NCBI RefSeq assembly: GCF_021044585.1
Contig: NZ_CP087998.1
Coordinates: 1,550,001-1,614,000 of the forward strand
Source of the DNA: Sulfurimonas sp. HSL-3221
Lineage (GTDB): Bacteria; Campylobacterota; Campylobacteria; Campylobacterales; Sulfurimonadaceae
Length of the DNA stretch: 64,000 nucleotides
Direction: 5' to 3'
Shown in pieces: positions 1-64,000 of the stretch. The notes under the pieces are model-generated. The model searched no databases, was not told the DNA's origin, and was given only the letters and a program-made list of their open reading frames with translations. Within the stretch, counting starts at the first letter, position 1; the number at the start of each line of letters is the position of its first letter. The position numbers were made by a program, and so were the translations under genes.

Positions 1-85
1 GAAGGTCGGAATGGACGCACGCTCCCTGGCACTGCGCCACGCTTCCGTGCGGCGGAAGCATCCGGTGGATTAATATGATTTTTTG
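1..85 (+). other. Window edge, possible 3' end of an upstream gene
   Basis: Two plus-strand frames stay open from base 1 and stop at 71-73 and 76-78. Either could be the tail of a gene that begins outside the window, but too little is visible to choose. The stretch also contains a 7-bp stem (GCTTCCG/CGGAAGC). No function can be given. Confidence 0.2.
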
Positions 86-120
86 ATAATCACCTATCTG
101 CATCGAGTGATTATTTTTTA
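86..120 (+). terminator. Putative intrinsic terminator
   Basis: ATAATCAC (86-93) pairs with GTGATTAT (107-114) around a 13-base loop and is followed by a run of T. The stem is AT-rich and so only moderately stable. It would end transcription arriving from the left edge before the gene at 187. Confidence 0.4.
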
Positions 121-186
121 TCCATAGAACCGTCAACATTTCCCTCTGCCTTGTCGTACACTTCCGTATCTTATGCGGAGGTCATT

Positions 187-735
187 ATGGCATCAAAAGA
201 GAATTACATCCAAAACATCCGAAATGCACGGACCCATCAGCTGAAATGGGTCAACCAGATCAAGCTGATAGTCTCCGGGGTCAGCAGTGAAAAGGATGCG
301 GTGCCCGTCAACCAGTCCGACAGTGACTTCAGCCGATGGCTCTACGACGATGCGATGGTGTTTTCGACGTCCAACGCCAAAAGCGTCATTGACGAAATGA
401 TCGAGCTCCATACCAACTGCTACGACATCTATCTCAAGATCTATGCCACGCTCTTCGCCGGGAAATCGGGGGGATTGATGGGGGTGTTCGGTTCAAAAAA
501 AGCGAGTGCCAGTGACCTGAAACTCGCCCAGAACTACTACGAAGAGCTTCTGGCCGCCTCTGACAGCCTGCTCAAGCGGCTGCGGGCCTTCGAGAGCGTC
601 ATGCTCGCCACCCCGCAGACCAAGTTTGACGAACTGATCGTCGCCCCGACGCCTGAAGCACCCGCCGCGCCGAAACCCGAAACGACCGGGACAAAGCAGA
701 AACTCTACTTCCGCGGACAGCTTATCGAGGGGTAA
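187..735 (+). CDS. CZB-like domain protein
   Basis: A soluble 182-residue protein. The ATG at 187 is chosen because GCGGAG lies just upstream; the longer reading from 151 has no such site. Residues 10-140 resemble a helical chemoreceptor zinc-binding (CZB) bundle: His17 and Trp21 in HQLKW, a FSRWLYD segment at 48-54, and His75 in ELHTNCYD. The Cys usually found before the Trp-Leu/Tyr element is replaced by Asp/Ser, so zinc binding is doubtful. After a Pro/Ala-rich linker the protein ends in KLYFRGQLIEG, a possible short docking tail. It stands alone on this strand with convergent lipoprotein genes downstream. The family call is by motif only. Confidence 0.5.
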   Translation: MASKENYIQNIRNARTHQLKWVNQIKLIVSGVSSEKDAVPVNQSDSDFSRWLYDDAMVFSTSNAKSVIDEMIELHTNCYDIYLKIYATLFAGKSGGLMGVFGSKKASASDLKLAQNYYEELLAASDSLLKRLRAFESVMLATPQTKFDELIVAPTPEAPAAPKPETTGTKQKLYFRGQLIEG

Positions 736-743
736 GCCCCCGC

Positions 744-1121
744 CTAGTAATCCGTAAAAATGGTGTAGGTCGTCATGTCGCACGGCACCCATACACCCGT
801 TCGCTCGACGACGTACCCGTCCTCATACTCCACCCGAATATCGTAATTCTGGTCGCATTCGTAGATATCCACGACAAGATCGTCCCCCGGGTAAAGCACA
901 TCGGCGCCCAGCAGCTCCTCGCCCCAGCTCGAAGCCAGGGAGGGAGCGGCATAGGCATACCAGATGCTGCCCCAGGAGCTCTCATCGTTGTGGATCACGA
1001 GCGTCGCCGGCACATAGGGAAGATGGGAAGGGTTGTCCTCGACATAGATGAAACAGCCCGACAACAGCCACAGGGGCATCGCCAGTACCGCCAAGCGGAG
1101 CATCAGCTTACTGCGCTTCAT
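744..1121 (-). CDS. Small lipoprotein of unknown function
   Basis: A 125-residue protein starting at the ATG at 1121 (MKRSKLMLRL). It has a positively charged N-terminus, a hydrophobic stretch and a lipobox LLSGC, so it should be exported and lipid-anchored. The mature part is rich in Tyr, Asp and Glu, with three further Cys or Tyr clusters, and has no recognised domain. Its start overlaps the end of the upstream gene (1108-1359) by 14 bases, so the two are probably co-transcribed and translationally coupled. A longer reading from 1307 would only shadow the upstream gene and is rejected. Confidence 0.6.
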   Translation of the reverse strand: MKRSKLMLRLAVLAMPLWLLSGCFIYVEDNPSHLPYVPATLVIHNDESSWGSIWYAYAAPSLASSWGEELLGADVLYPGDDLVVDIYECDQNYDIRVEYEDGYVVERTGVWVPCDMTTYTIFTDY

Positions 1122-1359
1122 CGGACACCTCCGGCTTTGGGAGATAGAAGATGTTGGGCAGTTCGCGGTCATGCAGCTTGCCGAAATCTTTCGCCGGTTT
1201 GACACCCGCCGGGACGGCTTCGGGCTTCGCCACGGCCTCGGGGTGGGCGTGAAGCCGGACGATCTCGCGCACCTGGGGCGGCTGCGGCGCCAGCGGCGCG
1301 GCGGCATAAAGGGTCGCCGCAGCGAGGGCCGCAGCGCTCCATGGAATAAATTGTTTCAT
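1108..1359 (-). CDS. Small exported protein of unknown function
   Basis: An 83-residue protein beginning MKQFIPWSAAALAAATLYA at the ATG at 1359, with AAAGGAGC just upstream. The first 22 residues form a signal peptide or membrane anchor. The rest is Pro/Ala/Glu-rich (PQPPQ, KPEAVPAG) and low in complexity, with no recognisable domain. It is the first gene of a two-gene unit with the lipoprotein at 744-1121, which suggests both act in the envelope. Existence is supported by the ribosome binding site and the coupling. Confidence 0.55.
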   Translation of the reverse strand: MKQFIPWSAAALAAATLYAAAPLAPQPPQVREIVRLHAHPEAVAKPEAVPAGVKPAKDFGKLHDRELPNIFYLPKPEVSDEAQ

Positions 1360-1474
1360 AATCGCTCCTTTATCTTTTTGAGAGTATCTCATACAATCAT
1401 GAAGCGAATGTGAAGCCCGCAGGAACGGCAGATGCATCCGTTCAGGCACTATATCTACGTGTAAGGAATCCGCT

Positions 1475-1711
1475 ATGGAATACCATGTCATCATCGAAAA
1501 ACTTTGCAGTTGCGCCAAGAAAAAAGGGCTGGACCAGATCGTCACCTACGACAATAAAGAGAGCGCAAAAAGCGCGGCGGACGCCCAGCTGTCGCTCATG
1601 AAAAACAGCTTCTGCGGCAAGCACCACTTCGACGTGACCGAAGTGGATGACCACTTTGTCATCGGGATGCTTCAGGGCGGCTGCGGCTGCGGCACCCACG
1701 AGCACCACTAA
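1475..1711 (+). CDS. Small CxC/CGKH-family protein (paralogue 1)
   Basis: A 78-residue protein starting at the ATG at 1475 with AAGGA upstream. It belongs to a small family with two more members in this window (28924-29136 and 32330-32569). The shared pattern is YHVxxEKxCxCAK near the N-terminus, QI at about residue 21, NSFCGKHxFxV in the middle and a FVI strand near the end. The Cys-x-Cys pair, the later Cys and the His in CGKH look like a conserved metal or redox site. This copy alone adds a C-terminal GGCGCGTHEHH tail, a second likely metal ligand cluster. No known family name is recognised. Confidence 0.7.
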   Translation: MEYHVIIEKLCSCAKKKGLDQIVTYDNKESAKSAADAQLSLMKNSFCGKHHFDVTEVDDHFVIGMLQGGCGCGTHEHH

Positions 1712-1723
1712 GGCGTCTGTGCC

Positions 1724-2137
1724 TCAGTGCTGCACGCGCAGGAACACCTGAAAAAAGGGTAAAACCTCCAGATCCTCCGGATCGATACTGACCCTGCCGT
1801 CATCAGCGACGCTGGCGATGATCTCCACCATCTTATCCTCGCTGTGAAAACTGAGCAGTGCCGCATCCTCGCTCTTCTCCTCCAACAGTCCCAGTCCCGT
1901 ACTTCGTACCAGATCGCGCAGCGCCTCCGCCGAATCGAAAACGGCGGCGGTAATCGCCGTCAGAAAGGCGGCAAAGGGTTCGCAGCGTACTTCGCAAAGC
2001 AGGCAATCCTTTTCCGAACGGCTGATGCCGCGGTTCTCAAACTGGATAAAGTCGTATTGTTGCAGGACGTCAAGATCCTCCATGGATATCTCGCGCGAAG
2101 CGTACACGGATTTGAGTGCATTGAACGTTGATAACAT
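1724..2137 (-). CDS. Hypothetical protein, 137 aa
   Basis: Begins MLSTFNALKSVYASREI at the ATG at 2137, which has GAGGTAACG directly upstream; the longer frame to 2206 lacks a ribosome site. The protein is acidic and probably cytoplasmic, with a CLLCEVRCE motif (three Cys in nine residues) near residue 50 that could bind a metal. It has no membrane segment and no family that I recognise. It diverges from the hemerythrin gene at 2263, leaving 125 bases for both promoters. Confidence 0.55.
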   Translation of the reverse strand: MLSTFNALKSVYASREISMEDLDVLQQYDFIQFENRGISRSEKDCLLCEVRCEPFAAFLTAITAAVFDSAEALRDLVRSTGLGLLEEKSEDAALLSFHSEDKMVEIIASVADDGRVSIDPEDLEVLPFFQVFLRVQH

Positions 2138-2262
2138 CGTTACCTCCTCTCGCCCAGTGGCGGGCGTGTCGCTCTGTGACTGCATATTCCGTGCGATGGC
2201 GGGCATCGTATGAAAGTTGCACTCGTCTCGCCAACGCCCCGGGCGTACCGAAGGAGACAGCG

Positions 2263-2649
2263 ATGGAAGAACTGACGCTCGGCGTCGCGACGATGGATGA
2301 AACCCACGCGGACTTTCTTCGTCAGCTCGATGCCGTTAAACAGGCGACGGGAAACGCCTTCATAGAGGGATTTTCCGCCCTTGTCGAGCATACGGAGACG
2401 CACTTCGCCATGGAAGAGGAGATGATGCGTTCGCTCGCTTTTTACGGCCTGCAGGAGCACCTGGACGAACACGAGACCCTGCTCTCGGAGATGCGCTACT
2501 TCCTGCAGAAGGCACGTAAGCTCCCCCCCTTCGGACGCTCCTATATCGACGACTACGCCTATGAGAAGTTCCGGCGCCATATCATCAACATCGACTCCCA
2601 GCTGGCGATGTTTCTCAAAAGCCTCGAAACGGAGGCGGCACATGGCTGA
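2263..2649 (+). CDS. Bacteriohemerythrin
   Basis: A 128-residue single-domain hemerythrin, an O2-binding di-iron four-helix bundle. The ligand pattern is visible in order: HADFLRQLD, HTETHFAMEEEMM (His-x3-His-x3-Glu style), EHLDEHETLL and RRHIINID. The ATG at 2263 follows AAGGAGACAGCG. In microaerophiles such proteins buffer or sense oxygen, which would suit an organism that also fixes nitrogen; that link is inference. The stop overlaps the start of the following aldo/keto reductase by eight bases, so they are co-translated. Confidence 0.85.
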   Translation: MEELTLGVATMDETHADFLRQLDAVKQATGNAFIEGFSALVEHTETHFAMEEEMMRSLAFYGLQEHLDEHETLLSEMRYFLQKARKLPPFGRSYIDDYAYEKFRRHIINIDSQLAMFLKSLETEAAHG

Positions 2650-3487
2650 GACCCTTCCCACACGCGCCGCCGTGCAGATGCCGGCGCTGATCTACGGTAC
2701 AGCCTGGAAGAAGGAGCAGACCGCGCCTCTCGTCGAAGCGGCGCTGCGCTGCGGCTTCCGGGGGATCGATACGGCCTGCCAGCCCCGCCACTACCACGAG
2801 GCCGGCGTCGGCGAGGCCCTGGAGAAGATGCGCGGCGAAGGGCTCGAGCGCGAAGCAGTCTTTCTGCAGACGAAATTCACCCCCGTCGACGGACAGGACC
2901 CGGAGAACACCCCCTACGATCGCAACGCCCCGCTCCCCGAGCAGGTAGCGCAGTCGTTCCGCGTCTCCCTGGACAATCTCCGCACCGGGTATGTCGATTC
3001 GTACGTCCTGCACTCGCCCCTCTTCCCGTTTGCGCGCCTCCTCTCCGTCTGGCGGGCGATGGAAACGATCGCCGCGGACGGCAGTGCGCGGCAGCTGGGA
3101 ATCAGCAACTGCTACGAACTGCGTACCCTGCAGCGGCTCTTCGACGAAGCGGAAATCAAACCGGCCGTGCTGCAGAACCGCTTCTATGCCGATTCCGGGT
3201 ACGACGTCGAGCTGCGCGCCTTCTGCGATGCCAACGGCATCCGCTACCAGAGTTTCTGGAGCCTGACCGCCAACCCCCACCTGCTCGGGAGCGAACCGGT
3301 CATCCGCGCGGCAATGGCGCGCCGTGTCGGCACGCCGCAGATCTTTTACGCCTATCTGATCGCCAAAGGGATCACTCCCCTGGACGGCACCACCTCGTCG
3401 GTGCATATGCAAGAGGACCTGCACGTCACGGATATCCGCCTGGCACCCGAGGAGATCGCGGCGATCGACCGCCTGCTTCTCTCCTGA
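2642..3487 (+). CDS. Aldo/keto reductase
   Basis: A 281-residue NADPH-dependent oxidoreductase of the AKR superfamily. The (beta/alpha)8 signature elements are visible: GIDTACQPRHYHEAGVGEAL with the Asp and Tyr of the catalytic tetrad, the Lys in LQTKF and the His in YVLHSP. The C-terminal part, with its run of helices around a GTTSS element, binds cofactor. The start at 2642 lies inside the end of the hemerythrin gene (ATG overlapping by eight bases), so translation is coupled. The substrate cannot be inferred. Confidence 0.85.
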   Translation: MAETLPTRAAVQMPALIYGTAWKKEQTAPLVEAALRCGFRGIDTACQPRHYHEAGVGEALEKMRGEGLEREAVFLQTKFTPVDGQDPENTPYDRNAPLPEQVAQSFRVSLDNLRTGYVDSYVLHSPLFPFARLLSVWRAMETIAADGSARQLGISNCYELRTLQRLFDEAEIKPAVLQNRFYADSGYDVELRAFCDANGIRYQSFWSLTANPHLLGSEPVIRAAMARRVGTPQIFYAYLIAKGITPLDGTTSSVHMQEDLHVTDIRLAPEEIAAIDRLLLS

Positions 3488-3843
3488 CGCACCGCACCCT
3501 TTCGCGCAGGGATTTTCAATAATAGACAGCACCTGAATTCAATTGATTAAAAGTTGATCATTTTGTTGTTCATGCTGTTTCCAAAATGTCCTATACTGTT
3601 CTTACCCGTAAAAGGGTAAGCATTCCGATGCGATTGATTTGTAAAGGCTCTCTTTGAGAGCCGCCATTACGTTTTTGTTCTTCTACTCCCTTGCATTCGC
3701 GGTGCTGCTGTCACCGCGAACCTTTCTCAAAAAAACATTTACAACTGAAACTGCATAGAAAATTTGGCATAAAACGGCAGGAGAGTGTGCCGACCGCAGC
3801 GGCCGTCACGGGGAAGGAAACGCTGGGTTATGAAGCGATGCGG
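3488..3843. other. 356-bp gene-free region with three hairpins
   Basis: No convincing coding sequence. Going rightwards it holds a TATACT box (3592-3597) and three perfect stems: CTTACCC/GGGTAAG (3601-3620), GGCTCTC/GAGAGCC (3646-3662) and TTCGCGGTG/CACCGCGAA (3696-3720). The box lies about seven bases before the first stem, so a short structured RNA transcribed rightwards is possible. It lies between the convergent ends of the aldo/keto reductase and galU, where little structure is needed beyond terminators. Confidence 0.4.
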
Positions 3844-4695
3844 CTACTTCTTTGCCGCTTTCGCCTCCGCTTTCTTCTCAAGATCGTAGAAGTAGTTCGT
3901 CGCCTCGACGAAACCGTCGACGCTTCCGCAGTCGAACCGCTTGCCCTTGAACCTGTAGCCGAGAACCATCCCCTTTTTCGCCTGGGTCAGCAGGGCATCG
4001 GTGATCTGCAGCTCGCCGTTTTTGCCCGGCTTGGTGTTTTTGATCACATCGAAGATATCCGGTGTCAGGATATAGCGGCCGATAATGGCGAGGTTGGATG
4101 GGGCTTTGTCGTTATCGGGTTTTTCCACCATGTCGTCGACCATGAAAACACCGTCCTCGATCTCGCGGCCGGCGATGACGCCATATTTGTAAACCTGGTC
4201 TTTCGGGACTTCCATAATGGCGACGATGCAGCACTTGTACTTGTTGTAGAGGTCCACCATCTGCTTGAGCACCCCGTCACCCGCCGGGTTGATACAGAGG
4301 TCGTCGGCGAGAATGACGGCAAAGGGGTCGCTCTCGCCGACAAGGACTTTCCCCTTGTAGATGGCGTCGCCAAGCCCCTTCATCTCGTTCTGGCGCGTGT
4401 AGGTGAAGGTGCAGTTGTCGATCAGGCGTCGGATATCTTTGAGCAGCGACTCTTTCGAGGAGCCCTTGATCTGGTGTTCAAGCTCATAGCTGATGTCGAA
4501 GTGGTCGGTGATGGCGCGCTTGCCGCGGCCGGTGATGACGGCCATGACGTCGCAGCCGGCCTCGTTGGCCTCTTCAACCCCATACTGGATCAGCGGCTTT
4601 GTCAGGATCGGCAGCATCTCTTTGGGCATCGCCTTGGTCGCGGGAAGAAACCGTGTGCCGTATCCGGCCGCGGGAAATAGACATTTTGTAATCAT
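3844..4695 (-). CDS. galU: UTP-glucose-1-phosphate uridylyltransferase
   Basis: A 283-residue GalU that makes UDP-glucose from UTP and glucose 1-phosphate. The nucleotide-binding signature FPAAGYGTRFLPATKAMPKE is at residues 7-26, and further conserved elements include KPLIQYGVEEA, ILADD and VEKP. The C-terminus ends in a Lys/Ala-rich tail. It is the last gene of a five-gene minus-strand operon: its ATG overlaps the stop of the GH13 gene (ATGA). Here it probably supplies the nucleotide sugar for the glucosyltransferase three genes upstream. Confidence 0.95.
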   Translation of the reverse strand: MITKCLFPAAGYGTRFLPATKAMPKEMLPILTKPLIQYGVEEANEAGCDVMAVITGRGKRAITDHFDISYELEHQIKGSSKESLLKDIRRLIDNCTFTYTRQNEMKGLGDAIYKGKVLVGESDPFAVILADDLCINPAGDGVLKQMVDLYNKYKCCIVAIMEVPKDQVYKYGVIAGREIEDGVFMVDDMVEKPDNDKAPSNLAIIGRYILTPDIFDVIKNTKPGKNGELQITDALLTQAKKGMVLGYRFKGKRFDCGSVDGFVEATNYFYDLEKKAEAKAAKK

Positions 4696-6467
4696 TCAAA
4701 CTCCTTTTCATTGATGATGGGCAACACGCTGTTGCAGCACGCTTCGAACGCCTCGACATCGATGCGGCATTTTATCCACATCACGCCGTAACCTTCAATC
4801 TGCAGCGTTTCAGAGGTTACATGGATGTTACCGATGCACTCCGTTGCGGCGAGTTCGATGTAATCGGGCAGACGGAAATTCACCGTCTCATTGCTGAAGT
4901 TATGCACGGCCAGCATATGGCTGTCCATTTCGCGGCTCTCGCGCTGGAGGCAGAAGAGCGAGGGGTGCAGATTCAGGAATACAAAGGGACCGAAGGGGTC
5001 GAAGGCCGTCTCGTTGATCCGGATGGAAAGCAGCCGCTTGTACGCCAGATAGACCCGCCGCTCCAGGCTCCCCTCCTTCTGCAGCTGTTCATCAAGCCAG
5101 TTGGAGTTGAATTTCTCGCGGTTGATGGAGCGGTTTATTCCCGTCATTTTGACACCATCGAGATAGTTGCGCGAGCCGAACAGCGAATGGAAGTAGATTC
5201 CCGGCACCCCCGGCATGGCCAGGGCCACGGCCTGGGTTAAAAGCATCCGTTTGGCCCGGACGGCGTCATCCTCCTCGGGCGACGTCAGCAGGTCGATGTA
5301 GCTGCAGTTGAGCTCGTAGGGGCTCTCCGTGCCGTCGGCATTCGCCCGGTAGGAGACAAGTCCCCCCGAATGTTTGGCGGCCGCTTCGAGGACCCCGATC
5401 TCGCTCTCGCTAAGGATTTCGCTCACGGGCCGCAGCCCCACCCCGTCGTGCGACGCGGTAAAGTTGAAGAAACAGACCTTGTCGCTGGGCAGCTTCAGCG
5501 TCCGTGCCCAGGAGAGCAGTTTGGTCGGGTTCCCCGTCAGCACCGCGTGCGCCAGCAGCGGGGGCAGCGCAAAGTTGTAGACCATCTGCGCCTCGTCATC
5601 CCCGCTGCCGAAATAGGAGACGTTCTCCTGGTGCGGGACGTTCGTTTCGGTGATGATGATGACCTCTGGCGCGACCTTGTGCAGCACCTCCCGCATCAGC
5701 TGGATCAGTTCGTGGGTCTGCTCCAGGTGAACGCAGGGGGTCCCGATCTCCTTCCAGACGAAGGCGATGGCGTCCAGGCGCAGCAGCGTCGCCCCCTTTT
5801 CGATGTAGAAGAAGAGCGCATCGAGCACCGCCAGCAGCACCTTGTAGTTGGCGTAGTTGAGATCAACCTGGTCCCGACTGAAGGTCGTCCAGATATAGCG
5901 GATGCGTCCCTCGGCATCTTTGAACTCGTGCAGCAGCGGCGAGGTCCGGGGACGCACGACCTGGCTCAGGTCCAGCGTGGGGTCGGCATCGATGAAAAAG
6001 TCGGCGTAGGCGTGATCGCCCTCGAGATACTTTTTGAACCAGTTCGAGAACTGGGAGACGTGGTTGATGACCGCGTCGAACATCAGGCGAAAGTGGGTAC
6101 CGAGCAGCTCCACTTCCCCCCAGGAGCCGCAGTGCGGGTCGACCGCCTTGTAATCGACGACGGAGAAACCGTCATCGGAGGAGTAGGGATAAAACGGCAG
6201 CAGGTGGACCGAATTGACCAGGCCGTCGATATGCGAAAAGAGAAAGTCGTTGAGCTCTTTGAGCGGCGGTTCGGGCGGGCTCTGCACCTGGTCGCCGTAG
6301 GTGATGAGAATGGCGTCTTTCTCGCTGAGCTGATAGGGATGGGAATCGATCCGCTCGCGGTAGGTGTTGATCAGCTCCCGTATGCCCGTGTAGGCTTCGT
6401 CCGCGTCGTCAGAGCTGTAAAGGACCGACAGACGCTCCCGTATGGAGTGCGGTTCATACTGGATCAT
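4692..6467 (-). CDS. GH13_18 sugar phosphorylase, probably acting on glucosylglycerate
   Basis: A 591-residue alpha-amylase-fold enzyme of the sucrose phosphorylase group. The catalytic triad is visible: nucleophile Asp232 in LLRLDAIAF, acid/base Glu274 in IITETN and Asp341 in ASHDGVGLRP. HLLPFYPYSSDDGFSVVDY near residue 90 is typical of this subfamily. Such enzymes split an alpha-glucoside with phosphate to give glucose 1-phosphate. Members act on sucrose, glucosylglycerol or glucosylglycerate. The neighbouring glycerate kinase and glucosyl-phosphoglycerate genes favour glucosylglycerate; this substrate is inferred from context, not read from the protein. It sits three bases after the glycosyltransferase and overlaps galU by four. 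Confidence 0.8.
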   Translation of the reverse strand: MIQYEPHSIRERLSVLYSSDDADEAYTGIRELINTYRERIDSHPYQLSEKDAILITYGDQVQSPPEPPLKELNDFLFSHIDGLVNSVHLLPFYPYSSDDGFSVVDYKAVDPHCGSWGEVELLGTHFRLMFDAVINHVSQFSNWFKKYLEGDHAYADFFIDADPTLDLSQVVRPRTSPLLHEFKDAEGRIRYIWTTFSRDQVDLNYANYKVLLAVLDALFFYIEKGATLLRLDAIAFVWKEIGTPCVHLEQTHELIQLMREVLHKVAPEVIIITETNVPHQENVSYFGSGDDEAQMVYNFALPPLLAHAVLTGNPTKLLSWARTLKLPSDKVCFFNFTASHDGVGLRPVSEILSESEIGVLEAAAKHSGGLVSYRANADGTESPYELNCSYIDLLTSPEEDDAVRAKRMLLTQAVALAMPGVPGIYFHSLFGSRNYLDGVKMTGINRSINREKFNSNWLDEQLQKEGSLERRVYLAYKRLLSIRINETAFDPFGPFVFLNLHPSLFCLQRESREMDSHMLAVHNFSNETVNFRLPDYIELAATECIGNIHVTSETLQIEGYGVMWIKCRIDVEAFEACCNSVLPIINEKEFE

Positions 6468-6470
6468 CCG

Positions 6471-7688
6471 CTACGCCTCCTGCGCATCCAACGCGACGGC
6501 ACGGGCGAATTTTTCCGAGAACTCCGGCAGGACCGAACGGACGGTAATCCACGGGGACATCGACGGCACTCCCAGCGGGTTCTCGAAGAACTCACTGGCC
6601 GCCTCCTCGATGGCGTCCTGGAAGGCTTCGACGGCGCCGATCTCCTTCTCGCGGTTGTATTCGAGGCCGTTGAGCTTGGAGAGGGCCACGTACTTGGAGA
6701 TCTCGAAACGCGACTCCTGGAAGTAGGTCGCCAGCAGGGTCTTGAAGTGCGACTCCGTGAAGACGATCCCCTCCTGCGCCATCACGCGGAAGAGCGCCTT
6801 GGCGATGTCGCCGGCCATTTTGTAGACGCCGCCGCCTTCGGTCTTGTTGCCGAGGTCCTGGTGTTTGTGCTCGTAGGTATCCATGATCTCCGTCTGGCAG
6901 ATACGGCGGTTGGAGGTGTTCTTGTAGACCTCGCTGAGCGTCGAGACCTCCAGGCCCCAGGTCGGCGAAATGGCGATACCTCGCCCCAGCGAACGGATAA
7001 AGGCGAACTCCCCCGAAAGCGCGTAGCGGAAGCTGTCCATGTATTCGAGGTAGCGGTTCTTGCCCATCACCTTCTCCAGCGCATGGATCAGCGGGGTGTA
7101 GAAGAGGCGCGTGACCCTGCCGTGCAGCTTGTTCGTCACCCGGGAGTAGTACCCTTTGTTGAACTCGTAGTCCAGGGCCGGGTGGACGATGGGGTAGAAA
7201 AGGCGGGCGACGATCTCGCGCGAGTAGTTGACGATGTCGCAGTCATGCAGGGCGAAGGCGTAGTTCTCCTCCCCCGTCAGGCCGTAGCCGATCATCGTCC
7301 AGACGTTACGCCCCTTGCCAGGGTCTTTCAGGCAGGGGAAGCCTTCGCGGGTCAGCTCCGCGTAAAGCTCCTGGATGCGCGGGCCGTCGTTCCAGAGGAC
7401 GTCCACTTCGCAGGGGAGCTGCACCATCAGTTTCTTCACCTCGAGGAACTGCTCGTGGGTCGCGCGGTCAAGTCCAAGGATGATGCGGTGCAGGTAGCGG
7501 ACATGCTTCAGCTCCTCGATGATCGTATGCATCGCCGGCGTTTCAAACTCGCTGTAGAGCGCGGGCAGCAGCAGGACCATCTTGCGGCGTTCGGACATGT
7601 GTTCCAGGTCCTTTTCCATCTCCTCGAGACTTCTATCCCCTACCCGTTGCAGTGACGTGATCACCCCGTTTTGAAAAAAGTCAGCCAT
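6471..7688 (-). CDS. Glucosyl-3-phosphoglycerate synthase-like glycosyltransferase (GT81)
   Basis: A 405-residue GT-A-fold glycosyltransferase. The metal-binding DxD-type motif is HDCD at 148-151, with the donor-binding GKGRN at 124-128 and YSRE after it. Overall length and motifs match the GpgS/MpgS-related GT81 family, which transfers glucose from an NDP-glucose to 3-phosphoglycerate. With the phosphatase two genes upstream it would yield glucosylglycerate, an osmolyte that also accumulates under nitrogen limitation in some bacteria. A mannosyl donor cannot be excluded. The start at 7688 overlaps the end of the glycerate kinase by eight bases. Confidence 0.75.
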   Translation of the reverse strand: MADFFQNGVITSLQRVGDRSLEEMEKDLEHMSERRKMVLLLPALYSEFETPAMHTIIEELKHVRYLHRIILGLDRATHEQFLEVKKLMVQLPCEVDVLWNDGPRIQELYAELTREGFPCLKDPGKGRNVWTMIGYGLTGEENYAFALHDCDIVNYSREIVARLFYPIVHPALDYEFNKGYYSRVTNKLHGRVTRLFYTPLIHALEKVMGKNRYLEYMDSFRYALSGEFAFIRSLGRGIAISPTWGLEVSTLSEVYKNTSNRRICQTEIMDTYEHKHQDLGNKTEGGGVYKMAGDIAKALFRVMAQEGIVFTESHFKTLLATYFQESRFEISKYVALSKLNGLEYNREKEIGAVEAFQDAIEEAASEFFENPLGVPSMSPWITVRSVLPEFSEKFARAVALDAQEA

Positions 7689-8964
7689 TATCCTCTCCTT
7701 TGTAAGCTAATACCACATCCATGACGTTGGTCCCCGTGTAGCCGGTCTCGATCAGGGCCTCTTTGCCTGCGAAGAACGTGTTGGAGTCGAAACGCGCCAG
7801 GGCGTCGTCGATCTCCGCGATGCTGCAGCGCCGGAATAGCGCATCGGAAATGCGCGCCCCCGCCGCATCCGAATTGCCGTCGATCCCGTCCGTGCCTGCA
7901 CAAATGATATCGTAACTGCACTCCGTCCCCAAATGCCGGAGGCAGAGCAGCGCGAAATGCTGGTTCCGACCGCCCCGACCGCCGCCGGAGACCGTGACCG
8001 TCGTTTCGCCCCCCTGCAGCAGAAGCGTTCCCGGCGGCAGCGATTTGAAACGGCGGCAGAACGCCTCCGCCGCCTCGGCGACATCCCCCTCGATGGGAGT
8101 TTCGACCACCCGCACGTCGCGTCCGTATTCCACGCCGCAGGCCGCCGCGGCCTCCAGGGCCTGCTTGTTGCTGCCGATCAGCAGATGTTTCACCGTCGGG
8201 AGGGGAAGCGTCGGTGTTTCGGGAACGCCCCCCTTTTCCCCCTTCGTCAGTACCTCGCGCACCGTCTCGGGCAGCCTTTCCATCAGCCCCCTGCCCCGCA
8301 GCAGCGCCGTCACGTCGGCGTAGGTGCTCCGGTCACAGTACAGCGGTGCGGAGCCGATCGTTTCCAGATCGTCCCCGATGACGTCGGAGACGACCAGGAC
8401 AAGCACCGTCGCCCTAGTCATCTGCGCCAGCCGTCCCCCCTTGATCATGGAGAGGTGCTTGCGCACGCTGTTCGTCTCTTCGATGCTGCAGCCGTTTTCC
8501 AGCAGCAGACGGGTCGTCTCCGCCATCGCCGCCAGGGTGACTGGGGGCAGCGGTTTTTCGATCAGCGCGGAGGTGCCGCCGCTGAGCAGGAAAAGGATCA
8601 GGTCCCTTTCGCCCGCCCTGGCGAACTGTTCCATCAGCCGCTCGGCCGCTTCGACGCTTTCTTCGGAGGGGAGGGGATGGGTACTGTGGACGTAGGTGCA
8701 GTAGCCGAGCGGACGTTCCGCTTCGGGGGTGACGATGACCCCGCCGGCGATCCGCTCCCCCAAAATGGCTTCGCATGCCTCGGCCATCGGCAGCGCGGCC
8801 TTGCCCGCGCCGCAGAGATAGAGGTTGCCGTAGCGCTCCAGGTCCAGCTGCTCGCCGCCGACGGAAAGCACCCCGTCGTGAAGCCGCATCCGGCCCGGCA
8901 GCATACGCTGGGGCATCACCGCGTCAACCGCCGCTCCGAAGAGGGATTCCAGTTCAGGCAACAC
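7681..8964 (-). CDS. Glycerate 2-kinase (MOFRL family)
   Basis: A 427-residue protein of the GckA/TtuD type that phosphorylates glycerate to 2-phosphoglycerate. Visible elements are GAGKA at 52-56, LSGGTSAL at 127-134, NSVRKHLSMIKGGRLA at 165-180, the GGETTVTV and GRGGRNQ loops and the C-terminal TDGIDGNSDAAGA of the MOFRL domain. The start is a GTG at 8964 with GGAGA upstream, overlapping the phosphatase gene by 11 bases. In this operon it would return the glycerate freed by the GH13_18 phosphorylase to glycolysis. Confidence 0.9.
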   Translation of the reverse strand: MLPELESLFGAAVDAVMPQRMLPGRMRLHDGVLSVGGEQLDLERYGNLYLCGAGKAALPMAEACEAILGERIAGGVIVTPEAERPLGYCTYVHSTHPLPSEESVEAAERLMEQFARAGERDLILFLLSGGTSALIEKPLPPVTLAAMAETTRLLLENGCSIEETNSVRKHLSMIKGGRLAQMTRATVLVLVVSDVIGDDLETIGSAPLYCDRSTYADVTALLRGRGLMERLPETVREVLTKGEKGGVPETPTLPLPTVKHLLIGSNKQALEAAAACGVEYGRDVRVVETPIEGDVAEAAEAFCRRFKSLPPGTLLLQGGETTVTVSGGGRGGRNQHFALLCLRHLGTECSYDIICAGTDGIDGNSDAAGARISDALFRRCSIAEIDDALARFDSNTFFAGKEALIETGYTGTNVMDVVLAYKGEDNG

Positions 8965-9763
8965 CGAAGATCTCCTGCAAAACGGCGTTCCAGCCCCGGG
9001 GGCCCGGATAGGGGGCCTTGATGAGATTGGGAAGGTTGATGGCGGCGTAGCTGCCGTCGTGCTTGGGAATGAGTACAGGGATGTCGACGCTCTGCAGCAT
9101 CGAGAAATCGTTCTCGCTGTCGCCCAGCGCGATGGAACTGAAACGGATCCCCGTCGACGCTTCGGCGCGCTCGAGCAGTGCCTGGACCGCGCTGCCCTTG
9201 CTCTGGTTGCGTCCGATGAGATGGTAGAAACGTCCCCCCTTGGTCACCGTGAAGCCCTCGGCCGAGACGGTGGCGACCAGTTCGTCGAACAGGCTTTCGT
9301 CCTCCATAATAAAGGGTTCGGAGCAGTAGCGCGTCTTGGCCATCACCGCCCCTTCGGTGTGCAGTCCCGTCCGTTCGGCCACCTCGTCATGGTGCATATG
9401 CGAAAAGCCGCGGAGACGGAAACGGGATTTCAGGCTGTCGAGCAGGTTCGTACAGGCGTCGTAGGCGGCACCCAGGGTGATCACCTCGTAGTCGGCCTCG
9501 TGGTCTGCGCCGTAGAAGCGGCTGCAGCAGCGCGGGATGAAAATCGCCCCGCCGTTCTCCACGATAAAGGGGGCGCAGAGCCCCATCTTCTCCTGGAGTT
9601 TGACGGCTTCGGGCTGCGTTTTACTGGTAACGAACACCAAGGGGATCTCTTCACGTATCAGGTAGTCGATCGCGGGCTGGGCCGCAGAATGCGAGTAGGT
9701 TTCGTGGTCAAGCAGTGTGGCATCGAGGTCAGTGAAAACGATGTAGTGCAGCGAATCAGACAT
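8954..9763 (-). CDS. Mannosyl/glucosyl-3-phosphoglycerate phosphatase (HAD)
   Basis: A 269-residue HAD-superfamily phosphatase of the MpgP/Cof type. Motif I is TDLDATLLDHE with Asp12 as nucleophile and Asp14 as general acid, motif II is the FVTSK segment, and motif IV is LGDSENDFSML. IVENGGAIF is typical of mannosyl-3-phosphoglycerate phosphatases, which also hydrolyse the glucosyl ester. It is the first gene of the operon running down to galU and would remove the phosphate left by the glycosyltransferase. The gene opposite is a HAD phosphatase of another class. Confidence 0.8.
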   Translation of the reverse strand: MSDSLHYIVFTDLDATLLDHETYSHSAAQPAIDYLIREEIPLVFVTSKTQPEAVKLQEKMGLCAPFIVENGGAIFIPRCCSRFYGADHEADYEVITLGAAYDACTNLLDSLKSRFRLRGFSHMHHDEVAERTGLHTEGAVMAKTRYCSEPFIMEDESLFDELVATVSAEGFTVTKGGRFYHLIGRNQSKGSAVQALLERAEASTGIRFSSIALGDSENDFSMLQSVDIPVLIPKHDGSYAAINLPNLIKAPYPGPRGWNAVLQEIFGVA

Positions 9764-9907
9764 TCGCTTTGCCTTGCATGTTTATCATGTCCCCATTGTA
9801 ACATCACTGGGGGCGTTATCCGCTGGTGTGCTGCCTGCTTTTTAGGCACGCTTGGAAGCCGCCGTTGGGGTATACTATGAAAACAGACCGGGAAAAGAGG
9901 ACATTTT

Positions 9908-10660
9908 ATGACCACCTCTACCATTAAAGGCATCCTGTGCGATATCGGCGGTGTCCTGTACGAAGGCGACACCCCCTACCCCGGCGCCGTCGAAGCGATT
10001 GCACGGCTCAAAGCGGTCTATCCCGTCCGCTTTGTGACCAATACGACGCAGAAGAGGGGCGCGGATGTCGTTGCCAAACTGCAGCGGATGGGCTTTCGCA
10101 TCGAAGCGTCGGAGGTGATTACCGCCCTCGATGTCACCAAGGCGTACCTGATCGAGCACCACAGCCGGGCGACCTTCCTTCTCACCGACAGTGCCCAAGC
10201 CTTTTTCGACGACCTCCCCGACGCCCCCTGCCGCTGCGTCGTCATCGGCGATGCCCAGGAGAACTTTACCTACGCGCGCCTCAACGCGGCGTTCCGGACC
10301 CTCATGGAGGGCGGCGAACTTCTCGCCGCGGCGAAAAACCGCTACTTCAAGGACCATAGCGGCCGGCTCAGCATGGACGCCGGCGGATTCGTCGCGGCCC
10401 TGGAATACGCCTCGGACAAAACGGCGACGGTCATCGGAAAGCCGAGCGCGGACTTTTACCGCCTCGCCTGCGCGCAGATGGGGCTCGCACCCGAAGCGGC
10501 GGTGATGATCGGCGACGATATCGAAAGCGATGTCGGCGGCGCCCAGGCGGCAGGACTGCGGGGCATTCTCGTCGAAACGGGCAAATACACCCCCGCCGAC
10601 CTCACACGCGGCATCACGCCCGATGCCGTCTTCCCTTCCCTCGCCGAGGTCACCCTCTGA
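9908..10660 (+). CDS. HAD-IIA phosphatase (LHPP/NagD-like)
   Basis: A 250-residue HAD hydrolase. Motif I reads DIGGVLYEG, with Asp12 as nucleophile; the usual second Asp (or the Ser of LHPP proteins) is Gly14, which could lower activity. FVTNTT is motif II, GKPSADFY carries the motif III Lys and MIGDDIESDVGGAQAAG is motif IV. The last is a clear HAD-IIA feature. The length and order match the LHPP family, which acts on phospholysine/phosphohistidine or small phosphates. It is divergently transcribed from the osmolyte operon and may be unrelated to it. Confidence 0.8.
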   Translation: MTTSTIKGILCDIGGVLYEGDTPYPGAVEAIARLKAVYPVRFVTNTTQKRGADVVAKLQRMGFRIEASEVITALDVTKAYLIEHHSRATFLLTDSAQAFFDDLPDAPCRCVVIGDAQENFTYARLNAAFRTLMEGGELLAAAKNRYFKDHSGRLSMDAGGFVAALEYASDKTATVIGKPSADFYRLACAQMGLAPEAAVMIGDDIESDVGGAQAAGLRGILVETGKYTPADLTRGITPDAVFPSLAEVTL

Positions 10661-10705
10661 AAAACCCCGGAACCGGACTTGCATATCCTCCCCCGCACAA
10701 TAGGA

Positions 10706-10721
10706 CACCTCTGTAGAGGTG
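10706..10721 (+). other. Hairpin in the leader of the 10744 gene
   Basis: CACCTC (10706-10711) and GAGGTG (10716-10721) form a perfect six-base stem with a TGTA loop, 23 bases before the next start codon. There is no T-run, so it is not a terminator; it may stabilise or regulate the leader. Confidence 0.35.
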
Positions 10722-10743
10722 CCCTAACGAGGAGTTTCTATTT

Positions 10744-11346
10744 ATGACCATTGACGTCAACGTTAAAGCAACCAATGAGGATTTTCTCGACGATATCGAC
10801 GAGATCATCGAGGATACGATGGTGCAGATCTTTTTTCTGCAGCCCGAAGATGAAGCCGCGCTTGAAAAAGCCAAGGAAGAGGCCGAAGAGTACACGGCCC
10901 TCTTTTACACCGCCCCCCTCTCCCTGGGGGAGCAGAGCGATGCGAAATGCGTGGGCTACCGCGTCAAAGACGCCGGCGAACTGCTTGCCGCCCCCAAAGC
11001 GGGCAAGCCGCTCTTCGTGGACGAAGCCGACCTGGACGATGCACTGCGCGCCCTTTTGATCGAGCGCGGCGACCAGGGGGTCATCCTCAACGCTACGCAG
11101 GCGCACGAGGAGCTCGAGCAGTTCTTCATCGCCATCGGCCCGTCCAACGTCAATGCCTTCGACCATGAAGTCCTTGCCGGCCTCTCCATGGACAAGATCA
11201 TGCTGCAAAGCGGTTTCCCCGAACACGGCTTCGACGAGATCTTCCCGGCGGTCAAAACGATCTCGGACGCGATGTTCCGCCCCGAGCACAGCATCATCGC
11301 CCGGGCGACGAAGCACGCCCTCTCCCTTGCGGGCCTGAAAAAATAG
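10744..11346 (+). CDS. Conserved hypothetical, weak TatD-like C-terminus
   Basis: A 200-residue acidic cytoplasmic protein. The N-terminal third is rich in Asp and Glu. The last 65 residues (LSMDKIMLQSGFPEHGFDEI and on to HALSLAGLKK) resemble the end of TatD-type metal-dependent hydrolases, where a conserved LLLETDAP segment is followed by helices and an Asn-Leu end. The metal-ligand Asp of that motif is absent, so an active nuclease is unlikely. The ankyrin gene follows after 13 bases, suggesting an operon. Family assignment is tentative. Confidence 0.5.
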   Translation: MTIDVNVKATNEDFLDDIDEIIEDTMVQIFFLQPEDEAALEKAKEEAEEYTALFYTAPLSLGEQSDAKCVGYRVKDAGELLAAPKAGKPLFVDEADLDDALRALLIERGDQGVILNATQAHEELEQFFIAIGPSNVNAFDHEVLAGLSMDKIMLQSGFPEHGFDEIFPAVKTISDAMFRPEHSIIARATKHALSLAGLKK

Positions 11347-11359
11347 TCAGGAGCAGCTT

Positions 11360-11794
11360 ATGACCGATATGACAATGAACTGGCTTGCCGAAAACGATTA
11401 CGACGCCAAGAGCCTCGACCTGCAGGGCAGCTACGGCAATACGGCACTTATGAAAGCCGCCCGCGAGGGCAACGCCGCGATCGTGCGCGAACTGCTCGAC
11501 GCCGGCGCAGACATCATGCTTAAAAACGTCGACGGCAACACGGCGCTGTGGCTCTCCTGCTTCGGCGAAAATCCCGACGTCGTCTCCATGCTCATCGATG
11601 CGGGCATCGAGCTTGACACGGCGAACGTCAACGGCGTCACTTCCCTGATGTACGCCGCTTCCAGCGGCAAAGAGGCGATGGTGAAGATGCTCGTGGACGC
11701 GGGCGCCGACGTCTCCATCAAGAATCCCGACGACTTTACGGCCCTCGACCTCGCCGTCACCCCGAAGATCCTCCGCCTGCTGCGGAAAAAATAG
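11360..11794 (+). CDS. Ankyrin repeat protein
   Basis: A 144-residue soluble protein made almost wholly of ankyrin repeats. At least three are clear: GNTALMKAAREGNAAIVREL, the following DGNTALWLSC segment and the VTSLMYAASSGKEAMVKML one, each with the typical TALM/AA..G pattern and LLDAGAD-type loops. No signal peptide is seen, so it is likely an intracellular protein-protein adaptor. A partner cannot be named, but the gene lies 13 bases after the TatD-like gene with CAGGAG before its start. Confidence 0.85.
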   Translation: MTDMTMNWLAENDYDAKSLDLQGSYGNTALMKAAREGNAAIVRELLDAGADIMLKNVDGNTALWLSCFGENPDVVSMLIDAGIELDTANVNGVTSLMYAASSGKEAMVKMLVDAGADVSIKNPDDFTALDLAVTPKILRLLRKK

Positions 11795-11866
11795 GAGGGA
11801 TTTCCCTCCCCTCCATTTTCTCTCTGTCTTATACCCCACCCTCTCCGGCAGCTACGCCTCGCATAG

Positions 11867-11872
11867 TATAAT
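11867..11872 (+). promoter_or_regulatory. Candidate -10 box
   Basis: A perfect TATAAT lies 45 bases before the GTG start of the HAD gene at 11917. No good -35 hexamer is present, which is common for the main sigma factor in Campylobacterota. Confidence 0.4.
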
Positions 11873-11916
11873 GGGCCGTACCGAGTGCAGATCAAAAAAC
11901 CCTACGGAGAGGCCCC

Positions 11917-12546
11917 GTGAAATACAAGCTTGTCATCTTCGATTTCGACGGCACCCTGGCCGATTCGTTCCCCTTTTTCCTGACCGCGCTCAATGCCCTG
12001 GCCGAAAAGCACCGTTTCAGGCGCATCGACGCGGAGCAGGTCGAGGCCCTCAGACACTACGACGCGAAACACATCATTCATCAGCTGCATATACCGTTGT
12101 GGAAAGTCCCGATGGTCGCCGCCGCATTCAGGAAAAACATGGCGGCAAGCGTCGCACGTATCCCGATGTTCCCGGAGGTAACGGAGATGCTTCACGCCCT
12201 GTCGGAGCAAGGCATCATCCTCAGCCTTGTGACGAGCAACTCCCATGAGAATGTCCGAAAAATTCTGGGACAGGCGAACACGGACCTTCTGATCCATCCG
12301 CAATACGGTACGCACATGTTCGGAAAAGCGGCGAAATTGAAACAGATCCTGCGCCAAACGGGCATCGATCCTTCAGAAGCCATCTATATCGGTGACGAGC
12401 TCAGGGACCTTGAGGCCGCCCTCACTGTCAAGATGGATTTTGGCGCGGTCTCCTGGGGCTATACGCGCGACGAAGCGCTGATGGAGCACGCCCCGGCATT
12501 GATGTTTTCCAGTGTTGGGGAGATCGCGCAGAGGCTGGCGCGCTGA
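11917..12546 (+). CDS. HAD phosphatase, phosphoglycolate phosphatase-like
   Basis: A 209-residue HAD subfamily IA hydrolase with an alpha-helical cap. Motif I is FDFDGTLADSFPFF, motif II LVTSNSHEN, motif III has the Lys of FGKAAKL and motif IV YIGDELRDLEAA. The GTG start at 11917 follows CGGAGAGG. Substrate is unknown; phosphoglycolate is the usual guess for this fold. It is the third HAD-type phosphatase gene in 4 kb, but it has its own promoter-like TATAAT (11867) and so is probably separate. Confidence 0.8.
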   Translation: MKYKLVIFDFDGTLADSFPFFLTALNALAEKHRFRRIDAEQVEALRHYDAKHIIHQLHIPLWKVPMVAAAFRKNMAASVARIPMFPEVTEMLHALSEQGIILSLVTSNSHENVRKILGQANTDLLIHPQYGTHMFGKAAKLKQILRQTGIDPSEAIYIGDELRDLEAALTVKMDFGAVSWGYTRDEALMEHAPALMFSSVGEIAQRLAR

Positions 12547-12567
12547 TGCGCCGGTGCTGCGACGGGT

Positions 12568-13665
12568 TTACAGTTCGCAGTAGTCGAGCCCGTGCGCCTC
12601 GGCGACGGCAAGGTTGGTCAGTTTGCCGTTGTAGGTGTTGAGCGCACTGTGCAGAAGCGGGAATTTCGCGTAGGCTTCCTCGCCGCCGAACTCCGCCAGT
12701 TTGAGCAGGTAGGGCAGCGTCGCGTTGGTGAGCGCCATCGTCGAGGTGCGCGGGTACGCCCCCGGCATGTTGGCGACGCAGTAGTGCACCACCCCGTCGA
12801 CGACATAGGTCGGGTCGGTATGCGTCGTCGCCTTGGAGGTTTCGAAACAGCCGCCCTGGTCGATGGAGACGTCGATCAGTACACTCCCCTCACGCATGAT
12901 GGAGAGCATCTCTTTCGTGATCAGCTTCGGCGCCTTCGCCCCCGGGATGAGCACCGTGCCGATGACGACGTCCGTCGTCGGCAGCAGCGACTCGATGGCG
13001 TCCGTCGTGCTGTAGAGGGTGCTGACGTTCGCGGGAAGGACGTCGTTGAGGTAGTGCAGGCGCGCAAGATTGATGTCAAGGATCGTCACCTTCGCCCCCA
13101 TCCCCGCCGCAACCTGCGCCGCGGAGATCCCGGCGACCCCGCCGCCGAGGATCAGGACGTTGGCTTTTTCCGTCCCGACGACGCCGCCGGGCAGGATGCC
13201 CCGGCCGCCCTGGTAGCGCCCCAGGTAGAAGCCGCCCATGATCGCCGCCATCTTCCCGGCGACCTCGCTCATGGGTTCAAGCAGCGGCAGACGACGGTCC
13301 ACCTTGAGCGTCTCGTAGGCGTAGGCCTTGATCTTCTTCTCCAGCAGGAACTTCGTCTGCGCTTCGTCGGCCGCCAGGTGCAGGTACGTGAAGAGGGTCT
13401 GTCCCTCCTTGAACAGGGGGTACTCCTGCGCGATCGGCTCCTTGACCTTGACAATAAGCTCCGCCGCGTCGAACACGGCCGCGGCGCCTTCAAGCAGTTC
13501 GGCACCGGCTGCGCTGTAGTCGTCATCGCTGAAACCGCTCCCCTCGCCCGCGCTGGTCTGCACGTAGACCGTATGGCCGTTTTTGACCAGCTCCTTGACC
13601 CCCGAAGGCGTCACCGCCACCCGGTACTCTTCCGTCTTAACTTCTTTTGGCACACCGATTTTCAT
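12568..13665 (-). CDS. ald: Alanine dehydrogenase
   Basis: A 365-residue enzyme interconverting L-alanine and pyruvate plus ammonia with NAD. It begins MKIGVPKEVKTEEYRVAVTP, with the catalytic region around KVKEPIAQEYPLF and HLAADEAQ, and the NAD-binding LILGGGVAGISAAQVAAGMGA followed by an acidic-hydrophobic turn. It is about the normal length for the family. AAAGGGGACCCC precedes the ATG at 13665. It could assimilate ammonia when nitrogen is available or supply it from alanine; its position close to a glutaminase suggests amino-acid nitrogen turnover. Confidence 0.95.
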   Translation of the reverse strand: MKIGVPKEVKTEEYRVAVTPSGVKELVKNGHTVYVQTSAGEGSGFSDDDYSAAGAELLEGAAAVFDAAELIVKVKEPIAQEYPLFKEGQTLFTYLHLAADEAQTKFLLEKKIKAYAYETLKVDRRLPLLEPMSEVAGKMAAIMGGFYLGRYQGGRGILPGGVVGTEKANVLILGGGVAGISAAQVAAGMGAKVTILDINLARLHYLNDVLPANVSTLYSTTDAIESLLPTTDVVIGTVLIPGAKAPKLITKEMLSIMREGSVLIDVSIDQGGCFETSKATTHTDPTYVVDGVVHYCVANMPGAYPRTSTMALTNATLPYLLKLAEFGGEEAYAKFPLLHSALNTYNGKLTNLAVAEAHGLDYCEL

Positions 13666-13874
13666 GGGGTCCCCTTTAATGATTAGTGATATGGGTTGTA
13701 ACTAAAGGATAAATACTATCAACTACATGCATTAACAGTTCCCAAAAGGGGATTGTTGCCTGTTTACCGTACTTCCATACCTTTTCCGGGATCAATTTGT
13801 TCTGTCGGTAATGTGATATGATATAGCAGATTGAAGCGGAAGGGTATATTATCAAACGTATATGTCCGTTTTTT

Positions 13875-14411
13875 GTGTCGGTTTCCGTCCCTTTCTTGTC
13901 GCTTTGTTTCGCCGATGACTCTTCCATTGTCATCAACGGGCATCGGCTTCCGCCCGAGCCCGATCCCAAAGTCAACAGTGCGACGCCGCTCGGCGTGGAT
14001 GTGAACAGCAACGGCGTACGCGATGATGTGGAGCGAAAAATATATTTTACGTATCATCGCCCAATCGACCAGGCTTACATGATGCAGTTCGCGAAAAACT
14101 TCCAGAAGCGCCTTATTAACCCGGAGCAGTCCGCAGTCTCGGAAGAAACGCAGAATGCATATTGGACTCAGTATTCATGTAGGGGCTACCTCCGTTTTTT
14201 TAAAAATATAAGGGTCCCTAGGGATTCTGTTGATTTTATGGAAAATAACTACATAAATACTCGAGATCGCATGCGAGCATATATGAAATTCAATGCAGCA
14301 TCAAGTGGTCGTAACTATCCAATTCCAGTTCAAGATGATGAGCTAAAAGCCGAAAACTGCGACTTCAACATCACATTGATACTGAAAATGGAAAAGCAAG
14401 GAGGAAAATAA
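13875..14411 (+). CDS. Exported hypothetical protein
   Basis: A 178-residue protein when started at the GTG at 13875. Reading back in frame, codons 13851-13874 give IKRICPFF and continue into a hydrophobic stretch ending CFADDS, i.e. a good signal peptide whose basic end lies upstream of the GTG. A GGAAGGG site at 13838-13844 would fit a rare ATT or ATC start at 13848 or 13851. The body contains a VDVNSNGVRDDVERKIYF segment, like a short calcium-binding loop, and is richer in A/T than its neighbours, so it may have been acquired. The stop overlaps the glutaminase start by one base. No family is recognised. Confidence 0.5.
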   Translation: MSVSVPFLSLCFADDSSIVINGHRLPPEPDPKVNSATPLGVDVNSNGVRDDVERKIYFTYHRPIDQAYMMQFAKNFQKRLINPEQSAVSEETQNAYWTQYSCRGYLRFFKNIRVPRDSVDFMENNYINTRDRMRAYMKFNAASSGRNYPIPVQDDELKAENCDFNITLILKMEKQGGK

Positions 14412-15334
14412 TGGACTACCAGGCCGTACTGAACGAGATCGCCGAGGAGATCAAACCCTATATCGGAGAAGGAAAAGTCGCCGACTACATCCCCGCCCTG
14501 GCCGAGGTCGACCCGCAGCAGTTCGGGATGACGCTGACCCTCTTCGATGGGACGCAGTACAGCGTCGGGGACGCCGATACCCCCTTCTCCATCCAGAGCA
14601 TCTCCAAGCTCTTCACCTTTACGCTGGCGCTTGACGCCTACGGCTATGACCTCTACCGCCGCGTCGGCCGCGAACCCTCGGGCAACCCCTTCAACTCCCT
14701 GGTGCAGCTCGAGTACGAACACGGTATCCCCCGCAACCCCTTCATCAACGCGGGCGCCATCAATGTCACCGACGCGCTGATCTCGCACTACGGCTCCGTC
14801 GCCCGCAGCTCCAAGGAGATTCTGACCTTTATCCGCGAGATCGCCGACGACGGGATGATCGAAAGCGACAAAGAGGTGACGGAGTCGGAGATGCAGCACG
14901 GCTTCCGCAACCGTGCGCTGGCGAACCTGATGAAGAGTTTCGGCAACCTCGACAACGACGTCCTGGAGGTCGTGCATACCTACTTCGAGCACTGCGCCAT
15001 CGCCATGAACAGCCGCACGCTGTCGCGCGCCATGCTCTACCTCGCCAACCACGGCGAAGACCCGATCACGGGCAAGAAGTTCATCACCCCGCAGCAGGCC
15101 AAACGGATCAACGCCGTCATGCTCACCTGCGGTCACTATGACGCCTCGGGCGATTTCGCCTTTCACGTCGGTCTTCCCGGCAAAAGCGGTGTCGGCGGGG
15201 GCATTGTCGCCGTCATACCGAAAGTGATGGGGATCTGCGTCTGGTCGCCGGCACTGAACGAACAGGGGAACTCCCTGGCGGGAACGAAGGCTTTGGAGCT
15301 CTTTACCAGTAAAACGGGATTGTCAATTTTTTAG
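14411..15334 (+). CDS. glsA: Glutaminase
   Basis: A 307-residue serine-dependent beta-lactamase-like glutaminase that splits glutamine to glutamate and ammonia. The Ser-x-x-Lys catalytic pair lies in SIQSISKLFTF (Ser63, Lys66), and the family signatures SGNPFNSL, NPFINAGAI and GKSGVGGGI are all present. The whole family length is intact. It starts one base inside the stop of the exported gene. With alanine dehydrogenase nearby and glnK-amt further right, it fits amino-acid nitrogen release. A strong terminator follows. Confidence 0.95.
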   Translation: MDYQAVLNEIAEEIKPYIGEGKVADYIPALAEVDPQQFGMTLTLFDGTQYSVGDADTPFSIQSISKLFTFTLALDAYGYDLYRRVGREPSGNPFNSLVQLEYEHGIPRNPFINAGAINVTDALISHYGSVARSSKEILTFIREIADDGMIESDKEVTESEMQHGFRNRALANLMKSFGNLDNDVLEVVHTYFEHCAIAMNSRTLSRAMLYLANHGEDPITGKKFITPQQAKRINAVMLTCGHYDASGDFAFHVGLPGKSGVGGGIVAVIPKVMGICVWSPALNEQGNSLAGTKALELFTSKTGLSIF

Positions 15335-15340
15335 GAGGAG

Positions 15341-15368
15341 CGTACCGGGGAGCCCCGGTACGTGTTTT
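15341..15368 (+). terminator. Intrinsic terminator of glsA
   Basis: CGTACCGGGG (15341-15350) pairs with CCCCGGTACG (15353-15362), leaving a short loop, and TGTTTTAA follows. It lies right after the glutaminase stop. Confidence 0.75.
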
Positions 15369-15449
15369 AAACATAGGTCAAGTGGCGGCGAATAATATGG
15401 AGGAGAATGCGCCGCCGGGGTGGTGCGAATACCCAAATAATTCCGAAGT

Positions 15450-15503
15450 CTTAAAAGGGCACCCCTCAGGCCGTTGGAACAAAGGGCTTCAGGGGTACCC
15501 TCG
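15450..15503 (-). terminator. Intrinsic terminator, minus strand
   Basis: Read on the minus strand, GGGTACCCCT (complement of 15491-15500) pairs with AGGGGTGCCC (complement of 15457-15466) and TTTT follows (complement of 15453-15456). It ends the small acidic gene at 15513-15668. Confidence 0.6.
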
Positions 15504-15512
15504 CAGAAGCGG

Positions 15513-15668
15513 TCAGTCCCAGAGGATCTCTTCGCAGCAGTCCGCCAGGGCGTCGATGCAGTCAAACTCTTCATTGAAGTGCATATCTTCACAGTTGCAG
15601 TCATCATAGTGATGCAGCAGGTGGTTAAAACTAAAATCTTCCAGCTCGATCATTTCACATTCAAACAT
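15513..15668 (-). CDS. Small acidic Cys/His protein, 51 aa
   Basis: Starts MFECEMIELEDF at the ATG at 15668 with AAAGGA upstream; a longer reading to 15704 lacks such a site. It is strongly acidic, with HHYDDCNCEDMHF and a CIDALADCCEEI segment: five Cys and three His in 51 residues suggest metal binding. There is a clear terminator behind it. No family is recognised, and it may be a metal-handling micro-protein. Confidence 0.5.
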   Translation of the reverse strand: MFECEMIELEDFSFNHLLHHYDDCNCEDMHFNEEFDCIDALADCCEEILWD

Positions 15669-15784
15669 TTTGTATCCTTTATGGCAGAACCGCTTGGGCT
15701 CCAAATTTACCTACTTGATACAATTAGTGTTCTCGTTTTTCACTCCAAATGTATGCAATTTTCATACTAAAATATAATTATCAC

Positions 15785-15832
15785 GACAATTTTGTCATAT
15801 TTGTCAGAAAAACCCTGATATTTGTCATTAAA
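15785..15832 (+). promoter_or_regulatory. Cluster of TTTGTCA sites before moxR-like gene
   Basis: The palindrome GACAATTTTGTC (15785-15796) is followed by TTTGTCA at 15791, 15800 and 15821, all in an A/T-rich 248-bp region with no gene. The same palindrome or a close variant occurs before sulP, near nifB and before amt. It is probably an operator. Confidence 0.45.
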
Positions 15833-15916
15833 CAGACTCTTTTTATCTCTTTTGACCCGTTCGTATCAAAATTGCAAAGGCGTCGGCGAAACCTATATAG
15901 TATTGCAAGGACCGCC

Positions 15917-16921
15917 ATGAACCCGATAAGCACGAAACGCTCCCTGACCCACCTCACCGACCGAAAGGTACCCGTCTTCTTATGGGGGCCTCCGGGCATC
16001 GGCAAATCCTCCATCGTCGCCCAGATCGCCAAGGAGAAAAAGATCTCCTACATCGACCTTCGTCTCTCCCTGCTCGACCCGACCGACCTGCGGGGTATCC
16101 CTTTCTTCAACGCCGATTCGGGCGAAGCCGTCTGGGCCCCCGCCTCCTTCCTGCCTGACGGCAGCGAGGTAGAGGGGATCCTTTTCCTCGACGAGCTCAA
16201 CACCGCCGCTCCGATGGTACAGGCCTCGGCCTACCAGCTCATCCTCGACCGCAAGATCGGCGAGTACAAGCTTCCCGACGGCTGGGCGATCGTCGCCGCC
16301 GGTAACCGCGAAAGCGACCGGGGTGTCGTCTTCCGCATGGCCGCGCCGCTGGCCAACCGCTTTGTGCACCTGGAGATGGAAGCGAGCGTCGAGGACTGGA
16401 AACAGTGGGCCGTCGGTGCCGGGATCGATCCGGCCATCATCGCCTTTATCTCCTACCGCCCCGACGCGCTCTTCACCTTCGGACAGGGCAAGGACGACAG
16501 CCGCTCCTTCGCAACACCGCGGACCTGGGAGTACGTCAACGAGATCGTCGCTTCCGAACCCGAACCCGACCTCATCATGCCACTGGTCGCCGGCGCCATC
16601 GGCGAAGACCTGGCTGCCGCGTTCCTCGGCTTCAAGGTCGTTGCCGGCGAGCTCCCCGACCTCGACGGCATCTTTGACGGCAGCGTCTCCGCCGTCCCGT
16701 CCGAACCGGCGGCCCTGCATATGCTCAGCACCGCCCTCGCTATGCGCGTAGGCGAGGGGACCAGCAGCAAGAAGCTCAACAACCTCATCACCTACACTTT
16801 GAAGATGCCGGGCGAATTCGCCGTCATGATCATCCAGGACCTGCGTGAACGCAAGATCGAGCTCGACCACGTCGACAGCTGGACGCTCTGGATGCGTCAG
16901 TTCAACAACCTGCTGCGCTAA
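15917..16921 (+). CDS. MoxR-type AAA ATPase
   Basis: A 334-residue AAA+ ATPase of the MoxR branch. Walker A is GPPGIGKSS, Walker B is LFLDELN and an arginine-finger region follows (NRFVHLEME). The ATG at 15917 is preferred over an upstream extension to 15749 because AAGGA precedes it. MoxR ATPases work as chaperones that fit cofactors or activate a partner, usually the VWA protein encoded beside them, which here follows after nine bases. Confidence 0.85.
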   Translation: MNPISTKRSLTHLTDRKVPVFLWGPPGIGKSSIVAQIAKEKKISYIDLRLSLLDPTDLRGIPFFNADSGEAVWAPASFLPDGSEVEGILFLDELNTAAPMVQASAYQLILDRKIGEYKLPDGWAIVAAGNRESDRGVVFRMAAPLANRFVHLEMEASVEDWKQWAVGAGIDPAIIAFISYRPDALFTFGQGKDDSRSFATPRTWEYVNEIVASEPEPDLIMPLVAGAIGEDLAAAFLGFKVVAGELPDLDGIFDGSVSAVPSEPAALHMLSTALAMRVGEGTSSKKLNNLITYTLKMPGEFAVMIIQDLRERKIELDHVDSWTLWMRQFNNLLR

Positions 16922-16930
16922 AGGCCTGTT

Positions 16931-18100
16931 TTGACCCCGGAACACTTACTGACCAAAGCCAAGTCCCAACTGACAATGAAGCACCCCTATTTCGGGATGC
17001 TCGCCTCCCGCCTGAAACAGGAGCCCAAAGAGGGACTGCGCGGTTATGCCAGCAACGGCAAACGCTTTTTGTACGACCCGGAGTTCATGGGACGCCGCAG
17101 CATCGAAGAGGTGATGTTCATCCTCACGAACTGTGTCATGCACCACGTCCTGTCGCACCAGCAGCGCCAGCTGGGACGCAAAGGGGGACTGTGGCAGCTG
17201 GCAACAGACTACGCCATCAACAACCTCCTGCACAAAAACGGCCTTGAAATCCCCCAGGGGGCCAACTACAATGAAGAATTCGAGGGGATGTACGCCGAGG
17301 AGATCTACGACGCCCTCAAAGAGAGCTATTACAGCGATATTGATGACGCCTTCGGCGGCGAGGACGACGTACCGCCTCCGCCGGGTATGCCGGGCGGTGC
17401 CGGTGAAGGGGGAGAGGAGGAGGACGACAGCGGCGCTTTTTCCAACCTCGGCAATATCGAGGAGGAGCTCGACGCCCAGAACGAGTCGGAGTGGCAGTAC
17501 GCCTCCTCCGTCGCCCAGGAGGTCGCCCAGCGCAAAAGCGCGATGCCCTCGGGCATGGACCGGCTGGGCAAGAAGGTCAAGGCCGCCGATGTCGACTGGC
17601 GTTTCGAACTCTACAACGCCGTCAACAAGCACATGCGCAACAACTATGCCTTCATGCCGCCGAACAAGAAGCACATCTACCGCGGTATCGCGCTGCCCTC
17701 CCTGGCCAGCGACACGCTGAGCCTCTGCGTCGCCGTGGATACCTCGGGCTCCATCAACGAGGCGCTGCTCGGGGCCTTTACGGAGGAGTTTAAAAACATC
17801 ATGACGATCTTCCCCGCCATTAGGATCGAGCTGATCATCGCCGACGCGAAGGTCCACGGCCACTACACCTTCCAGGGCGGCGAGAAGCTGGACTTCCCCC
17901 TAAAAGGGGGCGGCGGGACCGACTACCGTCCCGTCTTCGACTTCATCGAGGCCGAGCTGCCGATGACGACGATGCTGCTCTACTTCACCGACGGCGACGG
18001 CTGGTTCCCGCGTATCCCGCCGCCGTACGAGGTGCTCTGGGCCCTCTCCCGCCCGGCCAAGGTCCCCTTCGGACGCGGGCTGGTCATCTTCAACTCCTAG
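16931..18100 (+). CDS. VWA-domain partner of the MoxR ATPase (DUF2201-like)
   Basis: A 389-residue protein. The N-terminal half contains MHHVLSHQQR, which looks like a degenerate metal-peptidase helix as seen in DUF2201 proteins. A Pro/Gly/Glu-rich linker follows (PPPPGMPGG). The C-terminal half is a von Willebrand A domain with the MIDAS DTSGSI, and TDGDG near the end. The start is a TTG at 16931, nine bases after the ATPase stop, so the two form a standard MoxR-VWA pair. Its client protein is unknown. Confidence 0.8.
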   Translation: MTPEHLLTKAKSQLTMKHPYFGMLASRLKQEPKEGLRGYASNGKRFLYDPEFMGRRSIEEVMFILTNCVMHHVLSHQQRQLGRKGGLWQLATDYAINNLLHKNGLEIPQGANYNEEFEGMYAEEIYDALKESYYSDIDDAFGGEDDVPPPPGMPGGAGEGGEEEDDSGAFSNLGNIEEELDAQNESEWQYASSVAQEVAQRKSAMPSGMDRLGKKVKAADVDWRFELYNAVNKHMRNNYAFMPPNKKHIYRGIALPSLASDTLSLCVAVDTSGSINEALLGAFTEEFKNIMTIFPAIRIELIIADAKVHGHYTFQGGEKLDFPLKGGGGTDYRPVFDFIEAELPMTTMLLYFTDGDGWFPRIPPPYEVLWALSRPAKVPFGRGLVIFNS

Positions 18101-18118
18101 CCTTCAGCCCCCCGGGGC

Positions 18119-18143
18119 TACAATATACGACACTTTTTTGTCG
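18119..18143 (+). promoter_or_regulatory. Promoter-like box with inverted repeat
   Basis: TACAAT (18119-18124) is a plausible -10 box. It is followed at 18128-18143 by CGACA and TGTCG around six bases. The repeat may be an operator for the gene at 18149 or part of its 5' leader. Confidence 0.35.
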
Positions 18144-18148
18144 CGAGT

Positions 18149-18538
18149 ATGCCCGAAATGTCTATTCAAACCATTATGATCATCGCTTTTACCGCCGCCA
18201 CCGTGCTGGCCGCCTGGAAACTCTATGCCTTTTTGCCCAACAAGCCGCTGCCCGACGACGACAGCAATGAAGCCTCCAAAGAGGAGCTGACAACCCTGAT
18301 GCTCGAGGTTATCGAAAAGGAGCATCGCCACGAGGCGCCGCTCAGCGAACAGGAACTCTTCCAATACATCGTACGCCACGAGGCCTTCGACAAAGAGCAC
18401 TACTGGCGTTTCAACCAGAACAAGCTCAACCAGCTGCTGCGCCGCTACTACCTGCATTACCCCCACACCGGGACCATTCCCGCCATCTATGACCATCTCC
18501 GCGACACCAAAACGAATGATGCGGAGAAGGAGGCGTAA
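18149..18538 (+). CDS. Single-pass membrane protein, unknown
   Basis: A 129-residue protein with one N-terminal membrane helix ([20 protein letters not shown]) and a charged cytoplasmic tail with helical pattern ([18 protein letters not shown] and [16 protein letters not shown]). It starts at the ATG at 18149; a second in-frame ATG at 18158 is also possible. Its stop overlaps the sfsA start by one base, so they are translationally coupled. Function unknown. Confidence 0.6.
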
Positions 18539-19228
18539 TGCGGTACAAGACGCCCCTCATTCCGGGAACCCTCATCAAACGCTACAAGCGTTTTCTCGCC
18601 GACATAAGGCTCGAAGACGGCAGTATCGTTACGGCCCACTGCCCAAACTCCGGCTCCATGAAAGGGTACAAAGAGGAGGGGCTGCGTGTCTGGCTCAGCG
18701 AGAGCGACAACCCCAAACGCAAGCTGCGCTACACCTGGGAGCTCGTCGAAGATGCCGACGGGGAGACAGTGATGGTCCATGCGGCCCGGGCCAACGCACT
18801 GGCCGAAGAGGCGGTCCGCGAAGGGGTCGTCACGGAACTTCAGGGGTACGACCGCCTCCGTAGGGAAGTGAAATACGGCAGCCAAAACAGCCGGATCGAC
18901 CTGCTCCTCGAAAAAGGGGATGCAAAGTGTTTCGTGGAGGTCAAGAGCGTCACCCTGCGCGAAGGCGACACGTTGATGTTCCCCGACGCCGTAACAACGA
19001 GGGGGCAGAAGCATCTTGAAGAGCTGATGGAAGTCAAAGAGAAAGGTGACCGCGCCGTGCTCTTCTTCGCCGTGCTGCGCGAAGGGGGACGCCGTCGAAG
19101 CAGCGGCACATATCGACCCCGCCTACGCCGCCCTTCTGGCGCAGGCAAGCGACGCAGGCGTCGAAGTGCTGATCTACCGGGCAGTTTTTACGCCCGAAGG
19201 GGTTGCCCTCGCCGAACGCATCGGCTGA
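18538..19228 (+). pseudogene. sfsA: sfsA, split by a single-base frameshift
   Basis: SfsA is a nucleic-acid-binding protein once linked to maltose gene expression. The N-terminal part ([54 protein letters not shown]) reads normally to about residue 180. The frame then goes out, and the correct C-terminus ([15 protein letters not shown] and [14 protein letters not shown]) is found in the next frame, ending at 19228. The shift is at the G-run 19084-19088, which has five G where four would keep frame. It may be a genuine inactivating indel, a sequencing error in a homopolymer, or a phase-variable tract, but five G is short for the last. Confidence 0.85.
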
Positions 19229-19312
19229 TCCCGCTATCCAAAGTGCCGTCTAACGCGGATCGTAAGAAAGGCTGTTACAATGCGCGTTAGATTTTTTTCT
19301 GGAGCTGAAACT

Positions 19313-20131
19313 ATGAACCGTCTATTTATTCTTTTACTCTTCGCGGCAACCTGGCTGGGCGCGGAGTCCATCTTTACCCTGCGCGGCGTCGACAAAGTCT
19401 ATCCCGTCGTTGACATTTCCGGCGAAAAGGTGCCTAAAAGCAGCAAAACCTACCTCCGCGAAGCCCTCGACGCCATGACCGGGGAGCTCGGCATCGACAC
19501 AAAGGGCTACAGCGGGCGCTCCCTCGCCCTGCTCGTCGCGGAACAGTATGTCGGCAAAAGCGTGCTGATCAGCGTCCGGCTCGTGATCGGCGAGCAGGTG
19601 CAGCGCACCGGTTCGAAGGACAGAGTCTTCGCCCTGACCTACCAGAACGCTCTCACCTTTCCCTATGACAGCGACACGGTCGAGGAGAACCTCGAAGACA
19701 GCGTCGACGAGCTGTTGGCCAAGTTCGCCGACCAGTACGCCCAGGAACGCGGTACGCTTAAACGCGTCAAGGAGAAAGGGAGCCTCGCGGCGTCGCTGGG
19801 GTATGAAACAAACTTCGACAATGCTGTTAAGCGGGCCAAAAAAGAGCACAAAAACGTCATGCTCGTCCTTGTCGCGAACTACTGCCCCTGGTGCCGGAAG
19901 TTCGAAGAGCTCGTTCTGCGCAAGGAGGATGTCAACGCCCTCGTACACCAAAAATACGTCCCTGTCATCCTCAACAAGGAGAAAGACGCGTTCCCGCCGG
20001 AGTTCAACATCTCCTTCACCCCCGTCGTCCACTTTATCGACCCCGTGACCTTGAAGGGGTACCACACTGTCGCCGGTTACAACAGCCGCGAAGAGTTTAC
20101 TCACTGGCTGGGAGCGGACAAGCGTCCCTAA
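19313..20131 (+). CDS. Exported thioredoxin-like protein
   Basis: A 272-residue protein that starts MNRLFILLLFAATWLGAES at the ATG at 19313, with GGAG upstream, and has a clear signal peptide. The C-terminal third is a thioredoxin fold with the active site NYCPWCRKFEEL, followed by an EFNISFTPVVHFID strand with a cis-Pro typical of Thioredoxin_7 proteins. The middle part resembles a domain with repeated EENLEDSVDEL helices. It should act as a periplasmic thiol oxidoreductase. The TACAAT box at 19276-19281 is a likely promoter element. Confidence 0.75.
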   Translation: MNRLFILLLFAATWLGAESIFTLRGVDKVYPVVDISGEKVPKSSKTYLREALDAMTGELGIDTKGYSGRSLALLVAEQYVGKSVLISVRLVIGEQVQRTGSKDRVFALTYQNALTFPYDSDTVEENLEDSVDELLAKFADQYAQERGTLKRVKEKGSLAASLGYETNFDNAVKRAKKEHKNVMLVLVANYCPWCRKFEELVLRKEDVNALVHQKYVPVILNKEKDAFPPEFNISFTPVVHFIDPVTLKGYHTVAGYNSREEFTHWLGADKRP

Positions 20132-20140
20132 GCAGGGGTG

Positions 20141-20169
20141 TTGACCCGTTGCTCCGCATACAGTACAAT
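20141..20169 (+). promoter_or_regulatory. Sigma-70 promoter of the lipoprotein gene
   Basis: TTGACC (20141-20146) and TACAAT (20164-20169) are separated by 17 bases, the classic layout, 34 bases before the start at 20203. Confidence 0.7.
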
Positions 20170-20202
20170 GCCCCAAACCGATTGCTTTGACGAAGGAATA
20201 AT

Positions 20203-20820
20203 ATGAAAATACGCCCGCTTCTTTTGGCCGCGGCTGCCGCGGCCGCTTTGACCTTCTCCGGTTGCGGCGAGGACAGTTCCACTGAGCCGCGATTGAATTT
20301 CATCACGATGATCAACGCGACTGACGCCGATATCGTAGGACACCTCTTCAACAAGAGCTTCTACACCATTGCGCCCAAAACACAGAAAGATGATGATTTC
20401 GAAGCCGTATCTGAAGCCCCCGACGTCTGGTATACGACGACGATTGACACGTCAACAAAAATCGGGGTGGAGACCATACACAGCGGGGATCTAATCAATG
20501 CCTATATTGCGGCAAACTGCAACAATGGCAGTGTAGACAAGAATCATATTATCCACCAGCCGGCTCCGGGGACGCTCAGCGTCGTCAATATCACAGATTA
20601 CAGCCTGGACGTCACGGCCGACGGTAATACAGAGACCTTCAATGCCTGTGCTGTCAAAGAGTTCCCGGGTGTAGGGTTTACGGGTGAGAAAGACATCAAT
20701 GTCAGCTACGGCGCCGAAACGATTCTCATTCCGCTTCCAAATCCCGGCGAAGCCTACGATGTGATCGTCTTTCCCGATTTTACGATCGGCCTTTTCAAAA
20801 TCAAAGCGTTCAAGGGCTAA
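20203..20820 (+). CDS. Lipoprotein of unknown function
   Basis: A 205-residue protein with a signal peptide and the lipobox FSGC (Cys at about residue 23), so it is lipid-anchored in the envelope. The mature region (LNFITMINATDADIVGHLFN, VVNITDYSLDVTADG, INVSYGAETILIPL) has the beta-rich pattern of DUF4397-like proteins, in which short repeats of N-I-T or N-A-T strands build a sandwich. This match is by eye and weak. A sigma-70 promoter lies just upstream. The SulP gene follows. Confidence 0.55.
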   Translation: MKIRPLLLAAAAAAALTFSGCGEDSSTEPRLNFITMINATDADIVGHLFNKSFYTIAPKTQKDDDFEAVSEAPDVWYTTTIDTSTKIGVETIHSGDLINAYIAANCNNGSVDKNHIIHQPAPGTLSVVNITDYSLDVTADGNTETFNACAVKEFPGVGFTGEKDINVSYGAETILIPLPNPGEAYDVIVFPDFTIGLFKIKAFKG

Positions 20821-20832
20821 CCCGCGACTGTG

Positions 20833-20877
20833 GATGACAAATTTGTCATCCGCATTTCACCCTATCTGCTATACAAT
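20833..20877 (+). promoter_or_regulatory. Palindromic operator and promoter of sulP
   Basis: GATGACAAATTTGTCATC (20833-20850) is a perfect 18-bp palindrome without spacer. It contains TTGTCA and lies upstream of an extended -10 (TGCTATACA, 20867-20875), so a bound repressor or activator would control transcription starting near 20885. Confidence 0.55.
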
Positions 20878-20925
20878 GCCATTTATCTTTCGGCGGCCCC
20901 GGTGCCGTCATGCAAAGGCCCACAG

Positions 20926-22479
20926 TTGTCTCTCTTTTCCAATCTTCGCGGTAATCTTTTCGGCGGTATGACGGCGGCCGTCATCGCGCTGCCGCTCGCG
21001 CTCGCTTTCGGCGTCGCCAGCGGTCTCGGCGCGGCGGCGGGTCTTTACGGCGCCATCATCCTCGGCTTCTTCGCCGCGCTGTTCGGCGGCACCCGCACCC
21101 AGATCTCCGGCCCGACGGGGCCGATGACCGTCGTCGTGGCCGCCGCCGTCGCATCCTTGGGCGGCGACGTCGGGCTGGTCGCGACCGTCGTACTGCTGGC
21201 GGGTATCTTCCAGGTCGTTTTCGGTTTCACGCGACTGGGACGATTTGTCCGCTTCATCCCCTACCCGGTCATCTCCGGCTTTATGAGCGGGATCGGCATC
21301 ATCATCATCCTGCTGCAGCTCAACCCCCTGCTGGGGCTCCCCTCCGACGCCGCCGTCCTGCACCTGCTGGTCACCCTGCCCTCGCTGCTGCCCCAGACAA
21401 ACCCCTGGGCCCTCCTGCTGGCACTCGCTGCCCTTGCCATCGTCTTTTTCACCCCGGCGCGCCTCGCCAAAGTCGTCCCTTCTCCGCTGATCGCCCTTGT
21501 CGTGCTCACTCCGATCTCTGCGCTGCTGCAGCTGCCGGTGGAGACGATCGGCACGATTCCCGCCGAACTTCCGAAGCTTGTCTTGCCGGACTTTACGCTG
21601 GAACATTACACGATCATCCTCTCCCTCGCCTTTACACTGGCCGTGCTGGGCACCATAGACTCGCTGCTGACCTCCATTGTCGCCGACTCCGTCACCCGGA
21701 CTAAACATAACCCCGACCGCGAGCTCTTCGGCCAGGGGATCGGCAATGCGCTCTGCGCCCTCGTCGGGGCCGTCCCCGGCGCGGGGGCAACGATGCGGAC
21801 CGTCATCAACGTCAAAAGCGGCGGCACCGACCGTCTCTCGGGCATGATCCATGCCGTAGTGCTGCTGCTCATCGTCCTCTTCCTTGCCCCGCTGGCCTCC
21901 AAGATCCCACTCGCGGTGCTGGCAGGCATCCTCATCAAGGTCGGTGTCGACATCCTGGACTACCGCTTCTTGAAGGTCTGGAAAGAGAGCCCCCGCAGCG
22001 ACCTGATGACGATGCTGACCGTCTTCTTCGTCACCGTCTTCGTCGACCTCATCACTGCCGTCGGTCTCGGCATCGTCCTGGCATCGCTGCTCATCGTCTA
22101 TCGTATCACCAAAGAGACGCAGATCGTACTGGAAAACGCCGGTGCGGGCAGCCAGCCGGACCTCGACGGGGAGAACGCGCGCATTATCCGTATCAACGGC
22201 GCATTCTTCTTCGGTTCGAGCACTTTCTTCGAACACCAGGCAAACAACCTGCTCGATACGAAAACGGTCATCATCGACATTCTGAACGTTCCTTTCATGG
22301 ATATCACAGCGATCTTTACCCTCAAGGACCTGATCGAGAAACTGAAAAAGGACGGGGTCAAGGTGATCATCGCGGCCCCCGAAGCCTTCACGGAGAAGCT
22401 GATGCGCTTCAACCACGAAAAACGCTTCGAGAACGTCACCTTCGCCCCCTCCCTCCAAAGCGCCGTCGCGCTGATTTAA
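20926..22479 (+). CDS. SulP-family anion transporter
   Basis: An integral membrane protein of about 517 residues (SLC26/SulP type) with a C-terminal STAS domain. The core has many Ala/Gly-rich membrane helices, a TRTQISGPTGPMTVVVA segment (the substrate-binding region of SulP/SLC26) and the PGAGATMRTV loop. The cytoplasmic STAS domain covers the last 110 residues. Substrate could be sulfate, bicarbonate or another anion. I place the start at the TTG at 20926, with AAAGG seven bases upstream, because the -10 box at 20870-20877 makes the earlier GTG at 20830 impossible to transcribe. Confidence 0.8.
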   Translation: MSLFSNLRGNLFGGMTAAVIALPLALAFGVASGLGAAAGLYGAIILGFFAALFGGTRTQISGPTGPMTVVVAAAVASLGGDVGLVATVVLLAGIFQVVFGFTRLGRFVRFIPYPVISGFMSGIGIIIILLQLNPLLGLPSDAAVLHLLVTLPSLLPQTNPWALLLALAALAIVFFTPARLAKVVPSPLIALVVLTPISALLQLPVETIGTIPAELPKLVLPDFTLEHYTIILSLAFTLAVLGTIDSLLTSIVADSVTRTKHNPDRELFGQGIGNALCALVGAVPGAGATMRTVINVKSGGTDRLSGMIHAVVLLLIVLFLAPLASKIPLAVLAGILIKVGVDILDYRFLKVWKESPRSDLMTMLTVFFVTVFVDLITAVGLGIVLASLLIVYRITKETQIVLENAGAGSQPDLDGENARIIRINGAFFFGSSTFFEHQANNLLDTKTVIIDILNVPFMDITAIFTLKDLIEKLKKDGVKVIIAAPEAFTEKLMRFNHEKRFENVTFAPSLQSAVALI

Positions 22480-22545
22480 ACGCCGGGCTCTTAGGCCCTG
22501 CATCCCTCCCGCTTTTTAACCTCAGATGCTAAGCGTATAAAAAGG

Positions 22546-22557
22546 TTGCTTACGCAA
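22546..22557 (+). promoter_or_regulatory. Possible MarR operator
   Basis: TTGC and GCAA surround four bases (TTAC), with another ATAGTTGCAT just downstream, 29-40 bases before the marR start. MarR proteins often bind such TTGC/GCAA inverted repeats and repress their own operon. Confidence 0.4.
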
Positions 22558-22585
22558 TAGTTGCATAGGTAATTAAAGGAGCCCT

Positions 22586-23041
22586 ATGGAATATCTGCTG
22601 GATACTTCAATCGGATTTCGTCTCAACCGCACGGCCAATATTATCCATGCCGGTTTTACGAAATGCATCGAACCCTTCGGAATCGCGCCCGAACAGTTTG
22701 CGACACTGAAGATCATCAGCGAGGATGGCGAAATCACGCAGTCCGAGATCGCCGAGATCCTTGCCAAGGGCAAACCGACCGTCAGCCGGGCCCTTGACGC
22801 CCTTGAAAAGAAGGAGCTGATCGTCCGCGAACGCAAAAGCGAAGACCGTCGGATCAAACCGATCCACCTCACCGCGAAGGGACAGGAGATCCTTGACCTA
22901 GTCATTCCCAAAGCCCTGACCTTCAACAATGCCATCAAAGCCCGGCTTACCCCGGAAGAGATAGAGACTTTTTTTCGTGTCCTCGATACGATCGTCGACA
23001 CCTCCGAAACCCATACCAAGCAATTAGGAGCATCAGAATGA
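22586..23041 (+). CDS. MarR-family repressor of the efflux operon
   Basis: A 151-residue winged helix-turn-helix regulator. The recognition region is ITQSEIAEILAKGKPTVSRA followed by the wing KKELIVRERKSEDRRIK. It is the first gene of a tightly packed marR-acrA-acrB-oprM unit, with its stop overlapping the next start (ATGA). It most likely represses the pump and releases DNA on binding a toxic or phenolic ligand. An inverted repeat with a TTGC/GCAA core lies just before the gene. Confidence 0.85.
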   Translation: MEYLLDTSIGFRLNRTANIIHAGFTKCIEPFGIAPEQFATLKIISEDGEITQSEIAEILAKGKPTVSRALDALEKKELIVRERKSEDRRIKPIHLTAKGQEILDLVIPKALTFNNAIKARLTPEEIETFFRVLDTIVDTSETHTKQLGASE

Positions 23042-24162
23042 AACGCCCCCCCTACGCCCCGCTCGTTTTCGCAGCCTCACTGCTGTTCGGAAGCAGCCTC
23101 GTCGCCGAAACGGCAGCCCCCGCCGCCCCGGCCCCGCACGCCGACGCCTATGTCGTCAAAGCCGTCGCGAAACGCGACGTCGTCCTGAACTACCCCGCCC
23201 GCCTCAAAAGCATCCGCAGCGCGACCGTCGTCTCCCGCGTCACCGGCGTGCTGCTTGAGAAGCGTTTCAAAGAGGGCGACTACGTCAAAAAAGGCACCCG
23301 CCTCTACAAAATCGAGCCCGACCTCTACCAGGCGGCGGTCAACGAACAGAAGGCCTCCGTCATCCTGCAGGAGTCGCTTTATACGAAAGCCGAGCGTGAC
23401 TGGAAACGGGCGCAGGCCCTCTACAAGGACAACGCCATCAGCGTCCAGGAGCACGATGCCGCGCTCTCGGCCTATGAAACGGCCCGCGCGCAGGTCAATG
23501 CCTCCAAGGCGCAGCTGCAGACCAGAGAGCTGGAGCTTGGCTATACCGACGTCACAGCCCCCATCAGCGGGATCGCCGGCATCAAGCAGACCGACGTGGG
23601 CAACGTCGTCAACGCCGGGACGCCGCTGGTGACAATCACCCAAACGGACCCGATTTACGCCCTCTTCTCCATCCCTTCGGGCGATCTGCAAAAAGCGCGC
23701 GTGGAGAACAAAGAGGGGCGCTGGAGCTGGGGGAATGAGGGGCGTCTCAAAGCCTCCCTCGACGTTGACGGCATCAAGGTAAGCGGCGACATCGACTTTA
23801 TCGCGCCGACGGCGGATACCCAGACGGGCAGCATCAGTGTACGCGCACGTTTCAAAAACAGCGACAACCTCCTGCTGCCGGGGACTTTCGGACGCGTGAC
23901 ACTGGAGGGGATCAGCCGCGACAACGTCATCATGATCCCGCAAAAAGCGGTCCTGCAGAACCCGATGGGCACCATCGTCTTCGTCGAGCAGGAGGGGCAG
24001 GCGGCCGTCCGTCCCGTCGTCCTCGGCGACCCCGTCGGCAACAGTTTCGTCGTGCGCAAAGGGCTCGCCGAAGGTGACAAGGTCATCGTGAACAACTTCT
24101 TCCGTGTCAAGCCCGGCGCCCCGGTCATTATCGACAAAACCGTCGATGCGGAAGGGAAATAA
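23038..24162 (+). CDS. RND efflux periplasmic adaptor (AcrA/MexA-like)
   Basis: A 374-residue membrane-fusion protein. After a signal peptide (LVFAASLLFGSSLVAETA) it has the lipoyl/barrel-sandwich motif VSRVTGVLLEKRFKEGDYVK, a long alpha hairpin (LYTKAERDWKRAQALYKDN) and the beta-barrel LGYTDVTAPISGIAG. No lipobox Cys is seen, so it is probably anchored by its uncleaved signal or is soluble. It links the inner-membrane RND pump to the outer-membrane channel encoded next. Confidence 0.9.
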   Translation: MKRPPYAPLVFAASLLFGSSLVAETAAPAAPAPHADAYVVKAVAKRDVVLNYPARLKSIRSATVVSRVTGVLLEKRFKEGDYVKKGTRLYKIEPDLYQAAVNEQKASVILQESLYTKAERDWKRAQALYKDNAISVQEHDAALSAYETARAQVNASKAQLQTRELELGYTDVTAPISGIAGIKQTDVGNVVNAGTPLVTITQTDPIYALFSIPSGDLQKARVENKEGRWSWGNEGRLKASLDVDGIKVSGDIDFIAPTADTQTGSISVRARFKNSDNLLLPGTFGRVTLEGISRDNVIMIPQKAVLQNPMGTIVFVEQEGQAAVRPVVLGDPVGNSFVVRKGLAEGDKVIVNNFFRVKPGAPVIIDKTVDAEGK

Positions 24163-24174
24163 AGGTAACCGTTT

Positions 24175-27100
24175 ATGTTTTCAAAATTTTTCATCGACCG
24201 GCCCATCTTCGCCTCGGTCCTCTCCATCATCGTCATTCTGGCGGGGGTCGTAGCGATCAAGGGACTGCCGGTCCAGGAGTACCCCAGTATCGTCCCGCCG
24301 CAGATCAACGTCCAGGCGGTCTACCCGGGTGCGGATGCCGAGACCCTCGCCAACACCGTCGCCGCCCCGCTCGAAGATGCCATCAACGGCGCGAAGAATA
24401 TGATCTACATGACCTCGACCGCCTCACCAAGCGGGATCCTGACCATGAGCATCACCTTCGCCACCGGCACGGACCCCTCCGCCGCCAACGTCGACGTCAA
24501 CAACCGCGTCCAGGTGGCCCTGAACAAGCTGCCCGAAGAGGTGCGCCGTCAGGGGGTCAGTGTGCGCGAACGCTCCCCGGACATGCTGCGCGTCATCGCC
24601 TTCACCTCCGAAAACCGCGTCCATGACGCGCTGTGGCTGAACAACTACGCCCTGATCAACGTCATCGACGACATCAAGCGTATTCCCGGTGTCGGGGACG
24701 CGTTTTTGTTCGGTTCGAAAGAGTACGCCCTGCGCGTCTGGCTCAAACCCGACAGCCTCGCGGCCTATGACCTGACCGTTAACGACGTGCTGGGCGTCAT
24801 CCGCAGCCAGAACGTCCAGCTCGCCGCGGGACAGATCGGCGGCGAACCCGCCGTGGAGAAGATGGCCTATACCTACACGGTCACAACCCCGGGGCGTCTG
24901 AAGACCGCCGATGAGTTCGGCAACATTCTCGTGCGCACCAACCCCGACGGCTCTTCGCTGCGCCTCAAAGACGTGGCACGGGTCGAACTGGGCGCCGAAC
25001 GCTACATGCTCAAGGGCACCCGCAACAAGGAGCCGATGGCCGTGGCCGGGGTCTTCCTGGCGCCCGGCGCCAATGCGCTCGAGGTCGATGCGGCACTGAC
25101 GAAGGTGCTCGAAGAGGTCTCGCAGAAGTTCCCCGAGGATGTCCGCTACCATACGCTCTACGATACGACGACCTTCGTCAAGACCTCCATCGAAGAGGTA
25201 CTGATGACCCTCGCCGAGGCGATCGTGATGGTCGTTCTGATCATCTACTTCTTCCTCGGCAACGTCCGGGCGACGATCATTCCAGTCCTGGCAATCCCCG
25301 TCTCCATCGTGGGGACCTTCGCCGGGCTCTACATTGCCGGCTTCTCCATCAACCTGCTGACGCTCTTTGCCCTGATCCTCGCGATTGGGCTCGTCGTCGA
25401 CGACGCCATCATCGTCATCGAGAACGTCGAACGCCTGCTGCACGAGCGCAAGGAGCTCACCGTCCGCGAAGCGACGATCGAGGCGATGCGCGAGATCACG
25501 GGACCGGTCATCGCGATCGTTTTCGTCCTCTCGGCCGTCTTCATTCCCGCCTCGCTCATGGGCGGTTTCAGCGGGGTGATGTACCAGCAGTTCGCCATGA
25601 CCATCGTCATCTCGGTCGTCATCTCCGGTATCGTCGCGCTCAGCCTGACACCGGCGCTCTGTAACGTCTTCCTGCGCCGCGAAGAGCCGACGCCGATCCT
25701 GCCGATCCGTCTCTTCAACACCTTTTTCGCGCGCCTCACCTCCGGCTTCAACCGCGGGGTACGCCTGACGCTCAAACTGGCCCTCATGAACCTGCTGATC
25801 TTCGGCGTCCTTATCGGCGCCGGCGCGTGGCTGTCGCAGAAACTGCCGACCGGCCTTGTCCCCGGCGAGGACAAAGGGGTTCTGATGGTCCTTACCTACC
25901 TTATGCCGGGGGCCTCGCTTGAACGCACCGTCGAAGTTCAGGACCAGGTCGCCGATACCCTTCTGGCCGACCCCCTTGTCGAATCCCTGGGGGCCATGAG
26001 CGGGATCGACCTCGCGACCTTCGCCTTCAAGTCCGATGCGGGGATCGCCTTTGCGCACCTCTCGGATTGGTCCGAGCGGACCGAACCGGGACAGAGCGCC
26101 GACGCGATGGCCGGCAAATTCATGATGCAGATGATGCAGAACAAAGAGGCGATGATCATCCCGGTCAACCCGCCGCCGATCCGCGGCATGAGCGCCACGG
26201 GTGGTTTTGAGCTCTATGTCCAGGACCGCACCGGCGGCGACCTTCTCGCCTTTGACGGCGTGATGAAGCAGCTCGTCGCAAAGGCCAACGAACGGCCGGA
26301 GCTCACGCGGGTCCGCACGACCTTCAACGCCGGCGTGCCGCAGTACCGCATCACCGTCAACGAGGACAAGGCCAAGGCGCTGGGCGTTCAGATCTCCGAT
26401 ATCTACACGACCCTCGGCTCGACCTTCGGGACCGGGTACGCCAACGATTTCAACCTCTACGGCCGTACCTACCACGTTAACGTCCAGCTCGAGCCCTCCT
26501 ACCGCGAGAGCGTCGAGGATTACCGCGACGTTTTCGTCCGCTCCTCCAGCGGCGCGCTGATCCCGATCAGCTCCCTCGTCGACGCCAAGCGCATCGTCGG
26601 TCCGAGCGTCGTCCAGCGCTTCAACATGTTCACGGCGGCGCAGCTCTCCGGACAGCCCGCCCCGGGTTACAGTTCGGGCGACGCGATGCGCGCCATCCAG
26701 GAAGTGACGGCGGAGGTCCTGCCCGAGGGCTATACCATCGCCTGGGCCGGTACCTCCTACCAGGAGCAGCAGGTGGCGGGCAAAGGCAACAACGCCTTTA
26801 TCTTCGCCATCGTCTTCATCTTCCTGATCCTCGCAGCCCTCTACGAGAGCTGGATGATCCCGTTCACGATCCTCATGACCGTCCCGTTCGCCCTGCTCGG
26901 TGCGACACTGGCAGTCTATTTCCGCGGGCTCGAGAACGACATCTATTTCCAGGTCGGGCTCGTCACCCTCGTCGGCCTCACCGCGAAAAACGCGATTTTG
27001 ATCGTCGAGTTCGCCCAGCAGAAACTGCGCGAGGGGCTTGACCTCTACCAGGCGACGATTGAAGGGGCGCGGATCCGTTTCCGCCCCATTGTCATGACGT

Positions 27101-27309
27101 CGCTCGCCTTTATCGGCGGGACGCTGCCGCTCGCGCTGAGCAGCGGGGCCGGGGCGAACAGCCGCCATATTATCGGGACGACCGTCGTCGGCGGGATGGT
27201 GATGCTGACCGTGGTCGCGATCTTCTTCATCCCGCTCTTTTACTACCTGATCATGCGCCTGCGGGCCAAATTCTACACCGACAAAGGAGGCGAAGATGCA
27301 CGCAACTAA
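24175..27309 (+). CDS. RND efflux pump, HAE1 type (AcrB/MexB-like)
   Basis: A 1044-residue proton-driven drug transporter with twelve membrane helices and two large periplasmic loops. Typical features are MFSKFFIDRPIFASVLSI at the N-terminus, GLVVDDAIIVIENVER in TM4 with the proton-relay Asp pair (DD), and LVGLTAKNAILIVEFA in TM10 carrying the relay Lys. The length is normal. It starts 13 bases after the adaptor gene and overlaps the outer membrane factor by 14. Substrates are probably hydrophobic drugs or solvents, but cannot be read from sequence. Confidence 0.95.
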   Translation: MFSKFFIDRPIFASVLSIIVILAGVVAIKGLPVQEYPSIVPPQINVQAVYPGADAETLANTVAAPLEDAINGAKNMIYMTSTASPSGILTMSITFATGTDPSAANVDVNNRVQVALNKLPEEVRRQGVSVRERSPDMLRVIAFTSENRVHDALWLNNYALINVIDDIKRIPGVGDAFLFGSKEYALRVWLKPDSLAAYDLTVNDVLGVIRSQNVQLAAGQIGGEPAVEKMAYTYTVTTPGRLKTADEFGNILVRTNPDGSSLRLKDVARVELGAERYMLKGTRNKEPMAVAGVFLAPGANALEVDAALTKVLEEVSQKFPEDVRYHTLYDTTTFVKTSIEEVLMTLAEAIVMVVLIIYFFLGNVRATIIPVLAIPVSIVGTFAGLYIAGFSINLLTLFALILAIGLVVDDAIIVIENVERLLHERKELTVREATIEAMREITGPVIAIVFVLSAVFIPASLMGGFSGVMYQQFAMTIVISVVISGIVALSLTPALCNVFLRREEPTPILPIRLFNTFFARLTSGFNRGVRLTLKLALMNLLIFGVLIGAGAWLSQKLPTGLVPGEDKGVLMVLTYLMPGASLERTVEVQDQVADTLLADPLVESLGAMSGIDLATFAFKSDAGIAFAHLSDWSERTEPGQSADAMAGKFMMQMMQNKEAMIIPVNPPPIRGMSATGGFELYVQDRTGGDLLAFDGVMKQLVAKANERPELTRVRTTFNAGVPQYRITVNEDKAKALGVQISDIYTTLGSTFGTGYANDFNLYGRTYHVNVQLEPSYRESVEDYRDVFVRSSSGALIPISSLVDAKRIVGPSVVQRFNMFTAAQLSGQPAPGYSSGDAMRAIQEVTAEVLPEGYTIAWAGTSYQEQQVAGKGNNAFIFAIVFIFLILAALYESWMIPFTILMTVPFALLGATLAVYFRGLENDIYFQVGLVTLVGLTAKNAILIVEFAQQKLREGLDLYQATIEGARIRFRPIVMTSLAFIGGTLPLALSSGAGANSRHIIGTTVVGGMVMLTVVAIFFIPLFYYLIMRLRAKFYTDKGGEDARN

Positions 27310-28699
27310 GCTCCTCTCCCTCGCGGCGGCCCTCTGGCTGCTCGGCGGATGTTCCATGGCGCCGAAGCTCACCGTCACGCCGCCCGAACTGCCGGCACAA
27401 AGCGCGGTTTCGGCCGATGCCAATGCCAGCACGATCGGCGCGGCGTGGTGGGAGGCCTTCAACGACGAGATGCTCAATGCCCTCGTCGGGGAAGCGCTGC
27501 GCAACAACGACGACCTGAAAATCGCCGCGAGCCGCGTCGCCCAGGCAGCGGCATCGCTGGGCTACAGCCGCGCCGAACGCTATCCCACCCTCGACGGCGG
27601 GGCGTCGGCGAACCGCCAGAAGACCAGCGGGGAGACGCTTTCGCCCTTCTCGGGGTTTATCTACAACAGTTTCGACCTCTCCGTCACGGCGGCCTACGAG
27701 TTGGACTTCTGGGGTAAATACAAAAACCTCGAAGCGGCGGCGCGCGGCGAGCTGATTGCCACCGATGCCGACCGGGAGACCGTCCGCATCGGCCTCATTG
27801 CCGGCGTCTCGGAACTCTATTTCAACCTCGTCTCCCTGCGGCGGCAGATCACGGTCACCGAGGAGACGGTCCAGGCCTACAAGGAGAGCTACGAGTACCG
27901 CTCACGCCAGTTCCAGCACGGCGCCATCGACGAGCTCACATTGCAGCAGTCGCACGCCCTCTATGCCACGGCGAAGGTCTCTCTCGCCGGGTTGCGCGAG
28001 GAGCATGCCCTCGCCGAAAACGCGATGGGCATCCTGCTGGGGCGTTCCCCCAAAGAGCTGCTCGAAGCGGCATACGCCACGATGAGCGCCCTGCCCGACC
28101 CGCAGCCTGTCCCGGCCGACCTCACCTCGGGCCTGCTCGAGCGGCGCCCCGACATCCTCGCCGCCGAATCGCGCCTGCGTACGGCCAACGCGACGATCGG
28201 CGTGGCCAAGGCTGCCTACTTCCCGACCATTTCGCTGACCGGCACCGCCGGCTACAGCAGCAGCGAACTTGACAACCTGCTCAACGCCTCGGCCCAGATG
28301 TGGGGACTCGGCGCCGCGTTGTACGTTCCCCTGTTCGATTTCGGTCGGATCGAGAACAGCGTCAACGAGGCGGAGGCGAAAAAAGACGAAGCGGTCATGG
28401 TCTATGCGCAGACGGTGAAAGTGGCGTTCAAAGAGGTGTACGACGCGCTGGCGAAGATCCGCGCGGCCGATGAGAAGCTCACCGCGCAGGAGGAGGCGAA
28501 CCAGGCGTATGAGAAGGTGCTGTCCCTGTCGCAGCGCCGCTTCGACAGCGGCTACGGCACCTACCTGGAGGTGATCGACGCCAAGCGGGCCCTGCTGGCC
28601 TCGCGGCTGAACCTGGTGCAGCTCGGTGCCGCAAGGATCACGAACCAGATCTCCCTCTACAAAGCCCTGGGAGGCGGGTGGAAGCGTGCGCGCCCCTAG
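27296..28699 (+). CDS. Outer membrane efflux factor (OprM/NodT family)
   Basis: A 467-residue TolC-like channel lipoprotein. The signal peptide ends at LLGGC, so it is lipidated. The two-fold repeated pattern of helices and strands typical of OEP domains is visible (YELDFWGKYKNLEAAARGEL, RRPDILAAESRLRTANA). It forms the duct of the tripartite pump with the two genes upstream and shares the 14-base overlap with the pump gene. Confidence 0.9.
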   Translation: MHATKLLSLAAALWLLGGCSMAPKLTVTPPELPAQSAVSADANASTIGAAWWEAFNDEMLNALVGEALRNNDDLKIAASRVAQAAASLGYSRAERYPTLDGGASANRQKTSGETLSPFSGFIYNSFDLSVTAAYELDFWGKYKNLEAAARGELIATDADRETVRIGLIAGVSELYFNLVSLRRQITVTEETVQAYKESYEYRSRQFQHGAIDELTLQQSHALYATAKVSLAGLREEHALAENAMGILLGRSPKELLEAAYATMSALPDPQPVPADLTSGLLERRPDILAAESRLRTANATIGVAKAAYFPTISLTGTAGYSSSELDNLLNASAQMWGLGAALYVPLFDFGRIENSVNEAEAKKDEAVMVYAQTVKVAFKEVYDALAKIRAADEKLTAQEEANQAYEKVLSLSQRRFDSGYGTYLEVIDAKRALLASRLNLVQLGAARITNQISLYKALGGGWKRARP

Positions 28700-28726
28700 C
28701 GGGCGCCAGGCTCCCGGAACTCCGTA

Positions 28727-28924
28727 TCAGAAGTTCCCGTTAAGAAAATCCGAATCGTTGAGGACTCTCGCTTTCTCAAAGCCGTCCTCGGTCCCTTTCG
28801 GATTGGTGGAGAAACCGGCGAGCGAACCGCAGTGCGGGCATTTGCCTTCATTGAGAAGTGCCAGCTGATCCAAGGTGATTTTCCCGTTGCACTCCTGGCA
28901 GTAGAAGAACGTTTCCTCTTCCAT
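28727..28924 (-). CDS. Small zinc-ribbon protein
   Basis: A 65-residue protein with a zinc ribbon: FYCQECNGKIT near the start and GKCPHCGSLAGF in the middle give a CxxC...CxxC site. The rest is polar. Its start overlaps the stop of the CxC/CGKH gene by four bases (ATGA), so both come from one message. Function unknown. Confidence 0.6.
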   Translation of the reverse strand: MEEETFFYCQECNGKITLDQLALLNEGKCPHCGSLAGFSTNPKGTEDGFEKARVLNDSDFLNGNF

Positions 28925-29136
28925 CAGAAGCTGCCCTCACCGACGGAGATGACGTAGTTGTCGTCGACGGAGATTACGTTGAATTCATGCTTCCCGCAGA
29001 AAGATTCGTTAAGCTGCTGCGCCCAGGCGCGGGCAACCATCAGGGCATTCTCTTTGTCATCAAAGGTCTTGATCTGCGGCATGTTATTGCGCTTCGCGCA
29101 TCCGCACATTTTTTCTACTACAACATGGTATTCCAT
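28924..29136 (-). CDS. Small CxC/CGKH-family protein (paralogue 2)
   Basis: A 70-residue protein starting MEYHVVVEKMCGCAKRNNMP at the ATG at 29136. It carries the shared pattern of the family: YHVVVEKMCGCAK, QIKTF, NESFCGKHEFNV and YVI. It lacks the extra Cys/His tail of paralogue 1 at 1475. An upstream ATG at 29172 would add twelve residues absent from the other copies and is rejected. The zinc-ribbon gene follows in the same operon. Confidence 0.7.
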   Translation of the reverse strand: MEYHVVVEKMCGCAKRNNMPQIKTFDDKENALMVARAWAQQLNESFCGKHEFNVISVDDNYVISVGEGSF

Positions 29137-29304
29137 CTGTAATCCTTTTTTTGAGTTTCCGTCCTTCTGCATACCCCGTTCCAGAAGCCCTTTTTCCGCT
29201 CACCTCTATTCTTGATTTTCTGATTTAGCATGGGATCAACATAAATACATAATATAATTTACGATAATATTCCGCCCCAAAATACCAATTTTCAAGGAAT
29301 ACTT

Positions 29305-30450
29305 TTGATTCGAAAAAGTCTCATGATTATGCTTTTCTTGTTGTGGCAGAGCGCCCAGGCGTCGACGACAACGGACCTGCAGGGTCTCGTCACCCAGGGC
29401 GAAACCCTCAACGGCGAACTCGCCGCGTTCAGCTTTGCCCAGGAGGGCTCCTGCAGCGAACTCGGGACACTCAATACGTCCGTCAAGGAGTATATCGCCT
29501 CTATCCAGATGGTGTACACCCATATCCCCTCGCCCTACTCGGTCAATGTCGACGACCTCGATTCCCTCGACAGCCTCTCGGCGCTGGCGCTGCAGATGGC
29601 CCAGAACAGTTTCCGTATCTCCACGGGGCTGCAGACGAGCGGCAGCTGCTATGAACGCTCCAATTTCGAACTGCTGACGGCAGCGATGCTTCGCCTCTCG
29701 GACGATATCGGGAGCATGGCCGACCGCATCCTCGAAATGGCGGACCGCATCCTTGTCATGGCCGACAATATCGGCATCATGGCGGACCGTATCCTCATCA
29801 CCCAGCAGCTGCAGAACAGCAATGTCCGCCTGACGCAGGAGTCCGTACTGCAGACGCAGAGCAATATGATCGCGCTCAGCGATGCGCTCATGCCGGAGAT
29901 CTATGACGCCACGCTTTCCGGGCTCATCACCAAGAGCCAGGCACTTGCCGACGCCATGGCGGCAACGACCCTCTCGGAGACGACGATGGACGTCCAGCTG
30001 CAAGGGCTCGAAGCCAACGCTTCGCGGCTCATGATCTCCACGAAGAACCTCTACGAGTGGGCCGCCAAAAACAACCAGCTCGCGGTCATGGAACCCAGCG
30101 ACGATACCCTGACGATGTTCGGCGACCTCTCCCAGATCCACCAGGGCATGGGCGACAGCCTGGATACCTTCGCCACCGCCATCGAAACCCTCTCTGATCA
30201 GACCGATTCCGCGGTGCTGAAAGCGGCGATTGCCAGCCTGCTGAAGCTCAGCTACGACATCGGCACCATGTCCAACCGCATTATGGAGATGTCGGACAAA
30301 ATCATCGTGATGGCCGACAACATCGGCATCATGACCGACCGCATCCGCCAGACCCAGGAGCTGCAGCAGGGGAGCTTTGAGACGATGTTCCACTCCATGT
30401 TCAGTGCGCAGAGCACCATGATCACCCTGTTCCAGTCCATGAACCCCTAA
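29305..30450 (+). CDS. Exported protein with repeated MADxI modules (copy A)
   Basis: A 381-residue protein from a TTG at 29305 (AAGGA upstream) with a signal peptide ending near QSAQAS. It contains two copies of a module of about 60 residues, near residues 130-190 and 310-370. Each begins LSDDIGSMADRILEMADR or SYDIGTMSNRIMEMSDK, then runs through a string of seven-residue units in which M-A-D-x-I recurs (MADRILV, MADNIGI, MADRILI), then TQxLQ and a Gln-rich end. The heptad spacing predicts amphipathic helices that could form a bundle or coiled coil. It ends nine bases before a close homologue. No family is recognised. Confidence 0.7.
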   Translation: MIRKSLMIMLFLLWQSAQASTTTDLQGLVTQGETLNGELAAFSFAQEGSCSELGTLNTSVKEYIASIQMVYTHIPSPYSVNVDDLDSLDSLSALALQMAQNSFRISTGLQTSGSCYERSNFELLTAAMLRLSDDIGSMADRILEMADRILVMADNIGIMADRILITQQLQNSNVRLTQESVLQTQSNMIALSDALMPEIYDATLSGLITKSQALADAMAATTLSETTMDVQLQGLEANASRLMISTKNLYEWAAKNNQLAVMEPSDDTLTMFGDLSQIHQGMGDSLDTFATAIETLSDQTDSAVLKAAIASLLKLSYDIGTMSNRIMEMSDKIIVMADNIGIMTDRIRQTQELQQGSFETMFHSMFSAQSTMITLFQSMNP

Positions 30451-30459
30451 GGAGGCACC

Positions 30460-31626
30460 GTGAAAACATTCAATAACCCATTCAAAACCCTGCTGCTTTT
30501 CGGCGCCGTGCTGGCCGCTTGGCTCCCGCTCAACGCGGCGCTTTTGAGCGATCTTCAAACCGCCGATGCGAACGTCGTCACCTTCAAGAGCCAGCTCGAA
30601 GCGATCAACCTCGGTAGCGACAGCGTCTGCGCCCCCCTGCTTCAGGCGAACAACGCGGCGCGCGATCTCGTCAACGAGATCAGCCGTATCGACGCAAGCC
30701 TTGCCGCCCCGCTGCAGGTGGACGCGGACGTGCTGACGGCGCTCGATCAGTACACCGTGACGGTCCTCGGCCTCGCCAATGAAGCCCTGCATCTCTCCAC
30801 AGACCTGCAGATGCTCTCCTCCTCCATGAACGCCGCCACCCTGAACGACGGCATCACGGCCATGCTCCAGCTCTCCGACGACATCGGAACGATGGCCGAC
30901 CGTATCGGCGAGATGGCGGACAAGATCCTGATCATGTCGGACAACATCGGCCTGATGGCCGACCGCATCCTCGAGACCCAGCAGCTGCAAAACGACAACG
31001 TCGCCCTCACCCAGTCTACCCTGCTGCAGACGCAGAAAAACATGCTTGCGATGGTATCGGTGATGCAATCGAACAGTTTCAACAATCAACTGGAAGGGCT
31101 GAAATCGAGCGGCGACTTCCTGGCGCAGCGCATGGATGCCGTCAGCCTGACACCGTGGACAATGTCCATGGAGCTCGAAGCCGTCTCCTGGGATGTTCGT
31201 CAGTATCTGGGCGAAGTCGAATCCGTCTATAGCGATATCACGGCGAATTCGGTCCATAACAGCTTCTACGTCTCCGCGGACACCCTGGTCGACCTGGGCA
31301 GTCTCGCGGTGATGCTCCGCTCCCTCTCCACGGCAGTGGACGGCTATGTCGTCGCGATCAGCGGCATGGAGTCCATGACCTCCGATCCCACGCTCTACGC
31401 GTCACTCAAAAGTATGCTGCAGCTCTCCGCCGATATCGGGGTGATGGCCAACCGCATCCTCGAAGAGGCCGATCTCATCCTGGCCATGGCCGACAACATC
31501 GGACTGCAGGCGGATCAGATCGTTTCCACCCAGCAGTCGATGAACATGAACATCGCCGTCGTGCAGGCTTCAATACTCGCCGCACAGCAGATGACGATCG
31601 CCCTCTTCGCACAGCGGGGTCTCTAA
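30460..31626 (+). CDS. Exported protein with repeated MADxI modules (copy B)
   Basis: A 388-residue homologue of the gene before it, from a GTG at 30460, with a signal peptide (LLLFGAVLAAWLPLNAA). The same module occurs twice, near residues 130-200 (LSDDIGTMADRIGEMADKIL) and 325-385 (LSADIGVMANRILEEADLIL). Between modules the protein is largely helical. The tandem arrangement points to duplication, and two different proteins kept side by side may form a hetero-oligomer. Function unknown. Confidence 0.7.
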   Translation: MKTFNNPFKTLLLFGAVLAAWLPLNAALLSDLQTADANVVTFKSQLEAINLGSDSVCAPLLQANNAARDLVNEISRIDASLAAPLQVDADVLTALDQYTVTVLGLANEALHLSTDLQMLSSSMNAATLNDGITAMLQLSDDIGTMADRIGEMADKILIMSDNIGLMADRILETQQLQNDNVALTQSTLLQTQKNMLAMVSVMQSNSFNNQLEGLKSSGDFLAQRMDAVSLTPWTMSMELEAVSWDVRQYLGEVESVYSDITANSVHNSFYVSADTLVDLGSLAVMLRSLSTAVDGYVVAISGMESMTSDPTLYASLKSMLQLSADIGVMANRILEEADLILAMADNIGLQADQIVSTQQSMNMNIAVVQASILAAQQMTIALFAQRGL

Positions 31627-31645
31627 GGCATATTCTTGTGGGCAA

Positions 31646-32215
31646 TTATCCCTGGCTGGTACTGGTCAGTACGACGCCGAGGGCCACGAATCCCAGCAAG
31701 ACGCCGATCAGCAAAAGGGTATTGATGATTGCAGCGACGACGACAACCCAGGTATGGTAGCCGCCGAGCTGTCTCATCGTCGCGATGCGCACCTCGGTAT
31801 CCGTCGAAACGGCTTCAGCCCTGCGCTGCAGATCGCGGTAGTTTTTGTAGACAAAATAGGGAGCAGTTCCCCCCGCAATGATCATGAAGATCAGTGTGCC
31901 AATAAGCCCGAGTGACAGGAATGAAAAGAGCAGCGCCGCACCGAAATAGCCGATGGCCGCAAGATAAGCTTTGCGGTAGAGCAGAAACCAGAACGTCACG
32001 AAGAAGGCCCACCAGGACCAGCTCCAGGCGAAACCGTCTACGCCGTTCCGGTTGAACTTGGCGAAGGTACGCTTGTACCAGGCGAACTTCTCCGGCTTCT
32101 GGACGAAGGCACCCAGCATCGCATCATCGTAGTGGATGCCGGGGGCATGCTCCTCTTTAGATTCCGTCGGCACTTCTTCGACGGTTGCCACGTCCATATA
32201 CGGTTGATTTTCCAT
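31646..32215 (-). CDS. DUF2628-like membrane protein
   Basis: A 189-residue protein beginning MENQPYMDVATVEEVPTES at the ATG at 32215 (a GTG three bases earlier is also possible). After an acidic stretch it has KFAWYKRTFAKFNRNGVDGF and then three or four membrane helices (WSWWAFFVTFWFLLYRKAYL, TWVVVVAAIINTLLLIGVLL). This matches the DUF2628 pattern of small membrane proteins of unknown role. It stands alone, opposite the MADxI pair. Confidence 0.65.
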   Translation of the reverse strand: MENQPYMDVATVEEVPTESKEEHAPGIHYDDAMLGAFVQKPEKFAWYKRTFAKFNRNGVDGFAWSWSWWAFFVTFWFLLYRKAYLAAIGYFGAALLFSFLSLGLIGTLIFMIIAGGTAPYFVYKNYRDLQRRAEAVSTDTEVRIATMRQLGGYHTWVVVVAAIINTLLLIGVLLGFVALGVVLTSTSQG

Positions 32216-32329
32216 CACACAACTCCTCGGATTATCCTTGATCCTCTCGGGCAGGCACCCTGTAAAGGGCTCTTATGTTATCAGAAAAAGCATTTAATAT
32301 CGTGAATGTCTGGCGGAGATCGCCTACGG

Positions 32330-32569
32330 CTAGTAAAGTTCGCACGCCTCAACGAAACCGCCCTCTTCAACGGAGATGACAAAGTTGTCGCCCGTCTCCT
32401 TGACGTCGAAACCGTGTTTGCCGCAGAAGCTGTTGTTGAGGGTATCGGCCCATTCGTACGCATGTTCCTCCGCCTCTTCGCGGCTGTAGAAGCTGCGGAT
32501 CTGCTCGAGATCCCTCTTCTTCGCACAGCCGCAGAGCTTTTCAATGACGACGTGGTACTGCGCAGGCAT
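32330..32569 (-). CDS. Small CxC/CGKH-family protein (paralogue 3)
   Basis: A 79-residue protein (MPAQYHVVIEKLCGCAKKRD...) with the family pattern: YHVVIEKLCGCAK, QIRSFYSREEAEEHAYEWAD, NNSFCGKHGFDV and NFVISVEEGG. It is the third copy in the window, and lies about 400 bases beyond the end of nifK with a 61-residue protein upstream. It may be read together with that gene, and perhaps has a role near nitrogenase. Confidence 0.7.
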   Translation of the reverse strand: MPAQYHVVIEKLCGCAKKRDLEQIRSFYSREEAEEHAYEWADTLNNSFCGKHGFDVKETGDNFVISVEEGGFVEACELY

Positions 32570-32579
32570 ACGGGGCGTC

Positions 32580-32765
32580 CTAGGAGAGTTTGCTGTTGTT
32601 GGAGATCAGGTAAAACTGATCTTTGAGTTTGTTAAGTTCCCGGATCACGAGATCGTGGTGTTCATCGCTGAGCGCGTAGTGCTGCTCCATAAAATCATAA
32701 AGTTTGTCGATGTTGGTGTAGATCTCTTTCATCAGATTTTCCTTGATCTTGTCGGAAACGGCCAT
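32580..32765 (-). CDS. Small helical protein, 61 aa
   Basis: MAVSDKIKENLMKEIYTNID and on to LISNNSKLS. Charged and fully helical in pattern (KLYDFMEQHYALSDEHHDLV), with no Cys and no membrane segment. It lies ten bases before the CxC/CGKH gene, probably in one unit, between that gene and the nifK terminator. Function unknown. Confidence 0.5.
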   Translation of the reverse strand: MAVSDKIKENLMKEIYTNIDKLYDFMEQHYALSDEHHDLVIRELNKLKDQFYLISNNSKLS

Positions 32766-32974
32766 ACATGTGTCCTTTTTTCCGCAACTTATGCAAAAAT
32801 CGTGCTTGAAAGATAGTGGGATGGAGTGCTCCCCGAAGGGAGCAACATGAATTGAGGAGAGAGAAAGTCGGGGGTCCGAAGAAGACGCCCCGGTGCCGCC
32901 CCAGCGGTCCGAACCGGCCGTGGGGCCGCGGCAATCTCAAAAAAACAGGTATCCCTCTCCCCGGGGGAAGAGAT
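32766..32974. other. 209-bp gap beyond nifK with GC-rich structured core
   Basis: No gene is seen. About 60 bases (32873-32935) are extremely GC-rich and self-complementary, with GGTCCGAA occurring twice and several GGCC/CCGG stems. Next to it lies the nifK terminator. It may be an attenuating or stabilising structure in the trailer of the nitrogenase message, or a short RNA. Confidence 0.35.
32939..32972 (-). terminator. Terminator of nifDK
   Basis: On the minus strand a CTCTTCCCCC/GGGGAGAG stem (complement of 32955-32972) is followed within about ten bases by seven T residues (complement of 32939-32945). It comes just after the nifK stop. Confidence 0.5.
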
Positions 32975-34525
32975 TTAGCGGATAAGGTCGAAGAAGTAGT
33001 CCGTCGTAGCGATACCCTTCGTCTCTTCGTCGAGCTGATCAAGAACTTTGTTCGTAATCTGAGTGAGCATGTTGAGCGCACCTTCGTAACCGCTCAGTGA
33101 GTAGCGGTGCAGGTGGTGACGGTCAAAGATCGGGAAGCCCATGTAGATGAGCGGAGTACCCGTATCACGCATCAGCTCTTTACCGTAAGAGTTACCGATC
33201 ATGAAATCGACAGGCTCAGTAAAGAGGAATGAACGCATGTGCCACAGGTCTTTACCTGCCCAGACGTTCAGATCGTCTTTAGCCGGTGAAGTGTCGAGAA
33301 GCGCACGCATCTCATCTTCCCAACCGCGCGGTGCATTGTGGCACAGTACGTGTGTCGGTTCCGCACCCATTTCGAGCAGGAAGGAAACAACACCGATCAG
33401 GAAGTCAGGGTCGCCCCAGATCGCGAATTTCTTACCGTGCATGTACGGGTAGCTATCCTGCATTGCGTCGACCAGGCGCTGGCGCTCGATCTTCAGTTCT
33501 GCCGGGATTTCGTTACCAGTCAGCTCGGAAAGCTTCATGATGAACTCGTCAGTCCCTTTCAGGCCTACCGGGTTACATGTTGTGCTCTCTTTGGATTTCC
33601 AGCGCTTCTGAACCATTTTCATAGTTTTCGGAGTCGCGTATTTCTGCAGAGAGATTGTCGCTTTGGAGTTGATACAGTCAGCTGCATCTTCCAGTTTAGT
33701 ACCGCCGGCGAACATGTTGTACTCACCTGCAGGCATATCCCACTGATCAGAGTGGTCGCCGAGCATGATGTAGTCTGCACCCATCTTCTCAACGATCGTT
33801 TTGACCGCACGGATAGAACCGATGTACGTTTCGAAGCCCGGGATGATGTTGATGCGGTCTTTGACCTCTTCAGTTTTCTTCCCTTCAGTGAGCTGCTGCA
33901 TTGTACCGTGCATCATGTTGTCGTAACCGGTGATGTGGCTACCGACGAAAGACGGAGTGTGCGCATACGGGATCGGGAATGATTCCGGAAGGTCAACACC
34001 ACCGTCTTCCTCTTTCGCTGCAGTAATGAACGCGTAGAGGTCGTCACCGATGACTTCTGCCATACAAGTTGTGGAAACCATGATCATGTCCGGCTTGTAA
34101 ACTGCTGCACAGTTTTTCAGACCGTCTTTCATGTTGACCAAACCACCGAATACCGCCGCGTCTTCAGTCATAGAGTCGGAAACACACGGTGTCGGCTCTT
34201 TGAAGTGACGTGTAAAGTATGAACGGAAGTAAGCAACACAACCGTGTGAACCGTGAACGTACGGCATACAGTTCTCGAAACCGAGAGCAACCATGACAGC
34301 ACCGAGGGGCTGACATGCTTTTGCCGGGTTGACAGTGATCGCTTCACGAGCAAGGTTCTTTTCGCGGTAATCCCACGTAGTCGTCCACTCAGCAATTTCA
34401 GCGACTTTTTCTTTGTCGATGGCGCCCCAGGCACCCTCGAACTGTTTTTTGTTTGCCAGGACATCCCGGTACTCAGGATGCTGGAAAAGGTTTTTACCGT
34501 TGTCGATTTTATCTACGTTCTGCAT
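32975..34525 (-). CDS. nifK: Nitrogenase MoFe protein beta chain
   Basis: A 516-residue subunit that with NifD forms the P-cluster. The P-cluster ligands line up as Cys71 (AKACQPLGA), Cys96 (GSHGCVAYF) and Cys154 (STTCMAEV). HGSHGCVAYFRSYFTRHFKE is the conserved block. The start at 34525 overlaps the nifD stop by one base (TAATG), so the two chains are made in step. A longer start at 34549 would run into nifD. A terminator-like structure follows. Confidence 0.98.
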   Translation of the reverse strand: MQNVDKIDNGKNLFQHPEYRDVLANKKQFEGAWGAIDKEKVAEIAEWTTTWDYREKNLAREAITVNPAKACQPLGAVMVALGFENCMPYVHGSHGCVAYFRSYFTRHFKEPTPCVSDSMTEDAAVFGGLVNMKDGLKNCAAVYKPDMIMVSTTCMAEVIGDDLYAFITAAKEEDGGVDLPESFPIPYAHTPSFVGSHITGYDNMMHGTMQQLTEGKKTEEVKDRINIIPGFETYIGSIRAVKTIVEKMGADYIMLGDHSDQWDMPAGEYNMFAGGTKLEDAADCINSKATISLQKYATPKTMKMVQKRWKSKESTTCNPVGLKGTDEFIMKLSELTGNEIPAELKIERQRLVDAMQDSYPYMHGKKFAIWGDPDFLIGVVSFLLEMGAEPTHVLCHNAPRGWEDEMRALLDTSPAKDDLNVWAGKDLWHMRSFLFTEPVDFMIGNSYGKELMRDTGTPLIYMGFPIFDRHHLHRYSLSGYEGALNMLTQITNKVLDQLDEETKGIATTDYFFDLIR

Positions 34526-35997
34526 TACGCTTCTCCTTCCGTTTCCCAAGGTGCTTTGCTATATCCCCAAACCGGAGAGTTGATCGCGAGGTCCATATCG
34601 GATGCGAAGATCGCGAAACCGTCGAATCCGTGGTACGGACCGCTGTAGTCCCAAGAGTGCATCTGGCGATACGGCAGACCCATTTTCTGGAAGACGTATT
34701 TTTCTTTAATACCAGAAGCAACGAGGTCCGGCTCAAGTTTCTTGACAAACGCTTCGAGCTCGTATTCGTTGACGTCATCGTAGATGACAGTTGAACGCAT
34801 GATCTCGTCTTTTGTACGCTTGTAGTCATCGTCGTGTGCGAATTCGTAACCCGTACCGATAACTTCCATACCGAGGTCTTCGTAAGCGCCGATAACGTGA
34901 CGCGGGCGGAGACCACCGACGAACAGCATTACCTGCTTGCCTTCGAGGCGCGGGCGGTATTTGTCAACAACAGCGTTGATCATCGGCTCATACTTCGCGA
35001 TGACTTCTTCACATTTCGCTTGGATCTTCTCGTCGAAGAATGCAGCGATTTTGCGCAGTGACTTGTACGTCTGAGTCGGTCCGAAGAAGTTGTATTCAAC
35101 CCAAGGAATACCGAACTCTTTCTCCATGTGACGGGAGATGTAGTTCATAGAACGGTAGCAGTGCAGGAGGTTCAGTTTAACCTTCGGCGTCTGTGCCATT
35201 TCTTTGAGCGTAGCATCGCCTGACCACTGAGCAGTTACACGCAGACCCATCTCTTCGAGAAGGATACGGCTTGACCATGCGTCACCACCGATGTTGTAGT
35301 CACCGATGATCGCAACGTCGTACTCAGTCGGCTCGATAGCGTCACCCAGTGTTTCAACGTTGCCGTCGAAAACGTAGTCACGGACAGTGTCGTTCGCGAT
35401 GTGGTGACCCAGGGACTGAGAAACACCGCGGAAACCTTCACAGTTAACCGGAACGATCGTGTTACCAGTCGCTTTCGCGTAAACTTTAGAAGTCGCGTTG
35501 ATGTCGTCACCGATCAGACCGATCGGACACTCAGACTGGACAGTGATACCGTTGTTCAGCGGGAACAGTGCGTCGATCTCTTCGAAACAGACAGCCAGTT
35601 TCTTGTCACCGCCGAAGACGATGTCTTTTTCCTGGAAGTCGGAAGAGAAGTTCATCGTAACGAATGTATCGACACCGGTTGTACCGATGTAGTAGTTACG
35701 ACGGCCGGCACGTGAGTACTGACCACAACCGATCGGACCGTGAGAGATATGAACCATATCTTTAACCGGACCCCAAACAACACCTTTAGAACCGGCATAA
35801 GCACAACCACGCTGGCTCATGACACCCGGAACAGTTTTCTTATTCGAACGAACGTTACCGCAAGTTTTTTGGCTTTCATCCTCCGGTGAACCTACACCGA
35901 GGTGCTTAGCACGATTTTTTGCAGCTTTCTCCGGGTACGCCTTGAGTACCTCTTCAATCGCTGCTTTTTGTTTTGCTTCCAATGATTCTGGACCCAT
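34525..35997 (-). CDS. nifD: Nitrogenase MoFe protein alpha chain
   Basis: A 490-residue subunit carrying the FeMo-cofactor. Cofactor ligands are visible: Cys280 in [11 protein letters not shown] and His447 in [18 protein letters not shown]-cluster Cys residues are 65, 91 and 157, and the substrate-site His198/His199 pair lies in LGHHIAND, so it is a molybdenum-type enzyme. AGGAGGATATT precedes the ATG at 35997. Codon choice in nifH, nifD, nifK and nifB favours T- and A-ending codons more than in the neighbours, as in highly expressed genes. Confidence 0.98.
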
Positions 35998-36045
35998 AAT
36001 ATCCTCCTCTATGTCTTTTAAAGAATCTATAATTTAATAGTTTGC

Positions 36046-36399
36046 TTACGCTGCCGTAATACGGAACTGAGCCATAGAGTCGAATTTCTTACAAAGGGCC
36101 ATAGTCTCGTCATCGCCTGCATCGAGACGCTTGGAGAGCTCTGCAATCTGATAGCGGTTTGTATAGATCATGTAGTCAGACTCAGCCGTTGTAGCGTAGT
36201 GTACAAGTGCTTTGAACATGAACGTATCTTTGTTCGTATAAGAAAGCTCTTCTTTTTGACCTTCACGGCTTTCCATCATCATTTTAATTTCGCTGACGCT
36301 GCCGAAATCAACGCCTGAGTTATCCAGTTTTTCAACAACTTTTTCGTCCGGGATTGAATTCCCCATATCTGCTGGGAAGTGGAAACCAAGAATAAACAT
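36046..36399 (-). CDS. Unknown protein encoded between nifH and nifD
   Basis: A 117-residue soluble protein (MFILGFHFPADMGNSIPDEK...), with GGAGAATTATT before the ATG at 36399. It has a KMMMESREGQKEELSYTNKD segment and a long C-terminal helix rich in Glu and Lys. I do not recognise a family. It is made from the same message as NifD and NifK and separated from nifH by a hairpin, so it is a strong candidate for a nitrogenase-linked function, such as folding, protection or stoichiometry control. Confidence 0.75.
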   Translation of the reverse strand: MFILGFHFPADMGNSIPDEKVVEKLDNSGVDFGSVSEIKMMMESREGQKEELSYTNKDTFMFKALVHYATTAESDYMIYTNRYQIAELSKRLDAGDDETMALCKKFDSMAQFRITAA

Positions 36400-36450
36400 A
36401 ATAATTCTCCTTCTTTGTCTGTTTTTTTCTTTTCATTATGAGAATTTTTA

Positions 36451-36466
36451 TTCCCCCGAAGGGGAA
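36451..36466 (-). terminator. UUCG hairpin between nifH and the next gene
   Basis: On the minus strand TTCCCC-TTCG-GGGGAA forms a perfect six-base stem with a UUCG tetraloop, followed by TAAAAATT. This is not a strong T-run, so it may act as a partial terminator or as a stabiliser of the nifH message, giving more NifH than NifDK. Confidence 0.5.
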
Positions 36467-36500
36467 AACGCATCTTTCAACCAAGGAAAGCCAAAGGCGA

Positions 36501-37487
<987 letters not shown>

Positions 37488-37658
37488 CTAAAAAATACGG
37501 ACAACAATAGGAAAAAGGAACAAATTTGTAAGAATAGGATTTGCAGCAGTGCCGACATTTTGTCGTAAAAGCCCGGAAAGCACCTAAACAAGGGAGTTTG
37601 AGAGGATTTACTACTGAAAGGAATTCTCAAAATCAGGAAGGATACACGGGCTTCAAAA

Positions 37659-37697
37659 TTGTCGCAAAAAGGACAAAAATTGTCGTATATGCGACAA
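37659..37697 (-). promoter_or_regulatory. Two tandem NifA-type activator sites
   Basis: TTGTCGCAAAAAGGACAA (37659-37676) and TTGTCGTATATGCGACAA (37680-37697) both fit TGT-N10-ACA and are centred 21 bases apart (two helical turns). They lie about 225-265 bases upstream of the nifH start, at a distance where looping to a sigma-54 polymerase works. A further CGACATTTTGTCG lies at 37553. Confidence 0.65.
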
Positions 37698-37709
37698 AAT
37701 GCCCTTAAG

Positions 37710-37725
37710 GCCCCTAAATAGGGGC
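37710..37725 (-). terminator. Terminator of the LRR-GNAT gene
   Basis: GCCCC/GGGGC around TAAATA (37710-37725), nine bases after the minus-strand stop at 37734, with ATTTTG further on. It separates this operon from the nifH regulatory region. Confidence 0.55.
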
Positions 37726-37733
37726 TTGGAAGC

Positions 37734-39242
37734 TTAAATATTATTTTTAAAATGAAAGACGGTGAGATTGGTGCGGCGGAAACCGCGGCGGGTGTAAAAG
37801 TGCAGTGCGTTTTCATTGTCGATATCCGCGGCAAGTTGGATGCGTTTGTAGCCGTAGGACTGTGCCATGAAACGCATTTTGTTGATGAGACGGCTGCCCA
37901 CCCCCATCTTACGGTACTCCTGTAGAACGACGAGGTCTTCGATCTGTCCGACAAAATCCCCCTCGGCGCTGGAGATGAGACGCTGCATCGTCAGCATGCC
38001 GACGACCTTCCCCTCGTGACGCGCGACAAGCAGATCGGTCCCCTCGTGGGCGTAGAGTTTTGCGATCCCCGAGAGCTGCTTGTCGAAGTCGATCTCGAAA
38101 TCCTGTTCAATCGCGAAAAGCACGCCCAGCAGTCCGGCCATATGCGGCAGGTCCTCCTCCGTTGCCGGTTCGATGGTGATCCCCGTTTTCATATTGATGT
38201 CGCAGATCTCCGGGTGGAGCACTTCAATCACCAGCTTCGCATGCTCATTCAGAGGATTGTCTCCTATATAGAGTGATTTCAGGTTCTTCATATTTGCCAG
38301 CGCTTCGGGAAGGTCGACAATGGCGTTACCGTCGATATCGAGTTCGTAGAGCTCCTCATAGCGGCTGATCGACTCGGGCAGCTCGGCAATGGCGTTGGAG
38401 GAGTAGCACAGCGACCCCAGGACGCTCGACGGCAGCATCGGGAACGCCGTCAGCCCGCAGCCGTCGCAGGAGAACGCCCGCAGATAGGGGGCGAAATCAT
38501 CCGCGATCTCCAGGGTTGAGAGCGCGTTGTCGTCGAGGGTCAGTACCTCGAGCTCGTCCAGCCCGTGCAGGGCGATGTGACGAATACGGTTCGAAGCGAG
38601 ATTGACCGATTCGACGCCGAGGGTGAAAAAGGCCTTGTCGATGGTCTCGATACGGTTGTCGGAGAGGTCCAGTTCCAGCAGGGAACTAAGGTACGCCGCC
38701 TCCGGGGGAATGGACGTGATCAGGTTGCCTTCCAGGTTCAGCCGTTCGACGGACGTGAGCTGGGCCGGCATCGCGGATATATCTTTAATATAGTTCGTCG
38801 CGAGGTTGAGGGTCCGGAGTTCATTGGGAACACTCAGACAGCGCTCAAAGCCTTCAAGAACGTTACCGCTGAGATCAAGCACCCGGAGCGTCGTGAAACG
38901 GGTCAGTTCGGAAACGTCGCTGATGCGGTTCCCGCTGAGATTGAGCGAACGGACCGGAAGCATGCCCAGGAGCGCCGGTACGGCACTGAAGGCGTTGCGC
39001 CGAAGATCGACGTTGCTCAGTTTCGTCATCGACACCATGGACTCCGGCAGGGATGAAAGCTTGTTGTTGCCCAGGTTGAGCGCGACCAGTTCGCTGAGCA
39101 GTCCGAACGCTTCAGGCAGCTGCGCCAGGGCACGGCTGCTGAGATCGAGACGCTTCACCTCCGTGGGCGCTTTGATCTCCGATGAAATGGCCCGCTGCTC
39201 CATCAACCATGCACGCAGGGTCTCCCATTGCGGTTCGGTCAT
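37734..39242 (-). CDS. Leucine-rich repeat protein fused to a GNAT acetyltransferase
   Basis: A 502-residue protein. Residues 30-345 are about thirteen leucine-rich repeats with the LxxLxLxxNxLxxLP pattern (LVALNLGNNKLSSLPESM, LLELDLSDNRIETID). Residues 350-502 are a GNAT domain with strands around IEDLVVLQEYRKMGVGSRLI (acetyl-CoA-binding motif A, Q/RxxGxG/A form) and the ENALHFYTRRGF tail. The LRR part probably selects a protein substrate and the GNAT part acetylates it. The ATG at 39242 fits the upstream AAGGAGAG better than the GTG at 39248. It is downstream of nifV in the same strand block. Confidence 0.85.
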   Translation of the reverse strand: MTEPQWETLRAWLMEQRAISSEIKAPTEVKRLDLSSRALAQLPEAFGLLSELVALNLGNNKLSSLPESMVSMTKLSNVDLRRNAFSAVPALLGMLPVRSLNLSGNRISDVSELTRFTTLRVLDLSGNVLEGFERCLSVPNELRTLNLATNYIKDISAMPAQLTSVERLNLEGNLITSIPPEAAYLSSLLELDLSDNRIETIDKAFFTLGVESVNLASNRIRHIALHGLDELEVLTLDDNALSTLEIADDFAPYLRAFSCDGCGLTAFPMLPSSVLGSLCYSSNAIAELPESISRYEELYELDIDGNAIVDLPEALANMKNLKSLYIGDNPLNEHAKLVIEVLHPEICDINMKTGITIEPATEEDLPHMAGLLGVLFAIEQDFEIDFDKQLSGIAKLYAHEGTDLLVARHEGKVVGMLTMQRLISSAEGDFVGQIEDLVVLQEYRKMGVGSRLINKMRFMAQSYGYKRIQLAADIDNENALHFYTRRGFRRTNLTVFHFKNNI

Positions 39243-39244
39243 GC

Positions 39245-39511
39245 TCACTCTCCTTCCGCCAGACGGCGTATCCGCTCGAGGCGCTGTTCAATCAGGTGTT
39301 CGATCTCTTCGAAATCATAGGTACCGAACTGGTTCATGTCGTACAATTTTACCAGTGCGGCACGGCAACAACTCTTATTGCATTCGGTCACAAGCTTTTT
39401 TGCTTTTTTGAAAGGGAGGGAGGTATTTTGAAAGATGTCGATGGCCTCGGCCACGTTTTTTTCGCCGCATTCGCAGATCTCCATCTGCAGGATCTCTTCT
39501 TTACTGCGCAT
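39245..39511 (-). CDS. Small Cys-rich protein
   Basis: An 88-residue protein with CECGEKN near the N-terminus and TECNKSCCRAALVKLYDMN in the middle, five Cys in all, plus a helical, charged C-terminus (FEEIEHLIEQRLERIRRLAEG). The spacing suggests an iron-sulfur or zinc site. It ends three bases before the LRR-GNAT start, so both are co-translated. Confidence 0.6.
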   Translation of the reverse strand: MRSKEEILQMEICECGEKNVAEAIDIFQNTSLPFKKAKKLVTECNKSCCRAALVKLYDMNQFGTYDFEEIEHLIEQRLERIRRLAEGE

Positions 39512-39550
39512 GATTAGCCTCCGCGGGACGGGAGTCCTGGGCGGGAGGGA

Positions 39551-39745
39551 TCAAAGACCGTTTTCAGTCTTGAACGTGTTGGCTTCTTCGACGGCAACGC
39601 GAAGTTTTTCACTCAGTTCCGGCATTTTGACGTAATCGGTCCAGAGTGTGTCTTCGACGATATCGTGGATCTCAGAAGCGATCTCTACCGCCAGACGTTT
39701 GCGCTTGGCCAACTCTTTTTTCAGTTCTTTTGCATCAGCTGACAT
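39551..39745 (-). CDS. CCE_0567-family (Rop-like) protein
   Basis: A 64-residue helical protein: MSADAKELKKELAKRKRLAV and then EIHDIVEDTLWTDY, PELSEKLRVAVEEA. The pattern of a helix with Lys/Leu repeats, a His-Asp-x-x-Glu stretch and a second helix matches the small metalloprotein family of nif clusters (PF05082). The ATG at 39745 is preferred over 39808. It lies between FeoA and the Cys-rich gene in one operon. Confidence 0.7.
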   Translation of the reverse strand: MSADAKELKKELAKRKRLAVEIASEIHDIVEDTLWTDYVKMPELSEKLRVAVEEANTFKTENGL

Positions 39746-39816
39746 TCTATCTCCTTGTTCGAGGTGGTTCAGGCCCCTCTGCAAACACGACCGAAATCGT
39801 CTTTGCAAAGAGGCCC

Positions 39817-40044
39817 TCAGGCCACTTTATGGACCTCGATGAGGGCTGCTTCCTCTTTGCGGAGGCCGACCAGGGTACGGTTGATCATCACCTGGACGGT
39901 GCTTTTGAACCAGCCGAAATGCTTAATGCTGATCTGCGCATTCGGCATCAGGCCCATTGCCAGCAGGCGCGCACGCAGTGCACCGTGGACATTGATAGCG
40001 TCCACCGCTGCTATTTCACCGACTTTCATCTGCAGTAAACACAT
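39817..40044 (-). CDS. FeoA-domain protein
   Basis: A 75-residue SH3-like FeoA domain (MKVGEIAAVDAINVHGALRA, RLLAMGLMPNAQISIKHFG, NRTLVGLRKEEAALIEV). FeoA proteins help iron uptake or sense metals; one next to nifV may serve the heavy iron need of nitrogenase or act as an adaptor. Twelve bases separate it from the double-GNAT gene. Confidence 0.75.
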   Translation of the reverse strand: MCLLQMKVGEIAAVDAINVHGALRARLLAMGLMPNAQISIKHFGWFKSTVQVMINRTLVGLRKEEAALIEVHKVA

Positions 40045-40055
40045 TTCGGGCTCCT

Positions 40056-40880
40056 TTAAAGTGAAAATGCGTAAATGTTCTCGAACTTAACCGAGTTGCC
40101 GCCCTTGCTCATATGGACGAACGTCTGTTGCTGTTTGAAGTGGTACTTCTCATAAAGATCCACGACCGGCTTCACCCCGAGTGGGACATCGGCAAAGACC
40201 TTTTTGAGCCCCCGGAAATAGAGGACCCCTTTCATCATCTTCTCCGCTTCGTCCTCATGCCCTTCGCGGACCTGCCAGGGGCCCAGATAGACATGGCGTG
40301 CGTTCACGACGCTGGAGTGCTGGAACGCATTGGGCAGCGTGAACTTGAGCGAGCTTGTGCGTTCCATCTCGTCCATGAGGAACTCCAGACGGTTCTCGCC
40401 GAAGGTCTCATGGTCGATGACGGAGATGGCGGACTCGAAGTTGCCGCCGTCCAGTTCCTTCGCGTGCGCATTGGTAAAGTTGAACGGCGGCACCTTGCCG
40501 ACATTAATGAAACGGCCCACTTCCATGTTCGATTCAAAGCCGTGGGCTTTGAAAAACGGCACGAGATCCGGGTTGGCATGGAGATAGATTTTGCGGAAAT
40601 CGTTCTCCAGTACCGTCAGAAGCGTCTTGAAAAGGCGGGTGCCTATTCCCTTCTTCTGATATTCCGGACGCACCATAAAATATTTCATCTGCGCCGTTTC
40701 GGAGAAGCCGATGGACATGATCGCCCCGACAAGCTTGCCGTCTTCATAGGCGCCATAACAAAGGTGCGGAGAGTGCATCATCATCAGTTTGATATGGTAG
40801 CCGTCAGCGAGCCAGCCTACCGTATCGGCAATCTTGACCAGTTCACTGACGTCTGCAAATTTGAGCCATCCTATGAACAT
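40056..40880 (-). CDS. Tandem GNAT acetyltransferase-like protein
   Basis: A 274-residue protein with a first GNAT domain (residues 15-120, KYFMVRPEYQKKGIGTRLFK as acetyl-CoA motif) and a second divergent GNAT-like half with SSVVNARHVYLGPWQVR and GLKKVFADVPLG. It begins ten bases inside the end of nifV, so translation is coupled. The target is unknown; another GNAT fused to LRRs lies four genes downstream, hinting at lysine acetylation as a control layer. Confidence 0.75.
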   Translation of the reverse strand: MFIGWLKFADVSELVKIADTVGWLADGYHIKLMMMHSPHLCYGAYEDGKLVGAIMSIGFSETAQMKYFMVRPEYQKKGIGTRLFKTLLTVLENDFRKIYLHANPDLVPFFKAHGFESNMEVGRFINVGKVPPFNFTNAHAKELDGGNFESAISVIDHETFGENRLEFLMDEMERTSSLKFTLPNAFQHSSVVNARHVYLGPWQVREGHEDEAEKMMKGVLYFRGLKKVFADVPLGVKPVVDLYEKYHFKQQQTFVHMSKGGNSVKFENIYAFSL

Positions 40881-41986
40881 TGACTCTGCCTGTAAAGAGA
40901 TACGAGCTCCATGTCGTCAAGGACCTGCTTTCGTGACGTCACGATTTCGCGGATCCGTGGCAGCAATGAGTGCAACGCACTCTTTTCGGCAGTAATACCG
41001 AGCTGTTTGAGATGGTACATGACCGTGCCCGTTCCCGAATGTTTGCCGATCGGGAATGCGCGAAGCCCCCCGACCTCTTCGGCATCAAAAGGTTCGTAGG
41101 CACGGCTGTTTTTCATCATACCGTCGGCATGAATACCGCTCTCATGGGCAAAGAGGCGCTCCCCGATAATGGGAGCATTCGGCGCGATGGTCACGCCCGC
41201 CGCCTCGGCAACGATGGCAATGAGCGAACGCATCTGCATCGCGTCGATATGACGCGCGTCGCCGTAGAGATGCTTGAGGGCCATCGAGATCTGCTCGAAG
41301 GAGGCGTTGCCCGCCCGTTCGCCCAGTCCGATAACTGTTGTATTGACGCTCTGTGCACCGGCATCGAGTCCGCTGAGCGCATTGGCATTGGCAAGACCGA
41401 AATCATTGTGCGTGTGCATTTCGATCGGAAGGAGATTGAGGGAAACCAATGCCTTGATGGCTTCATAGGTGCGCGTCGGTGTCAGAATCCCGACGGTATC
41501 GCAGTAGCGGAAACGGTCAGCACCGAGCGTATGGCCCAGTTGCATCACTTCGGCAATAAAGGAGAGATCGGCACGGGAGCTGTCTTCGGCTCCGATGCAG
41601 ACATAGAGTCCTTCGCGTTTCGCGGCCAAGATGACTGCCTCGAGTTGCGAAAGCATCCGTTCCTTGTCACCGCCGAACTTGACGTCGATCAGAATGTCAG
41701 AAACGGGAATGGAGAGGTCAACGGCCGGCACGCCGCATTCAAGCGACGCCTCGAGATCGCGCATCGTCGCACGGTTCCAGGTCATCATCCGCGCCCCCAG
41801 CCCCAGGGCGAGAAGCTCGCGGATGTCTTCCTGTTCGCGCGTTCCCATGGCGGGAATGCCGATTTCGAGTTCATCGGCGCCGCACGCATCAAGCGCGCGG
41901 GCGATCGCTATCTTTTCAACGGTGTTGAACGCCACATAGGGCGCCTGCTCACCGTCACGTAACGTCGTGTCGTTGATAAAAGCCAT
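40871..41986 (-). CDS. nifV: Homocitrate synthase
   Basis: A 371-residue enzyme that condenses acetyl-CoA with 2-oxoglutarate to give the homocitrate ligand of FeMo-cofactor. The HMGL-like TIM barrel begins MAFINDTTLRDGEQAPYVAF, with the metal site HTHNDFGLAN and the active-site region GAEDSSRADL. The ATG at 41986 is preferred to 41992 because AAGG then has six bases of spacing. It is the first gene of the block downstream of nifB. Confidence 0.92.
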   Translation of the reverse strand: MAFINDTTLRDGEQAPYVAFNTVEKIAIARALDACGADELEIGIPAMGTREQEDIRELLALGLGARMMTWNRATMRDLEASLECGVPAVDLSIPVSDILIDVKFGGDKERMLSQLEAVILAAKREGLYVCIGAEDSSRADLSFIAEVMQLGHTLGADRFRYCDTVGILTPTRTYEAIKALVSLNLLPIEMHTHNDFGLANANALSGLDAGAQSVNTTVIGLGERAGNASFEQISMALKHLYGDARHIDAMQMRSLIAIVAEAAGVTIAPNAPIIGERLFAHESGIHADGMMKNSRAYEPFDAEEVGGLRAFPIGKHSGTGTVMYHLKQLGITAEKSALHSLLPRIREIVTSRKQVLDDMELVSLYRQSQCS

Positions 41987-42063
41987 TTCCATCCTTCACC
42001 TTCGTCAATTCGTCTCATCTGACGCAAATGCGAAAGCATTTATCTGCTTCTTAGCGGCCTTTT

Positions 42064-42090
42064 GCTGTTTCCCGCCGAAGCGGGGACAGC
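42064..42090 (-). terminator. Strong hairpin after nifB
   Basis: GCTGT-TT-CCCGC-CGAA-GCGGG-G-ACAGC: two stacked stems with a UUCG loop on the minus strand, seven bases after the nifB stop. No T-run follows, so it may stabilise the message or slow polymerase before nifV. Confidence 0.5.
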
Positions 42091-42096
42091 GATTGC

Positions 42097-43512
42097 TTAG
42101 TTCGCTTCCATCTCCTCGGGGAGATTGAAGTATTTACGCGTTGCTTTCAGGACGGAAGCTTCCATCGGCTGATAAGCGTAGCTCATGTCGGCGACGAGGC
42201 CGGCTGCTTTGAGGTCATCCTGCGGACAACCGCCGATCTTCGCCGTGAGGATCAGCTTACAGTCTTTGAGTTTTTCAACGATCGCGTCGATCGGGTTCGT
42301 GCCATCCGGACCTGCACAGTACTCATAGTCGAGTTTGCGGTGGTGGATGAAGCGGATACCGAGGTCGCCTGCTTCGTAGATAAGGAACTCTTTAACAGAA
42401 CCGAAGTGCTGGTTGATCATACCTTCGCCCGCTGTCGTAACGGCAACGAGGATCGTCTGACCGTCAGAACTGAGGTCTGCTTTCTCTTTACGGACACGCT
42501 CGTTCGCTCTGTCAAGGAAGAAGCGGAACTCTTCGATCTTGGCGTGCGCCTCTTTGCGTCCTTCAACGTTGTAGTGTGCTTCGAGGGCATCGAAGCTCAT
42601 TTCAGCGAAGCGTTCTTTCGTGAATTCCGCACCGCGGTCTTCACCGATCAGACCGACGGCATCGGCGCGGCACTGGCGGCAGTGCTGCATCAGTTTCATA
42701 TCCATACCGCACGCTTCTTGCACTTCCATCTGCTGCTGGTCAGTCGCAGACGGAACACCGTCGAGGGCGAATTTCGTACCGAATTCCGGCTCGGAGATGA
42801 TCGGCATGATGTTGTGGAGGAAGACACCGATCTCTTTCAGTTTCTTGGAAACTTCCGGCAGGTGCTTGTCGTTGATACCCGGGATCAGAACGGAGTTCGC
42901 TTTGATGAGGATACCGTGCTCAACACACTTCGCCATACCTTCGAGTTGTTTCTCGAGCAGGATGCGCGCCGCTTCTTTACCGTAGATACGTTTGTTGTTG
43001 TGGTAGATCCACGGATAGATTTTCGAACCGATCTCACCTGTTTCGTCTACAGAGTTGATCGTGACCGTAATGTGGTCGATGTCGTATTTGACCATTTCAT
43101 CAACGTAGTCCGGCAGGGCGAGACCGTTCGTAGAGAGACAAAGTTTCAGGTCAGGCGCTTTTTCGCGGACCATTTCGAACGTCTTGAATGTTTTTTCCGG
43201 GTTGGCGAGGGCATCTCCCGGTCCGGCAATACCAAGAACACTCATACGCTGAACTTCACCGCCGACGAACATAACCTTCTTGACGGACTCTTCCGGCGTC
43301 AGGCGTTCGCTTGTAACCCCCGGACGGCTCTCGTTGGAACAGTCGTATTTACGGTTACAGTAGTTACACTGGATATTACATGCCGGTGCAACCGCAACGT
43401 GGATACGTGCGTAGTGGTGGTGGGCTCCTTCAGAGTAACATGGGTGATCGTGGACCTTTTCTGCAATATCAGCTGGCAATGCTGATTCTGTTGGGCTTGA
43501 ACCGCAGCTCAT
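42097..43512 (-). CDS. nifB: FeMo-cofactor biosynthesis radical SAM enzyme NifB
   Basis: A 471-residue protein. The SAM-binding cluster motif is CNIQCNYC (Cys45, Cys49, Cys52), followed by NRKYDCSNESRPGVTSE typical of NifB. The last 110 residues form a NifX-like domain (VAVTTAGEGMINQHFGSVKE), so this is the long NifB-NifX form. It makes NifB-co, the Fe-S core of the cofactor. The ATG at 43512 is supported by AAAGGAGC; the upstream reading to 43590 is not. A sigma-54 promoter precedes it. Confidence 0.97.
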   Translation of the reverse strand: MSCGSSPTESALPADIAEKVHDHPCYSEGAHHHYARIHVAVAPACNIQCNYCNRKYDCSNESRPGVTSERLTPEESVKKVMFVGGEVQRMSVLGIAGPGDALANPEKTFKTFEMVREKAPDLKLCLSTNGLALPDYVDEMVKYDIDHITVTINSVDETGEIGSKIYPWIYHNNKRIYGKEAARILLEKQLEGMAKCVEHGILIKANSVLIPGINDKHLPEVSKKLKEIGVFLHNIMPIISEPEFGTKFALDGVPSATDQQQMEVQEACGMDMKLMQHCRQCRADAVGLIGEDRGAEFTKERFAEMSFDALEAHYNVEGRKEAHAKIEEFRFFLDRANERVRKEKADLSSDGQTILVAVTTAGEGMINQHFGSVKEFLIYEAGDLGIRFIHHRKLDYEYCAGPDGTNPIDAIVEKLKDCKLILTAKIGGCPQDDLKAAGLVADMSYAYQPMEASVLKATRKYFNLPEEMEAN

Positions 43513-43593
43513 TTTAGCTCCTTTTATAGATGTATAGGTTTGACGAACCTGACCTTGCATCATGTAGCTACAATCATATTCTGCTGCCAATGT

Positions 43594-43609
43594 TGCAAAC
43601 CCTATTCCA
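43594..43609 (-). promoter_or_regulatory. Sigma-54 promoter of nifB
   Basis: Minus-strand TGGAATAGGGTTTGCA keeps GG at -24 and GC at -12 in phase. Transcription would start about 70 bases before the ATG at 43512. Confidence 0.7.
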
Positions 43610-43650
43610 GCCCTTTTCCGCGTGTTGGGGCTACCACCACCGACAATCTC

Positions 43651-43662
43651 GACAATTTTGTC
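43651..43662. promoter_or_regulatory. GACAATTTTGTC palindrome in the nifB intergenic region
   Basis: Exactly the same 12-mer as at 15785 upstream of the MoxR-like gene. A GACAA half-site lies just before it at 43642. Between the two divergent sigma-54 promoters this may be an operator. Confidence 0.4.
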
Positions 43663-43762
43663 CCCTCACTCCCCACCATATTGCACTGCAACATTATTAA
43701 ATAGCAACTCATACACAAAGGCGCATTTCCGTCTAATCCCCGGCGGGCCGGGAACTCCCGAC

Positions 43763-43778
43763 TGGAACGCATCTTGCA
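43763..43778 (+). promoter_or_regulatory. Sigma-54 promoter of the NifX-like gene
   Basis: TGGAACGCATCTTGCA matches the sigma-54 consensus at all but one position (A for C in GGCAC). Transcription would start near 43790, 38 bases before the ATG at 43828. Confidence 0.85.
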
Positions 43779-43827
43779 ATTTACGCTGCAAGTACGCCTG
43801 CTTCCGGGCGACGGTAAAGGAAAACCC

Positions 43828-44268
43828 ATGAAGATCGCTGTCCCGTTCAGTCAACAGCTTGAGCTCTATCGCGATAACCCTTCGACCGCCCCGAAATTCG
43901 GTATTTATGAAATCGTTATGGAAAAGAGCCGGGTCGGTATCTCACTGCTGAGCGTCGAGATGAACCCCTGGTGCAAAACGGCGTGCGGCCTCTTTGACAC
44001 CTCTTCGACCACGTGTACCTGCGATGAAGAGCGCCAAAAAGACATCCGCCATATCACCGAACACTATGCCCTGCTTGAAGTGCTCGCAGGCTGCAGCTAC
44101 CTGCTGGCCGACCGTTTCTGCGACAACACCAAACGGGCACTGACCAACGGCGGCATCCATCTGTTCAAGTTTCCCTCTGTCATCCGTACGACGGAGAACG
44201 CCATCAAAAATTTCATCATAGGAGCTTCGCTTGCAAATACAGTTGAACACGTCTACTATGCGTCTTGA
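43828..44268 (+). CDS. NifX/NafY-like cofactor-binding protein
   Basis: A 146-residue protein of the dinitrogenase iron-molybdenum-cofactor family (MKIAVPFSQQLELYRDNPST...). Cys-rich centre: NPWCKTACGLFDTSSTTCTC. It ends FIIGASLANTVEHVY. Such proteins hold the iron-sulfur core or FeMo-cofactor between NifB and NifEN or NifD. The ATG at 43828 lies 50 bases after the sigma-54 -12 box. It overlaps the next gene by 38 bases. Confidence 0.75.
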   Translation: MKIAVPFSQQLELYRDNPSTAPKFGIYEIVMEKSRVGISLLSVEMNPWCKTACGLFDTSSTTCTCDEERQKDIRHITEHYALLEVLAGCSYLLADRFCDNTKRALTNGGIHLFKFPSVIRTTENAIKNFIIGASLANTVEHVYYAS

Positions 44269-44740
44269 AGAGCAGCCGCTTGACATCGGATACGCTTCCG
44301 AAAAGGTCACGCTCAAAGCCCCGGACGGTACGTCACAGAGTGTCGGGGGACAGGACGGTAAGACCCACCTGATCGTGACGGTCCCTTTTATAGATGACAA
44401 CTGCATCGCCGAACTGCAAGCTATCGGCAAGGCCCTTCCGAAAGCCGACGATGTCACCGCGTCGCTGATCGTCGCCGCAACCTCCCACGAGGACCCCAAA
44501 GTCGAAGGCTTCCGCTTCCTGCTTGACAGCGACGAAGAGTTCGCCGACTGGTACGGTGTCCGCCTCAGCGGTGAGCCCCTTGATGGGGAGCTGACCAAGG
44601 CCCTGTTCATCATCTCCAAGGATGGTGCACTCTACTACGATGAATTTGCCAAGAACCTGCATGATCCGTTCAACGCCGAAACGGCCGTACGGAAAGTCTA
44701 CGCTGCGCAAGAATGCTATACCGGGAAAGGATGCCACTAA
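44231..44740 (+). CDS. Tpx-like peroxiredoxin
   Basis: A 169-residue thioredoxin-fold peroxidase. The likely peroxidatic Cys is in PFIDDNCIAELQAI, aligning with the SIDTPVC of thiol peroxidase; the second (resolving) Cys of Tpx seems to be missing. FADWYGVRLSGEPLDGELTK matches the C-terminal Tpx block. The start is a TTG at 44231 with GGAG six bases upstream, overlapping the NifX-like gene. In a nif operon it probably guards nitrogenase from peroxide. Confidence 0.75.
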   Translation: MQIQLNTSTMRLEEQPLDIGYASEKVTLKAPDGTSQSVGGQDGKTHLIVTVPFIDDNCIAELQAIGKALPKADDVTASLIVAATSHEDPKVEGFRFLLDSDEEFADWYGVRLSGEPLDGELTKALFIISKDGALYYDEFAKNLHDPFNAETAVRKVYAAQECYTGKGCH

Positions 44741-45606
44741 TGAGCGAAACAATGACCACAACAGAGACCAAAGACTACAGTGAACTGATCGAAACGATCA
44801 AGAAAGAGATCCGCAACCAGACGACCGTCCCCTATTTCGGACTGGGAATCTTCAAAGGCATCACGACCAAAGAGGGCGAACAGATGCCTTTTGACTCGGA
44901 TTCGATGATCCTGATGATGAACAACGGCCGCGCCATGAGCCCGCGCCTGATGTTCGAATACTCCCGTGCCGCCATGCACCTGGAGCAGCGCCGGGGCGTC
45001 GACTACATCCAGCAGATGACCAACTGGATCTACACCAAGGAGTTCGAGCCGACGCCGCTGCACAAGGCGATCCTGAACATGTCGCCGCGCTACATCATCG
45101 ACACCAACCGCGATGCCAAGCTGCAGGAGATGCTCGCATTCGAACCGCACACGTTCATCATCGGGAAGTCCCGTATCCTTGACAACGACTACCGCTACGA
45201 GATCTACGAGTGGGATGTCGAGAACAAGAAGTACTTCCAGGTCGACGAAGAGGCCCTCGACGACGCCCAGAAGATCCTCTTCAAGCCGATGGGTTCCCCG
45301 CTGCCGGACCCGAGCTTCGTCATCTCCGACGCCGACTATGTCGACTGGCTGACCGAAGCGATGGGCGGCTATGCCGTCCCGTCCGTCCTCAAAACCTACC
45401 GCAAGACGAAAAAGTACCTCTTCATGGGCACCTATTTCGACCGCGATACCGACCGTATGGTCGCCAACGAGCTGACACACGACCTCGAAGGCGGTTACTT
45501 CATCACCGACCAGGAGCTCGGTAAAAAAGAGAAGAAATTCGTCGAGAAACACAATCTCGAAGTGATCGAGATGACGCTCGAAGCCTTCACCGAGGCCTTT
45601 ATCTAA
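44740..45606 (+). CDS. SIR2-like domain protein in the nif operon
   Basis: A 288-residue protein starting at the ATG at 44740 that overlaps the stop of the previous gene (TAATG). Residues 30-42 read VPYFGLGIFKG, in the place of the SIR2 GAG loop; residues 105-130 contain PLHKAILNMSPRYIIDTNRDAKLQE, close to the SIR2 TTNYDxLLE motif. SIR2-like proteins bind NAD and may deacetylate or ADP-ribosylate proteins, or degrade NAD. A regulator of nitrogenase is attractive but not shown. The GAG and NID catalytic details are not standard. Confidence 0.7.
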   Translation: MSETMTTTETKDYSELIETIKKEIRNQTTVPYFGLGIFKGITTKEGEQMPFDSDSMILMMNNGRAMSPRLMFEYSRAAMHLEQRRGVDYIQQMTNWIYTKEFEPTPLHKAILNMSPRYIIDTNRDAKLQEMLAFEPHTFIIGKSRILDNDYRYEIYEWDVENKKYFQVDEEALDDAQKILFKPMGSPLPDPSFVISDADYVDWLTEAMGGYAVPSVLKTYRKTKKYLFMGTYFDRDTDRMVANELTHDLEGGYFITDQELGKKEKKFVEKHNLEVIEMTLEAFTEAFI

Positions 45607-45618
45607 ACAATATACACC

Positions 45619-45634
45619 TGCCCCATGCGGGGCA
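45619..45634 (+). terminator. Hairpin after the SIR2-like gene
   Basis: TGCCCC-ATGC-GGGGCA, a perfect six-base stem, 13 bases after the stop codon. No T-run follows; it may be a stabiliser or weak terminator. Confidence 0.5.
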
Positions 45635-45699
45635 AACGATACTCAATCTCGAGCGATCGCTTAGCGGGATGACGCGGCGAAGCCACACAAAGGAAACTT

Positions 45700-46296
45700 A
45701 TGCCATACATACCAACCGTAAAAGACAGAACCCCCCGGGGCGAACGCTATTTTGACCTTTTTTCCAAACTGATGGGCGACCGTGTCGTCATGATCACCGA
45801 ACCGATCGACGACCACATGATGGGGATCATCGTCTCCCAGCTGCTTTATCTTGAAGCCGAAGATTCCGAAGAGCCGATCCACATGTATATCAGTTCTCCG
45901 GGCGGTTCGGTGATGGCGGGCCTCGCCATCCTCGACACCATGCAGCTGATCAGCGCACCGGTCTACACCTACGGCCTCGGGATGGTCGCTTCCATGGCAG
46001 CCGTTCTCTTTACCTGCGGCGAACCGGGACACCGCTACGTACTCCCCAACGCCGAAGTGATGATCCACCAGCCCCTCGGTGGTGCACAGGGCCAGGCCAG
46101 CGACATCGAGATCCAGGCCAACCATATTATCAGCCTGAAAAGACGTCTCTACAAGATCCTCTCCGAAGCCACCGGCGCGACAGTCAAAACCATTGAGAAA
46201 GCCAGCGACCGTGACAACTATTTCATTGCCGAAGATGCTATCAAATTCGGTCTGGCGGACCAGATCCTCAATGCTATTACGAAAAAGGAAGTCTGA
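45700..46296 (+). CDS. clpP: ATP-dependent Clp protease proteolytic subunit
   Basis: A 198-residue ClpP serine protease. The triad is visible as Ser98 (GMVASMAAV), His123 (MIHQPLGG) and Asp172 (SDRDNYF). The pair clpP-clpX overlaps by one base (TGATG). Its placement behind nif genes suggests that it is a nitrogenase-specific copy beside a housekeeping clpP elsewhere. It would form the chamber fed by the ClpX made next. Confidence 0.9.
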   Translation: MPYIPTVKDRTPRGERYFDLFSKLMGDRVVMITEPIDDHMMGIIVSQLLYLEAEDSEEPIHMYISSPGGSVMAGLAILDTMQLISAPVYTYGLGMVASMAAVLFTCGEPGHRYVLPNAEVMIHQPLGGAQGQASDIEIQANHIISLKRRLYKILSEATGATVKTIEKASDRDNYFIAEDAIKFGLADQILNAITKKEV

Positions 46297-47522
46297 TGAG
46301 TACCAAAGAAGAAAAAACATGTTCGTTCTGCGGGCGTAAGCAGAGCGAAGTGAAAAAAATGTTCTCTTCGGAGAACACCAATATCTGTAACGAGTGTGTC
46401 ACGACCTGTTCGAACATCCTGCAAAAGGAAGTCCGCTACGAACAGCAGGAGAAACTGCACCAGGAGCTGCCGAAGCCCGCGAAGATCGTCGATTTCCTCG
46501 ACAAGTACATTATCGGTCAGGAGGACGCGAAAAAAGTTCTCGCCGTCGCGCTGTACAACCACTACAAGCGGATCGAAAACCCGATCTACAATAATGTCGA
46601 GCTGGAAAAATCGAACATTATGCTGCTCGGACCGACGGGGAGCGGTAAGACGCTGCTCGCCAAGTCCCTGGCGAAGATCATGAACGTCCCCTTCGCCGTC
46701 GCCGATGCCACGGCCCTGACCGAAGCGGGCTACGTCGGCGAAGACGTCGAGAGCATCCTCTCACGCCTCCTCGCCGCGGCCAACTACGACATCGAAGCCG
46801 CCCAGCGCGGGATCATCTACATCGACGAGATCGACAAGATCGCCCGCAAGAGCGAGAGTGCCACGATGGGCCGCGACGTCTCCGGCGAGGGTGTCCAGCA
46901 GGGTCTGCTCAAGATTCTGGAAGGCAGCGAAGTCTACGTCCCGGTCAAGGGAAGCCGCAAAAACTCCACGACGGAGACGGTGCTCTTCGATACGACGCAC
47001 GTTCTCTTCGTCTGTGGGGGCGCCTTTGTCGGCCTCGTGCCGGACAAACATACGAAGCGTACCAATAAGGTCGGCTTCGCGAAGGTTCAGAAGAGCGAGA
47101 TGGCTGCCGACTTCAAAGTCGACCAGCGCGCCCTGGTCCACTACGGTATCATCCCCGAGTTCATCGGGCGTATCCCCGTCATCGCGCAGCTGCGCGAACT
47201 GACCAAGGATCAGATGGTCCAGATTCTCCAGGAACCGGACAACGCCCTGATCAAGCAGTTCCAGGCGCTCTTCGAGATGGACGGTATCACCCTCGAGTTC
47301 GAAGACAAGGCTCTCGAAGCGATCGCCCAGCAGGCGATCGACAAGGGTGTCGGTGCCCGCGGTCTGCGCGGGATCATCGAAGAGGCGATGCTGCCGCTGC
47401 AGTACAGCTGCCCCTCAAGAGACAACCTCGAAAGTGTCACGATCACCGAGGCGGTCGTCGCCGATCCGACAACCGAACCGATCTACACCTTCAAAAAAGA
47501 GGACGAGAGCGCCGAGGCGTAA
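46296..47522 (+). CDS. clpX: ClpX unfoldase
   Basis: A 408-residue AAA+ unfoldase with an N-terminal zinc finger (CSFCGRK and CNEC; Cys9, 12, 31, 34), Walker A GPTGSGKT at 112-119, Walker B YIDEID and pore loop GYVG. The ClpP-binding IGF loop reads VGF here (NKVGFAKVQ). It feeds tagged or bound proteins into ClpP. In Azotobacter vinelandii a clpX copy lies with nif genes and degrades NifB and NifEN, a precedent for such a role. Confidence 0.92.
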
Positions 47523-47529
47523 TCCCTCT

Positions 47530-47556
47530 CTGCTCCCGATGACTTTACGGGAGCAG
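47530..47556 (+). terminator. Hairpin after clpX
   Basis: CTGCTCCCG (47530-47538) pairs with CGGGAGCAG (47548-47556) around a nine-base loop, eight bases after the stop. Nine perfect pairs suggest a terminator or stabiliser, though no T-run follows. Confidence 0.5.
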
Positions 47557-47659
47557 ATCCTACAATCCTCCATCCCCAAACACGCCTTTCTTACTTATTC
47601 ACGTAGCCGAACGTTTACGGGTATGATGTAGAATCTCTTCAAATATTGAGGGGAACCGC

Positions 47660-48655
47660 ATGTTTTCAAAAAACCGTTATGCCATTGATCTAGGAACGGA
47701 CAATACCATCGTCTATGAACCCTCGCGCGGCATCATCTTTAACGAACCGACCTGCGTCACATTGAACAAAAGCAGCGGCAAAACGCTTTGCATCGGACAC
47801 GAGGCCAAAAAGATGCTGGGCAAGACACCGCCGCACCTCCCCGTCATCCGCCCTCTTTCGCAAGGCGCCATCGCCAATCTCGATGCGACGGTGCTCTTTT
47901 TGAAGCATCTCATCAAAATGCTGATGCGCAAACGCAGCCTTTTTGGTCCCGCGATCGCCGTCAGCGTTCCCTTCGACCTCACACGCTACGAACGCAACGC
48001 CGTCAAATCGGCCGGCCTTCAAAGCGGAGCGGGCAGCGTCGTGATGATCAAAGACCCCTATTCGGCGGCCATCGGGGCCGGCATCGACTTCCACTCCCCC
48101 GACGGGGCCCTGCTGCTCGATATCGGCAGCGGCGTCACCGAGATCTCCCTGCTCGGCTGCGGCGGTATCGTCGCATCGCACTCCGTACGCTCTGCCGGAT
48201 GGGACTTTGAGCAAGACATCATTCACCATTTCGACAGCGTGCACCGCGAAAGGATCTCATCGCGCGATGCCGAGTTGCTTAAACTGCAACTTTCCCGTCA
48301 TGACAGAGGTGACACGACGGAGGTCCATGCCCTCAGCCGCGACAATGCCCTGCCCCATGTCCTGCAGATCCCGAAGTGCGAAGTACGGGAGGCATTGAAA
48401 CCCAGTATCCTCCGTCTTGGCCGCTTCGTAAAAACGTTCATGCGTACCCTCCCCCCGGATTTCGCCCCACGTCTCCGCGATAACGGCCTCTACCTGACCG
48501 GAGGCAGTGCACTGCTTGGCGGTCTGAGCGGTCACCTCGAAAATGCGCTTGGGCTCAAAACCGTCCTCGGCCGTGATCCCCTCCTGGAGATCGCCCTGGG
48601 TGCCGGGCGCATCATGGAGGACCGTAAGCTTTTTGCGCATCTCAGCGCCAGGTAA
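47660..48655 (+). CDS. MreB-like actin-family ATPase
   Basis: A 331-residue MreB paralogue. Actin-fold elements: AIDLGTDNTIVYEP (phosphate 1), LLLDIGSGVTEISLL (phosphate 2) and YLTGGSALLGGLSG (adenosine). It is shorter than housekeeping MreB and has a degenerate middle (SRHDRGDTTEV). It stands alone between clpX and a diguanylate cyclase. It may organise a specialised polar or envelope structure, or be a regulator; its function cannot be read from context. Confidence 0.75.
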   Translation: MFSKNRYAIDLGTDNTIVYEPSRGIIFNEPTCVTLNKSSGKTLCIGHEAKKMLGKTPPHLPVIRPLSQGAIANLDATVLFLKHLIKMLMRKRSLFGPAIAVSVPFDLTRYERNAVKSAGLQSGAGSVVMIKDPYSAAIGAGIDFHSPDGALLLDIGSGVTEISLLGCGGIVASHSVRSAGWDFEQDIIHHFDSVHRERISSRDAELLKLQLSRHDRGDTTEVHALSRDNALPHVLQIPKCEVREALKPSILRLGRFVKTFMRTLPPDFAPRLRDNGLYLTGGSALLGGLSGHLENALGLKTVLGRDPLLEIALGAGRIMEDRKLFAHLSAR

Positions 48656-48714
48656 CCCCTCCACAACAATCCGGCGGTCGAACCGATGGGCACCTTCATA
48701 AAAGAGAAAAGAGC

Positions 48715-50763
48715 CTAAGCGGAGACGACCCGGTTGCGGCCGGAGCGCTTTGCGGCATACATGGCCGCATCGGCCGCTTCGAGCAGTTTGACCGGACTAC
48801 CGGTGCTTTTCGTGAGGCTGGCGACCCCGATACTCACTGTCAGGAAAAACTCCCCTTCACCCCCCGTCATATAGGGTTCCCCTGCGATCTCGCCACAAAG
48901 ACGCTTTGCCAGTTCCATCGCCTCATCATGCGAAGATTCGGGCAGAATGATCACGAACTCTTCGCCGCCGTAGCGGGCAGTCATGTCGGTTTTGCGCATC
49001 GTTTTTTTCAAAATGTCCGCCACCTTACGCAGCGCCATATCCCCGATCTGATGACCGAAGGTATCGTTGATCTTCTTGAAATGGTCGATATCGAGCATAA
49101 AGAGTGAGAGCGGGTGGTTGTAGCGTTCCGCCCTGCCGACCTCGGCATTCAGCTGTTTTTCCAGAACGTGGCGGTTGTACAGCCCGGTCAGGGCATCGTG
49201 CCGCGCCGAATACTCCAGCGCCCGTTCCATCCGCCGGTATTCCGTGACGTCGCGGACGATCCCAAGCACCCGCTCCTCCTCACCGATCATGATGGGAGTG
49301 GCGGAGATCTCTGCCAAAAAAACACTGCCGTCTTTGCGCCGCAGCTTTTTCTCCCGCCGGGACGGTTGGCGTGTCCTGATGATCCCGGGGAACATCTCCG
49401 GTTCCTGGCCAGGGGGCAGCAGGTCGAACACATGCATCCGGCTCAATTCGCTTTTCGTGTACCCGACGAGTTCCGTATAGGCGTTATTGACCATAACGAA
49501 GTGCCCACTCCTGTCCACCAGACCGATCCCGTCCATGCTCTGTTCCACGACCGCACTCAACAGCGCCTCTCGGTCTTTCAGGGTCTGCTCATACTGTTTG
49601 CGGTCCGTAATGTCATAGATCGTCCCGATGGAACGGACCGGCGTGCCCTTTGCATCATAAAAGGTTTCGCCGCTTTCGAGGACATATTTGACCCTGCCGT
49701 CGCGCAGCAGCAGACGGTGTTCGATTCTGTAGGGCGCATGATGGCTGACCGACTCCTGGTAGGTCCGGTCGACCAACGACCTGTCGTCGGGGTGGATAAA
49801 GTGTGCGAACAGCTCATAGGAGACGTCGTAATCGTCCCGATCGATTTCAAAAATCCGGTACACTTCATCCGACCACGTCAGAGCGTTCGTGGCAAGGTTG
49901 AGTTCCCAGCTGCCGAAGTGCGCCAGGCTCTGCGCCTCCTGCAGTTTGCTCTGGGAGGCTTCAAGGTTCTGGGTACGCTGCTCCACAAGGTACTCGAGTT
50001 TTTGCCGGTCAAGCGTATTGCGTTTGACGAGATAGCGGTAGATAAAAAGGTTGATAAAGATGTATCCGACAATGACCCCGAACATCACATATTCAAAAAA
50101 GGCGAGTTTGGCGTTCAGGGCGTTGAAAATCCCCTCGATCCTGTCGTTGAGCAGGCTTAGAAAGTCGTCGATGGGGTTCATGATCTTCTGTTTGGCCTCA
50201 TAATAGGCCTTGGAGTGTAACAGCGCAATAGCTCGCTGCTGGTCAGGTTTCGCCCGGACGGTGTACATCCCCTCGCTATCCTTGAAACGCCCTTCCAGCG
50301 CGTTGATCGCCTCGACCTCCAGGCTGACCAGCGCATTTGAGTTGGCTTCCGCCGTTGTCAGTTTGGCGGTTTCTTCCGGGGTGAAAGGCAGCTCCGCGAT
50401 GATGGCATCCATGGATTTTTTCTCACCCAGCGGATGCTTGCGCTCTCTGTCTTCTTTCGCCAGGTCCCAATAGACGTTGGCATACCCTTTGGGTCGGGGT
50501 GCCATGCCGTTGCGGATATCCAGGGTCGTGTAGTAGCGATGTTTGAATTCGGGGTCTTTCGTCACGGCATAGGAGCGTGCGAAATGCGTCAGGTCGTCGG
50601 AGGTCTGCCGCAGTTCGTCGGCGGTGACCAACATCTGTTTGGCATCAAGAATCTCCTGTTCCATCCGCACGTGGAGTGTCCCGGCCTTATAGAAGATGGC
50701 CGTTACAATACCAATCATCATGATTTCACTTAAAATAATAAAAAGATTATTTTTTGTTCTCAT
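48715..50763 (-). CDS. Membrane diguanylate cyclase with PAS domains
   Basis: A 682-residue protein beginning MRTKNNLFIILSEIMMIGIV at the ATG at 50763; the frame to 50802 lacks a start signal. There is one N-terminal membrane helix, a periplasmic loop of about 190 residues, a second helix (FEYVMFGVIVGYIFINLFIY), a short coiled coil and then PAS domains around residues 285-395 and 410-510. The GGDEF domain ends in ARYGGEEFVIILPES, an active GGEEF site. It makes cyclic di-GMP in response to an outside or redox signal. Confidence 0.85.
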   Translation of the reverse strand: MRTKNNLFIILSEIMMIGIVTAIFYKAGTLHVRMEQEILDAKQMLVTADELRQTSDDLTHFARSYAVTKDPEFKHRYYTTLDIRNGMAPRPKGYANVYWDLAKEDRERKHPLGEKKSMDAIIAELPFTPEETAKLTTAEANSNALVSLEVEAINALEGRFKDSEGMYTVRAKPDQQRAIALLHSKAYYEAKQKIMNPIDDFLSLLNDRIEGIFNALNAKLAFFEYVMFGVIVGYIFINLFIYRYLVKRNTLDRQKLEYLVEQRTQNLEASQSKLQEAQSLAHFGSWELNLATNALTWSDEVYRIFEIDRDDYDVSYELFAHFIHPDDRSLVDRTYQESVSHHAPYRIEHRLLLRDGRVKYVLESGETFYDAKGTPVRSIGTIYDITDRKQYEQTLKDREALLSAVVEQSMDGIGLVDRSGHFVMVNNAYTELVGYTKSELSRMHVFDLLPPGQEPEMFPGIIRTRQPSRREKKLRRKDGSVFLAEISATPIMIGEEERVLGIVRDVTEYRRMERALEYSARHDALTGLYNRHVLEKQLNAEVGRAERYNHPLSLFMLDIDHFKKINDTFGHQIGDMALRKVADILKKTMRKTDMTARYGGEEFVIILPESSHDEAMELAKRLCGEIAGEPYMTGGEGEFFLTVSIGVASLTKSTGSPVKLLEAADAAMYAAKRSGRNRVVSA

Positions 50764-50868
50764 AATATATCTATTATAGCAGAGTCGGGGGACGGACCGC
50801 AACTACGCCGGCCTATCGACCCGTTGACACGAAAAAAATCCCCCTTTTTGCGTAGCGAACGCTTTTGA

Positions 50869-52116
<1,248 letters not shown>

Positions 52117-52119
52117 GAA

Positions 52120-52323
52120 ATGCGCTACCTGATAAACGTCCGCGTCGACGGGACGAAAAAGCGCACCTACCCCGTCGAGGCGGCGGACGAGACGCAGGCC
52201 AAAGAGCGTCTGCTGCTCCGTCTTCCTCCGCACCAGCGCGAGACGCTTATTGTCGATGAAATCAAGATTGACCCCGCTTCCCTGGTCAACGCCGACCCCT
52301 ACGGGATCTTCGGCGAAGAGTGA
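52120..52323 (+). CDS. Small protein downstream of nifS
   Basis: A 67-residue protein (MRYLINVRVDGTKKRTYPVE and on to ADPYGIFGEE). Charged, probably a small alpha/beta fold with strands YLINVRV and LIVDEIKI. The three-base gap to nifS implies an operon. No family is recognised; it may be a partner of the desulfurase. Confidence 0.55.
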   Translation: MRYLINVRVDGTKKRTYPVEAADETQAKERLLLRLPPHQRETLIVDEIKIDPASLVNADPYGIFGEE

Positions 52324-52614
52324 TCAGTCGCGCTTCTGCATCGCTTTGCGCAGCGGCGTATAGGCCCACCACACTTTTGCCTCTCCCCCGTTCATAAAAT
52401 CCGTAATCGACATAAAAACATCTAGGACACAGGGGTCTTGTTCCGAACCCGTCAGCTCGCAGAGTATGCCGTAGAGTTCAACCGGGTCCTGCCCGATAAG
52501 CTGTTCGGGACGGTTGATCCCGATCCGGCGAAGATCGCCGGCCAGCGAAGATCCGATGTTCGGCAGATCCGTCAACGTTTTCGTCGTTTCGCGCTTCACT
52601 TTATCCGGGTGCAT
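52324..52614 (-). CDS. Helix-hairpin-helix protein (Cdd1/pathogenicity-locus type)
   Basis: A 96-residue protein with LTDLPNIGSSLAGDLRRIGI (helix-hairpin-helix), RPEQLIGQDPVELYGILC and a Trp-Trp near the end (KVWWAYTPLRKAMQ). This pattern fits the small Cdd1 family, which is found in many bacteria without a settled function. It converges on the gene after nifS. The ATG at 52614 is preferred over a GTG at 52632. Confidence 0.65.
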   Translation of the reverse strand: MHPDKVKRETTKTLTDLPNIGSSLAGDLRRIGINRPEQLIGQDPVELYGILCELTGSEQDPCVLDVFMSITDFMNGGEAKVWWAYTPLRKAMQKRD

Positions 52615-52930
52615 AGGCGTGTTCCCTTTCACTGGGGCATGGGGAACGGGTTGAAAAGAGGGAGAGACACCGCAGGGTTTTCGCAGCTTACCCGCTCCCG
52701 TTGCAGTATAGATATCTCAACAGCATAGCGACAAACATTTTAAGATGCGCTAAATTTGGTTTTTTTATATTTACATAAATTACTAAATTAGAAAGAAAAT
52801 TTCAGTAATGAAAGGAATCCCAGAGTGATCCGAACATCAACGTCAACAGGAGAGAGATAATCTTAGCCGCAAAATCATAGAACACAACTTGCATCACGAC
52901 GGCCATATCACAATATAAGGATGACTCCCT
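52615..52930. other. 316-bp gene-free stretch
   Basis: No open reading frame of merit. It contains a very A/T-rich segment (52740-52800, TTTTTTATATTTACATAAATT type) that could be a bent promoter region for the gene at 52931. No repeats or hairpins of note are seen. Confidence 0.4.
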
Positions 52931-53494
52931 ATGTCAACAGTAAAGGACTTCATTTACGGGAACAACCTGCAATGGCAGGCTTCTTTCAGCGAGAAAACGG
53001 ACAAATACGATTACGGCTACCGCGGCAGCCTCGTCATTACACCGGGCAAGGTACTCTCTGCCGACAAGCAGCTCCCGCCGAAAGCAACCGCCACTCAGGT
53101 AATCCTCGTCAGCAACAGCGACAAAATCGATTTCATCGCCTGCGAACTCGAAACCCTCGATTTCTTCGAACCGTTTGTTGAACAGTACAAAGAGGTCCTC
53201 TCCACCGACGGTCTTTATATTCTCTTCGTCACCGACCTCGACGCCGACGGCAAGTTCGAGTACGAGGGCTTCACTTTTTACGCCTTCTCCCTGGACGAAA
53301 GCTCCGTATGGAACGAACTGCTCGACCATGCAGATCTCTCCAAAGGCGACCTGAAAAAACTCAGCGCCGGCGAAAAGATCGATACCGTCTATGACGAGAT
53401 CAAAAGCACGACACTGCGTATCGCCGACAAAAGCTATGACGACGTCAAAGCTGCACAGAGCGGCGAAGGCAGAGTCCTCTTCGGCGCCGTCTGA
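52931..53494 (+). CDS. Conserved hypothetical, possibly TerD-like
   Basis: A 187-residue soluble acidic protein (MSTVKDFIYGNNLQWQASFS...). No motif is firm; repeated DLDADGKFEYEGF stretches are reminiscent of calcium-binding or TerD-like domains, but this is weak. A long A/T-rich leader precedes it and a hairpin follows at 53501-53514. Confidence 0.4.
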   Translation: MSTVKDFIYGNNLQWQASFSEKTDKYDYGYRGSLVITPGKVLSADKQLPPKATATQVILVSNSDKIDFIACELETLDFFEPFVEQYKEVLSTDGLYILFVTDLDADGKFEYEGFTFYAFSLDESSVWNELLDHADLSKGDLKKLSAGEKIDTVYDEIKSTTLRIADKSYDDVKAAQSGEGRVLFGAV

Positions 53495-53500
53495 TCGCGC

Positions 53501-53514
53501 TGCCCCCCGGGGCA
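53501..53514 (+). terminator. Hairpin, likely terminator
   Basis: TGCCCCCCGGGGCA then TCCCCTTTTC, six bases after the stop codon at 53494. Both arms pair fully; the loop is very small. Confidence 0.5.
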
Positions 53515-53546
53515 TCCCCTTTTCATCTTTTCCCCCAGATATTACC

Positions 53547-54314
53547 CTACCCGTTTCGGCTTAACACATATGGATTGCGCTGTGCCGTCGGCATAATGAG
53601 CACGTCCTGGATATTCACATGCGGCGGTGCCAGCAGGATGTAGAGTGCCAGATCGGCGATATCGTCCGCATGCAGCGGTTCATACCCTTCGTAAACGGCA
53701 TCGGCCCTGTGCATATCGCCGCCGAAACGGGTCGCGGAGAAATTCGTCTCTACCGCCCCCGGTGCGATGTTGCCGACCCGCACGGCCGTTCCGTCTAGGT
53801 CGATGTTCATCGCCTCCGTCAACGCATGCACGGCCGACTTGGTCGCACAGTAGACATTGCCGCCCGGGTAGGTCATCTTTCCGGCGATAGAGCCGATATT
53901 GAGGATATGCCCGCCATTGCGACGGCGCATCTGCGGGATGACGGCGCGGCTGACATAGAGCAGCCCCTTGACGTTCGCATCGATCATCTCCTCCCATTCG
54001 TCGGCATCCCCTTCATCCAGAGGGGAGAGCCCGAGCGCCAGACCGGCGTTGTTGATCAGGATATCGACGGCGCTCTCTTCCAGCAGGGCGCCCATGGCCG
54101 CCTCGACTGCATGCCGGTCGCGGACATCGAATGTCACGGTATCGATCGTGACGCCGTGCTCGGACAGTGTCGTTTTCAGCGCATCGAGCTTTTCCTGGCT
54201 GCGCCCGTGCAGCACCAGGTCCGCACCCGCCGCGGCCAAACGCCGAGCGCACGCCTCGCCTATGCCCGATGTTGCCCCGCTGACAAAGGCTCTTTTCCCT
54301 GTTAATGATTTCAC
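53547..54314 (-). CDS. Short-chain dehydrogenase/reductase
   Basis: A 255-residue SDR oxidoreductase. The NAD(P)-binding TGKRAFVSGATSGIGEACAR, the INNAG stretch and the catalytic YCATK (Ser-Tyr-x3-Lys as in GSIAGKMTYPGGNVYCATK) are present. It resembles serine/3-hydroxypropionate-type YdfG reductases. The start is a GTG at 54314 with GGGAG upstream. It lies between the hypothetical gene at 52931 and glnK. Confidence 0.9.
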   Translation of the reverse strand: MKSLTGKRAFVSGATSGIGEACARRLAAAGADLVLHGRSQEKLDALKTTLSEHGVTIDTVTFDVRDRHAVEAAMGALLEESAVDILINNAGLALGLSPLDEGDADEWEEMIDANVKGLLYVSRAVIPQMRRRNGGHILNIGSIAGKMTYPGGNVYCATKSAVHALTEAMNIDLDGTAVRVGNIAPGAVETNFSATRFGGDMHRADAVYEGYEPLHADDIADLALYILLAPPHVNIQDVLIMPTAQRNPYVLSRNG

Positions 54315-54439
54315 GATTGACTCCCGGAATATGATGGGGACAATCTATCGGTTTTGAGGTGAAAAGGGGCTAAAAAAGGGGAGGTATGTCTAAAAGAGTG
54401 GAGAGGGAAAAAGGCGGGAGTTCCCCGCCGGTGAAAAGG

Positions 54440-54841
<402 letters not shown>

Positions 54842-54845
54842 TCAA

Positions 54846-56152
54846 TTAGAGGTTGAACCCGCGCTCGCCGTGAACGGATTCGTCCAGACCCATTGTCTCT
54901 GTCTCTTCATCAACGCGTGCACCGCCGGTGATCGCAGAGGAGATCAGGTAGACAATGACCGTACCGACCAGGGTCCACAGACCGACGATCAGGACAGACT
55001 CGAACTGCACAAAGAGCTGACCCATACGATCGCCGCTTGCTTTGAGCGGACCGTCCCAGAGGAGGTCCTGATCGTTCAGCGCGAAGATACCCGTTGCGAT
55101 CGCACCCCACAGACCTGCGAGGAAGTGGATACCGAAAGCATCGAGGCTGTCGTCGTAGCCCAGTTTCTTTTTCAGGATAGCCACACCGAAGAAGCCGATG
55201 AGCGCACCGACGATACCGACGATGAAGGCACCGCCGACGCCGACGAAGCCGGCTGCCGGAGTGATCGCAACGAGACCGGCAACGATACCGGAAGCGACAC
55301 CGAGCAGGGTCGGTTTCTTGAACATGAACCATTCAATCAGCATCCAGGTGACACCGGCAGCCGCCGTAGCGATTGTCGTTGTCAGAACCGCCAGGCCTGC
55401 AACAGCGTTCGCACCGAATGCGGAACCGCCGTTGAAGCCGTACCAGCCGAACCAGAGGATCGCCGCACCGGCAGCGGTGAGGATGATGCTCGCCGGTTTC
55501 ATGGCTGTCTTAGGATAACCTGCACGCTTGCCGAGCATGACTGCCAGGACCAGACCGGCCAGACCGCCGTTCATGTGGACAACCGTACCGCCGGCGAAGT
55601 CAAGGGCACCTTCATCGAAGAGGTAGGCACCGTCGCCGCCCCATACCATGTGGGTGATCGGTGCGTAAACCACCAGGCCCCACAGGACAACGAAGAGCAT
55701 CCATGTTGAGAACTTCATACGCTCGATCGCGGAACCGGAGGCGAGATGGCAACGGTGATCGCTGCAAACGTACCCTGGAACGCGATGAAGACGAAGGTCG
55801 GGTAGCTGCCGGAAAGGTCAGACCAGTTGATACCGGAGAGGAAGACGTTGCCGAAGCCGCCGAACACGTTCTGCAGTGCCGCGCTCTCGTTCGCGCCGAA
55901 GGCGATGGAGTAGCCTGCAATGACCCAGACCACAAACGCTACCACGAAGGCACCCATTACCATTGCATAAGTATTGAGTACATTCTTTGTACGCGTCATC
56001 CCGGCGTAAAAGAGTGCCAGACCTGCCGGCGTCATCAGCAGTACGAACGCTGTTGACACCATCATCCAGGCCGTATCACCTGTATCGAGCGTATCCTCTG
56101 CCAGCGCCAGCGTCGGCAGAAGCATCATCATGGACAAAAGCCACTTCTTCAT
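54846..56152 (-). pseudogene. amt: Ammonium transporter, interrupted by a frameshift
   Basis: The message reads as two frames. Upstream (56152-55715) it has a signal-like first helix and MMVSTAFVLLMTPAGLALFYAG up to FAAITVAI. The rest (55718-54846) begins KFSTWMLFVVLWGLVVYAPI and holds the pore region (HMNGG, the conserved His pair, GYPKTAMKP). Joined at the shift, the protein runs ITVAIASGSAIERMKFSTW, as in intact Amt proteins. The cause is two extra bases in GCGAGATGG at 55741-55749 (GA doubled; GCGATGG expected). With GlnK intact beside it, either the copy is dead or the sequence has an error. Confidence 0.85.
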
Positions 56153-56168
56153 TGGTTAATCCTTTTTT

Positions 56169-56184
56169 CGCAGCCTCGGCTGCG
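56169..56184 (-). promoter_or_regulatory. Hairpin in the amt leader
   Basis: CGCAGCC and GGCTGCG around two bases give a strong stem, 17 bases before the amt ATG and just ahead of its AAAGGA site. It may regulate amt translation. Confidence 0.4.
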
Positions 56185-56205
56185 GAAGTTTCATGAAAAT
56201 GGTAT

Positions 56206-56216
56206 ACAATTTTGTC
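56206..56216. promoter_or_regulatory. ACAATTTTGTC motif upstream of amt
   Basis: Eleven of the twelve bases of the palindrome found at 15785 and 43651 occur here in the amt upstream region. Supports one regulator for several loci, but may be chance. Confidence 0.3.
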
Positions 56217-56349
56217 GGCTTTTTGCTCTCTTGTTGTGATTATTTTTTAGGCAATAAGGAAAGAACACCGCCTGGCAGGTGGTGGCTCTGAAGGCTGTAG
56301 TCGTAGTGGTAAAGGGCCAAAAGGCCCTGTGGAAGGGTCCGGGGTGCGC

Positions 56350-56700
56350 CTACGCCGCTTCGTCGGCAGAGAGCCGCGCGCGGATCGACGCTTTAAAAGC
56401 TTTCATCTTCGGACGCGTGATCGCATCCATGGCCGACTCGCGCAGCGGTTTGATCGCCGCGGCGATCTCATCGCTCAGTGCGGAGCGTCCCTGGAGGATC
56501 AGCGCGTGCACGTCTTCAGTGAACATCGCACTGCTTTTATCGGGCACAAGGTCGTAGAGCGCCATAAACAGCGCACGCTGTCCCGTACCCATTTTGCACG
56601 TATCATCCGAGATTTTCAGTGCAACCGTAATGGCGCAGTCGATTTCGAATGGCGAAAGCGCGGCGGCGATTTCAGCCAGGCGGTTTTTATCAAAGTTCAT
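56350..56700 (-). CDS. Hypothetical protein, 116 aa
   Basis: A helical soluble protein (MNFDKNRLAEIAAALSPFEI and then MGTGQRALFMALYDLVPDKS). One Cys pair (DCAITVALKISDDTC) may have structural value. It is the last gene of a five-gene minus-strand group with ferredoxin and NifX genes upstream. No family recognised. Confidence 0.55.
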   Translation of the reverse strand: MNFDKNRLAEIAAALSPFEIDCAITVALKISDDTCKMGTGQRALFMALYDLVPDKSSAMFTEDVHALILQGRSALSDEIAAAIKPLRESAMDAITRPKMKAFKASIRARLSADEAA

Positions 56701-56719
56701 AAGGCATCCGATGCTTCCT

Positions 56720-56995
56720 TTAGCAGCTTTCGCATTTTGCTATACCGAGACGGCTGAGCAGGTCGGCGAAGAACTCACCGCCGTCACGGTCATACTCGTC
56801 ATGAAACTCGATATAGATCGATGCATCGCTGAAGTGGTTTAGGCTGGGGGAGATACCACGCTGCTGCGACACGGAGTCGATCGTATCGAGAATCCGTGAC
56901 TTCACGCTCTCGGAACCGTCAAATTCGATCTGCAGTCCCTGATAACGCTCTTCGCGCTGGTGAAAGGCCCGAATGGGCACGGGGTTTACGGCCAT
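56720..56995 (-). CDS. Hypothetical protein, 91 aa
   Basis: MAVNPVPIRAFHQREERYQG then a charged alpha/beta stretch (GLQIEFDGSESVKSRILDTI) and an end with IEFHDEYDRDGGEFFADLLS and KCESC. No known family. It lies ten bases after the ferredoxin gene and so is probably part of the same transcript. Confidence 0.55.
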   Translation of the reverse strand: MAVNPVPIRAFHQREERYQGLQIEFDGSESVKSRILDTIDSVSQQRGISPSLNHFSDASIYIEFHDEYDRDGGEFFADLLSRLGIAKCESC

Positions 56996-57005
56996 TGGCA
57001 GTGCC

Positions 57006-57401
57006 TCAACCCGCCTCGTTCAGCTCTTCGGGCTCTTCCTCGACCAGTCTGCCGACACCGCGGTCTTCGACCGGGATGTCCTCGCGGAATTTCTTTTTGC
57101 GGAAGGACGGTGTTTTGAGCTTGCCGTTCTTTTCGCCGAGTTTGTAGATCTCTTCGTTGAGGAAATGCTCTTCGAATTCCGGGGTAAACGGCATGTCCCA
57201 AGTGATCGTACCGATGCTCGGACAGATCGCGGCGCACTGCGGATCGTCGTAGATACCGACGCACTCGACACACTTTTCAGGCTGAACGTAGTAGCGCTTT
57301 TCGCCGGTAGGGTTGTCCGAATCGTCTACGATAGCGTTGACCGGGCAGACTTGCAAACAGGCGTCGCAGGTGATACATTTGTCATCAATAATTACAGCCA
57401 T
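57006..57401 (-). CDS. Nif-associated ferredoxin (2[4Fe-4S])
   Basis: A 131-residue ferredoxin. The first cluster ligands are Cys9, 12, 15 and 19 (DKCITCDACLQVCPV). The second set is EKCVECVGIYDDPQCAAICPS, spaced CxxC-x8-CxxxC as in nif ferredoxins. The C-terminal tail is basic and acidic (KTPSFRKKKFREDI). It probably carries electrons to NifH or to a cofactor enzyme such as NifB. A close paralogue lies at 58036. Confidence 0.9.
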   Translation of the reverse strand: MAVIIDDKCITCDACLQVCPVNAIVDDSDNPTGEKRYYVQPEKCVECVGIYDDPQCAAICPSIGTITWDMPFTPEFEEHFLNEEIYKLGEKNGKLKTPSFRKKKFREDIPVEDRGVGRLVEEEPEELNEAG

Positions 57402-57481
57402 AATTTATCCTTTAAGGTTTATTGTGGATTTGATCCTTGTGAAACCTCCGTCATCCCGGGGGTTTTAGAAGAAGCAAAGCC

Positions 57482-57859
57482 TCAGGCGCTGCGCTGAGCA
57501 CCTTTGTGGAAAATGCGCAGCAGCCACAGGGGCGGCTGCGTATTCAGCATCTCGTGGATCTGGTCGATCGCGCCCTGAAGCGCTTCACCCTCCTTGACCT
57601 GCACGGGGTGAATCCCCGCAGCCTGGACCATCTTGGATGCCTTCGGACCGATCTGGGTGCAGTACAGGATGTCCGCCTCTTCGATCGTACCGATCTTGTA
57701 GTTGAGTTTCGCCACTTCTTCCTCGGGCTCGTCCGAGCTTTCAATAACTTTGAGCAGCGTCGCGCTCTCCTTATCGACCTCGTACAGATGGAAGGTTTTG
57801 GACCAGCCGAAGTGCTGATCGATCTTTTCGCCCGTGGATGAAGCAAATGCGATTCTCAT
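57482..57859 (-). CDS. nifX: NifX
   Basis: A 125-residue NifX-type protein (MRIAFASSTGEKIDQHFGWS, the HFG motif of the dinitrogenase cofactor family; KVIESSDEPEEEVAKLNYKI; ILYCTQIGPKASKM). It binds the cofactor precursor during assembly. It is separated from the ferredoxin at 58036 by 176 bases with two hairpins, and from the next ferredoxin by 80. Confidence 0.85.
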   Translation of the reverse strand: MRIAFASSTGEKIDQHFGWSKTFHLYEVDKESATLLKVIESSDEPEEEVAKLNYKIGTIEEADILYCTQIGPKASKMVQAAGIHPVQVKEGEALQGAIDQIHEMLNTQPPLWLLRIFHKGAQRSA

Positions 57860-57916
57860 GATTTCTACCTTTTATGTATGATGCGAGAGGAAGCTATCCG
57901 CTTCACCGTAAAGTGC

Positions 57917-58003
57917 CTTTCATGTGTCAAACACCCTCTCCCGCCGAAAAGGTGCTTGACACATGAAAGCTGAGACAGACCAAGGTTCACTCTAAGGTGA
58001 ACC
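57917..58003 (-). repeat. Two tandem hairpins between nif genes
   Basis: CTTTCATGTGTCAA (57917-57930) pairs perfectly with TTGACACATGAAAG (57956-57969), with a further CACC/GGTG inner stem. GGTTCAC (57984-57990) pairs with GTGAACC (57997-58003). They lie between ferredoxin and nifX and may be processing or stabilising signals, or a binding site. Confidence 0.55.
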
Positions 58004-58035
58004 CGGTGTTAACGTCGTGTTTTGGACGCTACGAA

Positions 58036-58428
58036 TTAGAACGAGTCAGAGACGTTGGCGTGGCCTTCGCGCACGTCCATACCGATCTCATCCATGAACT
58101 TCTGCTCTTTGACTGACGGAAGCATCAGACCTTTCTTTTTGTGTTCACGGATCTTGTAGGTACCGTCTTCATTCCCTTTGGAGTAGTACTCTTCGAAATC
58201 AACGGTAAAAGGCATATCCCATACGATAGAACCTTCGGTCGGGCACGCTTCCGCACAACGCGGCGCATCCGCATGACCGACACACTCAACACACGTCTCC
58301 GGCTTCACATAGAAGCGCTCATCGTCGTAGGGGTTCTTTTCGTCACCGTTGCTCAAAATTGCTGCGACCGGGCATTCCGGTGCACAAGCGTCACAGTTGA
58401 TGCACTCATCCGTAATCATTACTGCCAT
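58036..58428 (-). CDS. Nif-associated ferredoxin (2[4Fe-4S]), paralogue
   Basis: A 130-residue ferredoxin, paralogous to 57006-57401. Cluster 1: DECINCDACAPECPV. Cluster 2: ETCVECVGHADAPRCAEACP. It has the same Pro-Phe and Trp-Asp-Met after cluster 2 (IVWDMPFTVDFEEYY). Its own sigma-54 promoter (58462-58477) lies inside the end of the TOBE gene. The two ferredoxins may deliver electrons at different potentials. Confidence 0.9.
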   Translation of the reverse strand: MAVMITDECINCDACAPECPVAAILSNGDEKNPYDDERFYVKPETCVECVGHADAPRCAEACPTEGSIVWDMPFTVDFEEYYSKGNEDGTYKIREHKKKGLMLPSVKEQKFMDEIGMDVREGHANVSDSF

Positions 58429-58455
58429 TTGTTTCTCCTGTAAAAAGTATGCTTT

Positions 58456-58905
58456 TTATGGTGCAACTTTCGTTCCTGCACGCTTCTTGAAGCTCTCGAC
58501 CGTCATCGGCACCACATCGGGTTCCAGGTGGATATCGACACCGCGCAGCAGCATTGTCGCCTCGCAGCCGACTTCGAGCTCCAGCTCATGACAAGCCTTC
58601 TCCGTGATCAGCGATACAACCGTGCCGAGATCGCTTTCGAAGGTAAGTTCGCAAAGCGAATCCTTGCTGCGGATCTTTTTCAATGTTCCGGGAATGCGGT
58701 TTTCAATGGAGACCTTGCCGGGGCACTCTTTGCTGACGCAGACCGAAGCTTCCTGGAAGGAGAAGAGAACCTTGTCCCCCACCCCCGCCCAGACCGGGGT
58801 CTTTGTTTTGATGAGACGGATCTGGGTCTCATTGCATTTGAGCGTGATGTACGTAACGATGTCCGTGCGTTCGATATCGGTAACGACTGCGGCTATCTTG
58901 TTCAT
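58456..58905 (-). CDS. Molybdate-binding di-TOBE (Mop-like) protein
   Basis: A 149-residue protein containing two TOBE/Mop repeats (residues 5-70 and 75-145, KVLFSFQEASVCVSKE, GCEATMLLRGVDIHLEP). This fits the ModG-type molybdate binder, without a helix-turn-helix, so it is probably a storage or buffer protein and not ModE. It would supply molybdenum for the FeMo-cofactor. Its start is ten bases after the HicB-Sel1-NifU gene. Confidence 0.75.
   Translation of the reverse strand: MNKIAAVVTDIERTDIVTYITLKCNETQIRLIKTKTPVWAGVGDKVLFSFQEASVCVSKECPGKVSIENRIPGTLKKIRSKDSLCELTFESDLGTVVSLITEKACHELELEVGCEATMLLRGVDIHLEPDVVPMTVESFKKRAGTKVAP
58462..58477 (-). promoter_or_regulatory. Sigma-54 promoter of the ferredoxin gene
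   Basis: Minus-strand AGGAACGAAAGTTGCA keeps GG and GC in phase. Transcription would start near 58450, 22 bases before the ATG at 58428. It overlaps the last codons of the TOBE gene. Confidence 0.7.
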
Positions 58906-58915
58906 CCCGCGCTCC

Positions 58916-59815
58916 CTACATCAGGTAAAGGACGACATTTTTGTCGATCAGCTCCTCGAAAGCGTCGAGCAGCATATCCGCCGTCGAGGTTGAACCGAGG
59001 TGACAGCCTGAGCAAGCGCCCAGGTAGTTCAACCAGATCTGCGGCGTCTCCCCCGGCACGTAGTTGAGCAGTTCGATCCCGCCGCTGTCGGCTTCGAGTG
59101 TCGGGCGGATCTTCTGGTCGATGACCTGCATGACCAGCGTAATCTGTTTTTCCACCGGCAGACTGCGGAACGGCTTGTTCAGCACCGTCGCCAGCTCCTT
59201 GTTGCTGACGTAGGTGACCACCTCCTGCGCCCGCACATTGTTATTGTGCGCGGCGGTAATCAGGTAGCGCATCGCTTCGGCCTTCTCCCCTTTTTCTTTG
59301 AGGAGCATGCCCGCTTTGAACTGGGCGTCGACATGCCCGATATCGGCTGCCTGCTTGAAATAGGTAAGCGCATCCTTCTCATTGGGCGTACCGTCGAGCC
59401 CTTTTTCGAAGATCTGCGCCAGGCTCATCATCGCATGCATGCTGCCCTGTTCGGCCGCCTTTGCAAACCACGCTTTGGCCGCTTCGATGTCGCGTCCGCA
59501 CCCTTTGCCCTGCATCGCCATGACGCCCAGGTTCACCATCGCATTGGCATCCGCTTTTGACGCCGAATCGACAAAGAGGTCATACGCCTCTTTATACTGT
59601 TTCGCCTCGTAGGCACTGACTCCTGCTTCGAATGTCGTCATTTTCTGCTCCTCCTGACTTTGAAAATAGGCTTCGAGCCGTTCATACGCATCTTCTTCGG
59701 CCTCCTCGAAGGTATCGCCGATTCCTTTGATCTCCGGGAACTCGACGAACTGGGCGACGCAGCCGTCCCCCTCCTCGTTGGAAAAACCGAAATAATCAAG
59801 TGCATACTTTTTCAT
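58916..59815 (-). CDS. HicB-like / Sel1 / NifU C-terminal fusion protein
   Basis: A 299-residue protein from the ATG at 59815. Residues 1-55 look like a HicB/UPF0150 fold (DYFGFSNEEGDGCVAQFVEF, EEAEEDAYERLEAY). Residues 60-200 hold Sel1-type repeats (AMVNLGVMAMQGKG, AKAWFAKAAEQGSM, DALTYFKQAADIGH). Residues 215-299 are a NifU C-terminal domain with GACSGCHLGSTSTADML (Cys268, Cys271), which binds an Fe-S cluster for transfer. The combination is unusual. A sigma-54 promoter precedes it. It may be a scaffold specialised for nitrogenase clusters. Confidence 0.8.
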   Translation of the reverse strand: MKKYALDYFGFSNEEGDGCVAQFVEFPEIKGIGDTFEEAEEDAYERLEAYFQSQEEQKMTTFEAGVSAYEAKQYKEAYDLFVDSASKADANAMVNLGVMAMQGKGCGRDIEAAKAWFAKAAEQGSMHAMMSLAQIFEKGLDGTPNEKDALTYFKQAADIGHVDAQFKAGMLLKEKGEKAEAMRYLITAAHNNNVRAQEVVTYVSNKELATVLNKPFRSLPVEKQITLVMQVIDQKIRPTLEADSGGIELLNYVPGETPQIWLNYLGACSGCHLGSTSTADMLLDAFEELIDKNVVLYLM

Positions 59816-59826
59816 AGCCAGCCTTA

Positions 59827-59842
59827 TGCAAAGAACGTTCCA
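59827..59842 (-). promoter_or_regulatory. Sigma-54 promoter of the HicB-Sel1-NifU gene
   Basis: Minus-strand TGGAACGTTCTTTGCA, a near-perfect match. Transcription would start about 59815, so the leader is only a few bases long or the -12 box lies very close to the start codon. Confidence 0.75.
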
Positions 59843-59848
59843 GAAGCT

Positions 59849-59864
59849 TGGAACATTTTTTGCA
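59849..59864 (+). promoter_or_regulatory. Sigma-54 promoter of the NifX-like gene at 59895
   Basis: TGGAACATTTTTTGCA on the plus strand; transcription would start near 59876, 19 bases before the ATG. It faces away from the site at 59827, with only six bases between them. Confidence 0.75.
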
Positions 59865-59894
59865 ATATAAGGAAAAATCATCTAAGGAGGCGAC

Positions 59895-60290
59895 ATGATC
59901 GCTATACCGGTGGACAAGGCGTCAATGGATGCCACGTCATCGAAACTTTTCGGAAATGTTCAGGCATTCGCCCTTTATAATAATGATGAAAAGGCATTCC
60001 GTTTCATTCCGAACGACGGCCAAGGGGACGGTGTCAAAACCGCCAAACTGCTTGCCGATCACTCCGTAACCTCCGTCGTCTACTCTTTCATGGGTAACGG
60101 CCCCTACGGCGTCCTGGAAGCGGAAGGCATCGGTGTTTACTACCTGGGGAAAGAGCCGCTGGCGCTCTCAACCATCGTCGAAGGGCTGGCAACGGAAAAC
60201 TTCGTCAAGGTTATCTCTGAAAACGCGCAGACTTACCTCGATCCGGGCACAGCGTCGGGAGAGTGCGGATGTGGATGCAGCCATGACTGA
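59895..60290 (+). CDS. NifX-like protein with Cys-rich tail
   Basis: A 131-residue member of the dinitrogenase iron-molybdenum-cofactor family (MIAIPVDKASMDATSSKLFG, VVYSFMGNGPYGVLEAEGIG). It ends ECGCGCSHD, a likely metal site absent from the other NifX proteins here. AAGGAGGCGAC precedes the ATG at 59895. It is the first gene of a four-gene plus-strand group under a sigma-54 promoter. Confidence 0.75.
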   Translation: MIAIPVDKASMDATSSKLFGNVQAFALYNNDEKAFRFIPNDGQGDGVKTAKLLADHSVTSVVYSFMGNGPYGVLEAEGIGVYYLGKEPLALSTIVEGLATENFVKVISENAQTYLDPGTASGECGCGCSHD

Positions 60291-60528
60291 GATTATTACC
60301 AAAGAGATGCATGAAATCCGCGGCCTGATTGCACAGACCGTCGCCAAGCGCAATGCGCTCAAGGCGGAGATGCAGGAGTGGTACGAACGCTTCCCCAACG
60401 AACGCTTCGGCAAATTCAAGGACCTGATCGCCGTCGACGGCGTCCTGTCCCAGCTCGATTCGCATTACAAGCAGCTCTGGGACTTCCACAACGCCCGCAC
60501 CGAACCTGTGCAGAAAAAGGCGATGTAA
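60283..60528 (+). CDS. Small helical protein, 81 aa
   Basis: MTEIITKEMHEIRGLIAQTV, then KAEMQEWYERFPNERFGKFK and a short helical end. It begins eight bases inside the NifX-like gene, so it is translationally coupled. No family recognised. Confidence 0.6.
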   Translation: MTEIITKEMHEIRGLIAQTVAKRNALKAEMQEWYERFPNERFGKFKDLIAVDGVLSQLDSHYKQLWDFHNARTEPVQKKAM

Positions 60529-60531
60529 GGT

Positions 60532-61176
60532 ATGCCGGAGTACAGCAAGGCCAGTAAGGCCCGCGTGCCTGATGAGACCTCTGAATACAGTGAAAAAGGG
60601 CGGCTGAGGGCCGCGGGAGCGCAGATCGACCGCTACCGGATCATCCTGGACAAAGATAACTTCCAACCCGAAGAGCCCCATTGGCGGCGTATCAGCAAGA
60701 ACACCGTCAGTCTTTTCCAGGTCCTCATCGACCAGAACCTTCACGAGCTTGTCATGGTGCTGGAGCACTACCCCCGCTATATCGAGTGGGTCTGTGAACA
60801 CTTCCGCTACGCCTACAGTTACAGCGAGAACGAAGCGAGCATCGACGCCGCTTCCCGGCTCCTGGAGCTGGGCGAGCCCTTTTTCACGAAGCAGTTTGTC
60901 CGCAACCTCGTACGCAAACTCCCGCGCCTCGATGCCATGGAGCTCGAAGCGCTCAAAACGTTTGCCGAAATGGTATCGGCACAGCACGGACAGTGGCACC
61001 CCATCGTTACGAACCACTACTGCGACGCCATCGGAGAGAGCGTCGATTCCCGTAAACTGCATCCGCTGCAGCGCCTGGCCATCACCGGCAAGATCGCGAA
61101 CATTGCGCGGATCGAAACCTTCGAGTACGATGCCGAAGACCGCGACGCCGTCCTCGATATCCCCTACATGAATTGA
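60532..61176 (+). CDS. Unknown protein of the nif operon
   Basis: A 214-residue soluble, mainly helical protein (MPEYSKASKARVPDETSEYS..., WRRISKNTVSLFQVLIDQNL, EALKTFAEMVSAQHGQWHPI). It follows the preceding gene by three bases. I cannot assign a family; it may be a scaffold or regulatory factor made with the NifX-like protein. Confidence 0.6.
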   Translation: MPEYSKASKARVPDETSEYSEKGRLRAAGAQIDRYRIILDKDNFQPEEPHWRRISKNTVSLFQVLIDQNLHELVMVLEHYPRYIEWVCEHFRYAYSYSENEASIDAASRLLELGEPFFTKQFVRNLVRKLPRLDAMELEALKTFAEMVSAQHGQWHPIVTNHYCDAIGESVDSRKLHPLQRLAITGKIANIARIETFEYDAEDRDAVLDIPYMN

Positions 61177-61196
61177 ATTGAACAGAAAGGTTAACC

Positions 61197-61703
61197 ATGG
61201 ATAAAGAAACCATCAAAGAAGAACTTCTCAAACACGCACGCAACGCTTTTGAAACCGCTTCCACCCTGCGAGAGAACGAGCGCATCGAAGTCTACCTGCA
61301 CGACGGCATTGCCAAGACCTCCGATGTCCTCGATGACAGTGATGAGATCCTCTACGGCGACAACCGGGTTCTGTGCTACCAGGTCCAGGGGTACGACTAC
61401 CTGGAGGGCGAGATCAAAACCTGGATCGACTACGCCCGTATCATCCCGCAGCCGACAGACGACGACACACCGCTGCCCGAACCCACCGACATCGAAAAAT
61501 CAATCCGTGAACTCATTACCGATCTGGCAAAATCCAAAGGGGTGAGCCCAGACGACATCAGCTCCTTCGAGGTCTTCGCCAACCTGCCGATGGACCTGCT
61601 GGGTACAATCGAACAGCAGATCATCGAGTACTGGTGGAGCGCGGAAGAGGAAGAGAACGGCAAGAAACTCGCCCTGGCCCAGATCGAAGAGGCCCTGGCC
61701 TAA
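61197..61703 (+). CDS. Unknown acidic protein of the nif operon
   Basis: A 168-residue acidic protein (MDKETIKEELLKHARNAFET, EILYGDNRVLCYQVQGYDYL, PTDIEKSIRELITDLAKSKG). No motif is recognised. It ends the plus-strand group (59895-61703), twenty bases after the 214-residue gene. A possible Asp/Glu metal site is speculative. Confidence 0.6.
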   Translation: MDKETIKEELLKHARNAFETASTLRENERIEVYLHDGIAKTSDVLDDSDEILYGDNRVLCYQVQGYDYLEGEIKTWIDYARIIPQPTDDDTPLPEPTDIEKSIRELITDLAKSKGVSPDDISSFEVFANLPMDLLGTIEQQIIEYWWSAEEEENGKKLALAQIEEALA

Positions 61704-61800
61704 ATCATTTCATCCGGACGCAGTCCGGGCGACCCAACCACATCCCCTTTCACTCCTTACGTCAGTGAAAGCTCCTCACACTTTCTTTAGCATTGACGCC

Positions 61801-63054
61801 TTAAAGCGCCAGCAGCATCTCGTAGAGTTCGAAGGCGTCCTTCGTTCCCGCCAGCTCGCGGATGGAGTGCATGGCGTAGGTCGGCAGCCCGACGTCGAGG
61901 GTCTCTATGCCCAGCCGCGTCGCGGTGATGGGGCCGATGGTGGAGCCGCACCCCATGTCGCTGCGGGTCACGAACTCCTGCAGCGGATGGCCCGCGCGCT
62001 CCGAAGCGAGAACGAAGCGGGAGACCGTGCGCGAGTTTGACGCGTAGCGCTGGTTGGCGTTGAGTTTCAGCACCAGCCCCTTGTTGATGTAGGGGGCGTG
62101 CTCCGGGTCGTGCTTGTGGGCGTAGTTCGGGTGCTGGGCGTGGGCGTTGTCGCACGACACCATCAAGGAACGCTGGCAGAGCTGAACAAAGGCTTCATAG
62201 CTCCCCGTGATGCGCTGCAGCGTATTTTCCAGGAAAGGTCCCGCGGCCCCGCTGCTACTTTCGCTGCCGACCTCTTCGTGGTCGGAGAGGATCATCAGGT
62301 AGGGGCGGTCATTACCGACGCTGCAGATAGTGAGCAGCGCCACGTAGCAGCTCAGCAGGTTGTCCAGGCGCGCCGAGGCGATAAACTCTTTTGCGACGCC
62401 GACATAGGAGGCCTTCTGCGTATCGTAAAGGCTCAGCTCGTGCGACAGCAGCCGTTCGAAGTCTGCCACGCCGAAAGCTTCCAGTTGCTTGCCAACCCAC
62501 GCTTCAAAATTGAAACTCTCGTCGCAGCCGATGAGTGCCGGCAGGTCCGTCTGGGGATTGACGGAACGGCTCTGGTTCGCCTCCCGGTCGAGGTGGATCG
62601 CCAGGGAGGGGATCACCGCCACCGCGTCACCCGTGTCGATATTCGCCTCTTTGAGCTCCCCCGTTTTCGTCCGGTAGGCGACCCGCCCGGCCAGCCCGAG
62701 GTCGCGGTCGAACCAGGGGTTCATCAGCAGCCCGCCGTAGGGCTCCACGCCCAGGCGCACCGTGCCGCTGCCCTTCAGTACCGGGGAAGGCTTCAGTTTG
62801 AGGTTGGGCGAATCCGTGTGCGCCCCGAACATAACGTAGTCGTTCCCGCCCGTATAGGTGAAGGCGATCACCGAGGAGGCGTTGCGCGTCGTGTAGTAGC
62901 GCTTGCCCGCCTCCAGCGACCATTCGCCGCGCTCGTCCAGATAGGTAAACCCGGCGTTCTCCAGCATTCCCGTGACGTTGCCTACCGCGTGGAACGGCGT
63001 CGGCGACGCATCCAGAAAGCCCAAAAGTCCGTCGTTGAAATCTTCTCTTGTCAT
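61801..63054 (-). CDS. M18 family aminopeptidase
   Basis: A 417-residue cytosolic zinc aminopeptidase of the ApeB/aspartyl type. Metal and catalytic residues lie in GAHTDSPNLKLKP, LSDHEEVGSESSSGA and HSIRELAG. The ATG at 63054 is chosen since the longer frame to 63219 starts in A/T-rich intergenic DNA. It trims peptides in the cell and is unrelated to the nif genes next to it. Confidence 0.9.
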   Translation of the reverse strand: MTREDFNDGLLGFLDASPTPFHAVGNVTGMLENAGFTYLDERGEWSLEAGKRYYTTRNASSVIAFTYTGGNDYVMFGAHTDSPNLKLKPSPVLKGSGTVRLGVEPYGGLLMNPWFDRDLGLAGRVAYRTKTGELKEANIDTGDAVAVIPSLAIHLDREANQSRSVNPQTDLPALIGCDESFNFEAWVGKQLEAFGVADFERLLSHELSLYDTQKASYVGVAKEFIASARLDNLLSCYVALLTICSVGNDRPYLMILSDHEEVGSESSSGAAGPFLENTLQRITGSYEAFVQLCQRSLMVSCDNAHAQHPNYAHKHDPEHAPYINKGLVLKLNANQRYASNSRTVSRFVLASERAGHPLQEFVTRSDMGCGSTIGPITATRLGIETLDVGLPTYAMHSIRELAGTKDAFELYEMLLAL

Positions 63055-63181
63055 TGCAAATCCCGCAGAAAATAGGTTTTGATTGTAGGTCTCATTATAG
63101 CGTCTGCCCCGATCAGCTCCGCTTAGCCTATTCAGGCCCATGCAATATTCGTACAATCCTATATCGGCAGATAAGCAAAAA

Positions 63182-63233
63182 TAGTTATTTACATAATTAT
63201 TTAAATAACTATTAAGCACGACTCCCCTATACT
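63182..63233 (+). promoter_or_regulatory. MarR-type operator and promoter
   Basis: TAGTTATTT (63182-63190) is repeated inverted as AAATAACTA (63203-63211), and TTATTTAAATAA (63197-63208) is itself a perfect palindrome. TATACT (63228-63233) is the -10 box. A MarR dimer bound here would cover the -35 region of the pair downstream. Confidence 0.5.
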
Positions 63234-63265
63234 GCTCTAAAATAGTTCAATCCGAAGGAGCAATT

Positions 63266-63502
63266 ATGGTCCCCATGAAATATCTGCAGTTGGTTCAAAC
63301 CTTTCTCATAGCGACGTTTATGACCTTTGTCATGTCCTTCGCCATATCATGGATCAATCTCGGTCTGGTCAAAGGATTCATCGGCATCTGGATGCATGCC
63401 TGGCTCATCGCATTTGCCATCGCCTTCCCGACCCTGCTGCTCATCCTTCCGGCGATGCGCAAACTGGCAGTACGCATCGCCTCGAAAGAAGAATCTGCAT
63501 GA
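63266..63502 (+). CDS. DUF2798 membrane protein
   Basis: A 78-residue protein with two membrane helices (LVQTFLIATFMTFVMSFAIS, WMHAWLIAFAIAFPTLLLIL) and a basic end, matching DUF2798. AAGGAG lies upstream of the ATG at 63266. Its stop overlaps the marR start (ATGA), and the pair is probably autoregulated. Confidence 0.8.
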   Translation: MVPMKYLQLVQTFLIATFMTFVMSFAISWINLGLVKGFIGIWMHAWLIAFAIAFPTLLLILPAMRKLAVRIASKEESA

Positions 63503-63948
63503 GTACAGCATCGGGCAAAATGGGCAAGCCTACCATGCTCGGACCGCTGATCGCGCGTGTGAAAAACAAAATGCGCCGTCGGATGAACGAGCGGCTCAAA
63601 CCCTATGGCATCACTGCCGAACAGCGCGCCATTCTGCTGGCGCTCTGCCGCGAAGGCGCCATGACACAGGCACAGCTATGCGAATTGACTTCCATGGAAC
63701 CTTCAAATCTTTCGACCACGCTCAAGCGTCTCATTGCCAAGGGATATGTCGAGAAAACGGAACATCCCGACGAACCGCGTGCCTACCTCGTCCATGCCAC
63801 ACAAAAAAGCCGGACAATCGAACAGGAGCTGATCGGCCTTAGCAGCGCAGTAGAGGGCGGACTGCTCCACGGCATCGACGACGAGGCGCTTCAGTCACTC
63901 TATGACACCCTGTCGAAGATGGATGCCAACCTTTCAACCCGTTTCTGA
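63499..63948 (+). CDS. MarR-family regulator
   Basis: A 149-residue winged helix protein: AQLCELTSMEPSNLSTTLKR is the recognition part and GYVEKTEHPDEPRAYLVHA the wing. The ATG at 63499 overlaps the DUF2798 stop. It probably controls its own operon through the operator at 63182-63211. Confidence 0.8.
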   Translation: MSTASGKMGKPTMLGPLIARVKNKMRRRMNERLKPYGITAEQRAILLALCREGAMTQAQLCELTSMEPSNLSTTLKRLIAKGYVEKTEHPDEPRAYLVHATQKSRTIEQELIGLSSAVEGGLLHGIDDEALQSLYDTLSKMDANLSTRF

Positions 63949-63951
63949 CGT

Positions 63952-63983
63952 CGTTTAGTCCCCAAAAAGGGGAAAGACAAACG
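63952..63983 (+). terminator. Hairpin after marR
   Basis: CGTTT...TCCCC-AAAAA-GGGGA...AAACG: two stacked stems right after the stop codon. No T-run follows, so termination is uncertain. The remaining bases to 64000 hold no gene. Confidence 0.45.
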
Positions 63984-64000
63984 TGTCAGGATTGAAAAAT

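Follow-up and report, generated by a model that had tools for sequence, protein, structure and literature searches.

What role does a SIR2-like protein play in a nitrogen fixation operon? The question is raised by a gene of the window analyzed here, a stretch of 64,000 nucleotides from Sulfurimonas sp. HSL-3221, where a 288-aa open reading frame (44740-45606, + strand) lies within a Campylobacterota nif cluster. An earlier note on this DNA had suggested that the product might be an enzyme that depends on NAD and has NifH or acetylated Nif proteins as its targets. That suggestion found no support, as none of the family members examined has a complete catalytic dyad and the GAGxS loop is degenerate. 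Instead, we lean slightly towards a non-catalytic SIR2-fold nif accessory protein, which here may be partnered with a ClpXP dedicated to nif.

The reading frame is a real one. It is open and conserved across ~275 aa in >20 Campylobacterota genomes; the first ~14 residues vary among relatives, and an alternative in-frame ATG lies at 44713. The gene is the third of a tight unit, behind the genes for a NifX/NifB-C-terminus-like protein (43828-44268, +; weak Pfam match to Nitro_FeMo-Co, E 0.1, in a position that is kept in relatives) and for a peroxiredoxin of the Redoxin family (44258-44740, +; Pfam E 5e-7), which overlaps both flanking genes. The TAA stop of the peroxiredoxin (44738-44740) shares bases with the SIR2-like ATG, confirming the TAATG overlap described before, and the gene order supports the earlier view that the SIR2-like gene belongs to the nif transcription unit. 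The sigma-54 promoter proposed for this unit fared less well. A sigma-54-like (-24/-12) site, TGGAACGCATCTTGCA, is indeed present at 43763-43778 (+), 65 bp upstream of the first gene and with one mismatch to TGGCAC-N5-TTGCW. However, ~1.6 sites of such quality are expected by chance in the 64-kb window, and of the relatives just two near ones, L016 and L036, showed the site again, likewise ahead of the unit. Weak when taken alone, it gains credence from its position ahead of the unit, and a promoter here is plausible, not strongly supported.

On the 3' side, a gap of 93 bp leads to the gene for a second ClpP (45700-46296, +), which is overlapped by the gene for a second ClpX (46296-47522, +). 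Since the 16-base inverted repeat in the gap (45619-45634) has no T run, and since in several relatives the SIR2-like gene and the downstream clp gene are separated by a few bases only, the SIR2-like gene and clpP/clpX are likely carried on a single transcript. Between the ClpX gene and nifS there is also an MreB/Mbl-like gene (47660-48655, +; Pfam E 1e-80).

The match of the protein to Pfam SIR2_2 (PF13289) is borderline, as its score of 24.5 bits (E 3e-5) equals the gathering cut-off of 24.5 exactly; its homologues score 28-76 bits. An AlphaFold2 model of moderate confidence (mean pLDDT 77.6, pTM 0.82) retrieved the SIR2 domains of DSR2, ThsA and Avs5 in Foldseek with a probability of 1.00 (E 1e-7 to 1e-5, TM ~0.5), and among solved structures the family profile matched ThsA (E 2.6e-7). 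A chance similarity to SIR2 is ruled out by the Pfam, profile and fold searches, and the predicted structure gives the product a SIR2 fold, as the earlier note had anticipated. The relationship to canonical sirtuins such as CobB (PF02146) is a distant one at the level of the fold: the SIR2-like protein showed no match to PF02146 up to E 10, lacks the catalytic His, and contains no cysteine and therefore no zinc site. A separate, intact canonical sirtuin with GAGLS, TQNVD and HLHG kept is encoded elsewhere in the genome. Neither NCBIfam nor PADLOC has a curated model for the nif SIR2-like family.

In ThsA of the Thoeris system, Asn112 and His152 are required for NAD+ cleavage, and the N112A and H152A variants failed to bind NAD+ (PMC7272460); the active site of DSR2 consists of N133, Y134, D135 and H171 (PMC11263360). 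The SIR2 domains of ThsA and DSR2 have their fold and motif order in common with the window protein, but they have GAGxS, TTNYD and the catalytic His intact and serve phage defence by degrading NAD+, whereas the window protein is a lone SIR2 domain with an incomplete dyad in a nif operon. Its catalytic positions were placed at residues 123 and 184 by profile alignment to ThsA and by multiple alignment with a Thoeris SIR2 outgroup. Residues 30-42 and 105-130, which had been noted as resembling SIR2 motifs, do fall on the GAGxS-like and TTNYD-like positions. Codons 34-38 (44839-44853, +) encode GLGIF, a degenerate counterpart of the GAGxS NAD loop, and the subsequent SxxxGF segment is absent when aligned with GAGLSAPAGF of the outgroup. 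Codon 123 (45106-45108, +) encodes an Asn that aligns with the catalytic N112 of ThsA (TTNYD), and codon 184 (45289-45291, +) a Met that replaces the catalytic His (H152 in ThsA).

Defects in these motifs extend through the family, for which we aligned 50 sequences (41 Campylobacterota and 9 Pseudomonadota) and, separately, 6 further plasmid homologues. All 41 Campylobacterota members have Asn at position 123 combined with Met (34) or Leu (7) at position 184. Conversely, the Pseudomonadota homologues all have Trp where the window protein keeps Asn, and many of them keep the His that the window protein lost: the 9 in the main alignment carry His, Tyr, Leu or Ile at 184, and the 6 additional ones carry His. 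Asn and His occur together in 0/50 aligned members and in 0/6 of the extra plasmid homologues. The NAD loop of the family reads GLGIF or GPGLL instead of GAGxS, with a shortened segment behind it, while the Thoeris outgroup in the same alignment retains GAGLS, TTNYD and YKMHG. No published report of the missing dyad was found in the literature searched, the coverage of which was incomplete.

Despite the loss of the dyad the protein is under constraint, since a signature, SD[AS]D[YF]V[DE]x[LI]TE, is present in 50/50 family members. In total, 26 positions of the window protein are invariant or nearly invariant over these 50 sequences, and D121, D125, G185 and G230 are invariant. Judged from the alignments, the fold appears to be held under constraint while the known SIR2 chemistry is apparently lost, and we infer with good confidence that the protein has no catalytic activity. 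It is possible that family members use a chemistry other than the known SIR2 reactions, and the two invariant aspartates together with the remaining SIR2 strand order would make nucleotide binding by the family possible.

The distribution of the gene follows that of nitrogenase. Of 200 Campylobacterota genomes surveyed, 22 had NifH above the curated cut-off and 178 did not, and the SIR2-like family was found in 20/22 of the former and 0/178 of the latter (Fisher p ~1e-25, with no correction for shared ancestry). This count leaves out G156, in which a marginal match lies inside an unrelated 900-aa frame. Homologues are thus not mostly located away from nif genes, and the co-occurrence with nifH in related genomes, which the earlier note had named as a check, is borne out. 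In the family to which the window genome belongs, the gene is present in 12/12 nifH-positive and in 0/13 nifH-negative genomes; these nifH-negative members without the gene counter the explanation that the co-occurrence is an artefact of clade. In G025 no nifH match exceeded the cut-off, yet the contig with the SIR2-like gene also carries ClpX and NifA, and this exception is likely due to an incomplete genome. What looks like the sole real exception to the nif linkage is G040, where a family member is split across two contig ends (L083 and L084) with no nif genes near it and no nifH in a genome that is 97% complete.

G169 (L077) and G212 (L086) belong to the same genus, and their SIR2-like proteins are 49% and 76% identical to that of the window and lie in clearly different types of cluster, which suggests that the nif cluster may have been replaced horizontally in this genus. 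In the window itself, two genes for GNAT-type acetyltransferases are found between nifH and nifB; one (37734-39248, -) is fused to leucine-rich repeats, the other lies at 40056-40880 (-). Such genes recur in many related nif clusters, and it is possible that the two proteins are writers of Nif acetylation.

Outside Campylobacterota we sampled plasmid-borne homologues of Pseudomonadota. Among 72,556 plasmids, tblastn gave 73 records, from rhizobial genera, Methylococcus, Paraburkholderia and Microvirga only, with 18-26% identity to the window protein. The rhizobial and Methylococcus homologues have full-length similarity to it and the signature SD[AS]DxV[DE]xxTE in common with it. All annotated plasmid cases examined (15/15) sit in nif operons, typically in the order nifB-fdxN-nifZ-nifT-SIR2 in rhizobia, and the Methylococcus and Paraburkholderia copies are likewise in nif operons. 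Other families of Campylobacterota show nifT-nifA-(peroxiredoxin)-SIR2-clpX. Since nifT is found near the SIR2-like gene in both groups, the link between the two genes persists over a large evolutionary distance. On the Microvirga lotononidis plasmid L047 (5800-6900) the homologue is interrupted by stops and distributed among three reading frames, which looks like decay of the copy or poor sequence, and several records of Rhizobium symbiotic plasmids have two or three tblastn places, possibly extra partial copies. By description, Rcc03262 of R. capsulatus, ZMO1821 of Z. mobilis, PST_1325 of P. stutzeri and a nifT-linked gene of Rhodovulum are also nif-cluster genes for SIR2 family proteins. 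In Rhodobacter capsulatus, Rcc03262, whose gene adjoins that of NifT, was missing when there was no NifA (PMC6925177), and ZMO1821 rises with nitrogenase in Zymomonas mobilis (PMC8600466).

The adjoining nif-dedicated ClpXP adds to the picture given by the earlier note. In 31/38 distinct Campylobacterota loci the next gene 3' of the SIR2-like gene is clpP or clpX. Housekeeping ClpX and ClpP are encoded elsewhere in the window genome, and a second ClpX is present in 17/22 nifH-positive and 0/178 nifH-negative Campylobacterota genomes (p ~1e-20). The nif ClpX copies form a single clade separate from housekeeping ClpX, with a support of 100/100, in a tree that included two fragmentary housekeeping sequences (216 and 285 aa). 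The nif ClpP retains its Ser-His-Asp triad, and the nif ClpX retains the zinc-finger cysteines, Walker A and the GYVG and VGF loops. A second ClpX is likewise tied to nitrogen fixation in Azotobacter vinelandii, where ClpX2, which we liken by description, reportedly regulates both NifB and NifEN (Martinez-Noel 2011, as given in citing papers), and in Azoarcus, where clpX/clpP are under NifA control (PMC3916325). Compared with these, ClpP is duplicated too in the window locus and the ClpP-ClpX pair lies 3' of the SIR2-like gene. The nif plasmid of Methylococcus also has clpP and clpX in its nif region; because its ClpX groups with that of E. coli, nif ClpX may have been recruited independently in Campylobacterota and Methylococcus.

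The two genes do not always occur side by side. No ClpX adjoins the SIR2-like gene in four genomes, all of one genus, and at three single loci. In G193 (L097) a nif ClpX lies between nifT and nifA and there is no SIR2-like gene, so that ClpX can persist without it. The rhizobial SIR2-like genes do not adjoin ClpX, and the ClpX partnership therefore cannot be the general function of the family; in rhizobia either the partner has its gene at another site, or it is with NifT/NifZ/NifB that the family has its general role.

How else could a SIR2 fold serve nitrogen fixation? One alternative is a nucleotide sensor, which would bind a nucleotide such as NAD(H) or ADP-ribose but leave it unhydrolysed, and thereby tune nitrogenase assembly to the redox or energy state of the cell. 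The Rossmann-like fold with its four invariant residues and partly retained motifs is in line with such a role, as is the putative co-expression with the peroxiredoxin. On the other hand, the GAGxS segment is shortened, and the behaviour of the ThsA variants implies that the loss of one residue of the dyad may abolish binding (PMC7272460). Altogether, we find a sensor rather unlikely.

ZMO1821 has been proposed in print as a likely deacetylase, and NifA, NifH and NifK are acetylated in Z. mobilis during N2 fixation (PMC8600466). By extension, the window protein could be an NAD-dependent deacylase reversing the lysine acetylation of Nif proteins, with the GNAT-type proteins of the cluster, which recur in relatives, as the writers. 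The residues of the homologues aligned here do not support a deacetylase, however, since Met or Leu stands for the catalytic His in 41/41 Campylobacterota and the NAD loop is degenerate. Together with the missing PF02146 match and zinc site, and with a canonical sirtuin present elsewhere in the genome, this makes the proposal very unlikely.

Still less probable is an enzyme that ADP-ribosylates or de-ribosylates Arg112 of NifH by analogy with DraT/DraG. The target Arg is retained in NifH, as stated in the earlier note, but this Arg is conserved in NifH generally, which makes it unspecific as evidence, and the catalytic residues are missing; a genome search for DraT gave no match, its control being silent too, and the analogy thus received no positive support. 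That the gene is a passenger of the nif region and encodes an anti-phage SIR2 NADase is hardly conceivable, although the nearest solved structures are defence SIR2 domains, given that PADLOC gave no defence-model match for the gene, its neighbours are nif genes and not defence partners, its dyad is broken and the family is nif-tied across two phyla. On the PADLOC result and the gene context we rejected a defence-gene identity, and a search of phage records for the protein returned noise only.

We return to the non-catalytic accessory protein. The SIR2-like protein would be co-expressed with nitrogenase assembly genes and, with a broken Asn-His dyad and a broken NAD loop, could not use the known SIR2 chemistry. 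It would then most likely act by binding, as a scaffold, sensor or adaptor in the maturation of nitrogenase cofactor or protein, and a role in nitrogenase maturation or quality control is fairly probable. In Campylobacterota it may work with nif ClpX, and with ClpP as well in the family of the window genome, as an adaptor or regulator. The physical partnership with ClpXP that gene order hints at is tentative, as genes of a nif cluster may be neighbours by coincidence. By the precedent of Azotobacter ClpX2, NifB or NifEN might be the substrates that are presented or protected. A more specific version, in our estimate quite unlikely, is that this pseudo-sirtuin serves nif ClpXP as a substrate adaptor or as a reader of modifications, perhaps recognizing Nif proteins marked by the cluster acetyltransferases, and so sets the turnover of NifB/NifEN or of damaged nitrogenase. 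If true, it would constitute a so far undescribed proteolytic quality-control branch of nitrogenase assembly.

The family is already known as an annotation. As far as the literature searched shows, neither the loss of the dyad throughout the family nor its association with a nif-only ClpXP has been described. The gene accompanies nitrogenase in at least two phyla, and the sole published guess at its function, a deacetylase, is contradicted by the active site. The pairing with ClpXP in Campylobacterota permits a specific question, namely whether the stability of Nif proteins depends on the SIR2-like protein. If the protein is a factor in assembly or turnover, it may be a piece that is lacking when nif clusters are transferred into new hosts.

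Follow-up and report, generated by a model that had tools for sequence, protein, structure and literature searches.

What does a protein do in a nitrogen-fixation locus when it combines a HicB-like N-terminus, a run of Sel1 repeats and the C-terminal cluster-transfer domain of NifU? The gene for such a protein (299 amino acids, read from an ATG) lies on the minus strand at 58916..59815 of the window, by which we mean the whole 64,000-nucleotide stretch of the Sulfurimonas sp. HSL-3221 genome that was analysed, and which carries nifK, nifD, nifH, nifV, nifB and nifX. The original prediction took the protein to be an unusual Fe-S scaffold belonging to the nif regulon and noted the absence of a separate nifU from the window.

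Domain structure of the protein

The Sel1 repeats and the NifU C-terminal domain both score above their Pfam cut-offs, as predicted. PF08238 (Sel1) matches two stretches of the protein with 54.9 bits (cut-off 30.7), and PF01106 (NifU) matches residues 228-279 with 38.2 bits (cut-off 27), or 41.2 bits in the genome-wide profile search. The Sel1 region covers about residues 61-191 (59243..59635, minus strand) and forms helical hairpins, judging from the PF08238 match, the helices of the AlphaFold2 model and the Sel1 structures that are its top matches. A fold search with the full-length protein found LceB (8sxq) at Z 20.4; among the matches listed, full-length searches gave only Sel1/TPR-type structures and no HicB or NifU folds, an absence to be expected if the solenoid takes up all the top places. 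A phmmer search of the C-terminal 78 residues against PDB sequences returned nothing at E ≤ 0.1.

The Nfu-type NifU domain occupies residues 228-299 (58919..59134, minus strand) and contains a CSGC motif (59003..59014, minus strand) with the proposed cluster ligands Cys268 and Cys271, which sit exactly at the positions originally claimed and are invariant in 15/15 aligned members; the domain and a CxGC motif are found in all 64 distinct homologues. The top NCBIfam match of the protein is TIGR02000, at 29.8 bits over profile positions 186-273, which likens the NifU part to the C-terminal end of true NifU. Neither PF01592, the IscU-like N-terminal scaffold domain, nor the central [2Fe-2S] ferredoxin-like domain is among the Pfam matches of the protein at E ≤ 1, and its anatomy is therefore that of a carrier and not of the Fe-S scaffold that had been proposed.

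The N-terminal domain (residues 1-58; 59642..59815, minus strand) resembles HicB weakly by sequence and well by structure. Pfam gave no HicB match for the single 299-residue sequence, and only two of 21 N-terminal domains from relatives touch PF15919, the best at E 0.019. When a profile of these 21 domains was compared with the PDB, HicB antitoxins ranked first (6hpb and 6u0i, E 7e-4), and the AlphaFold2 model of residues 1-58 (pLDDT 92), which has a beta-beta-beta-alpha order, found the N-terminal domain of a Burkholderia HicB (6g1c) as its top structural match, with Z 7.2 and an rmsd of 1.1 Å over 54 residues. That Z value is in the middling range of the tool, and double-stranded RNA-binding domains score 6.0-6.6 against the same model; Foldseek with the 58-residue model returned nothing at E ≤ 0.001 and placed HicB entries, at E of about 0.8-1.4, among double-stranded RNA-binding domains. 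Because Z values below 8 are common and the RNA-binding domains follow closely, we call the domain HicB-like, not HicB, and in that form the predicted N-terminus holds. Differences between relatives in this region are mostly synonymous, which argues that it is translated.

The HicB-like fold and its resemblance to double-stranded RNA-binding domains would suit a regulator or antitoxin-like protein in which the NifU domain serves as a cluster sensor. We regard this as improbable, since the C-terminal DNA-binding domain of HicB is absent (the residues after 58 are Sel1 and NifU), the window genome has no match to HicA (PF07927) in a search that was positive in 7/14 controls, and many orthologues lack the HicB domain, whereas none lacks the NifU domain. 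Even close relatives differ in whether they have the HicB domain. The design may rightly be called unusual for the family as a whole, but its HicB part is not essential. The Sel1 repeats also vary, shrinking to almost none in some Sulfurimonas-like members, and the NifU domain is constant.

Distribution, gene neighbourhood and other NifU proteins

Among 200 relatives, the family is present in 59 (counted at E below 1e-30, the next match being at 1e-16), and 59/59 of these also have a nifD-type match, compared with 0/123 nifD-negative relatives that carry the family (Fisher p 5e-35, relatedness not corrected). In this count, nifD-type matches under the curated cut-off were taken as nif-positive, and partial genes in incomplete genomes were included. 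Both the link to nitrogen fixation and the absence of the fusion from non-diazotrophs are thus borne out. Diazotrophy in the phylum does not depend on the family, since 18 of the 77 genomes with a nifD-type match are without it, including the near-complete G139, G193 and G151. A scan of named organisms with one peptide pattern gave 40 loci, all titled as Campylobacterota; relatives may exist elsewhere. Thirty-four plasmid records match, none over 80% of the query, with the repeat region alone represented among the five matches listed. The open-licence PMC literature holds no paper that joins Sel1, NifU and Campylobacterota and none on HicB, sigma-54 and nitrogen fixation together; HicB and NifU co-occur in two papers on prophages, and Sel1 and NifU in one on a magnetotactic genome. 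The HicB-Sel1-NifU protein is not described in the passages of PMC7341956 that were searched. We conclude that this is a real and apparently undescribed nif-linked family of Campylobacterota, apparently an Nfu-type carrier variant in which the domains are combined in a new way.

The gene has a conserved set of neighbours. Divergent from it is a Nitro_FeMo-Co (NifX/NafY-like) gene (59895..60290, plus strand; PF02579, 38.9 bits), and downstream lie genes for a TOBE/Mop protein of the molybdate-binding type (58456..58905, minus strand; PF03459, 35.4 bits), a 2[4Fe-4S] ferredoxin (58036..58428, minus strand; PF12838), NifX (57482..57859, minus strand; TIGR02663, E 2e-29, 102.5 bits, just under the cut-off of 112) and a second 2[4Fe-4S] ferredoxin (57006..57401, minus strand; PF12838). 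Among the loci listed, the nifX, ferredoxin, Mop and NafY-like genes recur beside the family gene across genera, and nifX, the most constant partner, nearly always adjoins it; in a distant lineage of the Arcobacter/Sulfurovum type, nifX follows the family gene directly. The adjoining Mop-domain and NifX/NafY-like genes would be in keeping with a protein that replaces NifQ by supplying molybdenum or a Mo-Fe-S unit for the assembly of FeMo-cofactor, a role that we rejected as very unlikely because NifQ-family matches occur in 20/20 genomes tested, that of the window included.

Three further features of the neighbourhood were observed. The two ferredoxins that flank nifX (57006-58428, minus strand) are diverged from each other, and loci L043 and L044 have three in a row. 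At 60532-61703 (plus strand), two proteins of 214 and 168 amino acids with no Pfam or NCBIfam match recur near nif genes in many Sulfurimonadaceae loci and are candidates for undescribed nif-associated proteins. The ammonium transporter gene amtB (54846-56152, minus strand) is split into two overlapping frames of 145 and 290 amino acids; it is one open frame in three relatives of the same genus (L098, L099 and L100), so that either the window genome has a frameshift or its assembly is in error here.

Does the protein stand in for NifU? The window genome (2.52 Mb, one contig) has NifU domains at four places in a genome-wide PF01106 search: a 105-residue Nfu, two full-length NifU frames and the HicB-Sel1-NifU gene. 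One full-length frame (L051:10383-11354) adjoins rpoN, about 5 kb from nifN and about 61 kb to the left of the window, and the other (L054:3727-4701) adjoins nifS. Both align with TIGR02000 over the length of the profile and score 214 and 225 bits, short of the 273 set as its equivalog cut-off. A PF01592 search of the genome found matches at three places, none of them the HicB-Sel1-NifU gene. The statement that the window holds no separate nifU is therefore true of the window, by genome-wide searches for NifU_N and NifU, but the genome has two elsewhere, and with two full-length NifU proteins and one Nfu present the protein is no stand-in for a missing nifU. A scaffold that builds the nitrogenase clusters in the place of NifU, suggested by the lack of nifU inside the window and by a NifU-domain gene in a nif context, is accordingly most unlikely, given the full-length proteins encoded beside rpoN and nifS and the lack of PF01592 and central [2Fe-2S] domains from the matches of the protein itself. 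The two full-length proteins point to an extra nif-linked carrier and not to a replacement scaffold. By frame size, six of ten family-positive genomes tested have two full-size NifU frames and four (G035, G161, G184 and G186) have one, so that in these four no NifU-domain frame exists besides the family gene, a single NifU and a single Nfu.

Promoters and a proposed internal start

The predicted promoter of the gene is present as a motif. A sigma-54-type motif, TGGAACGTTCTTTGCA, lies upstream of it at 59827..59842 (minus strand), and a divergent one, TGGAACATTTTTTGCA, lies before the NifX/NafY-like gene at 59849..59864 (plus strand). The pattern TGGAAC-N5-TTGCA occurs three times in the window against 0.13 expected, and two of the three occurrences are this divergent pair (59827-59864). 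The motif is conserved in relatives: a looser form, [AG]GAA[CT]-N6-TGC, stands upstream of all 20 Sulfurimonadaceae HicB-bearing genes for which upstream sequence was available (0.000-0.027 expected per gene). It is missing upstream of most genes of the distant lineage, and those genes directly follow another gene. The promoter tallies of 22/33 and 22/33 are slightly off, since the regular expression labelled L082 and L029 as HicB-less and both carry the HicB domain. Membership of the nif regulon, which had been claimed outright, we only infer; the sigma-54-type motif speaks for it, but no exact copy of the NifA upstream site (TGT-N10-ACA) was found at up to 5 kb from the promoter, and the eight matches in total compare with 7.57 expected by chance.

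Two variants of the promoter region were seen among relatives. In loci L030 and L032, some 100 bases that their relatives lack separate the sigma-54-type site from the start, placing the site 125-128 nt away; these bases look like a small inserted element. In L014, L015, L018, L033 and others, the divergent promoters share a palindrome, GTTCTAGAAC, with AG for GG at -24, through which the two divergent genes would share one -24 element.

In the genus of the window, the C at -12 is located 12 nt before the ATG (5/5). The usual sigma-54 spacing would place the RNA start at the ATG, and the mRNA for the long form would then have almost no leader. A second translation start is proposed at Met59 (59639..59641, minus strand), at the junction of the HicB domain with the repeats, with a Shine-Dalgarno-like sequence, AGGAGGAG at its core, just upstream (59647..59657, minus strand). 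The junction Met is present in 34/35 HicB-bearing homologues (it is missing in L088, of the distant lineage). AGGAG precedes it in 21/21 Sulfurimonadaceae HicB-bearing genes versus 2/228 other internal Met codons; divided by lineage, the counts are 7/7 and 14/14 at the junction versus 1/78 and 1/150 elsewhere, and in the distant lineage they are 3/13 versus 0/114. In 12 Sulfuricurvum-like genes, the residue at the site varies between Glu, Gln and Lys and the bases stay NAG-GAG. HicB-less orthologues have the promoter in common with HicB-bearing genes and begin at the Met aligned with the junction; L075, which is HicB-less, reads aggagaagggt before its start Met, the same as HicB-bearing L031. 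What distinguishes the two kinds of gene is a clean block of about 150 bp.

These patterns, read from sequence, make dual initiation likely: translation from Met1 would give a long form, and translation from Met59 a short one that lacks the HicB domain. They also suit a relic, in which a HicB cassette was placed ahead of a pre-existing start and the long form is the sole product. Both kinds of gene share the promoter and the site that precedes the junction ATG, across the clean block difference, and resampling of synonymous codons at the internal site does not reach significance for individual genes (p 0.07-0.14 in Sulfuricurvum-like genes, about 0.16-0.56 in the genus of the window and 0.34-0.90 in the distant lineage). 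The linker is rich in Glu and Lys and AG-rich anyway, which accounts for the lack of significance, and the amino-acid sequence alone explains part of the AGGAG conservation; the synonymous-codon tests are only suggestive for the internal start. A relic should decay, however, and AGGAG has been retained in 21/21 genes of several genera, through the Glu/Gln/Lys changes. The distant lineage is HicB-bearing as well, which on a weakly supported tree argues for an old domain lost repeatedly. That tree came from a quick search and has many unsupported forks; three label changes are forced by strong branches, and its count of ten is slightly off because L082 was labelled HicB-less though it bears the domain. 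We consider the relic a tenable but less than even prospect.

The fuller account built on dual initiation is one that we hold tentatively, at a little short of an even chance. One nif gene would yield two cluster carriers from one frame, with and without the HicB-like module, in a ratio that could be set by the nearly leaderless long start and the strong internal ribosome-binding site; the two forms could adapt one carrier to two clients or form mixed dimers, and repeated losses of the domain would have come about through a return to the internal start.

Proposed function and comparison with known systems

We favour, with fair confidence, a nitrogenase-dedicated carrier of [4Fe-4S] clusters, of the Nfu type and with a Sel1 arm for docking, which in Sulfurimonadaceae probably exists in long and short forms. 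With a conventional scaffold present and only the C-terminal domain of NifU found here, the protein fits a cluster carrier, a role that needs no missing scaffold. We infer cluster binding, the donor, the client or partners and the production of both forms as follows. The C-terminal domain would hold a [4Fe-4S] cluster that bridges two chains through Cys268 and Cys271, and its donor would be one or other of the full-length NifU proteins. Docking on a client of FeMo-cofactor assembly would fall to the Sel1 solenoid. This client would be the product of a neighbouring gene, and NifX, the ferredoxins, the Mop protein and the NafY-like protein are the first candidates because their genes adjoin that of the carrier. 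The HicB-like domain may be an optional extra module for docking or dimerisation, and in Sulfurimonadaceae the same mRNA would give both the Met1 and the Met59 products.

The delivery of [4Fe-4S] units to the individual nitrogenase assembly proteins, on which engineered nitrogenase depends, is understood only in part. A nif-linked carrier that brings its own docking solenoid and is encoded beside nifX would suggest a delivery route open to testing in Campylobacterota, and would be a component to try out in engineered nif systems. The conserved internal start, absent from the original prediction, is the most interesting part, as it offers a simple picture of how bacterial domain fusions come and go.

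The protein shares with NifU (TIGR02000) a C-terminal NifU domain with a motif of the YLGACSGC type, and differs from it in having Sel1 repeats and a HicB-like domain in place of PF01592 and central [2Fe-2S] matches. Like the Nfu/NfuA carriers (TIGR03341, which it matches with 13.6 bits only), it has a CxxC NifU domain preceded by an N-terminal targeting part, and it would act as they do; in NfuA this part is a degenerate A-type domain, whereas here it is a Sel1 solenoid with or without the HicB-like domain. The N-terminal domains of HicB antitoxins (6g1c, 6hpb and TTHA0281, 2dsy) have the same beta-beta-beta-alpha fold and a GDTxEEAxxDA-type stretch, but the protein here has no DNA-binding tail and no HicA in its genome and is fused to a repeat solenoid. 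CheA is made in long and short forms, two products from one frame through an internal ribosome-binding site, and the scheme proposed here is alike, although in this case the in-frame start is predicted from sequence only. Sel1 helical hairpins are also found in HcpC, LceB and COA7, and COA7 (7mqz), a cytochrome oxidase assembly factor, would be a case of similar docking use; unlike all three, the protein described here carries a C-terminal NifU cluster-transfer domain.
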